Assembly (NCBI RefSeq): GCF_002750855.1
Contig: NZ_NWUC01000006.1
Span: 186,001 to 250,000, forward strand
Direction: 5' to 3'
DNA from: Neopararhizobium haloflavum
GTDB taxonomy: Bacteria; Pseudomonadota; Alphaproteobacteria; Rhizobiales; Rhizobiaceae
Length of the DNA stretch: 64,000 nt
Within the stretch, counting starts at the first letter, position 1. Every line of letters begins with the position of its first letter. The notes beneath the pieces are model-generated. The model was given only the letters and a program-made list of their open reading frames with translations, had not been told where the DNA came from and made no database searches. Shown in pieces: positions 1 through 64,000 of this stretch. The position numbers and the translations under genes were made by a program.

Positions 1-904
1 GGAATGGTCGAAATTCCGCGCCGATACGCCGCTCACGCTGACCGAGGACGAGGTGCGCCGCCTGCGTTCGCTGAACGACCCTGTCGATCTCGACGAGGTT
101 GCCCGCATCTATCTTTCTGTTTCGCGCCTGCTCTCCGCGCATCTCGAGGCGTCGCAGCTCCTGTTTCGCCAGCGCACGCATTTCCTCAATGCCGAAAACG
201 CGACCAAGACGCCATTCGTCGTTGGCATCGCCGGCTCGGTGGCCGTCGGCAAGTCGACCACGGCGCGCATCCTGCAGGAGCTTCTGAAACGCTGGCCTTC
301 GAGCCCGAAGGTGGATCTCGTCACGACGGACGGCTTTCTCTACCCCAACGCGGTCTTGCGCCGGCACAATCTCATGGAACGCAAGGGTTTTCCCGAAAGC
401 TACGATATAGGCCAGCTCCTGCGCTTCCTGTCAGCCATCAAGGCCGGGCAGCCCGATGTGCAGGCGCCGCTCTATTCGCACATGACCTATGATGTTCTGC
501 CAGGCGAGTTTCAGACGATCGACCGGCCGGATATCCTCATCTTCGAGGGAATCAACGTGCTGCAGGTCCGAGACCTGCCTGCAGACGGCAAGATCGTGCC
601 CTTCGTCTCGGACTTCTTCGATTTCTCGATCTATATCGACGCGCCGGAAGATCTGATCCACAGATGGTATGTCGAGCGCTTCATGCGCCTTCGCGAAACG
701 GCCTTCAAGAACCCGCAATCTTTCTTCAATCGCTACGCGACGATCTCGCACGACGCTGCCCGCGCCGTCGCCGAAGGCCTCTGGCAGAACATCAACCTGA
801 AGAACCTGCGCGACAACATCCTCCCAACCCGCCCCCGCGCCAATCTCATCCTGAAAAAGGGCGAAAACCACCTGATTGAGCAAGTGGCATTGCGGAAGTT
901 GTGA
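1..904 (+). CDS. coaA: Pantothenate kinase (type I), 5' end cut by window edge
   Basis: Phosphorylates pantothenate with ATP, the committed first step of coenzyme A synthesis in the cytosol. The reading frame is open from base 2, so the true start lies outside the window; 300 residues are visible against roughly 320-330 for rhizobial CoaA. The visible start ([12 protein letters not shown]) is already CoaA sequence. A P-loop, GSVAVGKS, is encoded at 233-256, followed by the conserved TTDGFLYPN and [11 protein letters not shown] segments and a C-terminal [16 protein letters not shown] block. It converges on arfB with only 15 bases between stops. Assignment is firm; only the N-terminus is missing. 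Confidence 0.96.
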
Positions 905-919
905 GAGCTGCGACAAGCC

Positions 920-1351
<432 letters not shown>

Positions 1352-1377
1352 TTCGGCAATGTGGCGAAGCCGAACGC

Positions 1378-1414
1378 AAAAGAAAAGCCCGCGATCGCAA
1401 GGATCACGGACTTT
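1378..1414 (-). terminator. Rho-independent terminator of pckA
   Basis: Read on the minus strand, 1414-1402 pairs with 1396-1384 as a 13-bp stem whose two non-Watson-Crick positions are both G-U in RNA; the loop is 5 bases. A T-rich stretch (bases 1386-1378 on the minus strand) follows. On the plus strand the same positions become C-A mismatches, so the signal is directional and fits pckA, which stops at 1437. Confidence 0.75.
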
Positions 1415-1436
1415 CAGGACGCATGGGAGTGATGGG

Positions 1437-3044
<1,608 letters not shown>

Positions 3045-3442
3045 GTTTCACCTGTGTTTGCGGGAGAACCCTTTTTGAACGTGGCCGGAGGGTAGAGACG
3101 GCAAATTGGCTTGGCAACAAGAAAAATCAAAAAAGCCAAACGATATCAAAGTATTAATCGATTTAAACAATTTCGTGACAGCTTAAATCGTTTAAATCGC
3201 CTTGCTTCGCCGTCGCAATTTTCACTCTCGCGGACTGCGACATGACCGCCCGATGACATTCCCTTCGATCCGTGCCACACTTTGTTCTTACTTTATACAC
3301 AAGTAGGCGCGGGCTTGCGGTTTGATCGCTCCGCGCCGTTTCGGTGTGTGTGCAAAGACCGCGTTGCTCAGGGGCTGGTTGGGGCTGATGACCATGACCT
3401 GGAGCCGAAGGGACGCGCCGAATGTCAACGGAGACTTTGTCA
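3045..3442. other. pckA-chvI divergent intergenic region
   Basis: About 400 bases with no convincing gene. The pckA-proximal half is AT-rich against a GC-rich surround (bases ~3115-3200 contain A-tracts and repeated TTTAAA). It must hold the divergent promoters. The chvI leader (3300-3442) contains no reading frame I would support. An operator-like inverted repeat is listed separately. Confidence 0.7.
3154..3199. promoter_or_regulatory. Inverted-repeat operator candidate between pckA and chvI
   Basis: CGATTTAAAC at 3159-3168 has its exact reverse complement GTTTAAATCG at 3190-3199. The left copy sits in a palindromic AATCGATT core, and the right half is a tandem TTAAATCG (3183-3190 and 3192-3199). 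Central CG steps flanked by TTAAA arms resemble LacI-family sites. In Sinorhizobium meliloti pckA is controlled by the LacI-family regulator PckR; assigning this site to PckR is inference. Confidence 0.45.
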
Positions 3443-4156
3443 ATGCAAACCATCGCGCTTGTCGACGATGACCGCAACATTCTCACTTCCGTGTCGATTG
3501 CCCTCGAATCGGAAGGCTATCGCGTCGAAACCTACACCGACGGTGCTTCGGCCCTCGACGGGCTCGTCGCCCGGCCGCCGCAACTCGCGATATTCGATAT
3601 CAAGATGCCGCGTATGGACGGCATGGAGCTGCTGCGCAGGCTGCGGCAGAAGTCCGATATTCCCGTCATCTTCCTGACCTCCAAGGACGAGGAGATCGAC
3701 GAGCTTTTCGGCCTGAAGATGGGCGCGGACGATTTCATCACCAAGCCGTTTTCCCAGCGCCTGCTGGTCGAGCGGGTCAAGGCGATCCTGCGCCGCGCGA
3801 GCACACGCGATGCGGCCGCTACCACCAAAACCGGCCCGGCTCAGACGAAAACACTGGAACGCGGTCTTCTGGTCATGGACCAGGAGCGACACACCTGCAC
3901 CTGGCGCACCGAGCCTGTGACATTGACGGTCACCGAGTTCCTGATCCTCCAGTCTCTCGCCCAGCGTCCCGGCGTGGTGAAGAGCCGCGATGCGCTGATG
4001 GACGCCGCCTACGACGAACAGGTCTATGTCGATGACCGCACCATCGACAGCCACATCAAGCGGCTGCGCAAGAAGTTCAAGATGGTCGACGACGGCTTCG
4101 ACATGATCGAGACGCTCTACGGGGTCGGCTACCGGTTCCGGGAAATGCCGGCCTGA
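3443..4156 (+). CDS. chvI: Response regulator ChvI (OmpR/PhoB type)
   Basis: DNA-binding partner of ChvG, controlling exopolysaccharide, motility and acid or envelope stress genes in rhizobia. The 237-residue product has a receiver domain (DDD acidic pocket near residues 8-10, phospho-acceptor Asp52 in [11 protein letters not shown], Lys in TKPFS) and a C-terminal winged helix ending in [13 protein letters not shown]. The start at 3443 ([10 protein letters not shown]) is chosen because the family begins there and GGAGA lies 8 bases upstream; an in-frame ATG at 3422 would add seven residues and also has a purine-rich leader. chvG follows 35 bases downstream. Confidence 0.95.
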
Positions 4157-4191
4157 TCGGCCGGCCCGAAGGGGAGGCGACGTGACCGACG

Positions 4192-5976
4192 ATGGTCGCT
4201 GAGACGGAGGACCGAACGGCCGTTCGCCGCGCCCCGCCCGCCAGGGCGCGGCGGGTTGGTTCGCGGCCGCTCGGTCTGCCGTTCACGCTGATACGTCGCA
4301 TCTTCGGCAATGTCGTCTTTTCCAGCCTGACGCGGCGGATTCTCTTCCTCAACCTTGCCGCGCTGCTCGTTCTGGTCTTCGGCATCATGTATCTCAACCA
4401 GTTCCGTGAGGGACTGATCGATGCGCGCGTGGAAAGCCTGCTGACTCAGGGAGAGATCATCGCCGGAGCCATCGCCGGCTCAGCCACCGTCGAAACCAAT
4501 TCGATCACGATCGACCCCGAAAAGCTGCTCGAACTCCAGGCCGGCGAGAGCGTGGCGCCGAACGATTTCGAGGAGAATCTCGACTTTCCGATCAACCCCG
4601 AACGCGTTGCGCCCGTGCTGCGGCGCTTGATTTCTCCGACACGCACCCGCGCACGCATCTATGACAGCGAAGCCAATCTGCTTCTGGATTCGCGTTATCT
4701 CTATTCTTCCGGCCAGGTGCTGCGCTACGACCTGCCGCCTGTGTCTTCGGAGGATATCGGCCTTCTCGATCGGGTCACCAACGTCGTCAACCGAATGCTC
4801 CAACAGCGCAATTTGCCGACCTATCGCGAGGAGCCCGGCGGTGACGGCTCGATTTATCCGGAGGTCGTCAATGCCCTGACCGGTGGGCGCGGGGCGGTGG
4901 TTCGTGTCACAGAGCATGGCGAGTTGATCGTCTCCGTCGCGGTTCCGGTGCAGCGTTTCAGGGCTGTTCTCGGTGTGCTTCTGCTGTCGACGCAGGCGGG
5001 TGATATCGACAAGATCGTCCACGCGGAGCGACTCGCGATCGTGCGCATCTTCGGCGTCGCGGCGACGGTGTCGATCGTCCTGTCGCTGCTTCTGGCAAGC
5101 ACCATCGCCAATCCGCTGCGCCGCCTGTCCGCTGCCGCCGTCCGCGTCAAGCGTGGGGTCAAGGCGCGTGAAGAGATCCCCGATTTCTCCGCGCGCCAGG
5201 ACGAGATCGGCAATCTTTCGGTGGCACTGCGCGACATGACCAACGCGCTCTATGACCGCATCGATGCGATCGAGCGCTTCGCTGCCGACGTCAGCCACGA
5301 ACTGAAGAACCCGCTCACCTCGCTGAGAAGCGCGGTGGAAACGCTGCCGCTGGCGCGCACCGCGCAGAACAAGGAGCGGCTGCTGGAGATCATCCAGCAT
5401 GATGTGCGCCGGCTCGACCGGCTGATCAGCGATATTTCGGATGCCTCGCGTCTGGATGCCGAGCTGGCACGCCAGGACGCCGGACGGGTCGACATGGTGA
5501 AACTGCTCAGGGATCTCGTGGCGCTGTCGCTGGACGTGCGGGCCGGCGCAAAGCAGGTTCCCGTGGAACTTGAGGTCCGCCTTGAGGCCGGTGCCACCGC
5601 TTTCGTCAACGGCCACGATCTGCGCCTCGGCCAGGTGATCACCAACCTCATCGAAAACGCCCGCTCCTTCGTCCCGGAAAAAGGCGGCCGCATCGTCGTT
5701 CGACTGGAACGGGCACGCGACGGTTTCCGGGTCCTCATCGAGGACAACGGACCGGGCATACAGGCCGAAAACATCGATCGCATCTTCGAACGCTTCTATA
5801 CCGATCGGCCGGCCGGTGAGGATTTCGGCCAGAATTCCGGCCTCGGCCTGTCGATCAGTCGGCAGATCGTGGAGGCCCATGGAGGGTCGCTCGTCGCGGA
5901 GAATATCCGGGATGGGAAGTCGGATGCGATCCGTGGTGCCCGCTTCGTCATGCGCCTGCCTGCGGAGACACGGTGA
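4192..5976 (+). CDS. chvG: Sensor histidine kinase ChvG (ExoS)
   Basis: Inner-membrane kinase that phosphorylates ChvI; in Sinorhizobium and Agrobacterium its periplasmic domain is held off by ExoR, which is not in this window. The 594-residue product has TM1 at ~49-67, a periplasmic domain of ~210 residues, TM2 at ~283-307, a HAMP linker, the H-box FAADVSHELKNPLTSLRSA with phospho-acceptor His369, and an HATPase domain with an N-box (VITNLIENARSF), DNGPGI and GLGLSISR. The segment YLNQFREGLIDARVESLLTQ is typical of ChvG. It ends in a 4-base overlap with hprK, so the two are probably translationally coupled. Confidence 0.95.
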   Translation: MVAETEDRTAVRRAPPARARRVGSRPLGLPFTLIRRIFGNVVFSSLTRRILFLNLAALLVLVFGIMYLNQFREGLIDARVESLLTQGEIIAGAIAGSATVETNSITIDPEKLLELQAGESVAPNDFEENLDFPINPERVAPVLRRLISPTRTRARIYDSEANLLLDSRYLYSSGQVLRYDLPPVSSEDIGLLDRVTNVVNRMLQQRNLPTYREEPGGDGSIYPEVVNALTGGRGAVVRVTEHGELIVSVAVPVQRFRAVLGVLLLSTQAGDIDKIVHAERLAIVRIFGVAATVSIVLSLLLASTIANPLRRLSAAAVRVKRGVKAREEIPDFSARQDEIGNLSVALRDMTNALYDRIDAIERFAADVSHELKNPLTSLRSAVETLPLARTAQNKERLLEIIQHDVRRLDRLISDISDASRLDAELARQDAGRVDMVKLLRDLVALSLDVRAGAKQVPVELEVRLEAGATAFVNGHDLRLGQVITNLIENARSFVPEKGGRIVVRLERARDGFRVLIEDNGPGIQAENIDRIFERFYTDRPAGEDFGQNSGLGLSISRQIVEAHGGSLVAENIRDGKSDAIRGARFVMRLPAETR

Positions 5977-6443
5977 CTGCGTCCGCCGATCGCGCGGTTA
6001 CGGTGCTGCCGAACCGGCATGGAACGGCACTGGTCGTCGGCCGAACCGGGCTTCTGATCACCGGCCCCTCCGGTTCCGGCAAGAGCGAACTGGCGCTCCG
6101 GCTTCTGACCTCGGCATTGTTGAGCGGGCGGTTTGCCGGGCTGGTCGCCGACGATCAGGTGTTGATCGATGTCCGACACGGCCGCGTCATCGCCAGAACC
6201 CCGCCGGCGATCGCAGGTCAGATCGAGGTGCGTGGATCAGGCATCGTCCGCGTGCCCCATCTGACGGCCTGCGTCCTCCATCTTGCCCTTGCGCCAGGCG
6301 AGGCAAGCGGCGCCGATCGGATACCTGCCGAGGGAGAAAGGTGTGAGCTCGAAGGGGGAATTTCACTTCCTGTTCTCAGAATGCGATATTCCGCGCAGCG
6401 TGACCCCTTCGCAACCTTGGAGTTCATTCTTGGGTCGCTCTAG
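5973..6443 (+). CDS. hprK: HPr kinase/phosphorylase, short alphaproteobacterial form
   Basis: Phosphorylates HPr on its regulatory serine, and probably dephosphorylates it, linking carbon and nitrogen signals to transport and to ChvG-ChvI in alphaproteobacteria. At 156 residues it keeps only the C-terminal catalytic half of the ~310-residue Firmicutes enzyme: Walker A GPSGSGKS at residues 31-38, LVADDQVLID, and the signature-like QIEVRGSGIVRVPH. The start is GTG, overlapping the chvG stop by four bases. HPr and EIIA-Man genes follow downstream, forming the incomplete PTS typical of rhizobia. Confidence 0.93.
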   Translation: MTASADRAVTVLPNRHGTALVVGRTGLLITGPSGSGKSELALRLLTSALLSGRFAGLVADDQVLIDVRHGRVIARTPPAIAGQIEVRGSGIVRVPHLTACVLHLALAPGEASGADRIPAEGERCELEGGISLPVLRMRYSAQRDPFATLEFILGSL

Positions 6444-6599
6444 CTGAAATCGACGCGCGAATCTCGAATTCGGCGCCCAAGTGTGACGTTTTTGTGCTTG
6501 CACTCGGGCGTTCACTCGACAAGATGTGCGCCACTGTCCGAGTGGGGCACTGGCCGGCAAGCGTGCGGGGTCGGGATCGGAGTTGACGGGAGCCATTTG

Positions 6600-7001
6600 A
6601 TGATCGGTCTTGTGCTTGTCACGCACGGCAGGCTCGCGGAAGAGTTCAAGCACGCGCTCGAACATGTCGTCGGCCCGCAAGAGGCGGTGGAGACCGTCTG
6701 CATCGGGCCGGAAGACGACATGGACCAGCGCAGGCTCGATATCGTCGATGCGGTCGGTCGTGCCGATGACGGCAGCGGCGTCATCATCCTCACCGATATG
6801 TTCGGCGGAACACCCTCAAATCTGTCAATTTCCGTCATGGACGGCGGACACATCGAAGTGATTGCCGGCGTCAATCTGCCTATGCTCATCAAGCTTGCCG
6901 GTGTGCGCGGCGATGGCAATATGGAACGTGCCCTTGAAGAGGCTCAGGATGCCGGACGCAAATATATCAATGTCGCAAGCCGCATCCTCAGCGGAAAGTG
7001 A
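6600..7001 (+). CDS. manX: PTS EIIA component, mannose/fructose family (regulatory)
   Basis: Soluble phosphocarrier of the incomplete rhizobial PTS; no membrane IIB/IIC partner is present here, so its role is probably regulatory rather than sugar uptake. The 133-residue product starts MIGLVLVTHG, with the phospho-accepting His9, and has TDMFGGTPSNL, the conserved EIIA-Man loop. The start at 6600 (preceded by GACGGGAGCC) fits the family length; the upstream in-frame extension to 6483 has no homologous look. ptsH begins three bases after the stop. Confidence 0.93.
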   Translation: MIGLVLVTHGRLAEEFKHALEHVVGPQEAVETVCIGPEDDMDQRRLDIVDAVGRADDGSGVIILTDMFGGTPSNLSISVMDGGHIEVIAGVNLPMLIKLAGVRGDGNMERALEEAQDAGRKYINVASRILSGK

Positions 7002-7004
7002 TGA

Positions 7005-7295
7005 ATGAGCGAAGCCGCCGCAAACCCGACTAGCCGTAAACTGTCGATCGTCAACAAGCGCGGCCTGCATGCGCGTGCATCCGCAAAATTCGTCCAGACC
7101 GTCGAGCGCTTCGACGCGGAGGTCACGGTTGCCAAGGACGGCATGCGCGTCGGTGGCGGATCGATCATGGGGCTGATGATGCTGGCGGCGAGCCCGGGCT
7201 GCAGCATCTGCGTGGAAGCGACGGGACCGCAGGCCCAGGAGGTGCTGGCAGCGCTGGAGGACCTCGTGAGTTGTCGCTTCGGGGAAGAGTGCTAG
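7005..7295 (+). CDS. ptsH: HPr phosphocarrier protein
   Basis: Receives phosphate from PEP via Enzyme I on a histidine and can be phosphorylated by HprK on a serine. Both sites are visible: His22 in KRGLHARASAKF and Ser53 in GGGSIMGLMML. At 96 residues it is slightly longer than the usual 85-90 because of an N-terminal SEAAANPTS extension. It is tightly linked to manX and hprK. The gene for Enzyme I (ptsP or ptsI) is not in the window. Confidence 0.95.
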   Translation: MSEAAANPTSRKLSIVNKRGLHARASAKFVQTVERFDAEVTVAKDGMRVGGGSIMGLMMLAASPGCSICVEATGPQAQEVLAALEDLVSCRFGEEC

Positions 7296-7324
7296 CGCAG
7301 TTTCTTCCATTCTGACATATAACG

Positions 7325-7344
7325 ACATAAAGACTTCTTTATAT
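7325..7344. promoter_or_regulatory. Palindromic operator candidate upstream of ahcY (SahR-like)
   Basis: ATAAAGA at 7327-7333 and TCTTTAT at 7336-7342 form a perfect 7-2-7 palindrome in an AT-rich pocket about 95 bases before ahcY. Both position and sequence resemble the sites I recall for SahR, the ArsR-family S-adenosylhomocysteine-responsive regulator of ahcY and methionine-cycle genes in Proteobacteria. The regulator gene itself is not in the window. Confidence 0.5.
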
Positions 7345-7438
7345 GATGGTTGATGCGACGATGGAAGCCTGCTAGACCAAACTCCATGAATGATGCGGGG
7401 CGCGCGCATGCGCAGCCCCCTTTTGCGTGGAGACAATG

Positions 7439-8863
7439 ATGAGCACAGCCCAGACTGCAGCCGCGGTGACGGCAGACGACTATGTGGTTGCCGATATCGC
7501 GCTGGCCGATTATGGCCGCAAGGAAATCACCATCGCCGAGACCGAGATGCCGGGCCTTGTCGCCTGCCGTGAGGAATTCGGCACCGACAAGCCGCTCAAG
7601 GGCGCAAGGATTTCCGGCTCGCTGCACATGACGATCCAGACGGCGGTGCTGATCGAGACGCTGACGGCGCTCGGGGCGGACGTTCGCTGGGCCTCTTGCA
7701 ACATCTTCTCGACGCAGGATCATGCCGCCGCCGCCATCGCCGCGTCGGGCGTGCCGGTCTTTGCCGTGAAGGGTGAATCGCTGGAGGAATACTGGACCTA
7801 TACGGACCAGATCTTCCAATGGGCCGATGGCGGCGCATCGAACATGATCCTTGATGATGGCGGCGACGCCACGATGTATATCCTGCTCGGCGCACGGGCC
7901 GAGGCCGGTGAAGACGTTCTTTCCAATCCTGGCTCGGAAGAGGAAGAGGTTCTTTTCGCTCAGATCAAGAAGCGCATGGCCGCTTCGCCGGGCTTCTTCG
8001 CCAAACAGCGCGATGCGATCAAGGGCGTCACCGAAGAAACGACGACTGGCGTCAACAGGCTCTATCAGCTGCAGAAAAAGGGCCTGCTTCCCTTCCCCGC
8101 CATCAACGTCAATGACAGCGTCACCAAGTCGAAATTCGACAACAAGTACGGCTGCAAGGAATCGCTGGTCGATGGTATCCGCCGGGCAACCGATGTGATG
8201 ATGGCCGGCAAGGTGGCTGTTGTCTGCGGCTATGGCGATGTCGGCAAGGGCTCCGCCGCGTCGCTGAAGGGTGCCGGCGCGCGCGTCAAGGTGACGGAAG
8301 TCGATCCGATCTGCGCGCTTCAGGCCGCCATGGACGGCTTTGAGGTGGTAACGCTCGAAGATGTCGCGCCGACGGCGGACATCTTCATCACCACGACCGG
8401 CAACAAGGACGTGATCCGGCTCGAGCACATGCGCGAGATGAAGGACATGGCCATCGTCGGCAACATCGGCCACTTCGACAACGAGATCCAGGTCACGTCG
8501 CTCAAGAACTACAAGTGGGATAACATCAAGCCGCAAGTCGACATGATCGAGTTCCCCGGCGGCAAGCGCATGATCCTGCTCTCGGAAGGCCGATTGCTCA
8601 ATCTCGGCAACGCCACGGGCCACCCGTCATTCGTCATGTCGGCCTCCTTCACCAATCAGGTTTTGGCGCAGATCGAGCTTTTCGCGCGCGGCGAGAACTA
8701 CAAGAACGAAGTCTACGTGCTGCCCAAGCAGCTCGATGAGAAAGTTGCCAAGCTGCATCTCGAAAAGCTCGGTGCCATCCTCACGCAGCTGTCGGAGGAG
8801 CAGGCATCCTATATCGGTGTGGAAACAACCGGGCCGTTCAAGCCGGAGCACTACCGCTACTAG
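7439..8863 (+). CDS. ahcY: S-adenosylhomocysteinase
   Basis: Hydrolyses S-adenosylhomocysteine to adenosine and homocysteine, relieving product inhibition of methyltransferases and feeding the methionine cycle. The 474-residue product shows the NAD-binding [18 protein letters not shown], the catalytic region [13 protein letters not shown] and [16 protein letters not shown], and the conserved C-terminus [10 protein letters not shown]. Three in-frame starts exist (GTG 7427, ATG 7436, ATG 7439); 7439 gives six bases from the GGAG Shine-Dalgarno. It follows the ptsH operon by about 140 bases with its own operator-like palindrome and ends at a strong terminator. Confidence 0.96.
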
Positions 8864-8892
8864 TAGAGCGAAACCACTACCGCTAGATATAG

Positions 8893-8929
8893 TAGCCGCG
8901 CGGCCACCAGGTCGCGCGGCTATATTTTT
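8893..8929 (+). terminator. Rho-independent terminator of ahcY
   Basis: TAGCCGCGCG at 8893-8902 pairs perfectly with CGCGCGGCTA at 8913-8922 around a 10-base loop and runs into TATTTTT. It lies 30 bases after the ahcY stop. Confidence 0.88.
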
Positions 8930-9082
8930 GAGACGCTCCCTTCCCGGTGAATCGTTAAAATTGTACCCTTTTCTCATCGATTCGCGTGAACCCGATGGGG
9001 ACTGACGGCGTGCGCGCAGGGCAGATGAATTGGCCCGGAATCTGAGAATGTCCAGTCAACAGGCGGCGAAGAGGACGACGAC

Positions 9083-11614
9083 ATGCCGGGGCCCAGCCTG
9101 TCTCGTGGCGCGGACCGATGGGGGATCGCCGCAGCCGCGAAATCGTTTCGATCTTTCCGCAGGCACTTGCGGCGCGCACTGCTGACAGGCGCCGCCTGGG
9201 TTGCGATGCCCGAGGTCGTCCGTGCCGATGAACACCTTGCCCTCCCGTTCGGACTTGCGCTGTCGACCATAGAAGTCGTCAATCTGGCGCTGGTGCTTGG
9301 CGCCGTATCCGCCGCGCTTATCTCGGCCATCTGGTTGATCCGGGAACGTGCCAAGATCGACGCGGAGAACACCGAACTGCGAACGCTGCTTTCCGATGCC
9401 AACGCGCGCGTCGACCGCTACCATGCGTTGATCATCGACAAGGACCGCCGCATCGTGGTGTGGGACGGCATTGGTGAGAGCCCGGAAGTTCTCGGGGAAT
9501 TGCCGGTGGAGGCCGGCGCGCCGGACGCAAAATCCGCTTTCCTCGCTTTCGGCCGCTGGCTGGACACGCGTTCGGCCGCGCGGCTGGAAAAGGCGATCGA
9601 CCTTTTGCGTGCCAGCGGACAGCGCTTTGACTTCGTCATCGAGACCCAGCGGGCCCAGGTGCTGGAAGCGCAAGGCCGCGTTTCTGGAGGGCGGGCCTTC
9701 GTCCGCTTCGTCGCGCTCGGTGATATGCGCGCCCGCATGGCCGAAACGACAGCCGAGCGCGATCGTCTCGTTGGTGCTGTGGAAACGCTCCAGACCCTTC
9801 TCGACGCGTTGGACACGCCCGTCTGGCTGCGCGGGCCCGATGGCCGGCTGCGTTGGGTCAACGAAGCCTATGCGCATGCCGTCGAAGCGTCCTCGGGCGA
9901 AGTGGCCGTTGAGCGGGGGAGCGAATTGATCGGCACCCATGCGCGCGAGAAGATCCGTGCGGCGACGCTGACGGATCGGCCGTTCAGCGACAAGGTATCG
10001 ACCGTCGTCCGGGGCAACCGGACGATCTACGATCTCGTCGATGCCAGGACCGCCACCGGCTCTGCCGGCATTGCGACGGACGTCAGCGAGATCGAGAGCG
10101 TGCGCGAGGAACTGCAGCGCACCATCCGCAGCCATTCCGAGACACTGGACCATCTCGCGACGGCCGTCGCCATATTCGGCAACGATCAGACGCTCCAGTT
10201 CTACAACCAGGCTTTCCAGAAGCTCTGGGCGCTGGACATGCCATTCCTGGAGAGCCGTCCCACCAATGCGGAATTCCTCGAGCGCCTGCGCGCCGACGGC
10301 AAGCTCTCCGAGCAGCACTCGTGGCGGGATTGGAAAGACGGCATGCTGGCCGTCTACCGCAGCGTCGAGCCGCAACAGAATTTCTGGTATCTTCCCGATG
10401 GCCAGACATTGAACGTATTCGCCACCGCGCATCCGCAGGGCGGTGCGACCTGGGTCTTCGAGAACCTCACCGAGCAGGTGGATCTGGAAGCGCGTTACAA
10501 CACATTGGTGAAGGTGCAGGGCGAGACGATCGACCACCTCGCGGAGGGCGTTTGCGTCTTTGGTGCGGATGGCAAGCTCAAACTGTCCAACCCGGCGTTC
10601 CGCGCGCTCTGGGGCATCACGGAACTGGATGCAGCGCCGGGAACGCACATCAATGCCGTGGAAATGCTGTGCCGCAAGGCTTACGCAGAAGAAGATGGCT
10701 GGCGCCGCTTCGCGACCATCATCACCAGCCTTGATGACGAACGGCGCACCTATGAGGGCCGCTTCGAGCTTCTAACCGGCCTCATCCTCGACTATGCGGT
10801 CGTGCCGCTGCCCAACGCCCAGACGATGCTGACCTTCGTCAACAGCACCGACAGCGTCAGCGTCGAACGCGCATTGACGGAGAAGAACGACGCCTTGCAG
10901 CGGGCGGATGCGCTGAAGAACGATTTCGTCAAGCATGTCTCCTACGAACTCCGCACGCCGCTGACCAACATCATCGGTTTTGCCGATCTGCTGAAAACGC
11001 CGATGACCGGCGATCTGAATGAGCGCCAAGCAGAATATGTCGACCATATCGCGACGTCGTCATCCGTGTTGCTGATGATCGTCAACGACATCCTGGATCT
11101 CGCCACAGTCGACGCCGGCATCATGAAGCTGGAATTGAGCGAGGTCGACATCGCGGAGATCCTGGCGGAAGCCGAAGCGCAGATGAGCGACCGCTTGAAA
11201 GAAGCCGATCTGGCGCTTTCCATCGACGCTCCGCCCGGGCTCGGTCATTTCGTGGCGGATCGGCAGCGCGTGCGTCAGATTCTGTCGAAGCTCCTGAGCA
11301 ACGCGGCGAACCATGCGCCGGAAGGCTCGCGCATCCGGCTGACCTGCCACCGCGAGATTGACAGCATCGTCTTCTCGGTGTCCGACGAGGGGCCGGGCAT
11401 TCCCTCGCATATGTTGAAGTCGATCTTCTCGCGCTTTGAAACGCACGGTCCTGGCGGTCGCCGCCGGGGCGCTGGGCTCGGGCTCTCGATCGTCGACAGT
11501 TTCGTCAGCCTGCACAAAGGCACTGTCGAGATCGACAGCGTCGAGGGACGCGGAACCACCGTGACCTGCCGATTGCCGGCACACCGCACGATCCGCACGG
11601 AGGCGGCCGAATAA
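9083..11614 (+). CDS. divL: DivL-type PAS sensor pseudo-histidine-kinase (Tyr in place of His)
   Basis: An 843-residue membrane protein resembling DivL, which in Caulobacter stimulates the CckA kinase and so CtrA phosphorylation in the cell cycle. N-terminal hydrophobic segment at ~30-48, one clear TM at ~64-86, several PAS-like segments (~100-600; WVNEAYAHAVE and LSNPAFRALWG are PAS motifs), then a HisKA helix in which the expected histidine is Tyr621 (HVSYELRTPLTNIIGF). The HATPase domain keeps an N-box (LSKLLSNAANHA), DEGPGIP and GAGLGLSIV. The tyrosine is the hallmark of DivL. tsaE-amgK follows after 2 bases. The number of PAS domains is uncertain by eye. Confidence 0.88.
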   Translation: MPGPSLSRGADRWGIAAAAKSFRSFRRHLRRALLTGAAWVAMPEVVRADEHLALPFGLALSTIEVVNLALVLGAVSAALISAIWLIRERAKIDAENTELRTLLSDANARVDRYHALIIDKDRRIVVWDGIGESPEVLGELPVEAGAPDAKSAFLAFGRWLDTRSAARLEKAIDLLRASGQRFDFVIETQRAQVLEAQGRVSGGRAFVRFVALGDMRARMAETTAERDRLVGAVETLQTLLDALDTPVWLRGPDGRLRWVNEAYAHAVEASSGEVAVERGSELIGTHAREKIRAATLTDRPFSDKVSTVVRGNRTIYDLVDARTATGSAGIATDVSEIESVREELQRTIRSHSETLDHLATAVAIFGNDQTLQFYNQAFQKLWALDMPFLESRPTNAEFLERLRADGKLSEQHSWRDWKDGMLAVYRSVEPQQNFWYLPDGQTLNVFATAHPQGGATWVFENLTEQVDLEARYNTLVKVQGETIDHLAEGVCVFGADGKLKLSNPAFRALWGITELDAAPGTHINAVEMLCRKAYAEEDGWRRFATIITSLDDERRTYEGRFELLTGLILDYAVVPLPNAQTMLTFVNSTDSVSVERALTEKNDALQRADALKNDFVKHVSYELRTPLTNIIGFADLLKTPMTGDLNERQAEYVDHIATSSSVLLMIVNDILDLATVDAGIMKLELSEVDIAEILAEAEAQMSDRLKEADLALSIDAPPGLGHFVADRQRVRQILSKLLSNAANHAPEGSRIRLTCHREIDSIVFSVSDEGPGIPSHMLKSIFSRFETHGPGGRRRGAGLGLSIVDSFVSLHKGTVEIDSVEGRGTTVTCRLPAHRTIRTEAAE

Positions 11615-11616
11615 CC

Positions 11617-13125
11617 GTGCAGCGGGAGACGCGCGTCATAGAAATCCCCGACGAGGCCGCCATGCGCCGCCTGGCGGAAGACGTGGCGATCATCGTCAGG
11701 CCCGGTGATGTATTCGCGCTCTCGGGCGAGCTTGGTGCGGGTAAGTCCACTTTTGCCCGCGCACTGATCCGTGCCGTCGCGAATGACGACGCGCTGGAGG
11801 TGCCAAGCCCCACTTTCACCCTCGCGCAACTCTACGACGCGCGGGTCCCGATCGCCCATTTCGATCTCTATCGCCTTGCCGATCCGGGTGAACTCGTCGA
11901 ACTCGGGTTCGACGAGGCAATCGAGGCAAGCGCGGTTCTGATCGAGTGGCCCGAACGCGCAGGCGACGCATTGCCCGCCGACGCAATCCGGTGGCGCATA
12001 GCCGATGCGAACGGTCCGAATGCAAGGATCGTGGCGATCGATGCCCCCGCGCACTTCATGGCGCGGCTCGCACGCTCGCTTGAAATCCGCGCGTTCTTGA
12101 GCCGTGTCGGTAGAGAAAGTGCGAGGCGGCGTTACCTGCTCGGCGATGCGTCGACACGCGCTTATGAGCGGCTGTCGATGGGGGAGGGCTGGGCGACGAT
12201 CCTGATGAATGCGCCCGCCATGCCTGACGGCCCGCCGATCAGGGATGGCAAACCTTATTCCCGGATCGCTCATCTTGCCGAGGATGTGGTGCCGTTCGTC
12301 GCGATCGGCCGATGGCTGAGACATGAAGGCTTTGCCGCCCCCGAAATTCTGGAAGCGGATCTGGCCAAGGGCATTCTCATTGTTGAGGACCTGGGCGCGG
12401 ACGGCATCCTGTCGCCAGAGGGCATGCCGGTGCGTGATCGCTATGCGGCGGCCGTCGGTGTTCTCGTCGACCTGCATCGTAGGTCGGTACCGGATTTGCT
12501 CGCTGTAAAGTCTGGTGTCGATTATCGCCTGCCAAGATACGATCGCGACGCCATGATGATCGAGGCGGAGCTTCTGGTGGATTGGTATGTCCCTTACAGG
12601 CTCGGGCGGGCGGTGAGCGAAGGGGATCGCGCTGATTACATTGCGCTCTGGGGCGGCGCGATCGAGCGCCTCGCCAGTGCGGAGAAGAACATCGTTCTGC
12701 GCGACTATCATTCGCCGAATATCATCTGGCGCGCCGAGCGCCAGGGAAACGACCGGATCGGCATCATAGATTTCCAGGATGCGATGCTCGGCCCGTCCGC
12801 CTATGATGTGGCGTCTCTTCTTCAGGATGCGCGCGTCACCGTTCCGCGGCAGATGCGGCAGGAATTGCTGGCGGACTATGTCGAGGCGCGGCGCGACGAC
12901 GACAACTTTGAGCCGGACTCCTTCCACACGGCCTATTCGATCATGGCCGCGCAACGCGCGTCCAAGATTCTCGGAATTTTCGTCCGCCTCAAGCAGCGCG
13001 ACGGCAAGCCGGGCTATCTGCGTCACCTTCCGAGGATCGAAGCCTATCTGGCCGAAGCGCTCGCGCACGACGCTTTGACAGATCTGCGCGCTTGGTATCA
13101 AAGATCAGGACTCGTCGAGGCCTGA
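11617..13125 (+). CDS. tsaE: TsaE-AmgK fusion: tRNA t6A ATPase plus cell-wall sugar kinase-like domain
   Basis: A 502-residue two-domain protein. Residues ~1-150 are TsaE, the ATPase of the t6A37 tRNA-modification complex: Walker A GELGAGKST with Lys43, SPTFTLAQLY, and HFDLYRL. Residues ~165-502 are an aminoglycoside-phosphotransferase-fold kinase with catalytic loop LRDYHSPNIIW (Asp363) and metal-binding IIDFQDA (Asp385), closest in look to AmgK, the anomeric MurNAc/GlcNAc kinase. A MurU-like nucleotidyltransferase follows, which supports the AmgK reading. The start is GTG two bases after divL. The fusion is, to my knowledge, common in Rhizobiales; kinase substrate is inferred from context. 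Confidence 0.87.
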   Translation: MQRETRVIEIPDEAAMRRLAEDVAIIVRPGDVFALSGELGAGKSTFARALIRAVANDDALEVPSPTFTLAQLYDARVPIAHFDLYRLADPGELVELGFDEAIEASAVLIEWPERAGDALPADAIRWRIADANGPNARIVAIDAPAHFMARLARSLEIRAFLSRVGRESARRRYLLGDASTRAYERLSMGEGWATILMNAPAMPDGPPIRDGKPYSRIAHLAEDVVPFVAIGRWLRHEGFAAPEILEADLAKGILIVEDLGADGILSPEGMPVRDRYAAAVGVLVDLHRRSVPDLLAVKSGVDYRLPRYDRDAMMIEAELLVDWYVPYRLGRAVSEGDRADYIALWGGAIERLASAEKNIVLRDYHSPNIIWRAERQGNDRIGIIDFQDAMLGPSAYDVASLLQDARVTVPRQMRQELLADYVEARRDDDNFEPDSFHTAYSIMAAQRASKILGIFVRLKQRDGKPGYLRHLPRIEAYLAEALAHDALTDLRAWYQRSGLVEA

Positions 13126-13142
13126 AGGGAGACCGCAGCATC

Positions 13143-13892
13143 GTGGGCAAGCAAGCGATCGACAGGGCGATGATTCTCGCGGCCGGGCTCGGTACGCGCC
13201 TGCGGCCGATCACCGATACCATCCCGAAGCCGCTGGTCGAAGTTTCAGGCAAGGCGCTGATCGATTACGGTTTCGATGCCCTGCGCACCGCAGGCATCAA
13301 GCGCGCGGTGGTCAACGTGCACTATCGCGCCGACCAGCTTCGCGCGCATCTCAAGACCGTCGCCGGCATGCAGATCGATGTGTCGGACGAGACGGCCCAA
13401 TTGCTGGATTCGGGAGGCGGGGTGGTCAACGCGCTACCGTTCTTGGGAAGCGCGCCCTTCGTGATCCTGAACGCCGACACTTTCTGGCTCGAGGCGCCAT
13501 CGGCCGTGCAGAGCAATCTCCAGCGCATGATCGAAGCCTTCGACGAACGCTCGATGGATATCCTGATGCTGACTGTTTCGCCGGACAGGGCGACGGGACA
13601 TGACGGCGGCGGAGATTTCACGATGGATGCCGATGGCCGATTGACACGCTTCGACGGCAAGGGTGATGGCATGATCTACGCCGGGGCGCTGATCGTCCAC
13701 CCACGCATATTCGACCACAGTCCCAAGGGGCCGTTTTCGCTCAACGCATGCTTCGACAGGGCGCTAGTCTTGGATCGAATGCGAGGGCTTGCACTGGCGG
13801 GGCACTGGCTGACGGTGGGGACGCCTCAAGCCATCGGCGAGGCGGAGCGTGCGATTGCCCGCTGCGAGGCCGGCGTGCATCAGCCCGTCTGA
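13143..13892 (+). CDS. murU: MurU-like nucleotidyltransferase (MurNAc-1-P uridylyltransferase candidate)
   Basis: A 249-residue sugar-phosphate nucleotidyltransferase with the N-terminal signature MILAAGLGTRLRPITDTIPKPLV, the FVILNADTFW metal/nucleotide motif and LTVGTPQAI near the C-terminus. The short length without a C-terminal left-handed helix fits MurU rather than GlmU or RmlA. MurU makes UDP-MurNAc from MurNAc-1-phosphate in the cell-wall recycling bypass, with AmgK supplying the substrate; the upstream gene carries an AmgK-like domain. The GTG at 13143 follows AAGGGAG; the longer frame from 13092 would overlap the upstream gene. The stop overlaps the addB ATG by one base. Confidence 0.82.
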   Translation: MGKQAIDRAMILAAGLGTRLRPITDTIPKPLVEVSGKALIDYGFDALRTAGIKRAVVNVHYRADQLRAHLKTVAGMQIDVSDETAQLLDSGGGVVNALPFLGSAPFVILNADTFWLEAPSAVQSNLQRMIEAFDERSMDILMLTVSPDRATGHDGGGDFTMDADGRLTRFDGKGDGMIYAGALIVHPRIFDHSPKGPFSLNACFDRALVLDRMRGLALAGHWLTVGTPQAIGEAERAIARCEAGVHQPV

Positions 13893-16800
13893 TGGCTGGG
13901 ACACGGACACCGCGGCTTTTCACCATTGCGCCCGGCGTGCCGTTTCTGCCGACCTTGGTGCGCGCCCTGTGCGACGGGGACCTCGTTCCGGGCTTTCGCT
14001 TTGATCGGGCCGATCCACTCGCCTTGTCACGCGCAACCATATACGTGCCGACGCGCCGCGCGGCGCGCGCCCTTCGCTCCGAATTCGTGGATCATATCGG
14101 CAGGACCAGCGCCATCCTGCCGACGATCCGCCCCCTGGGCGAGACAGATGATGATGCGGGATATTTCGATCTCGCCGAACCGTCGATGGATCAACAGCTA
14201 CCGGTCGGCAAGGTCGAGACGCTGCTGGAACTCGCCAGTCTCGTGCAGCGCTGGAAGAACAAGCTGCCGCAAGCCGTGAGTGGTTTTCATCGCGGCAGTC
14301 CGTTGATCGCGCCGGCAAGCCCGGCCGACGCGATCTGGTTGGCGCGGGGCCTTGCCGACCTCCTCGACGCAATGGAAACGCATGATTGTCCATGGCAGCG
14401 GCTGGATTTGCTGCAGGCAGCCGATCATGCCGAATGGTGGCAACTGACGCTCGAATTTCTCAAGATCGCCTCCGCCTTCTGGCCGGCAAGGCTGCGGGAG
14501 ATCGACCGCGTCAGCGCAGCCAGCCATCGCAATGCCGCGCTCGCAGCCGAGACCCGCCGGCTGGCGAGCATGCCCGAGAAAGGCCCGATGATCGTCGCCG
14601 GGTCGACCGGCTCCATCCCGGCAACGGCCGCGCTGATGCAGGCAATCGCCGGCCTGGACCAGGGCGCCATCGTGCTGCCCGGACTCGATACACGCATCCC
14701 GCCCGACGTCTGGCCGCTAGTCATGCGTGCCGGTGCCGACGAAACGGATCCGGCTGTCCTGACCCATCCGCAATATGGTCTGGCGCTTCTCTTGAGCCGT
14801 TTCGGTGCTGCCCGCGAGGATGTGGTGCCGTTGGGCGAGGAGCAGCCGGTGCTTGCCGCGCGCAACGCCGCCATATCGATGGCGCTTCTTCCGGCACGGG
14901 CGACGGCGCTGTGGGCTGCAGCACCGTTTGCTGGGTCGCCGCAGGGCTTTGGCGATGTCAGCCTGATTGAGACGTCAAGCGAGCGCGAGGAGGCCGCCGC
15001 CATCGCCGTCGCAATGCGCATTGCGGGCGATGACCCCAAGGCCCGCGTTGCGCTGGTGACACCGGATCGCAGATTGGCGCGCCGCGTTTCCGTTGAACTC
15101 GTCCGGTACGGCATCGAAGCCAACGATTCCGGCGGGGTGCCGCTTGCCTCGACGCAGCCTGCGACCTTGCTGCGCCTTCTTCTCGATGCGGTCATGCAGC
15201 CCGGTGATCCGGTGGCGCTCACCGGTCTTCTCAGTCACCCGCTCGCCCGCTTCGGCCTGTCGATGCACGAGGCGCGCAGAGCGGCGCACCTTTTCGAACT
15301 CCTCGCACTGCGCGGACGCATGGGAGAGGTGGATGTCTCCCAGCTTTCCGCCCTTCTGGAATCCGGCCTGCGAGAAGACGGCGAAGCCCGGCATATCCCT
15401 GAATGGCGGCGCAGGCTCTCGCAGGACGACATCGCGCTGGCGCGGCGTCTTGCCCTTGAGGTCGAGACACGGGTGGAGCCGCTGACCGGGCGGTTCATCC
15501 GCTTCGCATCCGCAGCGAGCGGCCGTATGACTGATCACGCGCCGATCTCGGCGTGGGCACGCGATACGATCGACGTCGCAGAGGCCGTGACGGGCGACCC
15601 GGATACCGGTGTGTCCGGTCTTTGGGGCGAAGAAGCAGGTGAGGCGCTTGCCGCGCTGTTTGCCGATATGCTGGCATCGAGAGCCGACCTGCCGGCAAGC
15701 GGGGCTGAGTGGGCGGACATCGTCGCGGCACTGATTGCCGGAGAAACGGTGAAACCGCGCGCAACGACCCACCCGCGAATCTTCATATGGGGAGCATTGG
15801 AGGCGCGCCTTCAGGACGTCGATACGCTCATCCTGGCGGGTCTCAACGAAGGCAAGTGGCCAGGCCAGACGGCCAATGACGCGTTCTTGTCGCGCCCGAT
15901 GAAGATGACCGTGGGGCTGGAGCCGCAGGAGCGTCGGATCGGTCTGGCGGCGCATGATTTCCAGATGGCCATGGGCGCGTCCAAGGTCATCCTCAGCCGA
16001 TCGACGCGCGCGGACAAGGCCCCGACAGTCGCTTCACGGTGGCTGCAGAGGCTACTGGCAGTGGTTGGTGATGAGGGCGCGCTTGCAATGCGCCGGCGCG
16101 GCGATGCATTGCGTCTTGCCGCCGAGGCTGCCGACCAGAAGCCGGAACGCCCCTTGGCGAACCGGCCGGAGCCAAAGCCACCGCTTGTGGCGCAGCCGAA
16201 GCGCTACAGCTTTTCCGAAATTCGCACGCTGCGCCGCGATCCCTACGCTGTCTATGCCCGTCGGGTATTGCGTCTCAGTCCGCTGGACGGCCTCATTCGC
16301 GACCCGGGCGTTGCCGAGCGAGGCACGCTCTATCATGCGATCGTCGAGCGGTTCATCGCCGAAGGCGCTGAAGTCGCTTCGGCCGATGCCGCCGAGCGGC
16401 TGGAGGCGGTCGCGAAGGCTCTTTTCGATCGTGAGGCGCTGCCTCATCACATCGAGGTGCTGTGGCATCCACGTTTTCGTCGCATTGCGGCACTGTTTCT
16501 TGATTGGGAGCGCCAACGCGACGGCGATGTTGCCGAGCGCTACACCGAACTGCGCGGGTCTGTTCCGATTCTGTCGACCGGCGTCACCCTGTCGGGCATC
16601 GCCGATCGTATCGACCTGATGCGCGATGGAAGCGCCGAGATCATCGACTTCAAGACGGGCGGCATGCCGACCCGCGCTCAGGCGCGTGCGCTGCTCGATC
16701 CGCAACTGCCGCTCGAAGCGGCGGCCTTGATGGCCGGCGGCTTTGGCGATCTGGGGCGAAAAACTCCATCCTCTCTCAAATATGTCCGTCTGAAGGACGC

Positions 16801-17065
16801 CGAAATCATGCCCGTGGACAGCCTTGAAGGGGCGGACAGGGCCGGCCGGGACGATGGCAGCGTGAAGAGCGCTGCCGATCTCGGGTCGGAATCGCTGTCC
16901 CGCCTCGCCGGCTTCATCGAATTGTTGGCAAGCGGCCGCCGCGGGTTTGCTTCGCGCATCATACCGGCCAGTGCGCGTGAATTCGGCGGCGAATACGATC
17001 ATCTGGCGCGCGTCGCGGAATGGGCGAGCGCCGATGTCGGGGGTGATGAAGGGGATGCCTCGTGA
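13892..17065 (+). CDS. addB: Double-strand-break repair nuclease subunit AddB
   Basis: Partner of AddA in the helicase-nuclease that processes DNA ends for RecA. The product is 1057 residues, normal for alphaproteobacterial AddB. The N-terminal FTIAPGVPFLPTLVRAL occupies the inactivated helicase position. The C-terminal PD-(D/E)XK nuclease is visible as RGTLYHAIVERF followed by EIIDFKTGG (Asp919, Lys921). I see none of the four cysteines that hold the iron-sulphur staple in Bacillus AddB. The ATG at 13892 overlaps the murU stop; the earlier start (13748) would lie inside murU. The stop overlaps the addA GTG by four bases. Confidence 0.95.
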   Translation: MAGTRTPRLFTIAPGVPFLPTLVRALCDGDLVPGFRFDRADPLALSRATIYVPTRRAARALRSEFVDHIGRTSAILPTIRPLGETDDDAGYFDLAEPSMDQQLPVGKVETLLELASLVQRWKNKLPQAVSGFHRGSPLIAPASPADAIWLARGLADLLDAMETHDCPWQRLDLLQAADHAEWWQLTLEFLKIASAFWPARLREIDRVSAASHRNAALAAETRRLASMPEKGPMIVAGSTGSIPATAALMQAIAGLDQGAIVLPGLDTRIPPDVWPLVMRAGADETDPAVLTHPQYGLALLLSRFGAAREDVVPLGEEQPVLAARNAAISMALLPARATALWAAAPFAGSPQGFGDVSLIETSSEREEAAAIAVAMRIAGDDPKARVALVTPDRRLARRVSVELVRYGIEANDSGGVPLASTQPATLLRLLLDAVMQPGDPVALTGLLSHPLARFGLSMHEARRAAHLFELLALRGRMGEVDVSQLSALLESGLREDGEARHIPEWRRRLSQDDIALARRLALEVETRVEPLTGRFIRFASAASGRMTDHAPISAWARDTIDVAEAVTGDPDTGVSGLWGEEAGEALAALFADMLASRADLPASGAEWADIVAALIAGETVKPRATTHPRIFIWGALEARLQDVDTLILAGLNEGKWPGQTANDAFLSRPMKMTVGLEPQERRIGLAAHDFQMAMGASKVILSRSTRADKAPTVASRWLQRLLAVVGDEGALAMRRRGDALRLAAEAADQKPERPLANRPEPKPPLVAQPKRYSFSEIRTLRRDPYAVYARRVLRLSPLDGLIRDPGVAERGTLYHAIVERFIAEGAEVASADAAERLEAVAKALFDREALPHHIEVLWHPRFRRIAALFLDWERQRDGDVAERYTELRGSVPILSTGVTLSGIADRIDLMRDGSAEIIDFKTGGMPTRAQARALLDPQLPLEAAALMAGGFGDLGRKTPSSLKYVRLKDAEIMPVDSLEGADRAGRDDGSVKSAADLGSESLSRLAGFIELLASGRRGFASRIIPASAREFGGEYDHLARVAEWASADVGGDEGDAS

Positions 17066-20000
17066 CCGAAGCGCCCATCTTCGATCTTGACTGGACAACC
17101 CAGCAGCAATTGCGCGCGTCCGACCCGAAAGCTTCGGCCTGGGTCTCGGCCAACGCCGGATCGGGCAAAACGCATGTGCTGTCACAAAGGGTTATCAGGC
17201 TTTTGTTGGAAGGCGCCAAGCCTTCGGCAATCCTGTGCCTCACCTACACGAAGGCGGCAGCCTCGGAGATGTCGAACCGGGTTTTCGCCCGGCTTGCCCA
17301 ATGGGCGACACAGCCGGACGACAGACTGTTTGCCGACCTTTCGGGCCTCGACGGTCAGCTACCCTCACCAGCGCGCCTGGCGTTTGCGCGTCAGTTGTTC
17401 GCCCGCGCCCTAGAGACACCGGGCGGGCTGAAGATCCAGACAATCCACGCGTTCTGCGAAGCCGTGCTGCACCAGTTTCCGCTCGAAGCCAACGTGGCCG
17501 GGCACTTCACGGTGATGGATGACGGGCAGTCCGCCAGCCTTATCGCGGAGGCGCGCCGGTCTCTTCTGACCGCCACTGGTACGGAAGACGATATCTCGTT
17601 GGCCCATGCGTTCGCCACGGTTCTCGGAGACGCGGGAGAAGCGGGGCTGGAAACCCTGCTCGATGACCTCGTTGCGCAGCGAGGGCCGGTTCAGCGCTTC
17701 CTGGAAACTTCCGGGGGTGCGGAAGGTGCTCGGCAGATCGTTTCGACTGCTCTCGGATTGGATCCGGCAGAGGACGAAGGGTCGATCAAGGCGTCTGTCT
17801 GGCCGATCCCGACATTGCCGCCGCATATCATCGCGGCCTATGCGGATGCCGCTTCTGCTGCCTCGGCCAAGAAGGCGCGCAGCTATGCCGACGCGCTGCA
17901 GGCGGCAGCCGGCGCCGACACGGTGGAGGAGCGGTGGAGACATCTGGCCGGCCTTTTCCTGCGTGCCGACGGCAAGACGCGAAGCCTTTCGCAGGCCGGT
18001 GCCGGCAAGATCGACGCGACGCTTCCCGACATCCAGGATCGCATCGCGGCCGCCACCACCCATTTCGAGGAAGCGCTGGACCGGCTGGCGCGCTGGCGCA
18101 TGACGCGGGCGACGGGTGCCGCCCTGACACTCGCCCGACGCCTTCTTGGCGACTATGAGCGCCTGAAGCGGCTGCGCGGCAACTTGGATTTCGAGGATCT
18201 CGTCGAGCGAACGGCAAGCCTTCTTGCCCGCGGCGGCGCCAGTGCGTGGGTCCACTACAAGCTGGACCAGGGCATCGATCACGTCCTCGTCGACGAGGCT
18301 CAGGACACCAGCCCGGCGCAGTGGCAGATCATTCGTCAGCTCGCCGACGAATTCTTCGCCGGCGACCAGGCAGGCCGGCGCAGAACGCTGTTTTCGGTGG
18401 GCGACGAAAAGCAGTCGATCTATTCCTTCCAAGGTGCCCGACCCGAAAGGTTTCGACAGGAGGGGCGCTCGGTCGAAAGCGCTGCATCGGCAAGCGAGAC
18501 CCGCTTCGAGGGCGTCGAACTCAAGCTGTCCTTCCGCTCGACATCCGATGTTCTCAAGGCCGTCGACAGGGTTTTTGAAGATGCCGAGGCGCGGCGCGGG
18601 CTCGGAGAACCGGGCGGCGATATCATCCACGAGTCGGTGCGAGGGCGCGAGCCGGGTCTGGTCGACGTCTGGGAAATGATCGCCAAGGAAAAGCGCGTTG
18701 ACGAGGAGGACTGGACGGCCCCTTTCGACGACACGCCCGAGCATGATCCGAAAACGCGGCTTGCCAAGCGCATTGCCGGAACGATCCGCCAGTGGATCGG
18801 CGATGGTCACCGCGTGGTGAAGGGCCGGAGTGTTCCGATCACCGCCGGCGACATCCTCGTGCTCGTGCGCAAGCGTGATGGCTTCGTCAATGCGTTGATG
18901 CGTGAACTCAAGCATCACCCGGCGATTCCCGTCGCCGGCGCCGACCGCCTGGTGCTGACAGACCATATCGCGGTCAAGGACCTGATGGCGCTCGGGCGTG
19001 TGCTTTCCCTGCCGGATGACGATCTGTCGCTTGCGTCACTGCTCAAATCGCCCTTGTTCGAACTCGACGAGGACCAACTGTTCACGCTGTGTCATGGGCG
19101 CGAGCCCACGTCCGGCGTCGAGGCCGAGTTGACGCGCCTGGCCGAGGCGGGCGAGCAGCCCTTCATGGATGCCAAGCGCAAGCTGGACCGCTACGCCGTT
19201 GTCGCGGCTGAGAGCTCTGTCCACGATTTTTACGCGCATGTGCTTGGCCCTCTTGGCGGGCGGGCGGACTTTCTGGCGCGGCTCGGCAACGAAGCGGCGG
19301 ACGTCCTGGATGAATTTCTCGCCTTTGCGCTCGATCACGAGGCGGCCGGCCTACCCGGAATGCAGTCCTTTCTCGCCGTCCTCGACCAGCAGTCGCCCAC
19401 GATCAAACGCGAGCTGGAGCAGGATCGTGACGAGGTCCGCATCATGACGGTGCATGCATCCAAGGGCCTCGAGGCGCCCGTGGTGTTTCTCGTCGATTCC
19501 GGCGGCGAGGCTGCGCGGGGCCAGAACGTCTCGCGCCTGCGCAGTCTCGATATATCCGGGATGGAGTGTCCCGTTCCGCTCTGGGTCCCGTCCAGGGCGC
19601 ATGAAAACAGCGTCTCGCTGGATCTCAAGAATAGGATGATGCGTGCGGCTGAGGAGGAATATCGCAGGCTCCTTTATGTCGGCATGACCCGTGCTGCCGA
19701 TCGGCTTGTGGTCTGTGGCTATCATGGGCTTAACCCTCCCAGGGGCCCGCATTGGCTCTCGATGGTGCGGACCGCTCTGGAGCGCGGTGACGCGGAGCCA
19801 ACGACGTTCCAGGCGGGCGGAATGACCTGGGATGGCTTTCGCTTCTCGCGTGCGAAGGCCACGCCGACGCCCACTGACGGAGCGCCCGCGCCCGCCGCGC
19901 CCGTCGATCGCGTTGATATTCCGACCGCGCCATTGCCGCCGCCCGAGCGCCCGCCGCGCCCGCTCACGCCGTCCGGCACGCATGCTGTCATCGACGATGA

Positions 20001-20577
20001 AGTACAAAGCGGCCCGATACGCTCTCCCTTCGCCGGCGCAGCGGCAGGTGACGATGGCGCTCTCGTCAGAGGGCGGATCATCCATCGGTTCCTCCAGATC
20101 CTGCCGGACCTGGCGGCAACGGACCGGTCCGCTTCGGCTTTGCGCTATCTTGAGCGCGCCGCACCGCACTGGCCTTCACAAACCCGGGAAGAACTCGTTG
20201 CCTCCGTGATGACGATCATCGAAACACCCGGCTTTGCCACGGTCTTCGCACCGGGCAGCGAGGCGGAAGTGGCGATCATGGGTACAGTCCGGCTTGGCGA
20301 TCGCGAGCACGTCGTATCCGGCAGAATTGACCGTCTCGCCGTCGGTCCGGACCGGGTGCGGATCATCGACTACAAGACAAACCGCCCGCCGGCGCGTTCG
20401 CTGGCGGATGTACCAGCCGTTCATACGGCACAACTGGCGCTCTACCGTGAATTGCTGCGGCCGCTCTATCCCGATCGGCAGATCGAAGCGGCCCTGCTGT
20501 TCACCGAAGCGCCGGTGCTTATCGAAGTGCCTCCGGCCGCTTTGGACGGCGCCCTTGCGGCACTCACGACAAAATGA
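17062..20577 (+). CDS. addA: Double-strand-break repair helicase-nuclease AddA
   Basis: The active 3'-5' UvrD-type helicase and nuclease of AddAB. 1171 residues: Walker A NAGSGKT at 31-37, Walker B-like VLVDEAQDTSPAQW, motif III FSVGDEKQSIYSFQGA, helicase motifs MTVHASKGLEAPVVFLV and RLLYVGMTRAADRLVV, then a proline-rich linker (~residues 945-985) and a C-terminal nuclease with RIIDYKTNRPP (Asp1103, Lys1105). The GTG start overlaps addB. The gene ends about 100 bases before trxA. Confidence 0.97.
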   Translation: MTEAPIFDLDWTTQQQLRASDPKASAWVSANAGSGKTHVLSQRVIRLLLEGAKPSAILCLTYTKAAASEMSNRVFARLAQWATQPDDRLFADLSGLDGQLPSPARLAFARQLFARALETPGGLKIQTIHAFCEAVLHQFPLEANVAGHFTVMDDGQSASLIAEARRSLLTATGTEDDISLAHAFATVLGDAGEAGLETLLDDLVAQRGPVQRFLETSGGAEGARQIVSTALGLDPAEDEGSIKASVWPIPTLPPHIIAAYADAASAASAKKARSYADALQAAAGADTVEERWRHLAGLFLRADGKTRSLSQAGAGKIDATLPDIQDRIAAATTHFEEALDRLARWRMTRATGAALTLARRLLGDYERLKRLRGNLDFEDLVERTASLLARGGASAWVHYKLDQGIDHVLVDEAQDTSPAQWQIIRQLADEFFAGDQAGRRRTLFSVGDEKQSIYSFQGARPERFRQEGRSVESAASASETRFEGVELKLSFRSTSDVLKAVDRVFEDAEARRGLGEPGGDIIHESVRGREPGLVDVWEMIAKEKRVDEEDWTAPFDDTPEHDPKTRLAKRIAGTIRQWIGDGHRVVKGRSVPITAGDILVLVRKRDGFVNALMRELKHHPAIPVAGADRLVLTDHIAVKDLMALGRVLSLPDDDLSLASLLKSPLFELDEDQLFTLCHGREPTSGVEAELTRLAEAGEQPFMDAKRKLDRYAVVAAESSVHDFYAHVLGPLGGRADFLARLGNEAADVLDEFLAFALDHEAAGLPGMQSFLAVLDQQSPTIKRELEQDRDEVRIMTVHASKGLEAPVVFLVDSGGEAARGQNVSRLRSLDISGMECPVPLWVPSRAHENSVSLDLKNRMMRAAEEEYRRLLYVGMTRAADRLVVCGYHGLNPPRGPHWLSMVRTALERGDAEPTTFQAGGMTWDGFRFSRAKATPTPTDGAPAPAAPVDRVDIPTAPLPPPERPPRPLTPSGTHAVIDDEVQSGPIRSPFAGAAAGDDGALVRGRIIHRFLQILPDLAATDRSASALRYLERAAPHWPSQTREELVASVMTIIETPGFATVFAPGSEAEVAIMGTVRLGDREHVVSGRIDRLAVGPDRVRIIDYKTNRPPARSLADVPAVHTAQLALYRELLRPLYPDRQIEAALLFTEAPVLIEVPPAALDGALAALTTK

Positions 20578-20674
20578 GTATACCCGACATTGAATGATGC
20601 GGCGGTGATGCGCACATAGCGGGCAACTGCGCGAGCGCCCTGCTCCGCCCGATATCAAATGAAGGAGTGCCGAA

Positions 20675-20998
20675 ATGGCCACCGTCAAGGTCGACAATAA
20701 CAACTTCACGAGCGAAGTGCTGGAGAGCGCCGAGCCGGTCGTCGTGGATTTCTGGGCTGAATGGTGCGGCCCTTGCAAGATGATCGCGCCCAGCCTCGAA
20801 GAGATTTCGAACGAGTTGGCTGGCAAGGTAAAGGTGGCCAAGGTCAACATCGATGAGAATCCGGACATCGCCGCGCAGTACGGTGTACGCTCGATCCCGA
20901 CGCTTGCGATGTTCAAGGGCGGTGAAGTGGCCGATATCAAGGTTGGCGCGTCTCCCAAGACCGCGCTTTCATCCTGGATATCCGGCGCTGTGTCCTAA
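20675..20998 (+). CDS. trxA: Thioredoxin 1
   Basis: Cytosolic dithiol reductant for ribonucleotide reductase, PAPS reductase and others. 107 residues with the redox motif WCGPC (Cys31, Cys34), the buried Asp in VVDFWAEW and the cis-proline in VRSIPTL. No signal peptide. AAGGAGTG lies seven bases upstream of the ATG. It follows addA and is closed by a strong terminator; the trp-accD-folC cluster converges from the other side. Confidence 0.97.
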
Positions 20999-21022
20999 AG
21001 CCGCGGCCGAAACCTTACAGAC

Positions 21023-21057
21023 AAAAGGGCCCGGATCGCTCGATCCGGGCCCTTTTT
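21023..21057. terminator. Terminator between trxA and folC
   Basis: AAAAGGGCCCGGAT and ATCCGGGCCCTTTT form a near-perfect stem ending in five T on the plus strand. It sits 25 bases after trxA. Four A at its left edge give a short T-run on the minus strand, so it may also serve folC, which ends at 21076. Confidence 0.9.
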
Positions 21058-21075
21058 GCATTCTTGCTGGAGGCC

Positions 21076-22422
21076 TTATGACGGAGGCGTGCCATTGAGC
21101 GCCAGGACGTCCCCCACCAGATAGAGCGACCCGCAAATGAGAATTCGAGGCGGCCGTTCGCTCGCCGTCATCCGCGCGACGATCATTGTCAGAGCTTCGG
21201 TGACGCTCGCCATGGGCTCGGCGTTAAGGCCGGCATCAATGGCGTCATCGGCCAGAACCAGCGGGTCGATCCCGGCATCCGACCCTTCGATCGGCACTGC
21301 GTAGACGTGCCGCGCCAGACCGGCGAATGCGTGAAAATAGCCGACGGGATCCTTGGTCGAGATCATGCCGGTCACGAGATGCAGCGGCCGCGGGTCGCGC
21401 TCCTCAAGATTTGCGAACGCTTCGGCAATGACCTGCCCGGCGCCTGGATTGTGGCCACCGTCCAGCCAGATTTCGGTTCCCTCCGGAACCAGCGACATCA
21501 AGGCGCCATCGCTCACCCGTTGCATGCGTCCGGGCCATGCCGCATCGCGAATGCCGGCCTCGACGGCGCCGTCGGTCAAGAGGAAGCCGGCCGCCTTGAC
21601 CACTCGGATTGCCGACGCAGCGTTGGCATGCTGATGGCGCCCCGGAAGACGAGGCAGCGGAAGGTCCAGAAGGCCGAACTCGTCCTGATAGACCAGGCGT
21701 CCATGCTCTTCATGTGCCGAGAAATCCTGACCGTATATCGTCAGTGGCACGCGCATGCGATCGGCGATGGCGATGATGGCGTCGAGCGCGGCGTCCTCGG
21801 GCTGGTGCCCGATTACGACCGGAACATCATGCTTGATGATGCCGGCCTTTTCCGCCGCGATCAGCTCGACGCGATCGCCGAGATAGGCCTGATGGTCGAG
21901 CGATATCGGCATGATCAGGCAGGCGGCGGGGCGCGTCATGACGTTCGTCGCGTCGAATCGGCCTCCGAGCCCGACTTCAATGATCGCGGCATCGGCGGGA
22001 TGCTCGGAAAAAAGGACGAAGGTGACGGCCGTCAGCAGCTCGAAGACAGTGATGGTCTCGTTCGCGTTCGCGGCCGCGACGCGCCGGATGGCATCGGCCA
22101 GTGTCTCATCGTCGACCAGCGCGCCGGGGCGGCCCGTTTGTCCGATCCGATAGCGTTCATGCCAATCGACAAGATGCGGCGAGGTGTGGACATGCACCGC
22201 AAGTCCCGCAGCTTCGAGGATCGCCCGGCAGAACGCCGAGGCGGAGCCTTTGCCATTCGTGCCGGCAACGTGGATGACGGGCGGGAGCCGGTCCTGCGGA
22301 TCACCGAGGCGCTGCAATAGCCGGCGGATGCGATCGAGCGACAGGTCGAAGCCTTTGGGATGCAGTGCCAGAAGCTTGTCTATTTCGGCGGCAGCGGCGC
22401 TTTTCGTCCCGGTCGTTGCCAT
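21076..22422 (-). CDS. folC: Folylpolyglutamate synthase / dihydrofolate synthase
   Basis: Adds glutamate to dihydropteroate and to folates. 448 residues with the Mur-ligase-like P-loop HVAGTNGKGS (51-60), FDATNVM, the SLDHQAYLGD block for metal and substrate, and LDGGHNPGA. The ATG at 22422 is chosen because the upstream extension to 22551 would run into accD and looks arginine-rich and non-homologous. It is last in the minus-strand run trpF-trpB-trpA-accD-folC, 85 bases after accD. Confidence 0.94.
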   Translation of the reverse strand: MATTGTKSAAAAEIDKLLALHPKGFDLSLDRIRRLLQRLGDPQDRLPPVIHVAGTNGKGSASAFCRAILEAAGLAVHVHTSPHLVDWHERYRIGQTGRPGALVDDETLADAIRRVAAANANETITVFELLTAVTFVLFSEHPADAAIIEVGLGGRFDATNVMTRPAACLIMPISLDHQAYLGDRVELIAAEKAGIIKHDVPVVIGHQPEDAALDAIIAIADRMRVPLTIYGQDFSAHEEHGRLVYQDEFGLLDLPLPRLPGRHQHANAASAIRVVKAAGFLLTDGAVEAGIRDAAWPGRMQRVSDGALMSLVPEGTEIWLDGGHNPGAGQVIAEAFANLEERDPRPLHLVTGMISTKDPVGYFHAFAGLARHVYAVPIEGSDAGIDPLVLADDAIDAGLNAEPMASVTEALTMIVARMTASERPPRILICGSLYLVGDVLALNGTPPS

Positions 22423-22507
22423 CGTGCCGTATCCCGTCGATCGTGGCTGCTTGGCCAGGCCGCGGTCGGCCAAGCCATTGCGATTAACTCTGCGAGAGCG
22501 CTCGGCG

Positions 22508-23515
22508 TCAATGGGCCGTCGGCGACCGTTCGCTCGTGTTCGCCGTGTCATCGTCCGGTGCTTCGTCTATGGCATCCTCGATGATCGCCGCGACGACGGC
22601 GTCTGGATCTTCGCCGTTCGGCTTCGCGCCGTTCAGCGCAAGCTTGGCATCGGACGTCTCCAGCGCCGGTTCCTTCATCAGGATGCGCAAAAGCCGTGCC
22701 ACGGTTTCGGGAATATCCTTGCGATTGACGACCATGTCGACCATGCCGTGTTCCAGCAGGTACTCCGCCGTCTGAAAACCCTCCGGCAGCTGCTGTCGGA
22801 TGGTCTGCTCAATGACGCGGCGCCCGGCAAAACCGATCTCGGCTCCCGGTTCGGCAAGGTGGATGTCGCCCAGCATGGCGTAGGAAGCGGACACGCCGCC
22901 TGTCGTCGGGTTTGTCAAAACGACGATATAGGGAAGGCCCGCTTCCTTCAGCATCTCCACCGCTACGGTCGTGCGCGGCAATTGCATCAGCGAGAGGATA
23001 CCCTCCTGCATGCGCGCGCCGCCGGACGCCGGAAACATGACGAGTGGGCAGTTCCGTTCCACGGCGGCCTCGAAGGCCGCGATGATGGCTTCGCCCGCCG
23101 CAATGCCCAGCGACCCGGCGATGAAACTGAAATCATGCACACAGGCGACCACCGGCACGCCGCCGACCTTTCCGATGCCGGCAAGAACGGCGTCTTCGAG
23201 TTCGGTCTTGTTGCGGTGTTCGCGCAGCCGGTCGACATATTTCTTCGTGTCGCGGAATTTCAGCGGATCCTGCTGGACCTTCGGCTGCGGAAGAGCCGTG
23301 TAATCACCCTCATCGAAGAAGTAGGAAAGACGGCTCTTGGCCGAAATCTTCATGTGATATCCCGATGTCGGGATAACCCACTGATTGTCTTCCAGATCCT
23401 TGTGAAAGACCATCTCGCCGGTTTCGGGACATTTGATCCAGAGGTTCTCGGCGACTTCCCGACGGCCGAACATCGAATTGATCTTCGGACGAACGTAGTT
23501 GGTGATCCAGTTCAA
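22508..23515 (-). CDS. accD: Acetyl-CoA carboxylase, carboxyltransferase beta subunit
   Basis: With AccA transfers CO2 from biotin to acetyl-CoA, the first step of fatty acid synthesis. 335 residues with the crotonase-like core [19 protein letters not shown] and [20 protein letters not shown]. The start is TTG at 23515: family alignment begins (M)[20 protein letters not shown] lies eight bases upstream, and no ATG fits. The N-terminal zinc ribbon is degenerate: only one of the four cysteines of E. coli AccD remains (KCPETGEM; the second pair reads VIPTSGYHM). The C-terminal tail is acidic. Confidence 0.95.
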
Positions 23516-23558
23516 GGCGAAAGCTCCTGATCGTTCCCGATCCCCGCATATGGGGGTT

Positions 23559-24398
23559 CTATTCGGCCGCGTCGAGCCGTGCGGCGCGGGCGCCGCTGGC
23601 CAGCCCCTGCACCATGGTGGCGACGCTTTCGACTGTATCGGCCGTCGCGCGGCCTTCGCTGTCCAGTGTGTTCGCGATCTGGTTGACGATGGCCGTGCCG
23701 ACCACGACCCCATCCGCCGCCGCCCCGATCAACCGCGCATGTTCAGCCGTCTTCACGCCGAAGCCGACGCAGACCGGCAGGTTGGTGTGACCCTTGATGC
23801 GCTCAACGGCTCCGGCCACGCGGGACGGATCGGGCAGCGCCGAGCCCGTGATTCCTGTCATTGAGACGTAATAGACGAACCCGGACGTGTTCTTCAGCAC
23901 GGTCGGCAGACGCTTGTCGTCCGTCGTCGGCGTCGCCAGGCGAATGAAGTTGATGCCTTTTGCAAGCGCGGGCAGGCACAGTTCCTCATCCATCTCCGGT
24001 GGCAGGTCGACGACGATGAGGCCGTCGATGCCGGCTTCCAGTGCGTCGCTGAGGAACCGGTCGACACCATAGACATAGATCGGATTGTAATAGCCCATCA
24101 TGACGATCGGCGTCGTCTGATCCTCCTTTCGGAAGTCCTTGGCTAGATCGAGCGTGCGGGCAAGCGTCTGCCCACCCTTGAGCGCCCGTCGGCCGGCCAT
24201 CTGGATCGCCGGCCCGTCGGCCATCGGGTCCGAAAACGGCATGCCGAGCTCGATCACGTCGGCGCCAGCGCGCGGCAGCGCCTTCATGATGCCGAGCGAG
24301 GTCGAATAATCCGGATCACCGCCCATGAAATAGGTGACTAGGGCCGGCCGGCCTTCGGATTTCAGATCCGCGAACCGCTGCTCCATACGCTTCGTCAT
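23559..24398 (-). CDS. trpA: Tryptophan synthase alpha subunit
   Basis: Cleaves indole-3-glycerol phosphate to indole and glyceraldehyde 3-phosphate; indole is channelled to TrpB. 279 residues with both catalytic acids in place, Glu50 ([11 protein letters not shown]) and Asp61 (MADGPAIQ), and the phosphate-binding GFGVKTAEH. The start at 24398 lies two bases after the trpB stop; the longer frame reading back into trpB was rejected. accD follows 43 bases downstream. Confidence 0.97.
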
Positions 24399-24400
24399 GA

Positions 24401-25621
24401 TCAAAGCTCCACGCCAAGCGCCTTGGCGGCGGTAAAGACATCCTTGTCGCCGCGGCCGCACAGGTTCATCACGATGATCTGGTCCTTGTCCATGGCAGGG
24501 GCGCGCTTGATCACTTCGGCCAGCGCATGCGCTGGCTCCAGCGCCGGAATGATCCCTTCCAGCTTGGTCAGCAACTTGAATGCATCCAGAGCTTCCCTGT
24601 CGGTGATCGGAACATAGTCGACCCGGCCGGAATCCTTCAGCCAGGAATGCTCCGGACCGATGCCGGGATAGTCGAGCCCGGCCGAGATGGAATGACCATC
24701 CTCGATCTGTCCGTCCGCGTCCTGCAGCAGATAGGTGCGGTTGCCGTGCAGAACACCGGGCGAGCCCGCCGTCAGGGAGGCACAATGCTCGTCCGTATCG
24801 AGCCCTTTGCCCCCGGCCTCGACGCCAACGATCCCGACATCCTCATCGTCCAGGAACGGGTGAAACAAGCCGATCGCGTTCGATCCGCCGCCAACGGCTG
24901 CCACGAGAAGATCGGGCAAGCGCCCTTCGCGCTCCATGATCTGCTCGCGGGCTTCGCGGCCAATGACGGACTGGAAGTCGCGAACCATCTCGGGGTAGGG
25001 GTGCGGCCCGGCCGCCGTGCCGATCAGGTAGTAGGTGCTCTCGACGTTGGTCACCCAGTCGCGCAGCGCTTCGTTCATCGCATCTTTCAGCGTGCCCTGC
25101 CCCGAAGTCACAGGCTTCACCTCGGCGCCCAGCAGCTTCATGCGGAAGACGTTCGGTGCCTGCCGCTCGACATCCGTTGCACCCATATAGACGACGCAAG
25201 GCAGGTCGAAGCGTGCCGCGACCGTCGCCGCGGCGACGCCATGCTGGCCCGCTCCGGTTTCGGCGATGATCCGCGTCTTGCCCATCCGCTTGGCCAGCAG
25301 GATCTGGCCGAGGCAATTGTTGATCTTGTGGCTGCCCGTATGGTTCAGCTCGTCGCGCTTGAAGTAGATTTTCGCGCCGCCGAGTTCGCTGGTCAGCCTT
25401 TCGGCGAAATAAAGCGGGCTCGGCCGGCCGGTATAATGGGTGTTGAGCGCCTCGAGCTCGGCCTTGAACGCATCGTCGGACTTCGCCTTGTTCCACTGCT
25501 CCTGGAGATCGAGGATCAGCGGCATCAACGTCTCGGCGACGAAACGGCCACCGAACTTGCCGAAGCGGCCTTCCTCATCGGGACCGGCGCGAAACGAATT
25601 GGGCTTGAGCGGCTGATTCAC
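24401..25621 (-). CDS. trpB: Tryptophan synthase beta subunit
   Basis: PLP enzyme joining indole and serine to give tryptophan. 406 residues with the PLP lysine at Lys99 (HTGSHKINN), the phosphate-cup glycines [15 protein letters not shown] and the substrate loop [10 protein letters not shown]. It overlaps trpF by four bases upstream and abuts trpA downstream, giving a compact trpFBA operon. Confidence 0.98.
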
Positions 25622-26298
25622 GAGGCACTCCTTGCGGGGGCGGGCTGGTGTTGCGGGTCGAGAGCATGGACCTTGGCGAGGAAATCGCGGATCAGGCCGA
25701 TATCCTTCACGCCAGGCGCACGCTCCACGCCCGAAGAGACATCGATGCCGCGCGCTGAGGTTTGCCTGAGCGCTTCGGCGATATTGCCTGCGTTCAGGCC
25801 TCCGGAAAGCATGTAATCCACAGCGTCGTCAAGCGCGCCGAGCACGGTCCAGTCGAAAGCGATCCCGTTGCCGCCGGGAAGGGCGGATCCCGCCGGCGCC
25901 TTTGCATCGAAGAGAAAACGATCGGCAACGCCGCGATAGGGCTCCATGAGGGCGAGATCGCTTGCCTCGCGGATCGCCAGCGCCTTCATCACAGGCAGCC
26001 CGTATCGCTCTTTCACGGCGGCCACGCGCTGCGGCGTCTCCCCCCCGTGAAGCTGCAGCATGTCGGGCGCAACCCGCTTGACGATCGCGTCGAGCGCGCG
26101 GTCATCCGCATTGACGCTGACCGCGACCCGCCTCGCGCGCCCGCGCGCCGACATCGACAGGCGTTCCGCCGTCTCCAGCGCGACGTGACGCGGGCTTTTA
26201 TCGAAGAAAATGAAGCCGATATGGCTGGCGCCGCCGTCGATCGCAGCGTCGACCGCCTCTTCCGTCGAAAGGCCGCAGATTTTGATATCCGGTATCAT
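25618..26298 (-). CDS. trpF: Phosphoribosylanthranilate isomerase
   Basis: Amadori rearrangement of PRA to CdRP, third step of tryptophan synthesis. 226 residues, TIM barrel, with the general base Cys8 in KICGL, the acid Asp in FLFDAKAP and phosphate loops SGGLNAGN and DVSSGVER. The C-terminal ~15 residues are Ala/Pro-rich and variable. First gene of the trpFBA-accD-folC transcription unit; the remaining trp genes are elsewhere. Confidence 0.96.
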
Positions 26299-26355
26299 GG
26301 CGCTCAGGTGCCATGAAATCCCGGCGAAGTCGAGACGCCGGTCAATCGCCGCATC

Positions 26356-27117
26356 TCAACTGAAGTCCACGGCGTGCAGCAGCGTGCCATGCCGCTTGAG
26401 CCAGGACTTCGCCTCGTCCATCTGCGGGCAGAGCTCGGCACACAGCGCCCAGAAGCGCGGGCCGTGGTTCATTTCCTTGAGATGCGCGACCTCGTGGGCG
26501 GCGAGATAGTCCAGAACGTCGGGCGGCGCCATCACGATGCGCCATGAAAAGGACAGCGCCCCATCGACGGTGCACGAGCCCCAGCGCGAGCGCGTGTCCT
26601 TCAGCGCGATCGAAAGCGCTTTGCGGCCGAGCGCACGACAATGGCGTTTAACGGCGGCTTCCAGATCGGCCTTTGCTTCACGCTTGAGGAAATCGCGCAC
26701 GCGGCGCGAAAGATGCTCCGGCGCCCCGCCCACTTCGAGAACGGCCTCGCCCTCGTCAAGCACCGCGCGCGTCAGGCCGCGCGCCTCGCCGGTCCGCCGG
26801 ATTCGATGCGGCACACCGCGCAGAGAAATGCTGCCGCCCTCGGCGAGAGTGCCGGATGCTGGAAAGCGTGCGAGCCGTGTCAGGAGCCAGCCCTGCTGGC
26901 GTTCAAGGAACCGGTCGATCTCCTCGGTGGGAAGACCGCGTGGCACTGTCATCTTGAGTCCCCGCCCGCCGGGCTCGATCCGCAAGGTCAGCCGCCGGCA
27001 ACGCGGATTTTCCGAAACCACCAGCGGCAGGGCGCGGCCGGCCACCATCACGTCGCGCCGCTGCTGGCGAGCGGTCCGGGCTGCAGTCTTGTTGCGTGTC
27101 AGCAGGCGGCTAAGCAT
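26356..27117 (-). CDS. YgjP-type (SprT-like, DUF45) zinc metallopeptidase
   Basis: A 253-residue putative cytosolic metal-dependent hydrolase. The catalytic signature HEVAH is at residues 208-212, with the third ligand His218 in MNHGPRFW, and the upstream SRWGSCTVDGALSFSWRIVMAPP block is diagnostic of the YgjP/DUF45 family. No signal peptide; the N-terminus is very basic. Substrate is unknown for the family. It is upstream of trpF on the same strand (57-base gap) and may be co-transcribed. Confidence 0.88.
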   Translation of the reverse strand: MLSRLLTRNKTAARTARQQRRDVMVAGRALPLVVSENPRCRRLTLRIEPGGRGLKMTVPRGLPTEEIDRFLERQQGWLLTRLARFPASGTLAEGGSISLRGVPHRIRRTGEARGLTRAVLDEGEAVLEVGGAPEHLSRRVRDFLKREAKADLEAAVKRHCRALGRKALSIALKDTRSRWGSCTVDGALSFSWRIVMAPPDVLDYLAAHEVAHLKEMNHGPRFWALCAELCPQMDEAKSWLKRHGTLLHAVDFS

Positions 27118-27168
27118 CGTGTCGAGATATCAGATTCGCGGTTGACCTGTCGTGTGAACTTGGCACAC

Positions 27169-27204
27169 AAAAATGGCGGCGCCTCGTGTGGGTGAGGCGC
27201 CGCC
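27169..27204 (-). terminator. Rho-independent terminator of the DUF2852 gene
   Basis: GGCGGCGCCTC (27175-27185) and GAGGCGCCGCC (27194-27204) pair as a perfect 11-bp stem; read on the minus strand it is followed by A then TTTTT. It sits 66 bases after the DUF2852 stop. Confidence 0.82.
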
Positions 27205-27269
27205 GACGCGGATACGGCATGTTATCGGATGGGGCAGGGGAAGCTTAAGCCGATACGCCGTGGACTTGA

Positions 27270-27722
27270 TTACTCCGCGTCAATCGTCGGGCCGTCGCGG
27301 TTGCTGTCGCGTGGCTTGCGATTGGCCATGAAGCGGTCGAATTCTTCCTTGTCCTTGGCACGCCGCAATTCGCGCGCATAGTCCTCGAATTCGTCCCGCA
27401 TTTCTTCCAGCCGGGCCCGCTCCGCTTCGAGGCGTGCAAGTTCCGCCTCGCGCCAGTCATCAAAGGCAACGTTTCCAGTGCGCGCGCGCATGGATTGGCT
27501 GGCACCGCCGCGCACGCTGGAAAAGACGGAGTCGGTGGCGCGGTTGAGATCGCGTTTCAGAACGGGAAGCCGGTCACCCCAGATGATGTAGGCGAGCATC
27601 GCCAGGCCCAGCGGCCAGAATACGATGAAGCCGAGAACCATGAGGCCGATCGTCGCCGGCGTCCAATCCGGGCGGATGGCCGGCTTGCATGACCGGGCGG
27701 CATGTACATGGGAAGTCGTCAT
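27270..27722 (-). CDS. DUF2852 small membrane protein
   Basis: A 150-residue protein of a family restricted largely to alphaproteobacteria, function unknown. One or two closely spaced hydrophobic segments (residues ~22-50, IGLMVLGFIVFWPLGLAMLAYIIWG) are followed by a charged, Glu/Arg-rich predicted coiled coil (~90-130, EAELARLEAERARLEEMRDEF) and a basic tail. The start MTTSHVHAARSC is taken over the upstream frame at 27809 because the family begins close to the membrane segment. Single gene flanked by its own terminator. Confidence 0.75.
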   Translation of the reverse strand: MTTSHVHAARSCKPAIRPDWTPATIGLMVLGFIVFWPLGLAMLAYIIWGDRLPVLKRDLNRATDSVFSSVRGGASQSMRARTGNVAFDDWREAELARLEAERARLEEMRDEFEDYARELRRAKDKEEFDRFMANRKPRDSNRDGPTIDAE

Positions 27723-27878
27723 CAGCTCAAACCCTCGTCGTGAAAAGGTCGGCACCTTGCCGTCCCTTAACATCGAGTTGGGTAGAGAAATAAGGCGGTT
27801 CAAGAACACCCGCCCGCGATTCTGCTAATGCATTGGAATCTCACGCGGGAATTGGCGCGTTACTTGATAGTTGAATGC

Positions 27879-29165
27879 TCAGGCGGACTTTCCGCCCCGG
27901 ATCACCTTGCGCACCGGTCCGGCCGCCTTCCTGCCTGCCTGGCTGTGCGTTGCGATGAAGTCCAGAATCCGCGGCGCGATCTCGGAGCGATAGCGCGATC
28001 CGTTGAAGACCCCGTAATGGCCGACGCGCGGCTGCATGTAGTGATGCCTTTTGTCCTCGGGGATATTCGGGCAGATCTTGTGCGCGGCTTTCGTCTGGCC
28101 GAGCCCGGAAATGTCGTCGTTTTCACCTTCAATCGTCAGCAGGGCGACATTGCGGATCGCCGTCGTATCCACGGGTTGCTCGCGATGCATCATCTCGCCT
28201 TTCGGTAGCGCGTGCTGGATGAACACCGTGTCGACGGTCTGCAGATAGAATTCCGCCGTCAGGTCCATCACCGCCAGGTATTCGTCGTAGAATTCGCGGT
28301 GCTTCTCGGCGGAATCACCGTCGTTCTCCACCATGTGCCAGAAGAACTCCTTGTGCGCGATCATGTGCTTGTCGAGGTTCATCGACATGAACCCCGACAG
28401 CTGCAGAAAGCCGGGATAAACGTCGCGCGTGAAGCCTGGATGGGGAAATGGCACCTGCATGACGACGTTGTCTTCGAACCAGGAAAGCGGCTTGTCCTGG
28501 GCGAGTTCGTTGACCGCGGTCGGGTTCTCGCGGGTATCGATCGGCCCGCCCATCAGCGTCATGGTCGAGGGCGCCATCGCGTCGCCGCGTGCCTCCATGA
28601 TCGCCACAGCTGCCAGCACCGGCACCGAAGGCTGGCAGACGGCCATCACATGAGTGTCCGGCCCGAGCTTGTGCAGCATCGAGATGACGTAGTCGATGTA
28701 GTCGTCGAGATCGAAGCGGCCGGCCGTCACCGGCACCATGCGCGCGTCGATCCAGTCGGTGATGTAGACCTCCGCCTTGGGCAGCAGCGCCTCAACCGTT
28801 CCACGCAGCAGCGTTGCGTAGTGGCCGGACATCGGTGCGACGATCAGGATCTTCGGGTCTTGGCGGTGGTTCGCCGGCAGCGATCGTTCGAAATGGATCA
28901 GGTTGCAGAACGGGCGCGACCACACGGTCTTTTCGTGAACCGACACCGCGCCGCTGTCCAGCGTCGTTTCGTTGAGCCCGAATTCCGGCTTGCCGTAGCG
29001 TCGCGTCGTGCGTTCGAACACTTCGAGGCCACCGGCCATCGCTCGGCCGAATGGCGTCTGCGAAACCGGGTTCAGCGGATTGCGATAGGCAAGGCGCATC
29101 ATGTCCGCGCCGGCGCGCCATGGCGCCATGGCCGCATGGCTCATTTCATAGAGCTGGTAGAACAT
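27879..29165 (-). CDS. phaZ: Intracellular polyhydroxyalkanoate depolymerase
   Basis: Hydrolyses stored poly-3-hydroxybutyrate granules to 3-hydroxybutyrate oligomers. 428 residues, alpha/beta hydrolase with the PhaZ1-type cysteine nucleophile: Cys177 in HVMAVCQPSVPVL replaces the lipase serine. DWIDARMVPVTAGRFDLDDY and the C-terminal RVGHYGVFNGSRYR with the catalytic histidine are typical. No signal peptide, as expected for granule-associated enzymes. Its upstream region contains a TGC-N3-GCA repeat resembling PhaR sites. Confidence 0.94.
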   Translation of the reverse strand: MFYQLYEMSHAAMAPWRAGADMMRLAYRNPLNPVSQTPFGRAMAGGLEVFERTTRRYGKPEFGLNETTLDSGAVSVHEKTVWSRPFCNLIHFERSLPANHRQDPKILIVAPMSGHYATLLRGTVEALLPKAEVYITDWIDARMVPVTAGRFDLDDYIDYVISMLHKLGPDTHVMAVCQPSVPVLAAVAIMEARGDAMAPSTMTLMGGPIDTRENPTAVNELAQDKPLSWFEDNVVMQVPFPHPGFTRDVYPGFLQLSGFMSMNLDKHMIAHKEFFWHMVENDGDSAEKHREFYDEYLAVMDLTAEFYLQTVDTVFIQHALPKGEMMHREQPVDTTAIRNVALLTIEGENDDISGLGQTKAAHKICPNIPEDKRHHYMQPRVGHYGVFNGSRYRSEIAPRILDFIATHSQAGRKAAGPVRKVIRGGKSA

Positions 29166-29361
29166 TCCGCGAGAGCCCTTTCAACGGGACTCGGGATGAG
29201 GGGAATTCTCAGGCTCTTTCCGGTCGCGGCGCAAATCGCCGCATGCCGCTCCTGCCCAGCCCCAGGCACGCCGCCCCGGCGCACCGTCGGAATTCACCGC
29301 TGACCCCGAATCATGTGTAGTTATTGTGACAGCGATTTCACTGTAACGACGTTAACACGGT

Positions 29362-29380
29362 TTTGCTGCCCTGCAACAAA
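29362..29380. promoter_or_regulatory. TGC-rich inverted repeat upstream of phaZ (PhaR-like)
   Basis: TTTGCTGC and GCAACAAA flank CCT, matching at 7 of 8 arm positions; the core is CTGC-N3-GCA. PhaR, the PHB-responsive repressor of Paracoccus and Rhodobacter, binds TGC-rich CTGC-N3/4-GCAG-like sites. The site is about 200 bases upstream of phaZ. Assignment is inference from motif plus neighbour. Confidence 0.4.
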
Positions 29381-29500
29381 GCCACCTAGCACTTTAGAAT
29401 AAGCCAAAGGCATGAATCCTGTGAGGAAATCGTCCATAGGCCATCACACGCCCGGCCGTTGCAGCGCGAAAAAGTCCGCGCAATCCACAAAGAAAGGCCG

Positions 29501-29529
29501 TTGACAGGGCCGGGCATGCCCCTTAAATC
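29501..29529 (+). promoter_or_regulatory. Housekeeping-sigma promoter of tRNA-Leu
   Basis: TTGACA at 29501-29506, a 17-base spacer, then TAAATC at 29524-29529, eleven bases before the mature tRNA 5' end. The -35 is a consensus match. Confidence 0.65.
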
Positions 29530-29539
29530 GGCACCCGTT

Positions 29540-29626
29540 GCCCAGATGGCGGAATTGGTAGACGCGCCAGCTTCAGGTGCTGGTACTCGCAAGGGTGTGG
29601 AGGTTCGAGTCCTCTTCTGGGCACCA
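29540..29626 (+). tRNA. tRNA-Leu (anticodon CAG)
   Basis: 87 bases including an encoded CCA. The acceptor stem GCCCAGA pairs with TCTGGGC (29616-29622), discriminator A at 29623. The anticodon stem CCAGC/GCTGG encloses TTCAGGT, giving CAG at 29574-29576 for the abundant CUG codon. A long variable arm (class II) and GGTTCGAGTCC T-arm are present. No integrase or flanking repeat suggests use as an attachment site. Confidence 0.96.
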
Positions 29627-29809
29627 ATCGCATTTAAAGGCCCCATGGTGGCCCTGCTTCCACTCCCGCACATATCGCGTGACAAGCGCTGCCGGTAAGC
29701 TGCCAGTCTCGGTTCAGTGGCCAGGCGCGATGCGCTCGATCTGGCCGCTTGTCCTCGCAACCTTTTTCGGCTCCCGTCGTTTCCCCGCGTCAACTTGGGA
29801 GACGCGATC

Positions 29810-29932
29810 ATGACGATCACACGAATTCTGGCACTTGTTCTGGCGCTGGCGGCGCCGCTTACCCTTGCCGCTTGCGGTGACGACGCGGGGGAAGTCGAAG
29901 TTGAGGAAAATGGCGAAGTCGAAGCGGATTGA
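29810..29932 (+). CDS. 40-residue predicted lipoprotein
   Basis: A very short protein: hydrophobic signal segment (residues ~4-21), a lipobox LAAC ending at Cys23, then an acidic tail of 17 residues rich in Glu and Asp (DDAGEVEVEENGEVEAD). GGGAGA lies seven bases before the ATG and a good terminator follows, so it has the layout of an expressed gene. Mature product would be a lipidated acidic 18-mer at the inner or outer membrane. No family recognised; small entericidin-like or Vmh-type lipoproteins are possible analogues. Confidence 0.6.
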   Translation: MTITRILALVLALAAPLTLAACGDDAGEVEVEENGEVEAD

Positions 29933-29952
29933 GACTTTGCGGTGACCTGTCC

Positions 29953-29986
29953 AAAGCCCGCCCGATCCACGATCGGCGGGCTTTTT
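29953..29986 (+). terminator. Terminator after the small lipoprotein gene
   Basis: AAAGCCCGC and GCGGGCTTT plus an inner CGATC/GATCG form a 14-bp stem with one bulged C and a CAC loop, running into TTTTTC. It lies 20 bases after the lipoprotein stop. Confidence 0.85.
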
Positions 29987-30083
29987 CTTGTCCAGCGCCG
30001 ACAGTCAGGCCCGCGGCCGGTTTGCCTCGCGCGCTCCGGGCCGCTATAGCCGGCCCCATCCAACACTGACGAAGAGGCGATCG

Positions 30084-30710
30084 ATGGCGGGTAAGATCAG
30101 GCTGCACAAGGGCGACATCGCGGCGGACGACGCGGCACGCTATGCTGGCGAAATCGCGATCGACACGGAAACGCTGGGTCTCGTCCCGCGCCGTGACCGG
30201 CTTTGTGTGGTGCAGCTTTCGCCGGGCGATGGATCGGCCGACGTTATCCAGATCGCGGCCGGCCAGCGCGATGCGCCCAACCTGGTGGCGCTACTCGCCA
30301 ATCCGGCCCTGCCGAAGATCTTCCACTTCGGGCGTTTCGACATCGCGGTGCTCTACCATGCTTTCGGCGTCACCTGCGCGCCGGTGTTCTGCACCAAGAT
30401 CGCCTCTCGGCTGACGCGGACCTATACCGACCGGCACGGCCTGAAGGACAATCTGAAGGAGCTGCTGGAGATCGACATCTCCAAGCAGCAGCAGTCGTCG
30501 GACTGGGCGGCCGAGACGCTTACCGACGCCCAGCTCGAATATGCCGCCTCGGACGTTCTGCATCTGCACGCGCTGAAGGCGCGCCTGACGGAGCGGCTGG
30601 AGCGCGAGGGGCGCGCGAGCCTTGCCGAGGCATGTTTCGAGTTCCTGCCGACCCGCGCCAAGCTCGATCTCATCGGCTGGGACGAGATCGACATTTTCGC
30701 TCACAGCTGA
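30084..30710 (+). CDS. rnd: Ribonuclease D, short form
   Basis: 3'-5' exoribonuclease of the DEDD superfamily acting on tRNA and other structured RNA 3' ends. 208 residues: only the exonuclease domain, without the HRDC domains of E. coli RNase D. Motifs: AIDTETLGL (Exo I), IFHFGRFDIAVL (Exo II), and QLEYAASDVLHLHAL (Exo III, DEDDy tyrosine). The ATG at 30084 follows GAAGAGGCG; the frame from 29988 would run through the preceding terminator. It overlaps the convergent cation transporter by ten bases. Confidence 0.92.
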   Translation: MAGKIRLHKGDIAADDAARYAGEIAIDTETLGLVPRRDRLCVVQLSPGDGSADVIQIAAGQRDAPNLVALLANPALPKIFHFGRFDIAVLYHAFGVTCAPVFCTKIASRLTRTYTDRHGLKDNLKELLEIDISKQQQSSDWAAETLTDAQLEYAASDVLHLHALKARLTERLEREGRASLAEACFEFLPTRAKLDLIGWDEIDIFAHS

Positions 30711-31366
30711 TCGATGGGCCGCGCCTTGGACTGTGCGGTGCTCTTGCGCTCCGCCATCGCCTGGCCGACGATCTGAAATGACGACGTCAGGAAAAGGCCG
30801 GCCATGATCGCCGCGACGATCAGGTCCGGCCAGGCCGTCGCCGTACCCCAGACGCCCGCTGCGGCGAGCATCACGGCGACGTTGCCGATGGCGTCGTTGC
30901 GCGAGCAAAGCCAGACGGAGCGCACATTGGCGTCGCCATCCTTGTAGGACATCAGGAGGAGGACGCTGGCGAGATTGGCGAGCAGCGCCAGAAAGCCGAT
31001 GATGCCCATGACCGGGGCTTCCGGCACGCCTGTCACGAAGACACGGTAGATCGTCGAGCCGAAGACCCAAAGACCCATTACAAGCAGACTGTAGCCCTTG
31101 ACGAGCGCGGCGGTCGATCGTGTGCGCAGGCTCGCCCCGATGACCGCCAGCGAGATCCCGTAGGTCGCCGCATCGGCGAAAAAGTCGAGCGCATCGGCCT
31201 TGAGCGCCTGGGAGCCGGCCATCTGCCCCGCTGCCATCTCGACCGCGAACATCACCGCATTGATCGCGATGACCATCCAGAGCCGCTTCCTGTATGTCTC
31301 CGAAACCCCGTCGAATGTTCCGTGGTCGTGGCCGCATCCTGCGCTCATCGGTCTGATCCCTTGCAT
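30701..31366 (-). CDS. Cation diffusion facilitator-type metal transporter
   Basis: A 221-residue inner-membrane protein with about six hydrophobic helices, resembling short CDF exporters. Two conserved polar membrane sites are altered from canonical HxxxD: ADALDFFADAATY in helix 2 and CSRNDAIGN in helix 5, the pattern of an alphaproteobacterial subfamily. The N-terminus SAGCGHDHGTF may bind metal. It is divergent from a ZntR-like MerR gene and its promoter overlaps a perfect MerR operator, so it is probably a metal-induced exporter of Zn, Cd, Pb or Co. Start M at 31366 or 31348. Confidence 0.82.
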   Translation of the reverse strand: MQGIRPMSAGCGHDHGTFDGVSETYRKRLWMVIAINAVMFAVEMAAGQMAGSQALKADALDFFADAATYGISLAVIGASLRTRSTAALVKGYSLLVMGLWVFGSTIYRVFVTGVPEAPVMGIIGFLALLANLASVLLLMSYKDGDANVRSVWLCSRNDAIGNVAVMLAAAGVWGTATAWPDLIVAAIMAGLFLTSSFQIVGQAMAERKSTAQSKARPIDQL

Positions 31367-31379
31367 CCCTGATGCGCCC

Positions 31380-31410
31380 TACCTAATTGCTCTAGTGACT
31401 AGAGGTTCAA
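31380..31410 (-). promoter_or_regulatory. MerR-family operator-promoter of the metal exporter
   Basis: On the minus strand, -35 TTGAAC (31410-31405) and -10 TAGGTA (31385-31380) are separated by 19 bases, the over-long spacer of MerR-activated promoters. The spacer contains a perfect 7-1-7 palindrome CTCTAGTCACTAGAG (31404-31390). It lies between the divergent merR-type gene and the exporter, 14 bases before the exporter ATG. Confidence 0.88.
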
Positions 31411-31421
31411 GAGGTGAGTTC

Positions 31422-31838
31422 ATGTTCTCCATCGGGGAATTGGCAAAGCGCACAGCCGTCAAGGTGCCGACCATCCGCTACTACGAGCAGATCGGTCTCA
31501 TCGATCCGCCGCATCGTTCCGAAGGCAACCAGCGGCGTTACGAGCCGGACACACTGGACCGCCTCTCCTTCATCCGCCACGGCCGCGACCTTGGCCTGTC
31601 GCTGGAGGCGATCCGAGATCTCATCGAGCTCAGCCACCATCCAGAACGCCCCTGCGGCCGCGCCGATGCCATCGTGGCAGAGCAGCTCGCGGCGGTGCGT
31701 GCGCGGATCGCCAGGCTTAAGCGTCTGGAGAGGGAGCTGGACCGGATGAGCGGATGCGGCGGCGGACACACCGTCGGCGATTGCTATGTGCTGCGCTCGA
31801 TCGCCGACCACGATCTGTGCGCGAGTGATCACGACTGA
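31422..31838 (+). CDS. MerR-family heavy-metal-responsive activator (ZntR/CadR-like)
   Basis: 138 residues. N-terminal MerR winged helix (IGELAKRTAVKVPTIRYYEQIGL), a dimerisation helix (~80-110), and a metal site: Cys78 (position of ZntR Cys79), then Cys112, His116 and Cys121 in a C-terminal loop GCGGGHTVGDC. This matches the ZntR pattern except that ZntR's doubled Cys114-Cys115 is single here. An additional Cys133 and a His/Asp tail could contribute. ATG at 31422 is preceded by AAGAGGTG. It should activate the divergent exporter by untwisting the 19-base spacer. Confidence 0.88.
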   Translation: MFSIGELAKRTAVKVPTIRYYEQIGLIDPPHRSEGNQRRYEPDTLDRLSFIRHGRDLGLSLEAIRDLIELSHHPERPCGRADAIVAEQLAAVRARIARLKRLERELDRMSGCGGGHTVGDCYVLRSIADHDLCASDHD

Positions 31839-31855
31839 GAGCATTGCCGTTCAAG

Positions 31856-31888
31856 AAAAAGGGCCCGCGGAAATGCTCCCGCGGGCCC
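31856..31888 (-). terminator. Rho-independent terminator of rpsA
   Basis: GGGCCCGCGG (31861-31870) and CCGCGGGCCC (31879-31888) form a perfect 10-bp stem with an 8-base loop; on the minus strand it runs into TTTTT (31860-31856). rpsA stops at 31915. The convergent regulator gene stops at 31838. Confidence 0.9.
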
Positions 31889-31914
31889 CAATTCTTGCGA
31901 AGCCGTAAGTCGGC

Positions 31915-33621
31915 TTACTTGTCTTCGCCCTGCTTCTTCAGCGCGGCGCCGAGAATGTCGCCGAGCGAAGCGCCCGAATCGGACGATCCGAACTGTGCCA
32001 CGGCTTCCTTCTCTTCGGCGATTTCCAGCGCCTTGATCGAAAGCGTGACCTTGCGGTCCTTCTTGGAGAAGTTCGTCACGCGGGCGTCGATCTTCTGGCC
32101 GACCGAGAAACGCTCGGGGCGCTGCTCGTCGCGGTCCCGCGCAAGATCGGACCGGCGGATGAAGGACGAGACGTCTTCGTGATCCACCAGCTTGACTTCG
32201 AGGCCACCATCGTTGACGGCGGTGACTTCGGCTGTGACGACGGCATTCTTGCGCAGTTCGCCCGAAGCCATCGCATCGCCGACGGCATCCTTGCCAAGCT
32301 GCTTGATGCCGAGCGAGATGCGCTCCTTGTCGACATCGACGTCCAGAACCTGTGCCTGGACAACGTCGCCCTTGTTGAACTCCTCAATGACCTGCTCGCC
32401 CGGACGCGTCCAGTCGAGGTCGGACAGGTGCACCATGCCGTCGACATCGCCGTCGAGACCGATGAACAGGCCGAATTCGGTCTTGTTCTTGACCTCGCCT
32501 TCGACGACGGAGCCGACCGGATGCTTCTGGGCGAAGACTTCCCACGGATTTTCCAGCGTCTGCTTGAGACCAAGCGAGATGCGGCGCTTCTGCGGGTCGA
32601 CTTCCAGAACGACCACGTCGACTTCCTGGGTTGTCGACAGGATCTTGCCAGGATGGACGTTCTTCTTCGTCCAGGACATTTCCGAAACGTGGATCAGGCC
32701 TTCGATGCCCGGCTCCAGCTCGACGAACGCACCGTAGTCGGTGATGTTCGTGACGGTACCCGTGATGCGCTTGCCGGTCGGGTACTTGGTGCCGATGCCG
32801 TCCCACGGATCCGCTTCCAGCTGCTTCATGCCCAGCGAGATGCGGTGGGTTTCCTGGTTGATGCGGATGATCTGGACCTTGACGGTCTGGCCGATCGACA
32901 GGATTTCCGTCGGATGGTTGACGCGGCGCCATGCCATGTCGGTGACGTGCAGGAGACCGTCGATGCCGCCGAGGTCGACGAACGCACCGTAGTCGGTGAT
33001 GTTCTTGACGACGCCTTCAACGACCTGACCCTCTTCGAGGTTCTGGACGATTTCCGAACGCTGCTCGGCACGCGACTCTTCAAGAACCGTGCGGCGCGAA
33101 ACGACGATGTTGCCGCGGCGCTTGTCCATCTTGAGGATTTCGAAGGGCTGCGGGTTGTGCATCAGCGGCGTGACGTCGCGGATCGGACGGATGTCCACCT
33201 GGCTGCGCGGCAGGAAGGCCACGGCGCCGTCGAGGTCGACCGTGAAGCCGCCCTTGACCTGGTTGAAGATCACGCCTTCGACGCGCTCTCCGGCTTCGAA
33301 TTTGGCTTCGAGCTTGACCCAGCTCTCCTCGCGGCGCGCCTTTTCGCGCGACAGGACCGCTTCGCCGAGTGCGTTCTCGATACGCTCGACATAAACCTCG
33401 ACTTCGTCGCCAACGTTCATCTGGCCGTCGCGGCCCTTGGCGCCGAATTCCTTCAGCGGGACGCGGCCTTCGACCTTCAGGCCGACGTCGATGATGGCCA
33501 TGTCCTTTTCGATCGCCGTGACTTTGCCCTTAGCGACGTAACCTTCGGCGATATCGTTTCCGCTAAAGGATTCTTCGAGGAGGGCTGCGAAGTCCTCCCG
33601 CGTGGGATTGGTAACTGACAT
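31915..33621 (-). CDS. rpsA: 30S ribosomal protein S1
   Basis: mRNA-binding ribosomal protein needed for initiation on structured leaders. 568 residues, six S1 OB-fold repeats; repeats 3-5 are easily seen by the recurring DYGAFVDL, DYGAFVEL and EFGLFIGL signatures. Length and an acidic N-terminus are normal. The gene follows cmk by 144 bases on the same strand, the conserved cmk-rpsA neighbourhood. Confidence 0.97.
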   Translation of the reverse strand: MSVTNPTREDFAALLEESFSGNDIAEGYVAKGKVTAIEKDMAIIDVGLKVEGRVPLKEFGAKGRDGQMNVGDEVEVYVERIENALGEAVLSREKARREESWVKLEAKFEAGERVEGVIFNQVKGGFTVDLDGAVAFLPRSQVDIRPIRDVTPLMHNPQPFEILKMDKRRGNIVVSRRTVLEESRAEQRSEIVQNLEEGQVVEGVVKNITDYGAFVDLGGIDGLLHVTDMAWRRVNHPTEILSIGQTVKVQIIRINQETHRISLGMKQLEADPWDGIGTKYPTGKRITGTVTNITDYGAFVELEPGIEGLIHVSEMSWTKKNVHPGKILSTTQEVDVVVLEVDPQKRRISLGLKQTLENPWEVFAQKHPVGSVVEGEVKNKTEFGLFIGLDGDVDGMVHLSDLDWTRPGEQVIEEFNKGDVVQAQVLDVDVDKERISLGIKQLGKDAVGDAMASGELRKNAVVTAEVTAVNDGGLEVKLVDHEDVSSFIRRSDLARDRDEQRPERFSVGQKIDARVTNFSKKDRKVTLSIKALEIAEEKEAVAQFGSSDSGASLGDILGAALKKQGEDK

Positions 33622-33765
33622 AAGTGCTCCTGGATGCCCGGACCGGATCGATGTCGACGGTCGGGGCGGCGCCGGTGGTTGTTTGTTGCGTTCGTTCCTC
33701 GACCGATCGAGGTCGCCTCTTGGGCGACCGCAAGATCCGGCGCGGCGATCGTGCGAGGAACGGCT

Positions 33766-35819
<2,054 letters not shown>

Positions 35820-36020
35820 CTAGCACAGCCCCGAGCGAGCGTCATCTGCCGATGCCGAAAAACATCGCTCCGGGTTGGCGCGCCAACGGCCGGAGATAGG
35901 CTTTGACACAGGCCGGCAAGATCATTATGGGGACCGGCACACCGAATTTGACGAACCGGCCCAAAGACCGGCAGACTTTGTCGCATTGAACGCTGAAGGC
36001 CATTCAAGGGGTTGTTGACC

Positions 36021-36422
36021 GTGGCGAAACCGGAACTTGGAACCAAGCGCGTTTGCCCGGAGACGGGCCGCAAATTCTACGATCTCAATCGCGATCCGAT
36101 CGTCTCGCCCTACACCGGCAAGACGTATCCGCTGTCCTATTTCGAGGATACGGCCGCTCAGTCGGCGACCGAGAAGGACGAGGAAGAGGATGTACAGGAG
36201 CTGGATGCTGAGGCGAGCGAAGTCGAGGCGCCGGTCAAGGAAGACGCCGACGGCGACGACGACAGCGGTGACAAGGACGACCTGCCCGATCTCGAAGGCG
36301 ACGATGAGGTCGAGATCGATGACGATGACGACGATACCTTCCTGCCCGACGACGACGATGATGAAGACGACGACATGAGCGACATCATCGGCGGCGTAAA
36401 CGAGGACGAGGAAGAAAGCTGA
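36021..36422 (+). CDS. TIGR02300-family protein with acidic tail
   Basis: 133 residues, a widespread alphaproteobacterial family of unknown function. The N-terminal ~45 residues start (V)AKPELGTKRVCPETG and contain FYDLNRDPIV, the conserved core. Most relatives carry a zinc ribbon of two CxxC pairs; here only one cysteine remains (CPETG, SPYTG). The remaining ~90 residues are overwhelmingly Asp and Glu and surely disordered. The GTG at 36021 with AAGGGG upstream matches the family start; TTG at 36012 is less likely. Confidence 0.88.
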   Translation: MAKPELGTKRVCPETGRKFYDLNRDPIVSPYTGKTYPLSYFEDTAAQSATEKDEEEDVQELDAEASEVEAPVKEDADGDDDSGDKDDLPDLEGDDEVEIDDDDDDTFLPDDDDDEDDDMSDIIGGVNEDEEES

Positions 36423-36428
36423 GACCTA

Positions 36429-36449
36429 GCCCGGCCGCGGCAGCCGGGC
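36429..36449 (+). terminator. Hairpin after the TIGR02300 gene
   Basis: GCCCGGC and GCCGGGC form a 7-bp GC stem with a 7-base loop seven bases after the stop. No T-run follows, so termination efficiency is doubtful. Confidence 0.4.
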
Positions 36450-36475
36450 CTTGAAAAAAACTCTCGCGGATCGTC

Positions 36476-36504
36476 TTGATCTTGCGGGAAAGCGGACGTA
36501 AGAA
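36476..36504 (+). promoter_or_regulatory. Probable tRNA-Ala promoter
   Basis: TTGATC (36476-36481) and TAAGAA (36499-36504) are 17 bases apart, about 50 bases before the mature tRNA. A moderate match only. Confidence 0.35.
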
Positions 36505-36553
36505 GCCGACCACCAGCGCCGACGCGGCGCGCCGGGAAACCGGCGGAAATGAT

Positions 36554-36629
36554 GGGGCCATAGCTCAGCTGGGAGAGCGCCTGCATGGCATGCAGGAGGT
36601 CAGCGGTTCGATCCCGCTTGGCTCCACCA
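36554..36629 (+). tRNA. tRNA-Ala (anticodon GGC)
   Basis: 76 bases with an encoded CCA. Acceptor GGGGCCA pairs with TGGCTCC (one G-U), D-arm TAGCTCAGCTGGGAGAGC, anticodon stem CCTGC/GCAGG around ATGGCAT giving GGC at 36587-36589, and GGTTCGATCC T-arm. The G-U pair at acceptor position 3-70 is the alanine identity element. Confidence 0.97.
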
Positions 36630-36654
36630 ATCACCAAATCTCAGCGAGACACGC

Positions 36655-36680
36655 AAGGCCGCCCCGTTCGGGCCGGCCTT
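36655..36680. terminator. Hairpin between tRNA-Ala and the convergent reductase gene
   Basis: AAGGCCG and CGGCCTT with an inner CCC/GGG and a GTTC loop, one C-C mismatch. No long T-run on either strand, but it lies between convergent units and is symmetric, so it could serve both. Confidence 0.45.
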
Positions 36681-36707
36681 ATATCCTGAAATGTCCTTGC
36701 CGGCTGA

Positions 36708-37727
36708 TCAAGCCTCTGCGAATGCCGTCTGCCGCCCCTGGAAGGGATAGCGCGGATCGCTGTGTCCCGGCGCCGGCGTGTGACCGGAAGCACAGAGCGT
36801 GTTGAGGAAGGTTTCGTCGGCAGCGCTATAGGACGAGGCAGGCGAGCCGAGATAGGCGTCGAGTTGTGACAGCGACTTCGGACCCATGAGGACGCTCGTC
36901 ACGGCCGTGTTGGCGAGTAGCCAGTTGATCGCCAGGTGAACCGGCTCCCGGTGGCTCGCTTCGGCATGATCGGCCGCTCGGCGGGCGCTTTCCAGTGTCT
37001 CGGGCCGAAACTCCGTTTCCATGAAGCGCTTGTCCTGGCGGGCGCCGCGGGATGCCTCCGGCGTCCCGTTGCGGTACTTGCCGGTCAGCACGCCGCGACC
37101 AAGCGGCGAATAGGTGACCGTTCCGATACCGAAATGCGCGCAGGCGGGGAGTGTCTCGGCTTCGGCGGCGCGATTGAGCATGTGATAGTAAGGCTGACAC
37201 GCAAGCGGGCGCGCCACGCCCAGCCTGTCGGCGACCCGCACCATTTCAGCGATCTTCCACGCACGAAAGTTGGAAAAGCCCCAATGCCGGATATGCCCCG
37301 CATTGAGGAGGTCGCCGAGCGCGCCGATGGTCTCGTCGAGCGGCGTGCGGTTGTCGTCGAGGTGCAGGTAGTAAAGGTCGATATGGTCGCGCTTGAGCCG
37401 CTCCAGCGACATCGCCGCGCCCTTGGCGATCCAGTCCGGCGTCAATCCGCCGGAACCTTCGACACCCTTGACCGGATTGCCGACTTTCGTCGCGAGAAAA
37501 CAATCGGGCTTGTCGGCCATCAGGCGGCCGAGCATGCGCTCGGATTCGCCGCCGCTGTAGGAATCAGCCGTATCGACGAAATTGCCGCCAAGCGAGAAGT
37601 AGCGCTCCAGCATCCGTTTTGCTTCGTCGTCGCCGGTCTGGTCGGCGAACATCATGGTGCCAAGGCAAAGCCTCGAAACGTCCGGCCCGCCTCTCCCAAG
37701 TGGAGCCCTGGACAATTGCTCGTTCAT
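36708..37727 (-). CDS. Aldo/keto reductase
   Basis: NADPH-dependent carbonyl reductase of the AKR fold, 339 residues, resembling AKR11/12-type bacterial enzymes. The catalytic tetrad is complete: Asp52 and Tyr57 (VDTADSY), Lys81 (LATKVG), His122 (YYLHLDD). The start at 37727 has GGAGG eight bases upstream; ATG 37742 has no such site. The gene begins 22 bases after the CoA-transferase stop and so probably belongs to the hmgL-like/CoA-transferase operon, where it might reduce a product aldehyde or ketone; substrate unknown. Confidence 0.88.
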   Translation of the reverse strand: MNEQLSRAPLGRGGPDVSRLCLGTMMFADQTGDDEAKRMLERYFSLGGNFVDTADSYSGGESERMLGRLMADKPDCFLATKVGNPVKGVEGSGGLTPDWIAKGAAMSLERLKRDHIDLYYLHLDDNRTPLDETIGALGDLLNAGHIRHWGFSNFRAWKIAEMVRVADRLGVARPLACQPYYHMLNRAAEAETLPACAHFGIGTVTYSPLGRGVLTGKYRNGTPEASRGARQDKRFMETEFRPETLESARRAADHAEASHREPVHLAINWLLANTAVTSVLMGPKSLSQLDAYLGSPASSYSAADETFLNTLCASGHTPAPGHSDPRYPFQGRQTAFAEA

Positions 37728-37749
37728 CGCCTCGTCCTCCATGTTGATG

Positions 37750-38958
37750 TCAACGCGAGCCGCCGGCTCGCCCGGCCGATGCCGGTGCCGCTTCGAGTTC
37801 GGCCAGGATCTCTTCGGTATGCGCGCCGAGTGCCGGCGCGGGAAGCCGTGCCTGGCACGGTGTCTGGCTCAACTTGACGGGAAAGCCCAGCATGGTGACC
37901 GCGCCATGCCCCGGATGATCGATTTCGATCACCATCTCCTGTGCCCGCAGTTGCGGATCGGCGAAGGCCTCCGCCATCGACTGCACGCGCCCGCAGGGCA
38001 CGCCGGCGGCGTTGATGCGGGCGATCCAGGCATCCTGCGTATCGTGGACGAGACGGGCGTTGATCAGTGTGTTGAGTTCGCGGCGCAAGGCAAAGCGCTT
38101 GTCATTGGTGTCGTAACGCGGATCGGCCATCAGATCGGGCAGCCCGATCACGTCGAGAAAGCGCTTCAGGATCACGTCGTTGGACGGTGCGACGGCGATC
38201 TCTCCGTCGGCGGTCTTGAAGAGGCCATAGGGGGCGACAAGTGGGTGGTCGTTACCCGTCCGCACCGGCTCGCGTCCCGTGACGAAGAACTCCGATGCCA
38301 GATATGCCATCATCGAAACAGCACTGTTGACCATCGCGGTTTCGACGTGCTGGCCGGCATTGTTGATATCGCGCGCCCGCAACGCGCTGACGATGCCGAA
38401 GGCGCAATAGAGGCCGGCGAGCAGGTCGGTAATCGGCTGGGCGACCCGCATCGGTTCCGCGCCTTCCGCCCCGTTGACGCTCATCAGTCCGCTCATCGCC
38501 TGGGCGATGAAGTCGAAGGCGGGCCGGTCGACATAAGGTCCGCTGCTTCCATAACCGTTGACGTTGGCGGTGACGAGATCCGGCTTCAATGCCTTCAGCC
38601 GCTCGGGCGGGAAGCCCATCTTCGCCATGACGCCGGGCCGGAAATTGTCGACCACTACGTCAGCGGTCTGGATCAGCTTCGCCAGGGCATCGCGCCCTTC
38701 GACGGTGTAAAGGTCGAGCACGACCGATTTCTTGTTGCGATTGAAGGCGGCATAGTACCAGGAGAGTCCGTCCTTCATCGCGCCTTGCTCGCGGATCGGA
38801 TCGCCTTTGGCGGGCTCGATCTTGATCACGTCGGCGCCCATGTCGCCGAGCAGCATGGTGCAGAACGGGCCGGAAAGGACGCGTGTCAGATCGATCACGC
38901 GCACGCCGTGAAGCGGTGGCCGGGCTCCCTCGGCAATATCGGGAATGATCCGCTCCAC
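37750..38958 (-). CDS. CaiB/BaiF class III CoA-transferase
   Basis: Moves CoA between acyl groups, activating an organic acid with a CoA donor such as succinyl-CoA. 402 residues; catalytic Asp178 in VAQPITDLLAG, with RVIDLTRVLSGPFCTMLLGDMGADVIKIE and NFRPGVM as family landmarks. The GTG at 38958 lies two bases after the lyase-like gene's stop, giving normal length; the upstream extension to 39117 lies inside that gene. Its placement with an HMG-CoA-lyase homologue suggests it makes the lyase's CoA-ester substrate. Confidence 0.9.
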   Translation of the reverse strand: MERIIPDIAEGARPPLHGVRVIDLTRVLSGPFCTMLLGDMGADVIKIEPAKGDPIREQGAMKDGLSWYYAAFNRNKKSVVLDLYTVEGRDALAKLIQTADVVVDNFRPGVMAKMGFPPERLKALKPDLVTANVNGYGSSGPYVDRPAFDFIAQAMSGLMSVNGAEGAEPMRVAQPITDLLAGLYCAFGIVSALRARDINNAGQHVETAMVNSAVSMMAYLASEFFVTGREPVRTGNDHPLVAPYGLFKTADGEIAVAPSNDVILKRFLDVIGLPDLMADPRYDTNDKRFALRRELNTLINARLVHDTQDAWIARINAAGVPCGRVQSMAEAFADPQLRAQEMVIEIDHPGHGAVTMLGFPVKLSQTPCQARLPAPALGAHTEEILAELEAAPASAGRAGGSR

Positions 38959-38960
38959 GC

Positions 38961-39926
38961 TCAGCCGTTCGCGGTGGCGACCGCGTCCATGCTGTGCACT
39001 TCGAGCCGCGGACCGGCCTTCATCAGCTGACCCGGCAGCATATGGCCCACACTGTCTTCTGCCTTCCTGGAAACGGCGATCAGCTGCGCCAGATCGACGC
39101 CGGTCTCGATGCCGCATTCGTCAAGCATGTAGACGAGATCCTCCGTGCAGATGTTGCCGGTCGCCTTGGGCACGAACGGGCAGCCACCGAGGCCACCGAT
39201 GCTCGATTCGAACCGGGTGACGCCTTCCTGAAGACCCGCATAGACGCAGACGAGTCCGACGCCGCGGGTGTTGTGGAAGTGCAGCGCGATGTCGGTCTCC
39301 GGCACCGCATCGGCAAGCGCCCGGCACCGCTCCTGCACGAGGCGGGGTGTCGCCATTCCCGTGGTGTCGCCGAGCGACAGAACCGTGATTCCCATGTCGC
39401 GATAGGCCTTGGCGATGTCGACGACGGATTGCACAGGTACGTCGCCTTCGAATGGGCAGCCGAAGGACGTCGCAATGGCCCCGTAGACATCGATGCCGGC
39501 CTCGGCGCCGATGCGGCAGATATCCTTGAAGCCGTCGAGAGAAGACTGCCGTGTCCGATTGACGTTCTTCAGGTTGTGGCTTTCCGATGCGGACATGAAG
39601 ACGACCATCGCATCGACGCCAGCCTCCACGGCGCGCTCGGCGCCTTTGGTGTTGGGAACGAGAGCGGTCAGGACCGCGCCGCGCGTCCTGTCGATTCCGG
39701 CAAGGACATCGGCGGCGTCCCGCATCTGAGGAACGGCGCGCGGCGACACGAACGACGTGACCTCCAGGTGGCGGATGCCGGCATCGATCAAGCCATTGAC
39801 CAGACCGATCTTTTCGTCCGTGGCGACGAATTTCGGCTCCGACTGCAGACCGTCCCGCGGGCCGACCTCGACGACGCTGACCTTTTGGGGAAGGCCGGCA
39901 AGTGACCTCTGCGCGGTTGTCGACAC
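38961..39926 (-). CDS. HMG-CoA lyase-family enzyme
   Basis: DRE-TIM metallolyase that cleaves 3-hydroxy-3-methylglutaryl-CoA, or a close analogue such as citramalyl-CoA, to acetyl-CoA plus a keto acid. 321 residues; catalytic Arg24-Asp25 in VGPRDGLQ, EVTSFVSPRAVPQM, metal histidines in LHFHNT, and the signature cysteine Cys249 in GLGGCPF with GNICTED. All residues expected of an active HMG-CoA lyase are present. The start is GTG at 39926 with GGAGG nine bases upstream. First gene of the operon with a CoA-transferase and a reductase, divergent from gntR-tctCBA. Confidence 0.9.
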   Translation of the reverse strand: MSTTAQRSLAGLPQKVSVVEVGPRDGLQSEPKFVATDEKIGLVNGLIDAGIRHLEVTSFVSPRAVPQMRDAADVLAGIDRTRGAVLTALVPNTKGAERAVEAGVDAMVVFMSASESHNLKNVNRTRQSSLDGFKDICRIGAEAGIDVYGAIATSFGCPFEGDVPVQSVVDIAKAYRDMGITVLSLGDTTGMATPRLVQERCRALADAVPETDIALHFHNTRGVGLVCVYAGLQEGVTRFESSIGGLGGCPFVPKATGNICTEDLVYMLDECGIETGVDLAQLIAVSRKAEDSVGHMLPGQLMKAGPRLEVHSMDAVATANG

Positions 39927-39949
39927 GAAGCGTTTCCTCCCGATTGCAC

Positions 39950-39972
39950 TGGTAGACCAAAATGGTATACCG
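39950..39972. promoter_or_regulatory. Paired GntR operator candidates
   Basis: TGGTAGACCA (39950-39959) and TGGTATACCG (39963-39972) lie with centres 13 bases apart in the 64-base gap between the lyase-like gene and gntR. TGGT-N2-ACCA palindromes are typical of FadR-subfamily GntR regulators, and the position allows control of both divergent operons. Confidence 0.65.
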
Positions 39973-39990
39973 TGCGTCCTCGGAGGGTCA

Positions 39991-40710
39991 ATGGTGAACT
40001 TGGCGGCACGTGATGTATCGGGTGGAGAGGAAGGCGTCGTAAGCCTCGGCGACCGCGTCCTGCATCGCATGAGAGCCGATATCCTGACGCTCAAGCTGGC
40101 TCCGGGAGAAGTGATATCCGAGCGCAGCCTTGAGGCTGCTTATGGCGCGTCGCGAACGCCGATCCGCCAGGCTTTGATGGCGCTTATCCGGGAAGGGCTG
40201 GTGGCAAAGTCCGATCGCGCCTACGCAGTCGCCCCGCTCGATCTCGCGCAACTCGAGGAAATCTTCGAATACCGTGAGATCGTCGAGGATTCGGCGATCC
40301 GGCTCGCCTGTGAACGTGCCACCCCTGAAGCGCTCGATCGCCTTCAGGAAACGGTTGACCGGGGCCTGGCCAACTTTACGCCGAACACCTGGTTCGAGGT
40401 CGGTCTCGACGTCCATGTGCAGCTTGCAGCACTGTCGGGCAATCGTTTCCTGGCGGACGCCGTTCAGGATGCGGTGAACCGTACGCTGCGTACACGCTGG
40501 CTGGTGGCCAGCTCGCCCGACCTCAGGGCCGTGGCGCACCGTGAGCACTGCGAGATCCTGAACCTCGTGCGCGCCCGCGACGCCGAAAATGCCGCGGCGG
40601 CGGTGCGACGGCACGGCCGGGATGTGAGGATCCAGATCCTGGAGGCCATCGCCGCGATCCGGCACCTGGTCGGCAATCGCGGCATCGTTGGCGATGGAGG
40701 AAGTGCATAG
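39991..40710 (+). CDS. GntR-family regulator, FadR/FCD subfamily
   Basis: 239 residues: N-terminal winged helix (LAPGEVISERSLEAAYGASRTPIRQALMALIREGLV) and an all-helical FCD ligand domain with metal-type residues (EYREIVEDSAIRLAC, DVHVQLAALSGN, REHCEIL). FCD regulators sense carboxylates and usually repress adjacent catabolic genes. The start is ATG 39991 or GTG 39994, both just after CGGAGGG. It is divergent from the lyase/CoA-transferase/reductase operon and 73 bases upstream of tctC. Confidence 0.9.
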   Translation: MVNLAARDVSGGEEGVVSLGDRVLHRMRADILTLKLAPGEVISERSLEAAYGASRTPIRQALMALIREGLVAKSDRAYAVAPLDLAQLEEIFEYREIVEDSAIRLACERATPEALDRLQETVDRGLANFTPNTWFEVGLDVHVQLAALSGNRFLADAVQDAVNRTLRTRWLVASSPDLRAVAHREHCEILNLVRARDAENAAAAVRRHGRDVRIQILEAIAAIRHLVGNRGIVGDGGSA

Positions 40711-40783
40711 AATTCAGCCGGCCAAGGGTTGGCCGGTTGCTCAATGGTCCGCGCAATTGCGGGCGCTATCAGGGAGGAAGAGA

Positions 40784-41752
40784 ATGTCGTTAGGGTCCAG
40801 AATCATCGGTGCGAGCATCATCGCATCGTCCTTGTTCGCACTGCCGGCTTTCGCCGAGGAATGCATCGCGCCGGCCGACCCGGGCGGCGGCTGGGACTTC
40901 ACCTGCCGCACAGCCGGCAAGCTTCTCTATGATCTTCAGCTGGTTGATGAGCCGGTTCAGGTCACCAACATGCCGGGCGGTGTCGGTGCGGTGGCATGGG
41001 CCAACGTTGCCTCGCGTCGCGCCGACGATGCATCGTTGATCGTCGCCACCTCGACCGTCGGCATCACCGAGATCGCCCAGGGGCGCTATCCGAGCGATGC
41101 GAGCGCCATGCGCTGGATCGGCATGCTCGGAACGGATGTCGGCGTCGTCGTCGTGCCCGCGGATTCTGAGTACGAAACGCTCGACCAGCTCGTCGAGCAG
41201 TTGAATCAGGATCCCGCGTCCATCGCGGCGGCGGGCTCTTCGGGTGCCGGCGGCTGGGACCACATCCGCCTGCTCATGCTGGCAGAGGCCGGCGGTCTCT
41301 CCTCCGAAGAATACCAGCAGATCCGCTGGGTTCAATTCGACGGCGGCAGCCCTGCGGTAACGCAGATGCTCGGTGGCCAGGTCGACGTCGTCACCACCGA
41401 CCTCGGCGAAATCGCCGGCTTCGTGGAATCGGGCGATATCCGCATCCTCGCGGCCATGTCGGACGAGCCGATCCCTGCGTTCCCCGATGCGCCGACCGCC
41501 ATCGACCAGGGCTATGAGGTGACTGGATACAACTGGCGGGGCTTCTACACGGGCGGTGATGTGTCCGACGAAGCCTACGATGAATGGGTCGCAACGCTCG
41601 AAGAGCTTTACAACACCGACGAGTGGAAGGAAGCAGCCGAATCGAGCGGTCTGATTCCCGTCTGGCGCGGCGGTGAAGAGTTCGAGACGTATGTCAACGA
41701 GCAGGCCGAGCAGATGGCGGAGATTTCCCGTCAGATCGGTGTGATCGAGTGA
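40784..41752 (+). CDS. tctC: Tripartite tricarboxylate transporter substrate-binding protein
   Basis: Periplasmic carboxylate-binding component (Bug family). 322 residues with a Sec signal peptide cleaved after AFA (residue 24). The mature start ECIAPADPGGGWDFTCR replaces the usual PFPPGG loop, and NMPGGVGAVAWANV and AGSSGAGGWDHIR form carboxylate-binding loops. An unusual pair of cysteines (ECIAP..FTCR) could form a disulphide. ATG at 40784 follows AGGGAGGAAGAGA. The 4-base overlap with tctB shows one operon. Ligand unknown; context suggests a branched dicarboxylate or hydroxy acid. Confidence 0.92.
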   Translation: MSLGSRIIGASIIASSLFALPAFAEECIAPADPGGGWDFTCRTAGKLLYDLQLVDEPVQVTNMPGGVGAVAWANVASRRADDASLIVATSTVGITEIAQGRYPSDASAMRWIGMLGTDVGVVVVPADSEYETLDQLVEQLNQDPASIAAAGSSGAGGWDHIRLLMLAEAGGLSSEEYQQIRWVQFDGGSPAVTQMLGGQVDVVTTDLGEIAGFVESGDIRILAAMSDEPIPAFPDAPTAIDQGYEVTGYNWRGFYTGGDVSDEAYDEWVATLEELYNTDEWKEAAESSGLIPVWRGGEEFETYVNEQAEQMAEISRQIGVIE

Positions 41753-42180
41753 CAGACCGCATCGTCGGCTGCATTCTGCTGGCGATCGCCATTGCCTATG
41801 GCATCACCGCAGGCGACTACGAGGCCCGCTTTGGCGATCCCCTCGGCCCTGCGGCGCTGCCCATGATGCTGGCGGTCCCGGCGGCATTGCTGTCACTCGC
41901 ACTCATTCTCAAGCCGGATCCCGATCCGGCTTGGGTAACCGGGCGCCCGATGCTGCGTCAGCTCGCCGCCCTCGTTCTGCTGCTTGGCTACGCGCAGTTT
42001 CTGGAAACGCTGGGCTTTCTGCTCGCCACCTTCATTGCCGTCACTTTGCTCGGCAAGCTGCTGCGCAGCACCTGGCTTCTGTCGGCCGCGTCCGGCGCCG
42101 TCATGAGCGTCGTGCTCTTCGTGTTGTTCGACCAACTGCTTGGCCTGCCGCTGCCTCTCCTGCCCGAGTTCATGGGATAG
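41749..42180 (+). CDS. tctB: Tripartite tricarboxylate transporter small membrane subunit
   Basis: 143 residues with four hydrophobic helices (~3-19, 36-54, 70-100, 108-133), the usual TctB topology. Low sequence conservation is normal for TctB; the assignment rests on size, topology and position between tctC and tctA. GTG start overlapping tctC by four bases; three bases separate it from tctA. Confidence 0.9.
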   Translation: MTDRIVGCILLAIAIAYGITAGDYEARFGDPLGPAALPMMLAVPAALLSLALILKPDPDPAWVTGRPMLRQLAALVLLLGYAQFLETLGFLLATFIAVTLLGKLLRSTWLLSAASGAVMSVVLFVLFDQLLGLPLPLLPEFMG

Positions 42181-42183
42181 ATC

Positions 42184-43698
42184 ATGGATATCCTCTCTCT
42201 CCTCGGTCAGGGCTTCGCCGTGGCCCTGACGCCCACCAATCTGGCACTGGCCATGTTCGGCTGCTTCATCGGCACGATGATCGGCGCCCTGCCAGGTATC
42301 GGCCCGGTCAATGGCGTTGCCATTCTCATTCCAGTCGCCTTCTCGCTGGGCCTTGAGCCGGTCTCGGCGCTGATCATGCTCTCATGCATCTATTACGGCT
42401 GCATGTACGGTGGGCGCATTTCATCCATCATGCTCAACATCCCCGGCGACGAACCGGCGATCATGACGACCCTCGACGGCTATCCCATGGCGAAGGCCGG
42501 CAAGGCGTCGCAGGCGCTCGCGATCTCGGCGCTTGCCTCCTTCGTCGGCGCGACATTCGCGACGATCGGCCTGACGCTTTTCGCCCCGATGCTGGCCAAG
42601 GCCGCCATCTATTTTGGCCCGGCGGACTATTTCGCGCTCTACGTCATGGCCTTCGCCACGATCGGCGGGGTGACCGGAGCCAACCCGTTCAAGACGTTGC
42701 TCGCTGCATTCCTCGGCCTGATGATCGCCTCCGTCGGCCTCGATCCTGCGACGGGCACGGCGCGCTACACATTCGGCTCCTACCATCTCTACGACGGTTT
42801 CGATCCGATCGTTGCGATCGTCGGACTCTTCGCCATCAGCGAGGTCCTCGTCTATCTGGAAGGTGTCCACAAGGATGAGGCCCGGTCCGTACCCCTCGGC
42901 CGGGCGATCCCGAAATTCAGTGAAATCTTCGTGGGTGGCTGGGCCCATGCCCGCGGCTCCGTCATCGGCTTCCTTTGCGGGATCCTTCCGGGCGCCGGCG
43001 CCTCCCTCGGCGCCTTCATGTCCTATATCTTCGAGCGCCGCTGGAGCGACAAGAACGGCACATTCGGCAAGGGCGATCCGAAGGGCATCGTCGCGCCTGA
43101 GGCAGGCAACAACGCGGCCTCCGGTGGCGCGCTCATCCCCATGCTGACACTCGGCGTGCCGGGCAGCGGCACCACAGCCGTCATGCTGGCCCTGCTCATC
43201 TCGCTCAACATCCAGCCTGGCCCGCTGCTTTTCGAGCGCGAGCCGGAGATGGTCTGGGGGCTGATTGCATCACTCTACATCGCCAATGTCGTGTTGTTGG
43301 TCATGAACATCCCGATGGTCGGCATCTTCACGCGCGTGCTCGCAATGCCGCAATGGATATTGATGCCGTTCGTCGTCATGGTGAGCTTCCTCGGCATCTA
43401 TTCGATCAGCCACTCCACCTTCGATCTGTTCGTCATGATCGGCTTCGGCGTTTTGGGCTATGGGCTGCGTAAGCTCGACATCTCGCTCGTGCCAGTGATC
43501 CTGGGCCTGTTGCTCGGCGCCGACATGGAAAACAACCTGCGCCGGGCCCTGTCCATTTCCGGAGGGGATTTCTCCATTCTGCTGGCCAGCCCGATTTCGG
43601 TCCTGCTCTATGTGGTCACCTTTGCCATGCTGATGCTGGCCTTCGGCTTTGCCTATGTCGGTCGCCGCAAGGCCCGGCGAGCGGCTGATGGGCCTTAG
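42184..43698 (+). CDS. tctA: Tripartite tricarboxylate transporter large membrane subunit
   Basis: 504-residue permease with ~11-12 helices that uses an ion gradient to import the TctC-bound carboxylate. The conserved signature is visible: GALPGIGPVNGVAILIP near the N-terminus, YGCMYGGRISSIMLNIPGD and, at mid-protein, GILPGAGASLGAFMSY and TLGVPGSGTTAVML. Last gene of gntR-tctCBA; its end overlaps the convergent membrane-protein gene by four bases. Confidence 0.96.
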   Translation: MDILSLLGQGFAVALTPTNLALAMFGCFIGTMIGALPGIGPVNGVAILIPVAFSLGLEPVSALIMLSCIYYGCMYGGRISSIMLNIPGDEPAIMTTLDGYPMAKAGKASQALAISALASFVGATFATIGLTLFAPMLAKAAIYFGPADYFALYVMAFATIGGVTGANPFKTLLAAFLGLMIASVGLDPATGTARYTFGSYHLYDGFDPIVAIVGLFAISEVLVYLEGVHKDEARSVPLGRAIPKFSEIFVGGWAHARGSVIGFLCGILPGAGASLGAFMSYIFERRWSDKNGTFGKGDPKGIVAPEAGNNAASGGALIPMLTLGVPGSGTTAVMLALLISLNIQPGPLLFEREPEMVWGLIASLYIANVVLLVMNIPMVGIFTRVLAMPQWILMPFVVMVSFLGIYSISHSTFDLFVMIGFGVLGYGLRKLDISLVPVILGLLLGADMENNLRRALSISGGDFSILLASPISVLLYVVTFAMLMLAFGFAYVGRRKARRAADGP

Positions 43699-45266
43699 AG
43701 GAGACAGAGCACATAGGTCTTTATGGCGGCCGTCCGCGCACAATCGGGCAGGGGGTCGCTGGCATCGATAATGACGAGATCGCCCGCTTGGGCGGCTTCA
43801 TGACCGGAGCGCGCCGCGACATCCTCGTGTGACAGCCGCGCGCCGTGCGCCACCGCGAAGTGACGGGCGCCGTGCTGGTCAACGAGCAGATAATCGATCA
43901 GTCTTTGCTGCTCCAGGTCGAGCATGTCGACGTCGCGGTAGACGACGCCGGTCCAGCCGGATTGAAGCAGCCCGTCGAGTGCTTCGCGCTGGCTGGCCAC
44001 ATCGGCGCGCTGGTTCGGCGCGGGCGACTTGGTGCCTGCGTGATAGGCATCGCCGATCTGCAGTCCGGCCGCGACCAGCCCGACAACGACAGCCGGGCGC
44101 CAGTGCCGCGCGAGCGCGCCGAGCCAGAGCGCCGCGATCACGATCGCCACATAAGCCAGCACGCCGCCGAAGCGCCCGACGGCCCGAAAGCTTTCATAAA
44201 GCGGCTGCAATGGGCCGGGAATGGGAAGTTCCAGCCATACCGGACCGGCGACGCGCAGATTGAACGCCATCGCAAAGCCGGCGAGCGCGATCGCGGCGGC
44301 CAGTAGAATGAGGAGGCGTTGCCGCGCGCCAGTTCCTTGCGCCGGGATCAATCTTCCCGGATGGCAGGCCGGCCATGCCAGTCCGACGATCAACGCGAGC
44401 CAGGCGCCCGTGCCGAGATAGACGATCGTGTCGCGCTGCGGGATATCGAGCACGGCATAGGGTTGCGGCGCGATCCCCCAGTTCAGCGACTGAACATAGG
44501 CGGCAAGGTCGAGCGCGAAATGCTTTGCGCCGCCAGTGGGGACATGCGGTTCGCCGAGCGCCCCGATGATGAAAAGCAGCGCCAGCGGGACCGCAATGGC
44601 GATGCTCGCCGCAATCCAGCGTCGCTTGAACAGCAGGCAGAACAGAACGATCGCGATCGCCATCGCCGCCAGATAGGCATGTGACCAGGTTGCGATTGCC
44701 ACAAGGGCAATGAATTCGTGGCGCCTTGAACGTGAGGATGCGTCATCACCGATCGGAACCGCCGTCATAGCCCACAGCACCACCCAGTAGCCCGCTAGCG
44801 CGATGTGCTGAGCACCGATGAGGCGCACCGGCATGATCAGGTTGAAGGTCAAGAGGAACACGCCGAGCCATCGGGTGAAGCGATCGTCGCAAAGGCGCGC
44901 CATCAGCCGGTATGCGAAGGCACTGAACAGCGACACGTTGATCAGGATGAGCCAATGAAACGTCAGCTCGATTCCGGTCAGCGAATAGAGCGCTTTGGCG
45001 CAAAGCGCGAACCACGGCGCGATATCCGAGAAGAACGCGTTGACCGCGCCGAAATGCGGGTTGGCACCGAGCGGCCAGTGCCATCCGTCGCGCACGAACA
45101 CGGAGAAGGCAGCCGCGGCATTGGCATAGTCACCATCGATGACGAGGTGGCCCGCCACGATCTGCGCCGGGCTGCCGATCCAGAGCCATGCGCTTGCAAC
45201 ACCGAGCGCCAGCGCGAGACAATAGGCGACTGGCCCACTGTCCAGGGTGTGTGAGAATCGTGACAT
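43695..45266 (-). CDS. Polytopic membrane protein, GT-C-like, function unknown
   Basis: 523 residues with roughly ten hydrophobic helices and a periplasmic-looking C-terminal domain (~390-523). Residues 40-75 (HLVIDGDYANAAAAF...GWHWPLGANPHFGAVN) resemble the first luminal loop of GT-C glycosyltransferases and the DUF6311 family, which would act on lipid-linked sugars, but I cannot identify the DxD-type catalytic acid with confidence. Two C-terminal cysteines (DCARTAA, VLCLL). It stands alone, convergent with tctA, and 79 bases downstream of the TPR gene. Confidence 0.6.
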   Translation of the reverse strand: MSRFSHTLDSGPVAYCLALALGVASAWLWIGSPAQIVAGHLVIDGDYANAAAAFSVFVRDGWHWPLGANPHFGAVNAFFSDIAPWFALCAKALYSLTGIELTFHWLILINVSLFSAFAYRLMARLCDDRFTRWLGVFLLTFNLIMPVRLIGAQHIALAGYWVVLWAMTAVPIGDDASSRSRRHEFIALVAIATWSHAYLAAMAIAIVLFCLLFKRRWIAASIAIAVPLALLFIIGALGEPHVPTGGAKHFALDLAAYVQSLNWGIAPQPYAVLDIPQRDTIVYLGTGAWLALIVGLAWPACHPGRLIPAQGTGARQRLLILLAAAIALAGFAMAFNLRVAGPVWLELPIPGPLQPLYESFRAVGRFGGVLAYVAIVIAALWLGALARHWRPAVVVGLVAAGLQIGDAYHAGTKSPAPNQRADVASQREALDGLLQSGWTGVVYRDVDMLDLEQQRLIDYLLVDQHGARHFAVAHGARLSHEDVAARSGHEAAQAGDLVIIDASDPLPDCARTAAIKTYVLCLL

Positions 45267-45345
45267 GAGGGATTAACGTGCCGGTCTCGTCCAGGTTTCG
45301 GCCGATCCATAAGCCGGGAGAAGACTGCGGGAAACCCTCTGGCCC

Positions 45346-46158
45346 TCAGTTCGTGGCGCCGGCGTCGTCTTTTGACAATTGGCTCCATGCGTTCTGCTGA
45401 GACAGCATCGTGCGCAGATAGTCGACATTGGCGCTGGCCTCGGCCGGGTCGAGTTCCGCGCCCGCGATCCGCTCGGCTTCCTCGAAACGGCCCTGCAGGC
45501 CAACGACGAGGGCGAGGTTCTGGCGCATCCGGCTATCGGCCTCGGGTTGTTCGACGGCCGAGCGCATGTGGGTCTCCGCCGATTTCAGGTCGCCTTGCAG
45601 AAGATAGGACATGCCGAGATTGGAAAGGACGGAGGGCTCGTTGGGCTTTATGTCGAGCGCCTTTCGGTAGAGCGCCCGCGCTTCCTCGGGCTGTTCCATC
45701 TGATCGAGAATCGCGCCTTCAGCCGAGAGCAGCGCCCAGTCGGGGCGGTCAGGCGTCTGCGCGCGGCGGATCGTGTCGAGGCCCTGCTGCAACTCCCCAG
45801 CGGCCGCCTGCGCCTTGCCATAGGCGGCAAGCACGTCATGGTCGCGCGGGTGGTGGATCGCCATCTGCCGCATGACGGCGAGGGCCTGATCATGGTCGCC
45901 GGACATTCGGAGAATGCTGGCGTAGCTCATGCCGATCGATTTGTCGTCGGGCCGGCTCTCATAGGCAGCGCCCACACGTCGTGATGCTGCCTCGATTTCC
46001 GAAAAGCTCATGCTCGCGACCGGCTTGCGATCTTCGGGAATGGAGCCCGTGGTGATCTGACTGGTATTGGCGCAGGCGCTCAACGTGGCGCTGATCGCAA
46101 GCGCGATAATCATATGGCTGACCGTATGGACCATGCGTTTTCTGCAAAATGCGATCAT
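45346..46158 (-). CDS. TPR lipoprotein, TadD-like
   Basis: 270 residues. A lipoprotein signal with lipobox LSAC (Cys28) is followed by ~4-5 TPR repeats (residues ~75-240; ALYRKALDIKPNEPSVLSNLGMSYLLQGDLKSAE spans a typical pair). TadD-like TPR lipoproteins assist Flp pilus assembly, but no other tad gene is in the window, so the role is open. In-frame ATGs at 46134 and 46113 are possible alternatives to 46158. Confidence 0.75.
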   Translation of the reverse strand: MIAFCRKRMVHTVSHMIIALAISATLSACANTSQITTGSIPEDRKPVASMSFSEIEAASRRVGAAYESRPDDKSIGMSYASILRMSGDHDQALAVMRQMAIHHPRDHDVLAAYGKAQAAAGELQQGLDTIRRAQTPDRPDWALLSAEGAILDQMEQPEEARALYRKALDIKPNEPSVLSNLGMSYLLQGDLKSAETHMRSAVEQPEADSRMRQNLALVVGLQGRFEEAERIAGAELDPAEASANVDYLRTMLSQQNAWSQLSKDDAGATN

Positions 46159-46322
46159 GAGATCCCGACCCTTGGCGCGTTGCGACGAAAGGTGATGCGC
46201 GCCGCCGCGTGCCGGCCATGGCGCATTGCCCCGTCTTCGACTGAAAGGAATAATCTGTTAACCCTAATGCTTCGTTAATTCGGCGGCTCGGCCGCTTTCC
46301 ATCCGACCAAGGACGATCTTTC

Positions 46323-47720
46323 GTGACCTTTCCTTTTGACCGCACCCCAGTTTTCGCAACCGATCCCGGAGAGACGCTTCCTGCGTGGCTCATCGGCCCT
46401 GACGACATGAACCGCCTCCCGCCGAACGTTGCGTCTTGGGCGAAGGCGTCGGGCTTTGCCGCACGCAGTGGTGAAACGCTTATCGTCCCGGACGGGGAAG
46501 GCCGGTTGGCGGGGGCCGTCCTGGGTCTGGGCGGCAAGGTGAGGGACCCGTTTGCCGCCGGAAAGCTTGCCAAGAATTTGCCCTCGGGCAACTGGCGGCT
46601 GGAAACCTTCGATACCGACGCCGAGGCAGCGGCGCTTGGCTATGGTCTCGGAAGCTATCGGTTCTCCCGCTACAAGAGCGCGAACCACAATGGAGAGAAC
46701 GAAAGGCCGCTGCCACGCATGGCGCTGCCCGGCGGCAGTGACCGTGCGCGGATGGAGCGTCTGCTGGCCGGCAGCTTTCTCGCCCGCGACCTGATCAACA
46801 CACCGACCAACGACATGGGGCCCGAGGAGCTCGATGCGGCGTTCCGCGCGCTCGGACAACGTTTCGGGGCAGACGTCACCGTCATATCGGGCGATGCATT
46901 GCTGGAGCGCAATTTTCCGATGATCCATGCGGTCGGTCGCGCCGGCGCGCAGGCTCCCCGGTTGCTCGACCTCAGCTGGGGTCGCGCCGACGCGCCCAAG
47001 GTCACGCTTGTCGGCAAGGGCGTGTGCTTCGATACAGGTGGTCTGGATATCAAGCCCGCCGCCGGCATGCTCCTTATGAAGAAGGATATGGGCGGCGCGG
47101 CCAACGTCATGGGTCTTGCCATGATGATCATGGACAGCGGTATGGACGTGCGCTTGCGGGTCCTTGTGCCGGCCGTCGAGAACGCAATCGCCGGCAATGC
47201 ATTTCGGCCGAGCGATATCCTGACGAGCCGCAAGGGCCTGACGGTCGAGATCGGCAATACCGATGCGGAAGGGCGCCTCGTGCTGGCCGACGCGCTGGCA
47301 CTGGCCGATGAAGAATCGCCTGACTTACTGGTCGACATGGCAACGCTGACCGGCGCTGCGCGCGTCGCACTCGGCCCCGATCTGCCCCCGTTCTATACCG
47401 ACGACGAGGCGTTGGCCGCCGAAATCGCCGAGGCCTCCGCGTCGACGCACGACCCGCTGTGGCGTCTGCCCCTCTATCCAGCCTACGATGCCGATCTCTC
47501 CAGTAAGGTGGCTGATCTCAACAACGCGCCCGGCGGCGGGTTCGCCGGTTCGATCACCGCAGCGCTTTTCCTGCGCCGTTTCATCAAACAGGCGAAAAGC
47601 TGGGCCCATTTCGACATTTATGGCTGGAATCCGAAAGACAAGCCGCAGTCGCCGGTCGGCGGCGAGGCACAGGGCATTCGCGCCCTCTACGAGCTGTTGG
47701 AGGCGCGCTACGCCGCGTAA
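46323..47720 (+). CDS. Leucyl aminopeptidase family (M17) metallopeptidase
   Basis: Cytosolic di-metal aminopeptidase of 465 residues. The C-terminal catalytic domain is canonical: GKGVCFDTGGLDIKPA, MKKDMGGAANVMG, and the M17 signature NTDAEGRLVLADAL, with the active-site lysines in both first motifs. The N-terminal ~150 residues are the shorter domain of the PepA-related alphaproteobacterial branch. GTG start at 46323. Followed by a MarR-like gene and an NlpC/P60 gene on the same strand, so a peptide or peptidoglycan-turnover role is plausible. Confidence 0.93.
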   Translation: MTFPFDRTPVFATDPGETLPAWLIGPDDMNRLPPNVASWAKASGFAARSGETLIVPDGEGRLAGAVLGLGGKVRDPFAAGKLAKNLPSGNWRLETFDTDAEAAALGYGLGSYRFSRYKSANHNGENERPLPRMALPGGSDRARMERLLAGSFLARDLINTPTNDMGPEELDAAFRALGQRFGADVTVISGDALLERNFPMIHAVGRAGAQAPRLLDLSWGRADAPKVTLVGKGVCFDTGGLDIKPAAGMLLMKKDMGGAANVMGLAMMIMDSGMDVRLRVLVPAVENAIAGNAFRPSDILTSRKGLTVEIGNTDAEGRLVLADALALADEESPDLLVDMATLTGAARVALGPDLPPFYTDDEALAAEIAEASASTHDPLWRLPLYPAYDADLSSKVADLNNAPGGGFAGSITAALFLRRFIKQAKSWAHFDIYGWNPKDKPQSPVGGEAQGIRALYELLEARYAA

Positions 47721-47792
47721 ACAGCTTTCGCTCCCGTCACATTCGGCCTAAAACGATACGGACCCGAAACAAGGGCTGATCGAAAAGGCGGG

Positions 47793-48140
47793 ATGATGGC
47801 CATCGAACTGCGACCTGCGATCGCGCTCGACCTCTGGCACGAGGCAACGCTCGCTTTGGTGCGACTGGAAGGGCACGATCTGTCGTTGCGCCAGATGGCG
47901 ATCCTGCTGCATGTTTATCTCGTGCCGCCACCCCACACGGTGCGCGGCCTTGCAGCAACGCTTTGCGTCACCAAACCGGTGATTACCCGGGCGCTGGACA
48001 CGCTGGGCGAGATGGGATTTGTCACCCGCGTGCGTGACCCCGTCGACGGGCGCAACGTGATCATCAAACGCACGGTCGAAGGCGCGCTTCACGCCGAGCG
48101 CATTGGCGACCTGATCGTGGCTGTGGGAAAACGGATCTAG
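47793..48140 (+). CDS. MarR-like winged-helix protein
   Basis: 115 residues with a single winged helix: LSLRQMAILLHVYL, then HTVRGLAATLCVTKPVITRALDTLGEMGFVTR, then a wing with RDPVDGRNVII. Short for MarR (usually ~140) because the dimerisation helices are trimmed. It lies seven bases before the NlpC/P60 gene and is likely co-transcribed. ATG at 47793 or 47796. Confidence 0.82.
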   Translation: MMAIELRPAIALDLWHEATLALVRLEGHDLSLRQMAILLHVYLVPPPHTVRGLAATLCVTKPVITRALDTLGEMGFVTRVRDPVDGRNVIIKRTVEGALHAERIGDLIVAVGKRI

Positions 48141-48147
48141 GAAAACC

Positions 48148-49002
48148 ATGATGGATAAACCCGACAGGCGGCTCCACGCCTATCGTGACGATCTGGCGGA
48201 CACGGCACTCAAGGGCCGCGTGTCCTCGGCCCGCTACGTGGCAGGGAAACCCGGCTTTGTTGCCGTGCCGTGCGCAGATATGCGACCGCGCCCGGATCTT
48301 TCCTGCGGCATCGACACACAGGTTCTGTTCGGCGAAGCGGTGCGTGTTTTCGAGGCAGACGGCCAATGGGCCTGGGTGCAATCGAAGATCGACGGCTATG
48401 TCGGCTATGTCGAAAAGAAGGCGATCGCCGCCGCGGCCGCGCCGACGCACTGGGTCGTGGTGCCGCGCAGCTTTGCGTATAGCCGCGATGATCTGAAGAG
48501 CCCGGTCAGCCATGCCCTTTCCATGGGAAGTCGCGTCCATGTGGTCGACTGGGCCGAAACGCGTGGCACGCGCTATGCCGTCTTGACGGACGGGACGGCT
48601 GTCGTTGCGGCCCACCTTGGAGCGGTCGACGCGCCCGCCGGTGACGACCACGTCGCGATCGCCGGCCGATTCATCGAGACACCCTATCTCTGGGGGGGAC
48701 GGTCGGGCTTCGGTATCGATTGCTCCGGTCTCGTCCAGCTTGGCCTGATGATGTCCGGCATTCACGCGCCGCGCGATTCCGACATGCAGGCCGAAAGTCT
48801 CGGCAAGCCCGTGGACGAGCGCGATTGCCGGCGAGGCGATCTGATCTTCTGGCACGGTCATGTCGCGATTTTCGAAGACGAGGATCATGTGATCCATGCC
48901 AACGGACACACCATGAGCGTTGCGCGCGAAAGCCTGAAGGATGCAATTGCCCGGATCGGCCCGGTCTATGGTCGACCGACGGGTTTCCGGCGACCCGTTT
49001 GA
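48148..49002 (+). CDS. NlpC/P60 (C40) hydrolase with SH3-like domains
   Basis: Predicted peptidoglycan endopeptidase, 284 residues. Two SH3-like segments (~30-95 and ~100-160), then an NlpC/P60 domain with catalytic Cys192 (FGIDCSGLVQ), His238 (FWHGHVA) and third residue His250 (HVIHANGH). No obvious signal peptide, so either cytosolic recycling or non-classical export; this matches the rhizobial DPP-VI-like cytosolic enzymes that trim imported muropeptides. It converges on the dehydrogenase gene with ten bases between. Confidence 0.9.
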   Translation: MMDKPDRRLHAYRDDLADTALKGRVSSARYVAGKPGFVAVPCADMRPRPDLSCGIDTQVLFGEAVRVFEADGQWAWVQSKIDGYVGYVEKKAIAAAAAPTHWVVVPRSFAYSRDDLKSPVSHALSMGSRVHVVDWAETRGTRYAVLTDGTAVVAAHLGAVDAPAGDDHVAIAGRFIETPYLWGGRSGFGIDCSGLVQLGLMMSGIHAPRDSDMQAESLGKPVDERDCRRGDLIFWHGHVAIFEDEDHVIHANGHTMSVARESLKDAIARIGPVYGRPTGFRRPV

Positions 49003-49012
49003 AGCCCGCCAC

Positions 49013-49975
49013 TCAGTACTGGGCGCTGCGGTCCACCACGTTCTCCAGGTCGCCGCCTGCTTCCAGGCGCTCCATCTGCCGGATCATCGGCGGGACGAGA
49101 TGAGGCGGCGATGAGGCGGCGGCCGCATGCGGTGTGATGAAGACGCGCGGGTGCTGCCACAAGAGACTTTCCGGCGGTAAAGGTTCGGTCTCGAAGACAT
49201 CGAGCGAAGCCGCCGACAACACGCCGCTGTCGAGCGCCGCGAGAATATCGGCTTCCTTCTGCAGGGCGCCGCGCCCGGCGTTGATCAGCACCGGCGCGCC
49301 TCGCCCGTCCACCCGCTTCATCCTGGCAAACAGCGGCGCGGAAAGGATGTGCCGGGTCTCCGGTGTCAGCGGCAGCAGGCAAACCAGAATGTCGGCGCCG
49401 GCAAGAAACGCATCGAGCTGGCCATCGCCGGCATAGCCCTTGACGCCCTGTGGCGGCGTCTTCGCGCGCCGCGACCACCCAGTCACGCGGAAGCCGAGCG
49501 CCGCGAGCTTCTTCGCCGCATCGAGGCCCAATTGGCCAAGGCCCATGATGCCGACGGTCACCTCGCTCGCCGCGCGCTGGTCGCGATCCTCGCGCCAGAC
49601 CCCGCGCCGTTGCTGGTCGCGATAAGCCGGGCCCTGGCGATGATGATCGAGCACCTGCCACACGACATATTCGCTCATCCGCAGCGTGAGGTCGGGCGAT
49701 ACGACCCGAACGATCGGTACCTCCGGCAATTCTTGATCATGAAAGACATGGTCGACACCCGCGCCGATCGAGAAGATCGCCTTGAGGTTGGGCAGTCGGT
49801 TCAACACCCCGGTTGGCTGCTTCCAAACGACGGCGTAATCGATCGTCGGATCGCTCGATCCCGCCGGTTGCAGCACGATCTCCCGATCCGGCGCGGCATC
49901 GCGAAGCGCCTCGAGCCAGACGTCGGGCGACCAGCCGGTGACGGAAAGAAGAATGCGGCCCTTGCCTGAAATCAT
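49013..49975 (-). CDS. ghrA: D-2-hydroxyacid dehydrogenase, GhrA-like
   Basis: Probable glyoxylate/hydroxypyruvate reductase A. 320 residues: Rossmann GIMGLGQLG, INAGRGALQ with the substrate Arg, and the catalytic histidine in ITPHAAAAS. SIGAGVDHVF is typical of GhrA. The start at 49975 avoids a 17-base overlap with yejF that the 50035 start would need. It is downstream of yejF on the same strand and may be read through from it, but no functional link is evident. Confidence 0.87.
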   Translation of the reverse strand: MISGKGRILLSVTGWSPDVWLEALRDAAPDREIVLQPAGSSDPTIDYAVVWKQPTGVLNRLPNLKAIFSIGAGVDHVFHDQELPEVPIVRVVSPDLTLRMSEYVVWQVLDHHRQGPAYRDQQRRGVWREDRDQRAASEVTVGIMGLGQLGLDAAKKLAALGFRVTGWSRRAKTPPQGVKGYAGDGQLDAFLAGADILVCLLPLTPETRHILSAPLFARMKRVDGRGAPVLINAGRGALQKEADILAALDSGVLSAASLDVFETEPLPPESLLWQHPRVFITPHAAAASSPPHLVPPMIRQMERLEAGGDLENVVDRSAQY

Positions 49976-50018
49976 GCGTCCAGCGTCGCCTCTTTCGGGT
50001 GGTCGGAATGCGGTGCCG

Positions 50019-51653
50019 TCACTGGCTGACCGCATCCTTCTTCACCGTTTCCAGATCGAAGGCTGCTGCCATCAGCGCCTTGGTATAGTCGGTGCGGGGG
50101 GCGTCGAAGATCTGGTCGGCCGGTCCGCGTTCCACCACCTGCCCGTTGCGCATCACCATCACCTCGTTGGCGAGCGCGCGGACGACCTTGAGATCGTGGC
50201 TTATGAACAGATAGGCGAGATCGTGCTCGGCCTGCAGCTTGCGCAGAAGGTCCACCACCTGCGCCTGAACGCTCATGTCGAGCGCGGAAGTCGGCTCGTC
50301 CAGCATGACGAAGCGAGGCTTCAGCACCATCGCGCGGGCGATCGCAATGCGCTGGCGCTGACCGCCGGAAAATTCGTGCGGATAGCGCCAGCGTGTGTTT
50401 GGGTCGAGCCCCACCTCGGCCAGTGTGTCCGCCACCCGCCTGTCGCGCTCCGCCGCGCTTAGCGTCGGTTCATGGATCGCCAGCCCCTCGGCGACGATTT
50501 CCGCCACGGACATGCGGGGACTGAGTGAGCCGTAGGGATCCTGGAAGACGACCTGCATGCGGTTGCGCAGAGGCTTCATCTCCTTGAAGGAGTATTCACC
50601 GATCGACTTGCCGACGAAGGCAATCTTGCCTTCAGAGCCGATAAGCCGCGTCAGCGCCAGACCGAGCGTCGTTTTCCCGGAGCCGGATTCCCCGACGACG
50701 CCGAGCGTCTGGCCCGCGCGAAGGGTGAGGTCGATGCCGTCGACGGCCTTGACGTGGTCGACGGTGCGCCGCAGGAACCCCTTCTTGATGGGGAACCAGA
50801 CCTTGACGTCATTCCCCTCGAGCACGATCGGTGCGGCTGGATCGGTTTCCGGCGCCTGGCCCTTCGGCTCGGCGGCGAGCAGATGTTTCGTATAGGCGTG
50901 TTGCGGCGCTTCGAATATCGTCGCTGTGGGTCCGCTTTCGACGATCTGCCCCTTGGTCATGACGCAGACCCGGTCGGCGAACTTGCGCACGATGCCGAGA
51001 TCGTGGGTGATGAACAGCATCGCCATGCCATGGCGATCCTTGAGATCCTTCAAGAGCTCGAGGATCTGCGCCTGCACGGTGACGTCGAGCGCGGTTGTCG
51101 GCTCGTCGGCGATCAGGAGCTTCGGTCGGTTGGCAAGCGCCATGGCGATCATCACGCGCTGTCGTTGGCCGCCCGAAAGCTGGTGCGGAAAGGCCGCCAG
51201 ACGTTTTTCAGGATCACGAATGCCGACCTGCCGCAGAAGGTCGATCACCTGATCGCGCGCCGCCTCTTCGCGGATGCCCTGATGCAGCGCAAGGATTTCC
51301 GCGATCTGCCGCTCGATCGCATGCAGCGGGTTGAGCGACGTCATCGGCTCCTGGAAGATCATCGTGATGTCGTTGCCACGCACACGCCGGAGCGTCTTGA
51401 TATCGGCGGACAACAGATCCGTGCCGTCAAAGACGATCTTGCCGGACGGGTGGCTTGCGGCTGGATACGGCAGCAGCCGCAGAACCGACATGGCCGATAC
51501 GGATTTTCCCGATCCCGATTCGCCGACCAGCGCGACGGTCTCGCCTTCATGGATGTCGAACGAGATATGATCGACCGCCGGTATCGTTCGCCCTTCCTGG
51601 TGGAAAGCGACGGACAGATCCTGAACGGAAAGAAGCGGAGTGGAATTCGTCAA
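50019..51653 (-). CDS. yejF: Oligopeptide ABC transporter, dual ATPase YejF
   Basis: Two nucleotide-binding domains in one 544-residue chain (~5-255 and ~275-530). Each has a Walker A (GESGSGKS and GESGSGKTT), a signature LSGGQRQR or FSGGQRQR, and a Walker B followed by DEPT. With YejA, YejB and YejE it imports peptides; in enteric bacteria it takes up microcin C and in Brucella it aids resistance to antimicrobial peptides. 69 bases after yejE. Confidence 0.96.
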   Translation of the reverse strand: MTNSTPLLSVQDLSVAFHQEGRTIPAVDHISFDIHEGETVALVGESGSGKSVSAMSVLRLLPYPAASHPSGKIVFDGTDLLSADIKTLRRVRGNDITMIFQEPMTSLNPLHAIERQIAEILALHQGIREEAARDQVIDLLRQVGIRDPEKRLAAFPHQLSGGQRQRVMIAMALANRPKLLIADEPTTALDVTVQAQILELLKDLKDRHGMAMLFITHDLGIVRKFADRVCVMTKGQIVESGPTATIFEAPQHAYTKHLLAAEPKGQAPETDPAAPIVLEGNDVKVWFPIKKGFLRRTVDHVKAVDGIDLTLRAGQTLGVVGESGSGKTTLGLALTRLIGSEGKIAFVGKSIGEYSFKEMKPLRNRMQVVFQDPYGSLSPRMSVAEIVAEGLAIHEPTLSAAERDRRVADTLAEVGLDPNTRWRYPHEFSGGQRQRIAIARAMVLKPRFVMLDEPTSALDMSVQAQVVDLLRKLQAEHDLAYLFISHDLKVVRALANEVMVMRNGQVVERGPADQIFDAPRTDYTKALMAAAFDLETVKKDAVSQ

Positions 51654-51722
51654 AGCGCTGCCCCGCGGGTACCGATCGGACGTGTTCCTGCAAGCCCTGC
51701 GATTTTCATCAGATACACTCCC

Positions 51723-52928
51723 TCATCGGAAAGTCTTGCGCGGGTCGAAGGCATCGCGGGTTGCCTCGCCGATGAAGATGAGCAGCGAAAGCATGATCGA
51801 GATGACGAAGAAGGCGGTAATCCCCAGCCAGGGTGCCTGAAGATTGCGTTTGCCCTGGGCGATGAGTTCGCCGAGTGATGGCGAACCGGGCGGCAAGCCG
51901 AAGCCGAGGAAGTCCAGCGAAGTCAGCGTCGTGATCGAGCCGGACAGGATGAAGGGCAGGAAGGTCAGCGTAGCCACCATGGCGTTCGGCAGGAGGTGGC
52001 GGAACATGATCGTGCGGTTGGAAACACCGAGAGCGCGCGCCGCGTTGACATACTCGAAATTGCGCGCGCGCAGAAACTCGGCGCGCACCACGCCGACGAA
52101 TGCGACCCACGAGAAAAGCAGCATGATGCCCAGCAGCACCCAGAAGCCGGGCGGCAGGATAGCGGCGATGATCAGCAGGATGTAGAGCACGGGGATCGAC
52201 GCCCATATCTCGATGAAGCGCTGCATGATCAGGTCGACCCAGCCGCCGAAATAGCCTTGCACGGCGCCCGAGGCGACGCCGATCACGGCAGACGCCGCCG
52301 TCAGGATCAGGCCGAACAGCACGGATATGCGAAAGCCGTAGATGAGTCGTGCGGTGACGTCGCGCGCCTGATCGTCCGTGCCCAGCCAGTTCATGTTGCC
52401 GAGCGTACAGTTGGGGTCCTCCGCACCCAGCGGATAGGCCGAGCATCGGGTCTCCGCGTCCATCATCCAGAACGGAGCGGTCGGCGCGGAATGCGGAATA
52501 TAGGAATTGGCCGTCTGGTAGGAGTAGCGTATGGGCGGCCAGATCATCCAGCCATTGGCGTTGATCTCTTCCTGGATGAACGGGTCGCGGTAGTCTGTCC
52601 TGGCCAGGAACCCGCCGAACTTCTCTTCCGGGTAGTCGACGAAGACGGGATAGAGCATCTCGCCCTTGTAGGAGGCGAGGATGGGCTTGTCGTTGGCGAT
52701 GAACTCGGCGCCGAGCGCCATCACGAAAAGCACCAGGAAGATCCAGAGCGACCAGTAGCCGCGCCGGTTGGCCTTGAAGTTCTGCCAGCGCCGCTGGTTC
52801 ATCACGGAGAGCCAGCGCCGCGGCGGTCGGGCCGGGGCGGCCGTGACATCGGCGCCCGTTCCCGGTGTTTCGACGCGTGCGCGCTGCTCTTCGGGCGGGA
52901 TCGGTTGGGTCACGGTCATATCAGACAT
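51723..52928 (-). CDS. yejE: Oligopeptide ABC transporter permease YejE
   Basis: 401 residues, six predicted helices. The first TM is at ~45-65 after a basic tail ([19 protein letters not shown]); a ~130-residue periplasmic loop follows, typical of YejE; the EAA-type cytoplasmic loop is [24 protein letters not shown]. Its start overlaps yejB by eight bases. Confidence 0.95.
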
Positions 52929-54018
52929 CCCTCCGCTCGAAATCGATGCGCGGATCGACCCAGGTATAGAGCAGGTCGGACAGGAGCCCGATAAGCAGGC
53001 CCATCAGCGAGAAGATGTAGAGCGTGGCGAAGACCACCGGATAGTCGCGGCGCACGATCGACTCGAAGCCCAGCCGGCCGAGGCCGTCCAACGAGAAGAT
53101 CGTCTCGATCAGCAGCGAACCGGTGAAGAAGGCCGATATGAACGCTGCCGGAAAGCCGGCGATGATGATCAGCATCGCGTTGCGGAAGACGTGCCCGTAA
53201 AGAACCTTGCGCTCGGAAAGACCCTTGGCCCGCGCCGTGGTGACGTATTGCTTTCGAATCTCGTCGATGAAGGAGTTCTTCGTCAAAAGGGTGGTCGTCG
53301 CGAAGGCCGCGAGCGCCAGCGAGATCAAGGGCAGTGTCAGATGCCAGAAATAGTCGATGATCTTCTGCCACCAGGAAAGCTGCTGGAAATTGTCCGAGAC
53401 GAGCCCGCGCAGCGGGAACCAGTCGAAAAACGAACCGCCGGCGAATAGCACGATAAGCAGAATGCCGAACAGGAAGCCGGGCACCGCATAGGCGATAATG
53501 ATCACGCCCGAAGTCCAGACATCGAAGCGAGAGCCGTCTTCCACGGCCTTTCGGATGCCGAGCGGGATCGAAACGATGTAGGAGAGCAGCAGGATCCACA
53601 CGCCGAGGGAGATCGACACCGGCAGCTTCTCGATGATCAGGTCGATGACCGTCACGTCGCGGAAATAGCTGCGCCCGAAATCGAAGCGCAGGTAGTCCCA
53701 GATCATCGTCGCGAAGCGCTGGAGCGGCGGTTTGTCGAATCCGAATTGTTCTTCGAGCTGCGCGATGAAGGCGGGGTCGAGGCCCTGGGCGCCGCGATAG
53801 CGCGAATTCCCCCCATCGCCGGTGAACTGCTCGCCCGCCATGTCGCCGCCGCCGCCGGAAATACGCTCCGACAGGCCGTCACCCTGCCCGGTCAGTTCCG
53901 CGATGACCTGCTCGACAGGCCCGCCCGGTGCAAACTGGATCACCGCGAACGAGATCGCCATGATGCCGAAAATCGTCGGCACCATGAGAAGAAGGCGTCG
54001 AAGAATATAGGCGCCCAT
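52921..54018 (-). CDS. yejB: Oligopeptide ABC transporter permease YejB
   Basis: 365 residues, six helices, starting [19 protein letters not shown]. The EAA loop is [24 protein letters not shown], and the large periplasmic loop after TM1 (~35-140) contains the [23 protein letters not shown] segment common to YejB. 51 bases after the second binding-protein gene. Confidence 0.95.
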
Positions 54019-54069
54019 CAGGCCGTGCTCCGCGATGTCGCAACTGCGCGCCCCTGGCGCCCCGCGTCT

Positions 54070-55959
54070 CTAAGCCTTGCCAATCGCTGCCGCCTTTTCC
54101 TCGTCATGCCACCACAACTGCTCCACCGGCCAGCCGTAGTCGGGTTTCGGTTCCTTGAAACCGAACTTGTCCCAATAGGCGACCAGGTGATTCGCCGAAT
54201 ACCAATTTGGAATCCAGTCGAGCCTGGCCCGCAAGACCCGATCCATGACGCGCATGACCGTTACGAGCCCCTCTCGGCTCTCAACCGCGGCCAGCCGGTC
54301 GAGCAGCTCGTCATAAACCTCCGCGCGCACGCCGGGAAGGTTGTAGGTTCCGGGGCTGGTTGCCGATCGGCTCGAGAAGAATTCATCCATGCTTTCGGCC
54401 GTCGGCGTGGGTCCGAACGACATCGCCATCATCACCATGTCGAAGTCGTAGTCGGTCATGCGCGCGTTGTATTGCGCCGGATCGACGAGGCGTATCGAGG
54501 CGTCGATGCCGATCCGCCGCATGTTCTGGACGAACCCGGCATGCAGACGCTCGAATATGCTGCCCTGGATGAGGATCTCGAGCGTCAAAGGCGCGCCGTC
54601 GAAGAGCACGGCACTCCCGGACCGCTCGAGCCCGGCCGCTTCGAGCAACCGTGCCGCCTCGCGCAAAAGGGTCCTGTCGCGGCCGCTTCCGTCGGAAACG
54701 GGCGGTATGGCTGGCTCGCCATAGGCGCCTTCCGGTACGTCTGCCTCAAGAGAATCGAGCAACGCCTTTTCCGCATCCCCCGGCGGTCCTTCGGCCTTGA
54801 ATTCGGAGTTCTCGAACTGGGAATGCGACCGGCTGTAGACGCCGTAGAAAAGCTTGGCGTTGGTCCATTCGAAATCGAAACAGAGATTGACAGCCTGCCG
54901 GACCCGCCAGTCGTCGAAGGGCGGACGCCTCTGGTTCAGCGCCCACGCCTGCATCGATGGCCTCAATTCCTTGGCAAACTCCGCCTTGACCACGCGCCCC
55001 TCTTCTATGGCCGGGAACGTGTACCCGGTTGACCAGACCTGCGCCACGGCTTCCTGCCGCCAGTGAATGTCGCCTTTCTTGAAAGCCTCGAATTCCGCCA
55101 GCCGTTCTGAGAAGAACTCGATGCGGACCGTGTCGAAATTGTTGAGACCGCGCATCGTCGGCAGGTCGGCTGCCCAGTAGTCCGGCACGCGCTCATATTC
55201 GATGAACCGGCCTGATTCCACCCGCCCCGGCCGGTAGGGTCCCGACGACAGGGGGATATCCAGTGTCGAGGAATCGAATGTGTTGGCGGTGTAGTAGAGT
55301 TCCGAAAGGATCGGCATCGCTGCGATGGCGAGAATCGCCCGGGCCGATTGCCGCCCGTCATAGGTGAGTTCGACGGTCGCGTCGTCGAGTGCGGTCGCAC
55401 GCTCCATCGCGCGCAGCGATGTCGCCAGTGCCGGGTGCCCGTCGCTTTTCAGAAGATTGAGAGAGAACGCCACATCGCTGGCAGACAGTTGAGTCCCGTC
55501 GTGAAATCGCGCCTCCGGCCGAAGACCGAAGCGGAAAACGTTTCGATCTTCGGAGATTTCGACCCATTCGGCTGCATGGCAATAGAGCGAATCCGGCTCG
55601 TCCAGCGCACTGACCATCAGCGTGTCGAAGCAATTTTCCATCCGCGGTGGCGCATCTCCGGAAAGAACGAAGCTGTTGAGCGTGTTGAAGGTTTGCGGAT
55701 TCTGGTTGTAAAGCCAGGTCGGCACCGCAAGATGGATCCGTCCACCCTTGGGTGCGCTGGGCTCGACGTAGTCGAAATGCGCAAAGTCGGTCGAATATTT
55801 CAGCTCGCCAAAGGCGGATAGGCCGCTGAGGCGCTGGCCCACCGGGTTCTGGGCAAAGGCGCCGCTCATCGTGATTGGCAGGGTCCACAGCCCGGCCGAA
55901 GCGGCCGCGCCTTTGAGCAGCGTTCGCCGTGATAGCGCCAACGCACGCCTGGCGCTCAT
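54070..55959 (-). CDS. YejA-type peptide-binding protein with Tat signal (second copy)
   Basis: 629-residue SBP of the DppA/OppA (SBP_bac_5) family. The N-terminus LSRRTLLKGAAASAG has a twin-arginine motif, and cleavage is likely after AFA (~36), implying export folded via Tat. The ligand-binding fold starts ALHFD-like with YVEPSAPKGGRIHLA, FNTLNSFVLSGDA and FGLRPEARFHDGT. The ATG directly abuts the stop of the upstream paralogue. Divergence from that copy suggests a different peptide or opine-like ligand. Residue identity between the two was not computed. Confidence 0.92.
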   Translation of the reverse strand: MSARRALALSRRTLLKGAAASAGLWTLPITMSGAFAQNPVGQRLSGLSAFGELKYSTDFAHFDYVEPSAPKGGRIHLAVPTWLYNQNPQTFNTLNSFVLSGDAPPRMENCFDTLMVSALDEPDSLYCHAAEWVEISEDRNVFRFGLRPEARFHDGTQLSASDVAFSLNLLKSDGHPALATSLRAMERATALDDATVELTYDGRQSARAILAIAAMPILSELYYTANTFDSSTLDIPLSSGPYRPGRVESGRFIEYERVPDYWAADLPTMRGLNNFDTVRIEFFSERLAEFEAFKKGDIHWRQEAVAQVWSTGYTFPAIEEGRVVKAEFAKELRPSMQAWALNQRRPPFDDWRVRQAVNLCFDFEWTNAKLFYGVYSRSHSQFENSEFKAEGPPGDAEKALLDSLEADVPEGAYGEPAIPPVSDGSGRDRTLLREAARLLEAAGLERSGSAVLFDGAPLTLEILIQGSIFERLHAGFVQNMRRIGIDASIRLVDPAQYNARMTDYDFDMVMMAMSFGPTPTAESMDEFFSSRSATSPGTYNLPGVRAEVYDELLDRLAAVESREGLVTVMRVMDRVLRARLDWIPNWYSANHLVAYWDKFGFKEPKPDYGWPVEQLWWHDEEKAAAIGKA

Positions 55960-57846
55960 TCAGCCCTCCTCGCCGGGCTGCGGCGCCTCGGCGGCCGCCT
56001 TTGACCACCAGATATCGGGAAAGCCGATCGAATATTCCGGCAGTTCGTCCGGTCGACCAAACTTATCCCAGTAGGCAATCCGCGCGGTCCGCGAGGTATA
56101 GCTCGGCACCACGTAGTGATGCGCCAGAAGGGCCCGGTCGAGCGCCCGGGTCGCGGCCACCAGCGTGTCCCGGTCGTCGGCGAAAACGACCTTCTGTATG
56201 AGGGCGTCGATACCTTCGTCGGCAATGCCTGCGAAATTCTGCGATCCCTCGCGGTCTGCCGAGCGCGATCCCCAATACTCCCACTGCTCATTGCCCGGCG
56301 AGAGCGACTGGCCCCAGCCGGCATAGATCACATCGAAATCGCGCGAGCGGATGCGGTTGATGTATTGCGACGGCTCGATCGTGCGCACCCTTGCGCTGAC
56401 GCCTATGCGACGGAGATTTTCGACGAAGGGAAGTGCCACCCGCTCGATCGTCGGACCGTTGAGGATGATCTCGAATTCGAAGGGCTCGCCGGTCTGCGCA
56501 TTCACCATCCGATTGTTGCGGATCTCGTAGCCCGCCTCGCCGAAAAGGCGCACGGCTTCGCGCAGGTTGTCGCGCATCGCCTGCGGCCCTCCGCCTACTG
56601 GGTTTTTGTACTCGGTGGTGAAAACCGTTTCCGGCAGCTTGTCGCCGACGCTTTCCAGGATTTCCAGCTCCTCCCCCTGGGGCAGGCCATCGGAGGCAAG
56701 CTCGGTGCCGTAGAAATAGCTATCGATCCGCTCGTAAGCGCCGTAGAAGATGGTGCGGTTGAGTTCCTCGAAATCGAATGCGTAGTTGAGCGCTTGCCGC
56801 ACGCGGGGATCCTGAAACTTCTCCTGCCTGAGATTGGGGATGAAGCCCACCAGCGAGCCGGACGAACGGTAGGGGTTCTCCAGTTCTTCGCGAACGACAC
56901 GGCCATCCTGAGCGGCCGGGAATTCGTAACCGGTTTCCCATCGCAGCGCGGCGTTCTCGAACCAGTAATCGAAATTACCGGCCTTGAAGGCCTCGAACTC
57001 GACACTGCGGTCGGCGAAATAGGTGTAGTCGATCCGATCGAAATTGTTCGTCCCGATCCGCACCGGCAGATCGGCGCCCCAATAGTCCTCGACCCGTTCA
57101 TAGGAGACGTCCGAGCCCGGCTGGAAGGAGGACAGCTTGTAGGGTCCGGAACCGAGCGGCGGCTCCAGCGTCGTGGCGCCGATGTCGCGCGGCTGACCGT
57201 TCGGGCCTTCGCCTTCCCACCAGTGCTTGGGCAGGATCAGCAGTTGCCCAACGATTTGCGGCAGTTCTCGATTGTCGGTCTGGTCGAACGTGAAGGTGAC
57301 CTCGCGCTCACCGGTTACTTCGGCTCCGGTGACATGTTGATAGTAGAACTGTCGCTGGGGGTCGAGTTCGATCGCCTTTTCGAAACTCCACACGACGTCT
57401 TCCGGTGTCACGGGTTTTCCGTCGTGCCATTGCGCCCCCTCCCGCAAACGGAACGTGACCGAGGAATAGTCGTCGGGGTAGCTCAGCGCTTCGGCAAGCA
57501 GGCCATATTCGGCGGAAACTTCGTCCATGGACGGCTCCATTAGCGTCTCGTAGACGAGTGTCAGGCCGGAAGCGAGTTCTCCGCGCGACAGGAGCGGGTT
57601 GAAGGTGTCGAAGGACCCGGTCGCGGAGAGCCGCAGCGTGCCACCCTTGGGCGCGTCAGGGTTGACGTAGTCGAAATGGTCGAAGCCCTCCTGGTATTCC
57701 GGCTGGCCGATCAGGGCAACGCCATGCCGCCACTGCCGGTCGGGTGCATCCTGAGCGTCTGCTGGCAGGGCATGCACACCGCAAAGGGCGGTGATCGCGA
57801 GAAGGCTCGCCACCTGCGCAATGCGCGTTCCCAGGATCGTCGACAT
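55960..57846 (-). CDS. yejA: YejA-type peptide-binding protein with Sec signal (first copy)
   Basis: 628-residue SBP_bac_5 protein. A Sec signal peptide (ITALCGVHALPADAQ, cleavage ~32-34) precedes YVNPDAPKGGTLRLSA, FDTFNPLLSRGELASG and FRLREGAQWHDGKPVTPEDV. ATG at 57846 has AGGAG eight bases upstream; the longer frame to 58116 lacks homology. First gene of the operon yejA-yejA2-yejB-yejE-yejF, and closest in form to canonical YejA. Confidence 0.93.
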   Translation of the reverse strand: MSTILGTRIAQVASLLAITALCGVHALPADAQDAPDRQWRHGVALIGQPEYQEGFDHFDYVNPDAPKGGTLRLSATGSFDTFNPLLSRGELASGLTLVYETLMEPSMDEVSAEYGLLAEALSYPDDYSSVTFRLREGAQWHDGKPVTPEDVVWSFEKAIELDPQRQFYYQHVTGAEVTGEREVTFTFDQTDNRELPQIVGQLLILPKHWWEGEGPNGQPRDIGATTLEPPLGSGPYKLSSFQPGSDVSYERVEDYWGADLPVRIGTNNFDRIDYTYFADRSVEFEAFKAGNFDYWFENAALRWETGYEFPAAQDGRVVREELENPYRSSGSLVGFIPNLRQEKFQDPRVRQALNYAFDFEELNRTIFYGAYERIDSYFYGTELASDGLPQGEELEILESVGDKLPETVFTTEYKNPVGGGPQAMRDNLREAVRLFGEAGYEIRNNRMVNAQTGEPFEFEIILNGPTIERVALPFVENLRRIGVSARVRTIEPSQYINRIRSRDFDVIYAGWGQSLSPGNEQWEYWGSRSADREGSQNFAGIADEGIDALIQKVVFADDRDTLVAATRALDRALLAHHYVVPSYTSRTARIAYWDKFGRPDELPEYSIGFPDIWWSKAAAEAPQPGEEG

Positions 57847-58016
57847 GGATAACTCCTCTTGCGGGGCGGGTTGCGCGTCTTGCCTCTCTCCGCGAGGCAG
57901 CGAGTGCGCCGCTCGCGCCCAACCCTTTCTCACGGCCACCATAGGCCAAAATGTGACAAAGAACAGGCTGGCGCCATAACGCCCGCGTGATCCGGCACCA
58001 TAGGCCCTGAAAGCAG

Positions 58017-58043
58017 AAAAGCCCGGCTCGGGCCGGGCTTTTT
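58017..58043 (-). terminator. Terminator of the di-haem cytochrome gene
   Basis: GCCCGGC (58021-58027) and GCCGGGC (58032-58038) with a TCGG loop, flanked by AAAA and TTTTT, so it is usable on both strands. It lies 21 bases after the cytochrome stop on the minus strand; no plus-strand gene ends nearby. Confidence 0.85.
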
Positions 58044-58063
58044 CGAAGCATTGAGAGTGGTTT

Positions 58064-59515
58064 TCATTCGCCGGGCAGGGGTGCCGGCTCGGCAGCGTTG
58101 CTGCGCAGAAAGGCAATCAGGTCGGCCCGGTCGGCGTCGTCGCGCAGGCCCGGAAAGGCCATGGATGTGCCCTGAACCTCGTCGCGCGGCGCCAGCAGGA
58201 ATGCATCGAGCCGGCCGTAGTCCCAGGCAGCATCGCCCGAAGCATATTCGGTCATGGCGTCGGAGTAGCTGAAACCCTCCGCGCTTGCCACCGGACGGTT
58301 GACGATGCCGTGCAGGTTGGGGCCGACGCGGTTCTGGCCGCCCTCATCGACCGTATGGCAGGCTTGGCAGCGTCGAAAGATCGCCTCGCCATTGGCCGCA
58401 TCGGCATCTGCCAGCAGCGCCACGGCCGGGCCCTGTTCGCTGCCAGCATCGGCTGCCTGCTCTTCGGCGTCATCCTGCGCGGCGGCATCTTCATCGCTGG
58501 CAGGGGCCTGCTCGTCATCGGCCGGCGCTTCTTCACCTTCTGGCGCTGCATCGTCACCCTCGGCGGCCGGCTGTGCCTCGCCGTCCTGGCTCGTGGCGTC
58601 CTCGCCGGTGGCGGTCGCGGGTTCTTCCGTGCCCGCCTCCACGCCCTGTGCGGCATCTTCGCTGGTGGCCGCATCGCCTTCGCTCGCCGCGTCGCCATCG
58701 GCCGTGCCCGCGTCGTCGGACGGTGAAACTTCTTCGCTCGGCGTTTCAGCGCCGGACTGCTGCGCTTCCGCACCGGCGTCCTCGCTCGCCGTATCGCCAG
58801 CGGCTTCGCCTTCTGCCGCCGCATCCTCGGAGGCGCCGTCGCCGGTTGCCTCTTCTCCCTCGGCCGGCTCGCCTTGTCCGGAGGCGTCGCCTTCGGGGGC
58901 GGCTTCCTCACCTTCGGCCTGAGCTTCACCTTCGGTGGCTGCCTCGCCTTCGCCGCCCTCTTCTGCGGCAGCTTCCGGCTCCGGCAGGGGTGCCGGATCG
59001 CTGGCCTGCTCGCGCAGATAGGCGATCACATTGGCCAGTTCCTCTTCGCGCGAAAGGCCGGCAAAGCCCATGGCCGTGCCGCTGATGTAGCTGCGCGGAT
59101 TGGCCAGGAAGCCTGCAAGGTGCTCGTAGTCCCACACGACTTCCCCACCTTCGGAGAACTCGGTCATGGCCGGCGAATAGCTGAACCCTTCATGGCTGGC
59201 GATCGGCCGATTGACAACGTCCCAAAGGCCGGGCCCGACCTTGTTGGCGCCGCCTTCTTCGATCGAGTGGCACGACGCGCACTTGGCGAACGAAGATTCG
59301 CCTGCTGCCGGGTCGGCGCTGGCCAGAAGCTCTGCGATCGGCGTTGCCTCAGGTGCCTCGCCGCCGCTCTCGGCCTCGACCACCTCGATCGCGAAACCTT
59401 CCTGCTCGGGCGCTTCGGAATGAAACAGGGCGTCCGACGCGAGCGACACCGACATGACGACGAAAACGGTGCCGAGAAACGCGCCGGCTGCCATGTTCAG
59501 ATAAGAGGAGTTCAT
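58064..59515 (-). CDS. Membrane-anchored di-haem cytochrome c (duplicated CycM) with acidic linker
   Basis: 483 residues. An N-terminal anchor (~9-28) is followed by [12 protein letters not shown] as in CycM/cytochrome c552. Cytochrome domain 1 spans ~62-172 (CASCH, Cys79-Cys82-His83; axial Met149 in GTAMGFAGL), domain 2 ~363-483 (CQACH, Cys383-Cys386-His387; Met452 in GTSMAFPGL). Between them residues ~174-361 are almost only Ala, Glu, Gly, Asp, Ser, Thr and Pro, strongly acidic and presumably disordered. Ordinary CycM has one haem and ~180 residues. It probably carries electrons between the bc1 complex and a terminal oxidase. Divergent from kdsB. Confidence 0.9.
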
Positions 59516-59667
59516 TCCCTAAACGCTCCTTCACGGAATGCCTGATCGGCACTGGCCTTCTTGAATTCGCGCGGAACCTATGTCTTTTGCACAAGGCTTG
59601 CAACACTGTTTGTACGCGCTGGCCTGAGACTTTTTGACACTTTTTGGCCAATCTTTACAGGGGTTCG

Positions 59668-60432
59668 ATGACCGCACGACATGCATCACAGACGATCGTT
59701 CTGATCCCGGCCCGCATGGCCTCCACGCGCCTGCCCGGCAAGCCGCTCGCTGATATCGCCGGTCGGCCGATGATCGTTCAGGTCGCGGCACGGGCCCGCG
59801 AAGCCGATATCGGGCGCGTCGTCGTGGCCACGGACAGCGCCGAAGTGGCCGAAGCCGTGCGCGCAGCGGGCTTCGAGGCCGTGATGACGCGCGCCGATCA
59901 TCGCTCCGGGTCCGATCGGGTTGCAGAGGCCCTGGCGACGCTCGATCCCGACGGTACGGTTTCGACCGTGGTGAACCTTCAGGGTGATCTGCCGACGATC
60001 GAGCCGCGCTCCGTGGCGGCCGCCCTCGTTCCGCTTGGCGACAGCGCGGTCGATATCGCGACGCTTTGCGTGGAGATCAAGGACGCGGCCGAACGCACCA
60101 ACCCGAATGTGGTCAAGGTGGTTGGCTCGCCGATTGGCGCCGACCGTCTGCGCGCGCTTTATTTCACGCGCGCGACCGCGCCTCATGGCGATGGACCGCT
60201 CTATCATCACGTCGGCATCTATGCCTATCGCCGAAAGGCGCTTCAACGCTTTGTCGACCTTGCGCCGTCGGTGCTGGAGCAGCGGGAATCGCTCGAGCAG
60301 CTGCGTGCTCTCGAAGACGGGATGCGTATCGATGCTGCGATCGTGGAAGCCGTTCCGCTCGGCGTCGATACGCCTGACGACCTTGAAAAGGCCAGGGACA
60401 TCCTTGGCAAGACCCACCGCAACGGACAATGA
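59668..60432 (+). CDS. kdsB: 3-deoxy-manno-octulosonate cytidylyltransferase
   Basis: Activates Kdo as CMP-Kdo for the lipopolysaccharide inner core. 254 residues: [15 protein letters not shown] nucleotide loop, [17 protein letters not shown] metal site, and [10 protein letters not shown] with [13 protein letters not shown] at 59668 follows AGGGG; TTG at 59644 is unlikely. It overlaps pheA by four bases, the conserved alphaproteobacterial kdsB-pheA pair. Confidence 0.96.
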
Positions 60433-61325
60433 AAATGACGAAAAAGACCGGCAAGATCGCCTTTCAGGGCGAGTTCGGCGCAAATTCCGATATGGCCTGC
60501 CGGGACATGTTTCCGCAGATGGAGCCGTTGCCCTGCGCGACCTTCGAGGATGCCTTTGCGGCCGTAGAAAGCGGTGCGGCGGACCTTGCGATGATACCCA
60601 TCGAGAACACGATAGCTGGCCGGGTCGCCGACATTCATCATCTGCTGCCCGAGTCGGACCTGCATGTTGTCGGCGAGTATTTCATGCCGATCCATTTCCA
60701 GCTGATGGTTCTGCCCGAAGCGGAGCTTTCCGATATCCGCTCGGTACACAGCCATATCCACGCGCTGGGCCAATGCCGAAAGATCGTCAGGGAGAATCGA
60801 TGGAAGGCCATGGTCGCCGGCGATACCGCGGGGGCGGCGAAGCTGGTCGCCGAAAAGGGCGACCGCACGATGGCGGCCTTCGCGCCGCGCCTGGCCGCCG
60901 ATCTCTACGGCCTCAAGATTCTGGCGGAGAATGTCGAGGATACCGAAACCAACGTCACCCGTTTCGTCGTCTTGTCACCGAATGAACAATGGGCACCGCG
61001 CCGCAATGCCGATGACATCATGGTGACCACGTTCATCTTCCGCGTGCGCAACCTGCCGGCCGCGCTTTACAAGGCCATGGGCGGCTTTGCCACCAACGGC
61101 GTCAACATGACGAAGCTCGAGAGCTACCAGCTGGGCGGAAAATTCTTCGCCTCACAATTCTATGCCGACGTCCAGGGTCATCCAGACGATCCAAACCTTG
61201 CCCGCGCTCTCGACGAGCTGCGCTACTTCTCGCGTGAGATCAAGATTCTCGGCGTCTATCCGGCGCATCCGTTCCGTGTGACGCAGATGGAGCAGGAGCA
61301 GTTGGAATACGTACCGGCGAAATGA
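60429..61325 (+). CDS. pheA: Prephenate dehydratase
   Basis: Converts prephenate to phenylpyruvate in phenylalanine synthesis. 298 residues: catalytic domain with [30 protein letters not shown] and the TRF motif (NVTRFVVL), then a C-terminal ACT domain with the phenylalanine-binding ESYQLGG. No chorismate mutase domain, unlike the enteric P-protein. ATG overlaps the kdsB stop. Confidence 0.96.
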
Positions 61326-61340
61326 CTGCTGTCGCCACAG

Positions 61341-61375
61341 CCGCTCCCGCTGTCTGTTTCAGGCAGCGGGAGCGG
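61341..61375. terminator. Hairpin between convergent pheA and the DUF4214 gene
   Basis: CCGCTCCCGCTG and CAGCGGGAGCGG pair as a perfect 12-bp stem with an 11-base loop, 15 bases after the pheA stop and 20 from the opposing stop. Only GGTTT follows on the plus strand, so it may act as a shared bidirectional barrier. Confidence 0.6.
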
Positions 61376-61395
61376 TGGTTTCAGATCAATGCCGA

Positions 61396-62478
61396 TCAGG
61401 CGACGACGGTCGCATCCAGAAGAATGCCGTTTTCGATCTGACCGAGCACGGCCATCTGGTTCTCGTCGCTCTCGGAGAACGAGGCAAGGACCTTGGCCCG
61501 CGACGTTCCGTCGTCGAGGACGCCGGTCCAGTAGGCCTCGCCGCTGGCATCCGCGTCGCGGCCAAGAACGTTTTGATACATCACGTCCACGAACGCGTCG
61601 TCGCTCAACATGTCGTTGTCGCCGAAATTTGCGGTGAACTCGTCGGAGTTGAGCAGCGCGTCCGCGACGTTGACGAGGCCTTCACCGCCATCCAGCCTGT
61701 CGACCCAGAAGGTCAGGCCTTGTTGATCGGGCATGCGCCCGAGGACGGCTTCGTATAGCCGGTAGGCCTGTCCTGCATTGCCCTGGATGTCGAGCGCCAC
61801 GATGTCGTTGGAAACAGCGATCCGGCCATCTGTCAGATCGGTCAGCACGTCCTCGGAGCGGACGGAGAATATTTCGCCGCTGGCGATCGGCAGAACGGCC
61901 TTGTACCCCGGCGTACCGTCCGCTTCCCCTTCCGTGCCCATGCCTTGGCTTCCATCGAGTGAGCGCCCATGCAGAACAATTTCGCGGGCCGTCAGGTTGT
62001 CCGCTGTAATCTGCTCGCTGAGCCGCAGGTCGTCGGGATTGAGAGTATCCAGATCGTAGGTCGTGGTTTGCACGAAACTATCGCCTGCCGGTGTCGGAAA
62101 GTCGGGGATTTCTCCACCCTGCGGATCGGAAAGCGACAGCAAGATGGGCCCGTACTGTCCGGCCGCTTCGGCAAGCTCCACGACGCCATCGCCATCGGCG
62201 TCCTGATCGAGCGTCGGTGAAACGGAATTCTGGACGCTGCCATCATCGGCGACGGCGAAACCGTGTATGTGCTGAGGGTGCGGCTGACCGGCCTCAACGC
62301 CTTTGCCAGTGGTGAGGACCGTCAGCGTCTGCGCGTCTGAATCGATAGCGATGAGTGCGCCGCCCGTGGCGCCTGAATTGTTGAGCGTTGTCAGATTGAC
62401 CTTGAAAAAGGCATCGGCATCCAGAAGCAGGTTGTACGCCTCGCCGAGGCTTCCGAGTTTTGCCGTGTCGATTGCCAT
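61396..62478 (-). CDS. CHRD-like/EF-hand protein with DUF4214 repeats
   Basis: 360 residues, acidic, no N-terminal signal peptide. Residues ~20-145 look like a CHRD/SOD-like beta domain with HPQHIHGF (67-74) and a perfect EF-hand loop, Asp93-Asp95-Asp97-Gly98 to Glu104, followed by GQYGPILLSL. Residues ~238-281 and ~296-341 are two DUF4214 repeats (YEAVLGRMPDQQGLTFW; YQNVLGRDADASGEAYW). DUF4214 is common in RTX-like secreted and surface proteins, so type I secretion through the C-terminus is possible. Start at 62478 has GGAGGAG upstream. No secretion genes nearby. Confidence 0.8.
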   Translation of the reverse strand: MAIDTAKLGSLGEAYNLLLDADAFFKVNLTTLNNSGATGGALIAIDSDAQTLTVLTTGKGVEAGQPHPQHIHGFAVADDGSVQNSVSPTLDQDADGDGVVELAEAAGQYGPILLSLSDPQGGEIPDFPTPAGDSFVQTTTYDLDTLNPDDLRLSEQITADNLTAREIVLHGRSLDGSQGMGTEGEADGTPGYKAVLPIASGEIFSVRSEDVLTDLTDGRIAVSNDIVALDIQGNAGQAYRLYEAVLGRMPDQQGLTFWVDRLDGGEGLVNVADALLNSDEFTANFGDNDMLSDDAFVDVMYQNVLGRDADASGEAYWTGVLDDGTSRAKVLASFSESDENQMAVLGQIENGILLDATVVA

Positions 62479-62711
62479 TCTTGGTTCTCCTCCGGTTTGT
62501 GAAAAATCATGGCGCATGGAACTCCATGCACGCATGCAACCGAAGGTATACGCAGGCAGGAGACCTAGGGTTTCAGGGTCGTGCCGCCGAAATCGTCTCG
62601 GCAGCAAACGAATGAGCCCGCCGCTCAGGGGAAAGCGACGGGCTCGGGGAGGTCATTCGATTGATATGAACATAATGCGGCAGAGCCGATTAGGTTCCAT
62701 CGGCGCTGTCG

Positions 62712-63677
62712 TCAGCCAATCCCGACCCAGTCGCGCAGCAGCCGGTTGGCGATCGTGCCGTCATTGGCCGTCGTCAGTTCGTTCGGAATCCGCTGCAGGA
62801 GGCGCGCCGCCTCCTTCCGCGTGACCCACCGGCAGTCTTCCAGTTCTTCGCGATCAAGGTCGATGTCGACGCTTTTCGCCTCGGCGTAGAAACCGATCAT
62901 GATGGAGTGCGGGATCGGCCAGGGCTGGCTGGCGTGATAGCGCACCCGCCCGATGGTTATTCCGGCTTCCTCCAGGGTCTCGCGGCGCACCGCGTCTTCC
63001 ATCGTTTCGCCCGGTTCGAGAAAACCGGCCAGGCAAGAGTAGAAACCGGTGGGGAAATGCGGACTACGCCCGAGAAGGCATCGGTCGCCGGCTTCGTCGA
63101 TGGTCAGCATGATGACCACCGGATCGGTGCGCGGAAAGATCAGCGCGCCGCACCCGCCGCTCTCTGGTGCGCAGCGGCGTCGATAGCCGCCCGCTTCGCT
63201 CACGGTCTTTCGGCCGCACGTCCCGCAGAACTGGGCCGACTGGGACCAGTTGATGAGGCTTGCCGCCTGGGCTATCTCGCCGACGGTCGCCGCGTCGAAA
63301 CCCCCATCCGCATAGACCGCCCTCGGTGTCGTCATCGCAAAGCCCGATGGAAGCTGCTCTTCCATGATGCCTAGAGGGAGTGCCATTCGCGCCGCGCCGT
63401 CGGGGTCGTAGCCGAGCACGATCGCGCCGCCATGGTCCGGCACGCACGCTTCGGCGCTCTGCAGCGACAAGAGCGGCGAGGGAGCCACGCCGTTGGTCGC
63501 CAGCACGAGCCGGCGCGCGGCAAAGCCGTAGCAACGGGTGCGCGGATCGTTGAATGCCCGCGCGAGGCATTCGGGATCGCGATATTCGGACTGGCGATCG
63601 ATGCGGTTGCCGGCAAAGGCCAGAAGGGCGCTGGCCTCGGGGCCGCGAGCCGATTCTTCGAAGAAACTGACTGGCAT
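62712..63677 (-). CDS. nudC: NAD(+) diphosphatase NudC
   Basis: Nudix hydrolase cleaving NADH/NAD+ and, in E. coli, removing NAD caps from RNA. 321 residues: an N-terminal domain, a zinc ribbon (FCGTCGRK with RRRCAPESGGCG), and the Nudix box GFLEPGETMEDAVRRETLEE followed by the NudC-specific SQPWPIPHSIM. ATG 63677 is preferred over in-frame TTG 63686, which would overlap the HIT gene. It lies just downstream of the HIT gene on the same strand, both nucleotide-processing enzymes. Confidence 0.94.
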   Translation of the reverse strand: MPVSFFEESARGPEASALLAFAGNRIDRQSEYRDPECLARAFNDPRTRCYGFAARRLVLATNGVAPSPLLSLQSAEACVPDHGGAIVLGYDPDGAARMALPLGIMEEQLPSGFAMTTPRAVYADGGFDAATVGEIAQAASLINWSQSAQFCGTCGRKTVSEAGGYRRRCAPESGGCGALIFPRTDPVVIMLTIDEAGDRCLLGRSPHFPTGFYSCLAGFLEPGETMEDAVRRETLEEAGITIGRVRYHASQPWPIPHSIMIGFYAEAKSVDIDLDREELEDCRWVTRKEAARLLQRIPNELTTANDGTIANRLLRDWVGIG

Positions 63678-63682
63678 GGCGA

Positions 63683-64000
63683 TCAAAGCTGGTCGAGAAT
63701 TTTGGTCACGATCGCACGGTCGTCCCCGTGGTCATAGGGCTCGCCTGTGCCATGGCCCCAGACCGGACCCGGCCATGCGGGGTCACCCTCGTTTCGTGCC
63801 ACCACGTGAATGTGCAATTGGCTCACCATGTTCCCGAGTGCGCCGATATTCAGCTTCTGGCAGCCGGTCGCCGTCTTCATCGCTTTTGCGGCGAGCGACA
63901 TTTCGAAGGTCAGCATGGTCTGGTCGAGCGGTGTGAGGTCGTGCAGTTCCAGGATGTCAGCCCGTTGCGGCACCAGGATCATCCATGGCCAACGACGATC
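63683..64000 (-). CDS. HIT-family protein, 5' end cut by window edge
   Basis: 106 residues visible; the frame stays open to base 64000 (DRRWPWMILVPQR leads in), so the true start is outside. It carries QLHIHVVAR, a HIT motif in which the third histidine is Val/Ala, as in the rhizobial branch that continues GDPAWPGPVWG. HIT proteins hydrolyse nucleoside phosphoramidates or dinucleoside polyphosphates; with the altered triad activity cannot be assumed. It ends five bases before the nudC start. Confidence 0.85.
   Translation of the reverse strand, partial: DRRWPWMILVPQRADILELHDLTPLDQTMLTFEMSLAAKAMKTATGCQKLNIGALGNMVSQLHIHVVARNEGDPAWPGPVWGHGTGEPYDHGDDRAIVTKILDQL

Follow-up and report, generated by a model that had tools for sequence, protein, structure and literature searches.

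Anchored cytochromes are described carriers of electrons between the bc1 complex and oxidase (PMC7876108, available portion). One of them, cytochrome cy, consists of an anchor of 30 residues, a linker of 69 residues that is unresolved in the map and a mobile cytochrome domain of 100 residues. According to the same portion, the anchor lies where complexes III and IV meet, the haem domain is believed to oscillate, and the length of the linker influences which acceptor can be supplied quickly. PgcA of Geobacter sulfurreducens carries mono-haem domains on flexible linkers, and tethered diffusion has been demonstrated for it (PMC11520253, available portion). In actinobacteria, di-haem QcrC (cytochrome cc) also uses two cytochrome c domains to link bc and oxidase (PMC8361435, available portion). 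By the description given there, these domains are part of the bcc complex itself, which sets QcrC apart from the protein considered below. That portion also discusses as an open matter whether the cytochrome c carrier is free, anchored or held in a supercomplex.

We analysed a 64,000-nucleotide window of the Neopararhizobium haloflavum genome, focusing on a cytochrome gene and its neighbours. The features are as follows.

58064..59515, minus strand: cycM-type gene for a di-haem, membrane-anchored cytochrome c (open reading frame and translation; Pfam Cytochrom_C in two stretches)
59426..59494, minus strand: N-terminal hydrophobic anchor, residues ~8-30 (read from the sequence)
59330..59422, minus strand: acidic spacer between anchor and domain 1, residues ~32-62 (charge; charge-hydropathy disorder)
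59000..59329, minus strand: cytochrome c domain 1 (D1), residues 63-172, CxxCH 79-83, Met 149 (Pfam; groups with congener D1, 100/99)
58409..58999, minus strand: acidic low-complexity linker, residues 173-369, 197 amino acids (composition; charge-hydropathy, entropy)
58079..58408, minus strand: cytochrome c domain 2 (D2), residues 370-479, CxxCH 383-387, Met 452 (Pfam and trees; nearest to congener D2)
59644..60432, plus strand: divergent neighbour, kdsB-like cytidylyltransferase gene (Pfam CTP_transf_3, E 1e-46)
60429..61325, plus strand: pheA-like prephenate dehydratase gene, next after kdsB (Pfam PDT, E 8e-59)

The anchor, spacer and first domain resemble those of CycM, c552 of Paracoccus and cytochrome cy of Rhodobacter capsulatus. 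Solved c552 and cytochrome cy chains match both domains of the window protein by sequence. However, c552 and cytochrome cy have one haem domain in the portion of PMC7876108 available, whereas in the window protein 197 residues of linker and another haem domain come after the first. Among described mechanisms, that of PgcA is the closest. PgcA has several mono-haem domains on flexible linkers, and the window protein has the same plan by sequence, with a linker predicted from its composition to be disordered. PgcA is tri-haem, lipid-anchored and exported, acts in Fe(III) reduction and has (PT)x linkers and one His-His haem (PMC11520253, available portion). In contrast, the window protein, compared by architecture, has an inner-membrane type anchor, CycM domains, an A/E/G/D-rich linker and an aerobic context. 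It also lacks a lipid anchor, with no cysteine before residue 79.

Architecture of the window protein

The gene is a single open reading frame, ATG to stop, encoding 483 amino acids. Hence, the coordinates, strand and length given by a first-pass annotation of this DNA were correct. Pfam Cytochrom_C matches the protein in two stretches (whole protein E 2.2e-17), and reading identified the ligands of both haems. This agrees with the earlier description of two complete cytochrome c domains, with CxxCH and Met ligands, behind one anchor. Between the anchor and D1, the spacer is disordered by charge-hydropathy and has a net charge of -9 over residues 32-64. Residues 6-170, comprising the anchor and D1, align to the solved chain 9fks_o, 'Cytochrome c, class I' (E 3e-28). 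With an N-terminal anchor that looks uncleaved and, after it, a class I cytochrome c domain bearing CxxCH and Met, the protein fits CycM. Its score against Cyt550_Brdyrhiz (NF043008, CycA c550) was 139 bits, below the whole-protein cut-off of 240.

Both domains fall in the CycM clade, separate from soluble cytochromes (99* in a quick tree; 100/100 in a careful tree), and in the window's genus D2 has the same landmarks as CycM (VNRP.AS..EGFSYS). D1 and D2 are identical at 53 of 104 positions (51%, E 6e-40). The domain duplication within CycM that had been proposed is therefore borne out by this identity and by the placement of both domains. In a codon alignment, 57 of 109 amino acids and 195 of 327 nucleotides were shared. 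Because DNA identity is only 60%, the pair is neither a recent nor a collapsed repeat.

The linker between the domains contains A 55, E 40, G 26, D 23, P 14, S 12, Q 11, T 10, L 3 and V 3. Thus, 97% of its 197 residues are A/E/G/D/S/T/P/Q, with 63 D/E and no K/R. The acidic composition is as first noted; the bounds are 173-369 instead of the earlier ~174-361. By charge-hydropathy, a prediction from composition, the linker is disordered and both domains are ordered. Local entropy is 2.6 bits in the linker versus 3.6 and 3.5 in the domains. The only common start codons in frame within the linker are GTG at 292 and 365; no in-frame ATG is present there. A search for long DNA tandem repeats as the origin of the linker found only a 15-base repeat of 2.1 copies inside the gene.

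Polymer scaling gives a root-mean-square separation between D1 and D2 of ~9-12 nm for a linker of this length. The effective concentration of the tethered domain, estimated in the same way, is ~0.3-0.7 mM. A separation of ~9-12 nm is far beyond electron tunnelling distance, and electrons could therefore pass only when the domains meet. This counts against a wire spanning the periplasm, one of two ideas put forward in the first-pass annotation. A wire with fixed spacing was likewise rejected given the length and composition of the linker.

Haem number and origins across relatives

Three other genomes of the genus were examined and all encode a tri-haem CycM. A search of the family, including the window's own genome, found matches in 199 of 200 genomes. 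We counted haem domains at the best CycM locus in 145 of the 200. These are among the stronger matches listed; the remaining 55 genomes lie outside the count. There were 129 mono-haem, 13 di-haem and 3 tri-haem proteins. Multi-haem forms may be over-represented, because the query was di-haem and matches were ordered by score. A further di-haem member (L198, genome G023), from outside the 145, was met in another search. Haem number is not critical, since 129 of the 145 have one domain and the number differs within the genus.

At the level of the order, all 199 genomes searched gave a match; counts from this set are not frequencies, because loci were picked partly for long open frames. The class-level search matched 235 of 289 genomes. 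From 29 class-level loci we obtained 28 CycM proteins, 25 mono-haem and 3 di-haem, the latter from three families outside the order. The collection assembled at family and order level comprises 209 distinct CycM proteins, with one (166), two (37), three (5) or four (1) haem motifs. A single haem domain is thus not family-defining, as 43 of the 209, with the two-domain window protein among the exceptions, have more than one. CycM had been called normally mono-haem, which holds for most of the members examined but not all. The permissive Met-ligand pattern is kept in 258 of the 259 haem domains of these proteins; one domain is cut by a contig end.

The four-haem CycM (L245, genome G354, minus strand) has 688 amino acids and four closely similar domains that group together (100*).

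Uniqueness of the architecture was rejected, multi-haem CycM being present at genus, family, order and class level. We conclude that the window protein belongs to a broad series that has arisen repeatedly and that reading it as peculiar to this genome is mistaken. Among titles and abstract openings listed in searches of open-licence literature, we found no description of multi-haem CycM, and an earlier one may exist. On a quick tree of domain 1, the minimum number of changes was 15 between mono- and multi-haem states and 18 in haem number; both are approximate, because the tree leaves 74 of its 206 inner branches open and brings long branches together.

Linkers vary as widely. The 50 inter-domain linkers span 29-216 residues (median 107.5), and the C-terminal tails of the mono-haem proteins in the family set span 5-196 residues (median 52), 71 of 129 having at least 50. 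Most of these tails are similar to linkers in composition. A linker of this kind is therefore common, as the survey of linker length called for by the first-pass annotation showed, but it is not a fixed feature. Long reach and acidity are not general either, because in many proteins the linker has only 29-59 residues or is not acidic; the L014 linker has only 9 D/E in 174 residues. The linker of one di-haem protein (L239, genome G283) is unlike the acidic linkers, being Met/Gly-rich with MSGM-like repeats, and is perhaps metal-binding.

As judged from domain trees, there are two routes to multi-haem CycM: internal duplication, as in the window gene, and fusion with a soluble c550-type cytochrome. 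The careful tree comprised 54 domains and separated CycM from soluble cytochromes and their derivatives as two sides (100/100). Eleven collected Rhizobiaceae proteins (L013-L016, L044-L049 and L198) form a fusion group. These share with the window protein a CycM domain, a low-complexity linker, a second cytochrome domain and the kdsB locus. They differ in that the distal domain belongs to the soluble c550 lineage and is not a CycM copy. In ten of them, this domain groups with 13 soluble cytochromes; L016, which nearly duplicates L015, is absent from the careful tree. Holding D1 and D2 of the fusion group together was rejected (p 1.8e-6), as was holding D2 with CycM domains (p 0.00035). A single clade of fusion-group D2 was also rejected (p 0.027), pointing either to repeated fusion or to conversion involving the resident soluble genes. 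The fusion group joins an anchored carrier to a soluble one in a single chain, and three of its genomes also have a separate soluble cytochrome of the same clade (L195, L183 and L206).

Group-private internal duplications were supported in f5, f31, f34, f16 and, within f18, in L221/L235. The window D2 groups with congener D2 (98/82; 89/86). Sisterhood of the window D1 and D2 was rejected (p 0.03); hence, the duplication is older than the species. Constraints holding congener D2 and D3 together (p 0.456), or the window D2 with congener D3 (p 0.376), were not rejected, and the third domain may have been either lost or gained. The small soluble cytochromes of the genus (L062, L067-L069) group with genus D2/D3 and the D2 of L021 in a quick tree (96*) and with soluble cytochromes in a careful tree (96/78); a constraint uniting them with D2/D3 was not rejected (p-AU 0.3). 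On these trees, an origin of domain 2 from the genus's own small soluble cytochrome appears unsupported.

Selection and charge

Ratios of dN/dS were calculated by the Nei-Gojobori method. Two comparisons among the three tri-haem congeners gave 0.00-0.01 for D1, 0.08-0.09 for D2, 0.03 for D3 and 0.02-0.12 for the second linker. The window gene against two congeners gave 0.12-0.15 for D1 and 0.22-0.25 for D2, which are rough values because dS is near or above 1. By these estimates, the extra domains of the tri-haem congeners are under purifying selection and the window D2 is less constrained than the window D1.

Cytochrome c1 faces the periplasm, as CycM does. Both window domains have a net charge of -8. 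For D1, 8 of the 209 proteins, itself included, are that acidic or more, and the median is +1. With kinship ignored, the charge of D1 correlates with tail or linker charge density (rho 0.60, n=177) and with cytochrome c1 charge (rho 0.53, n=60), and tail or linker charge density correlates with c1 charge (rho 0.62, n=54). Handled in the same way, D1 charge has no clear link to cytosolic KdsB (rho 0.13, p 0.07, n=190) or PheA (rho 0.11, p 0.23, n=130). As gauged from these charges, acidity looks like a trait of periplasm-facing proteins, consistent with outside salt or pH. For the suggestion in the first-pass annotation that acidity may matter in saline habitats, this support is indirect.

D1 is more acidic in multi-haem proteins (median -4 versus +1; 43 versus 166 proteins; p 1.5e-9, kinship ignored). 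The effect stays when c1 charge is included in a regression over 60 genomes (t -4.7), and c1 charge shows no difference between multi- and mono-haem genomes (p 0.94). A kinship-aware comparison yielded 5 supported independent pairs (sign test, median p 0.5). With so few pairs and that median, a tie between acidity and multiple haems is not established.

Proposed function and alternatives

Read from its sequence, the protein has one anchor, two intact haem-binding domains and a linker predicted to be disordered, at a conserved locus whose relatives carry 1-4 haems. We prefer to read it as a tethered shuttle with long reach, the other idea of the first-pass annotation. We hold with moderate confidence that the window gene is cycM and that its product would be a bc1-to-oxidase shuttle with an extra mobile haem domain, working by tethered diffusion. 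Briefly, the anchor would hold the protein near bc1 and the oxidases. D1, on its spacer of ~30 residues, would behave as an ordinary CycM, while D2 would roam ~10 nm further out on the disordered acidic chain. D1 and D2 could each dock on c1 or an oxidase and would exchange electrons with one another on meeting. Each anchor would thereby hold more electron carriers, and partners lying beyond the immediate supercomplex would come within reach. The linker would act as an entropic, charge-swollen spacer whose sequence may drift while the unfolded state stays.

Three other explanations were weighed. That two separate genes or a collapsed tandem repeat were wrongly joined in assembly is vanishingly improbable. 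We found nothing in its support; the open frame is continuous, the two domains have diverged in DNA as described above and multi-haem orthologues occupy the same locus in many other assemblies, including the single-contig genome G194. The window gene also lies in the interior of a contig of 341,841 bases. As far as the architecture goes, the collapsed tandem that the first-pass annotation named as a way for its reading to fail is thus contradicted. Nearly neutral modular expansion would have tails grow and shrink and domains duplicate and vanish with little effect, an extra haem being tolerated and kept by purifying selection against misfolding. The count of at least 18 haem-number changes on the domain 1 tree, the differing number within one genus and the variable length and composition of linkers and tails are all as expected from this account. 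However, dN/dS of D2 and D3 is low, Met-ligand patterns are kept in all complete domains and the same architecture was reached repeatedly by two routes; we consider the neutral account somewhat unlikely.

A division of labour seems to us unlikely. Here, D1 would be the bc1-to-oxidase carrier and D2 would serve other periplasmic donors or acceptors, making the protein a tethered hub. Such a role would fit the greater divergence of D2 than D1, the soluble c550 type of the distal domain in one Rhizobiaceae group, which is a separate carrier lineage, and the other candidate periplasmic partners in the window's own genome, for example L066 and L070. Against it, the distal domain in the window's genus derives from CycM and shares its landmarks, and no gene for a partner adjoins the window gene.

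For the family, we rate as evenly balanced the proposal that CycM forms a recurrent alphaproteobacterial series of tethered poly-cytochromes. In this proposal, 1-4 haems would be carried on one anchor, gained by internal duplication or capture of a soluble c550-type cytochrome, with disordered linkers of variable length. Aerobic respiration in these bacteria would then have, in tethered multi-carrier diffusion, an option that can be tuned and that differs from both fixed supercomplexes and free cytochrome c. If multi-haem CycM works by tethered diffusion, the class typified by PgcA gains a second, widespread branch in ordinary aerobic respiration. The natural variants at one locus, even within one genus, differ in how many haems they carry (1-4), in how long the linker is (29-216 residues) and in its charge. 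If the proposal is true, reach, local concentration and electron capacity become separately testable variables.

Locus and genome context were compared across the same set. Divergent kdsB adjoins 191 of the 209 CycM genes, and this locus is common to mono-haem members. Among the other 18, 15 have pheA in the stretch examined and 3 lack both genes there; these 3 include the window gene, taken as a short-flank locus (L007), and the window itself shows kdsB. The search found the window gene to be the sole CycM-type protein of its genome. The query matched in four places there: the window gene, the small soluble cytochrome L062, L066, which has two cytochrome c domains, and L070. The gene beside L066 may encode a SoxC-like protein. 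Cytochrom_C has 21 matches in this genome, which encodes one cytochrome c1 and four COX1-family proteins over the cut-off. Cytochrome c1 and the four COX1-family products are likely partners of the window protein.

Several other features were observed. L070 (G000:C20:297671-298006) encodes a WD40 propeller fused to a cytochrome c domain and adjoins an iron-sulfur-like open reading frame. In the window, the protein encoded at 61396-62607 (minus strand) contains DUF4214 and matches CHRD below the threshold. Two consecutive genes for family 5 solute-binding proteins lie downstream of the cytochrome gene at 54070-57843 (minus strand), and these are followed by an open reading frame at 52921-54018 that is permease-like by reading.
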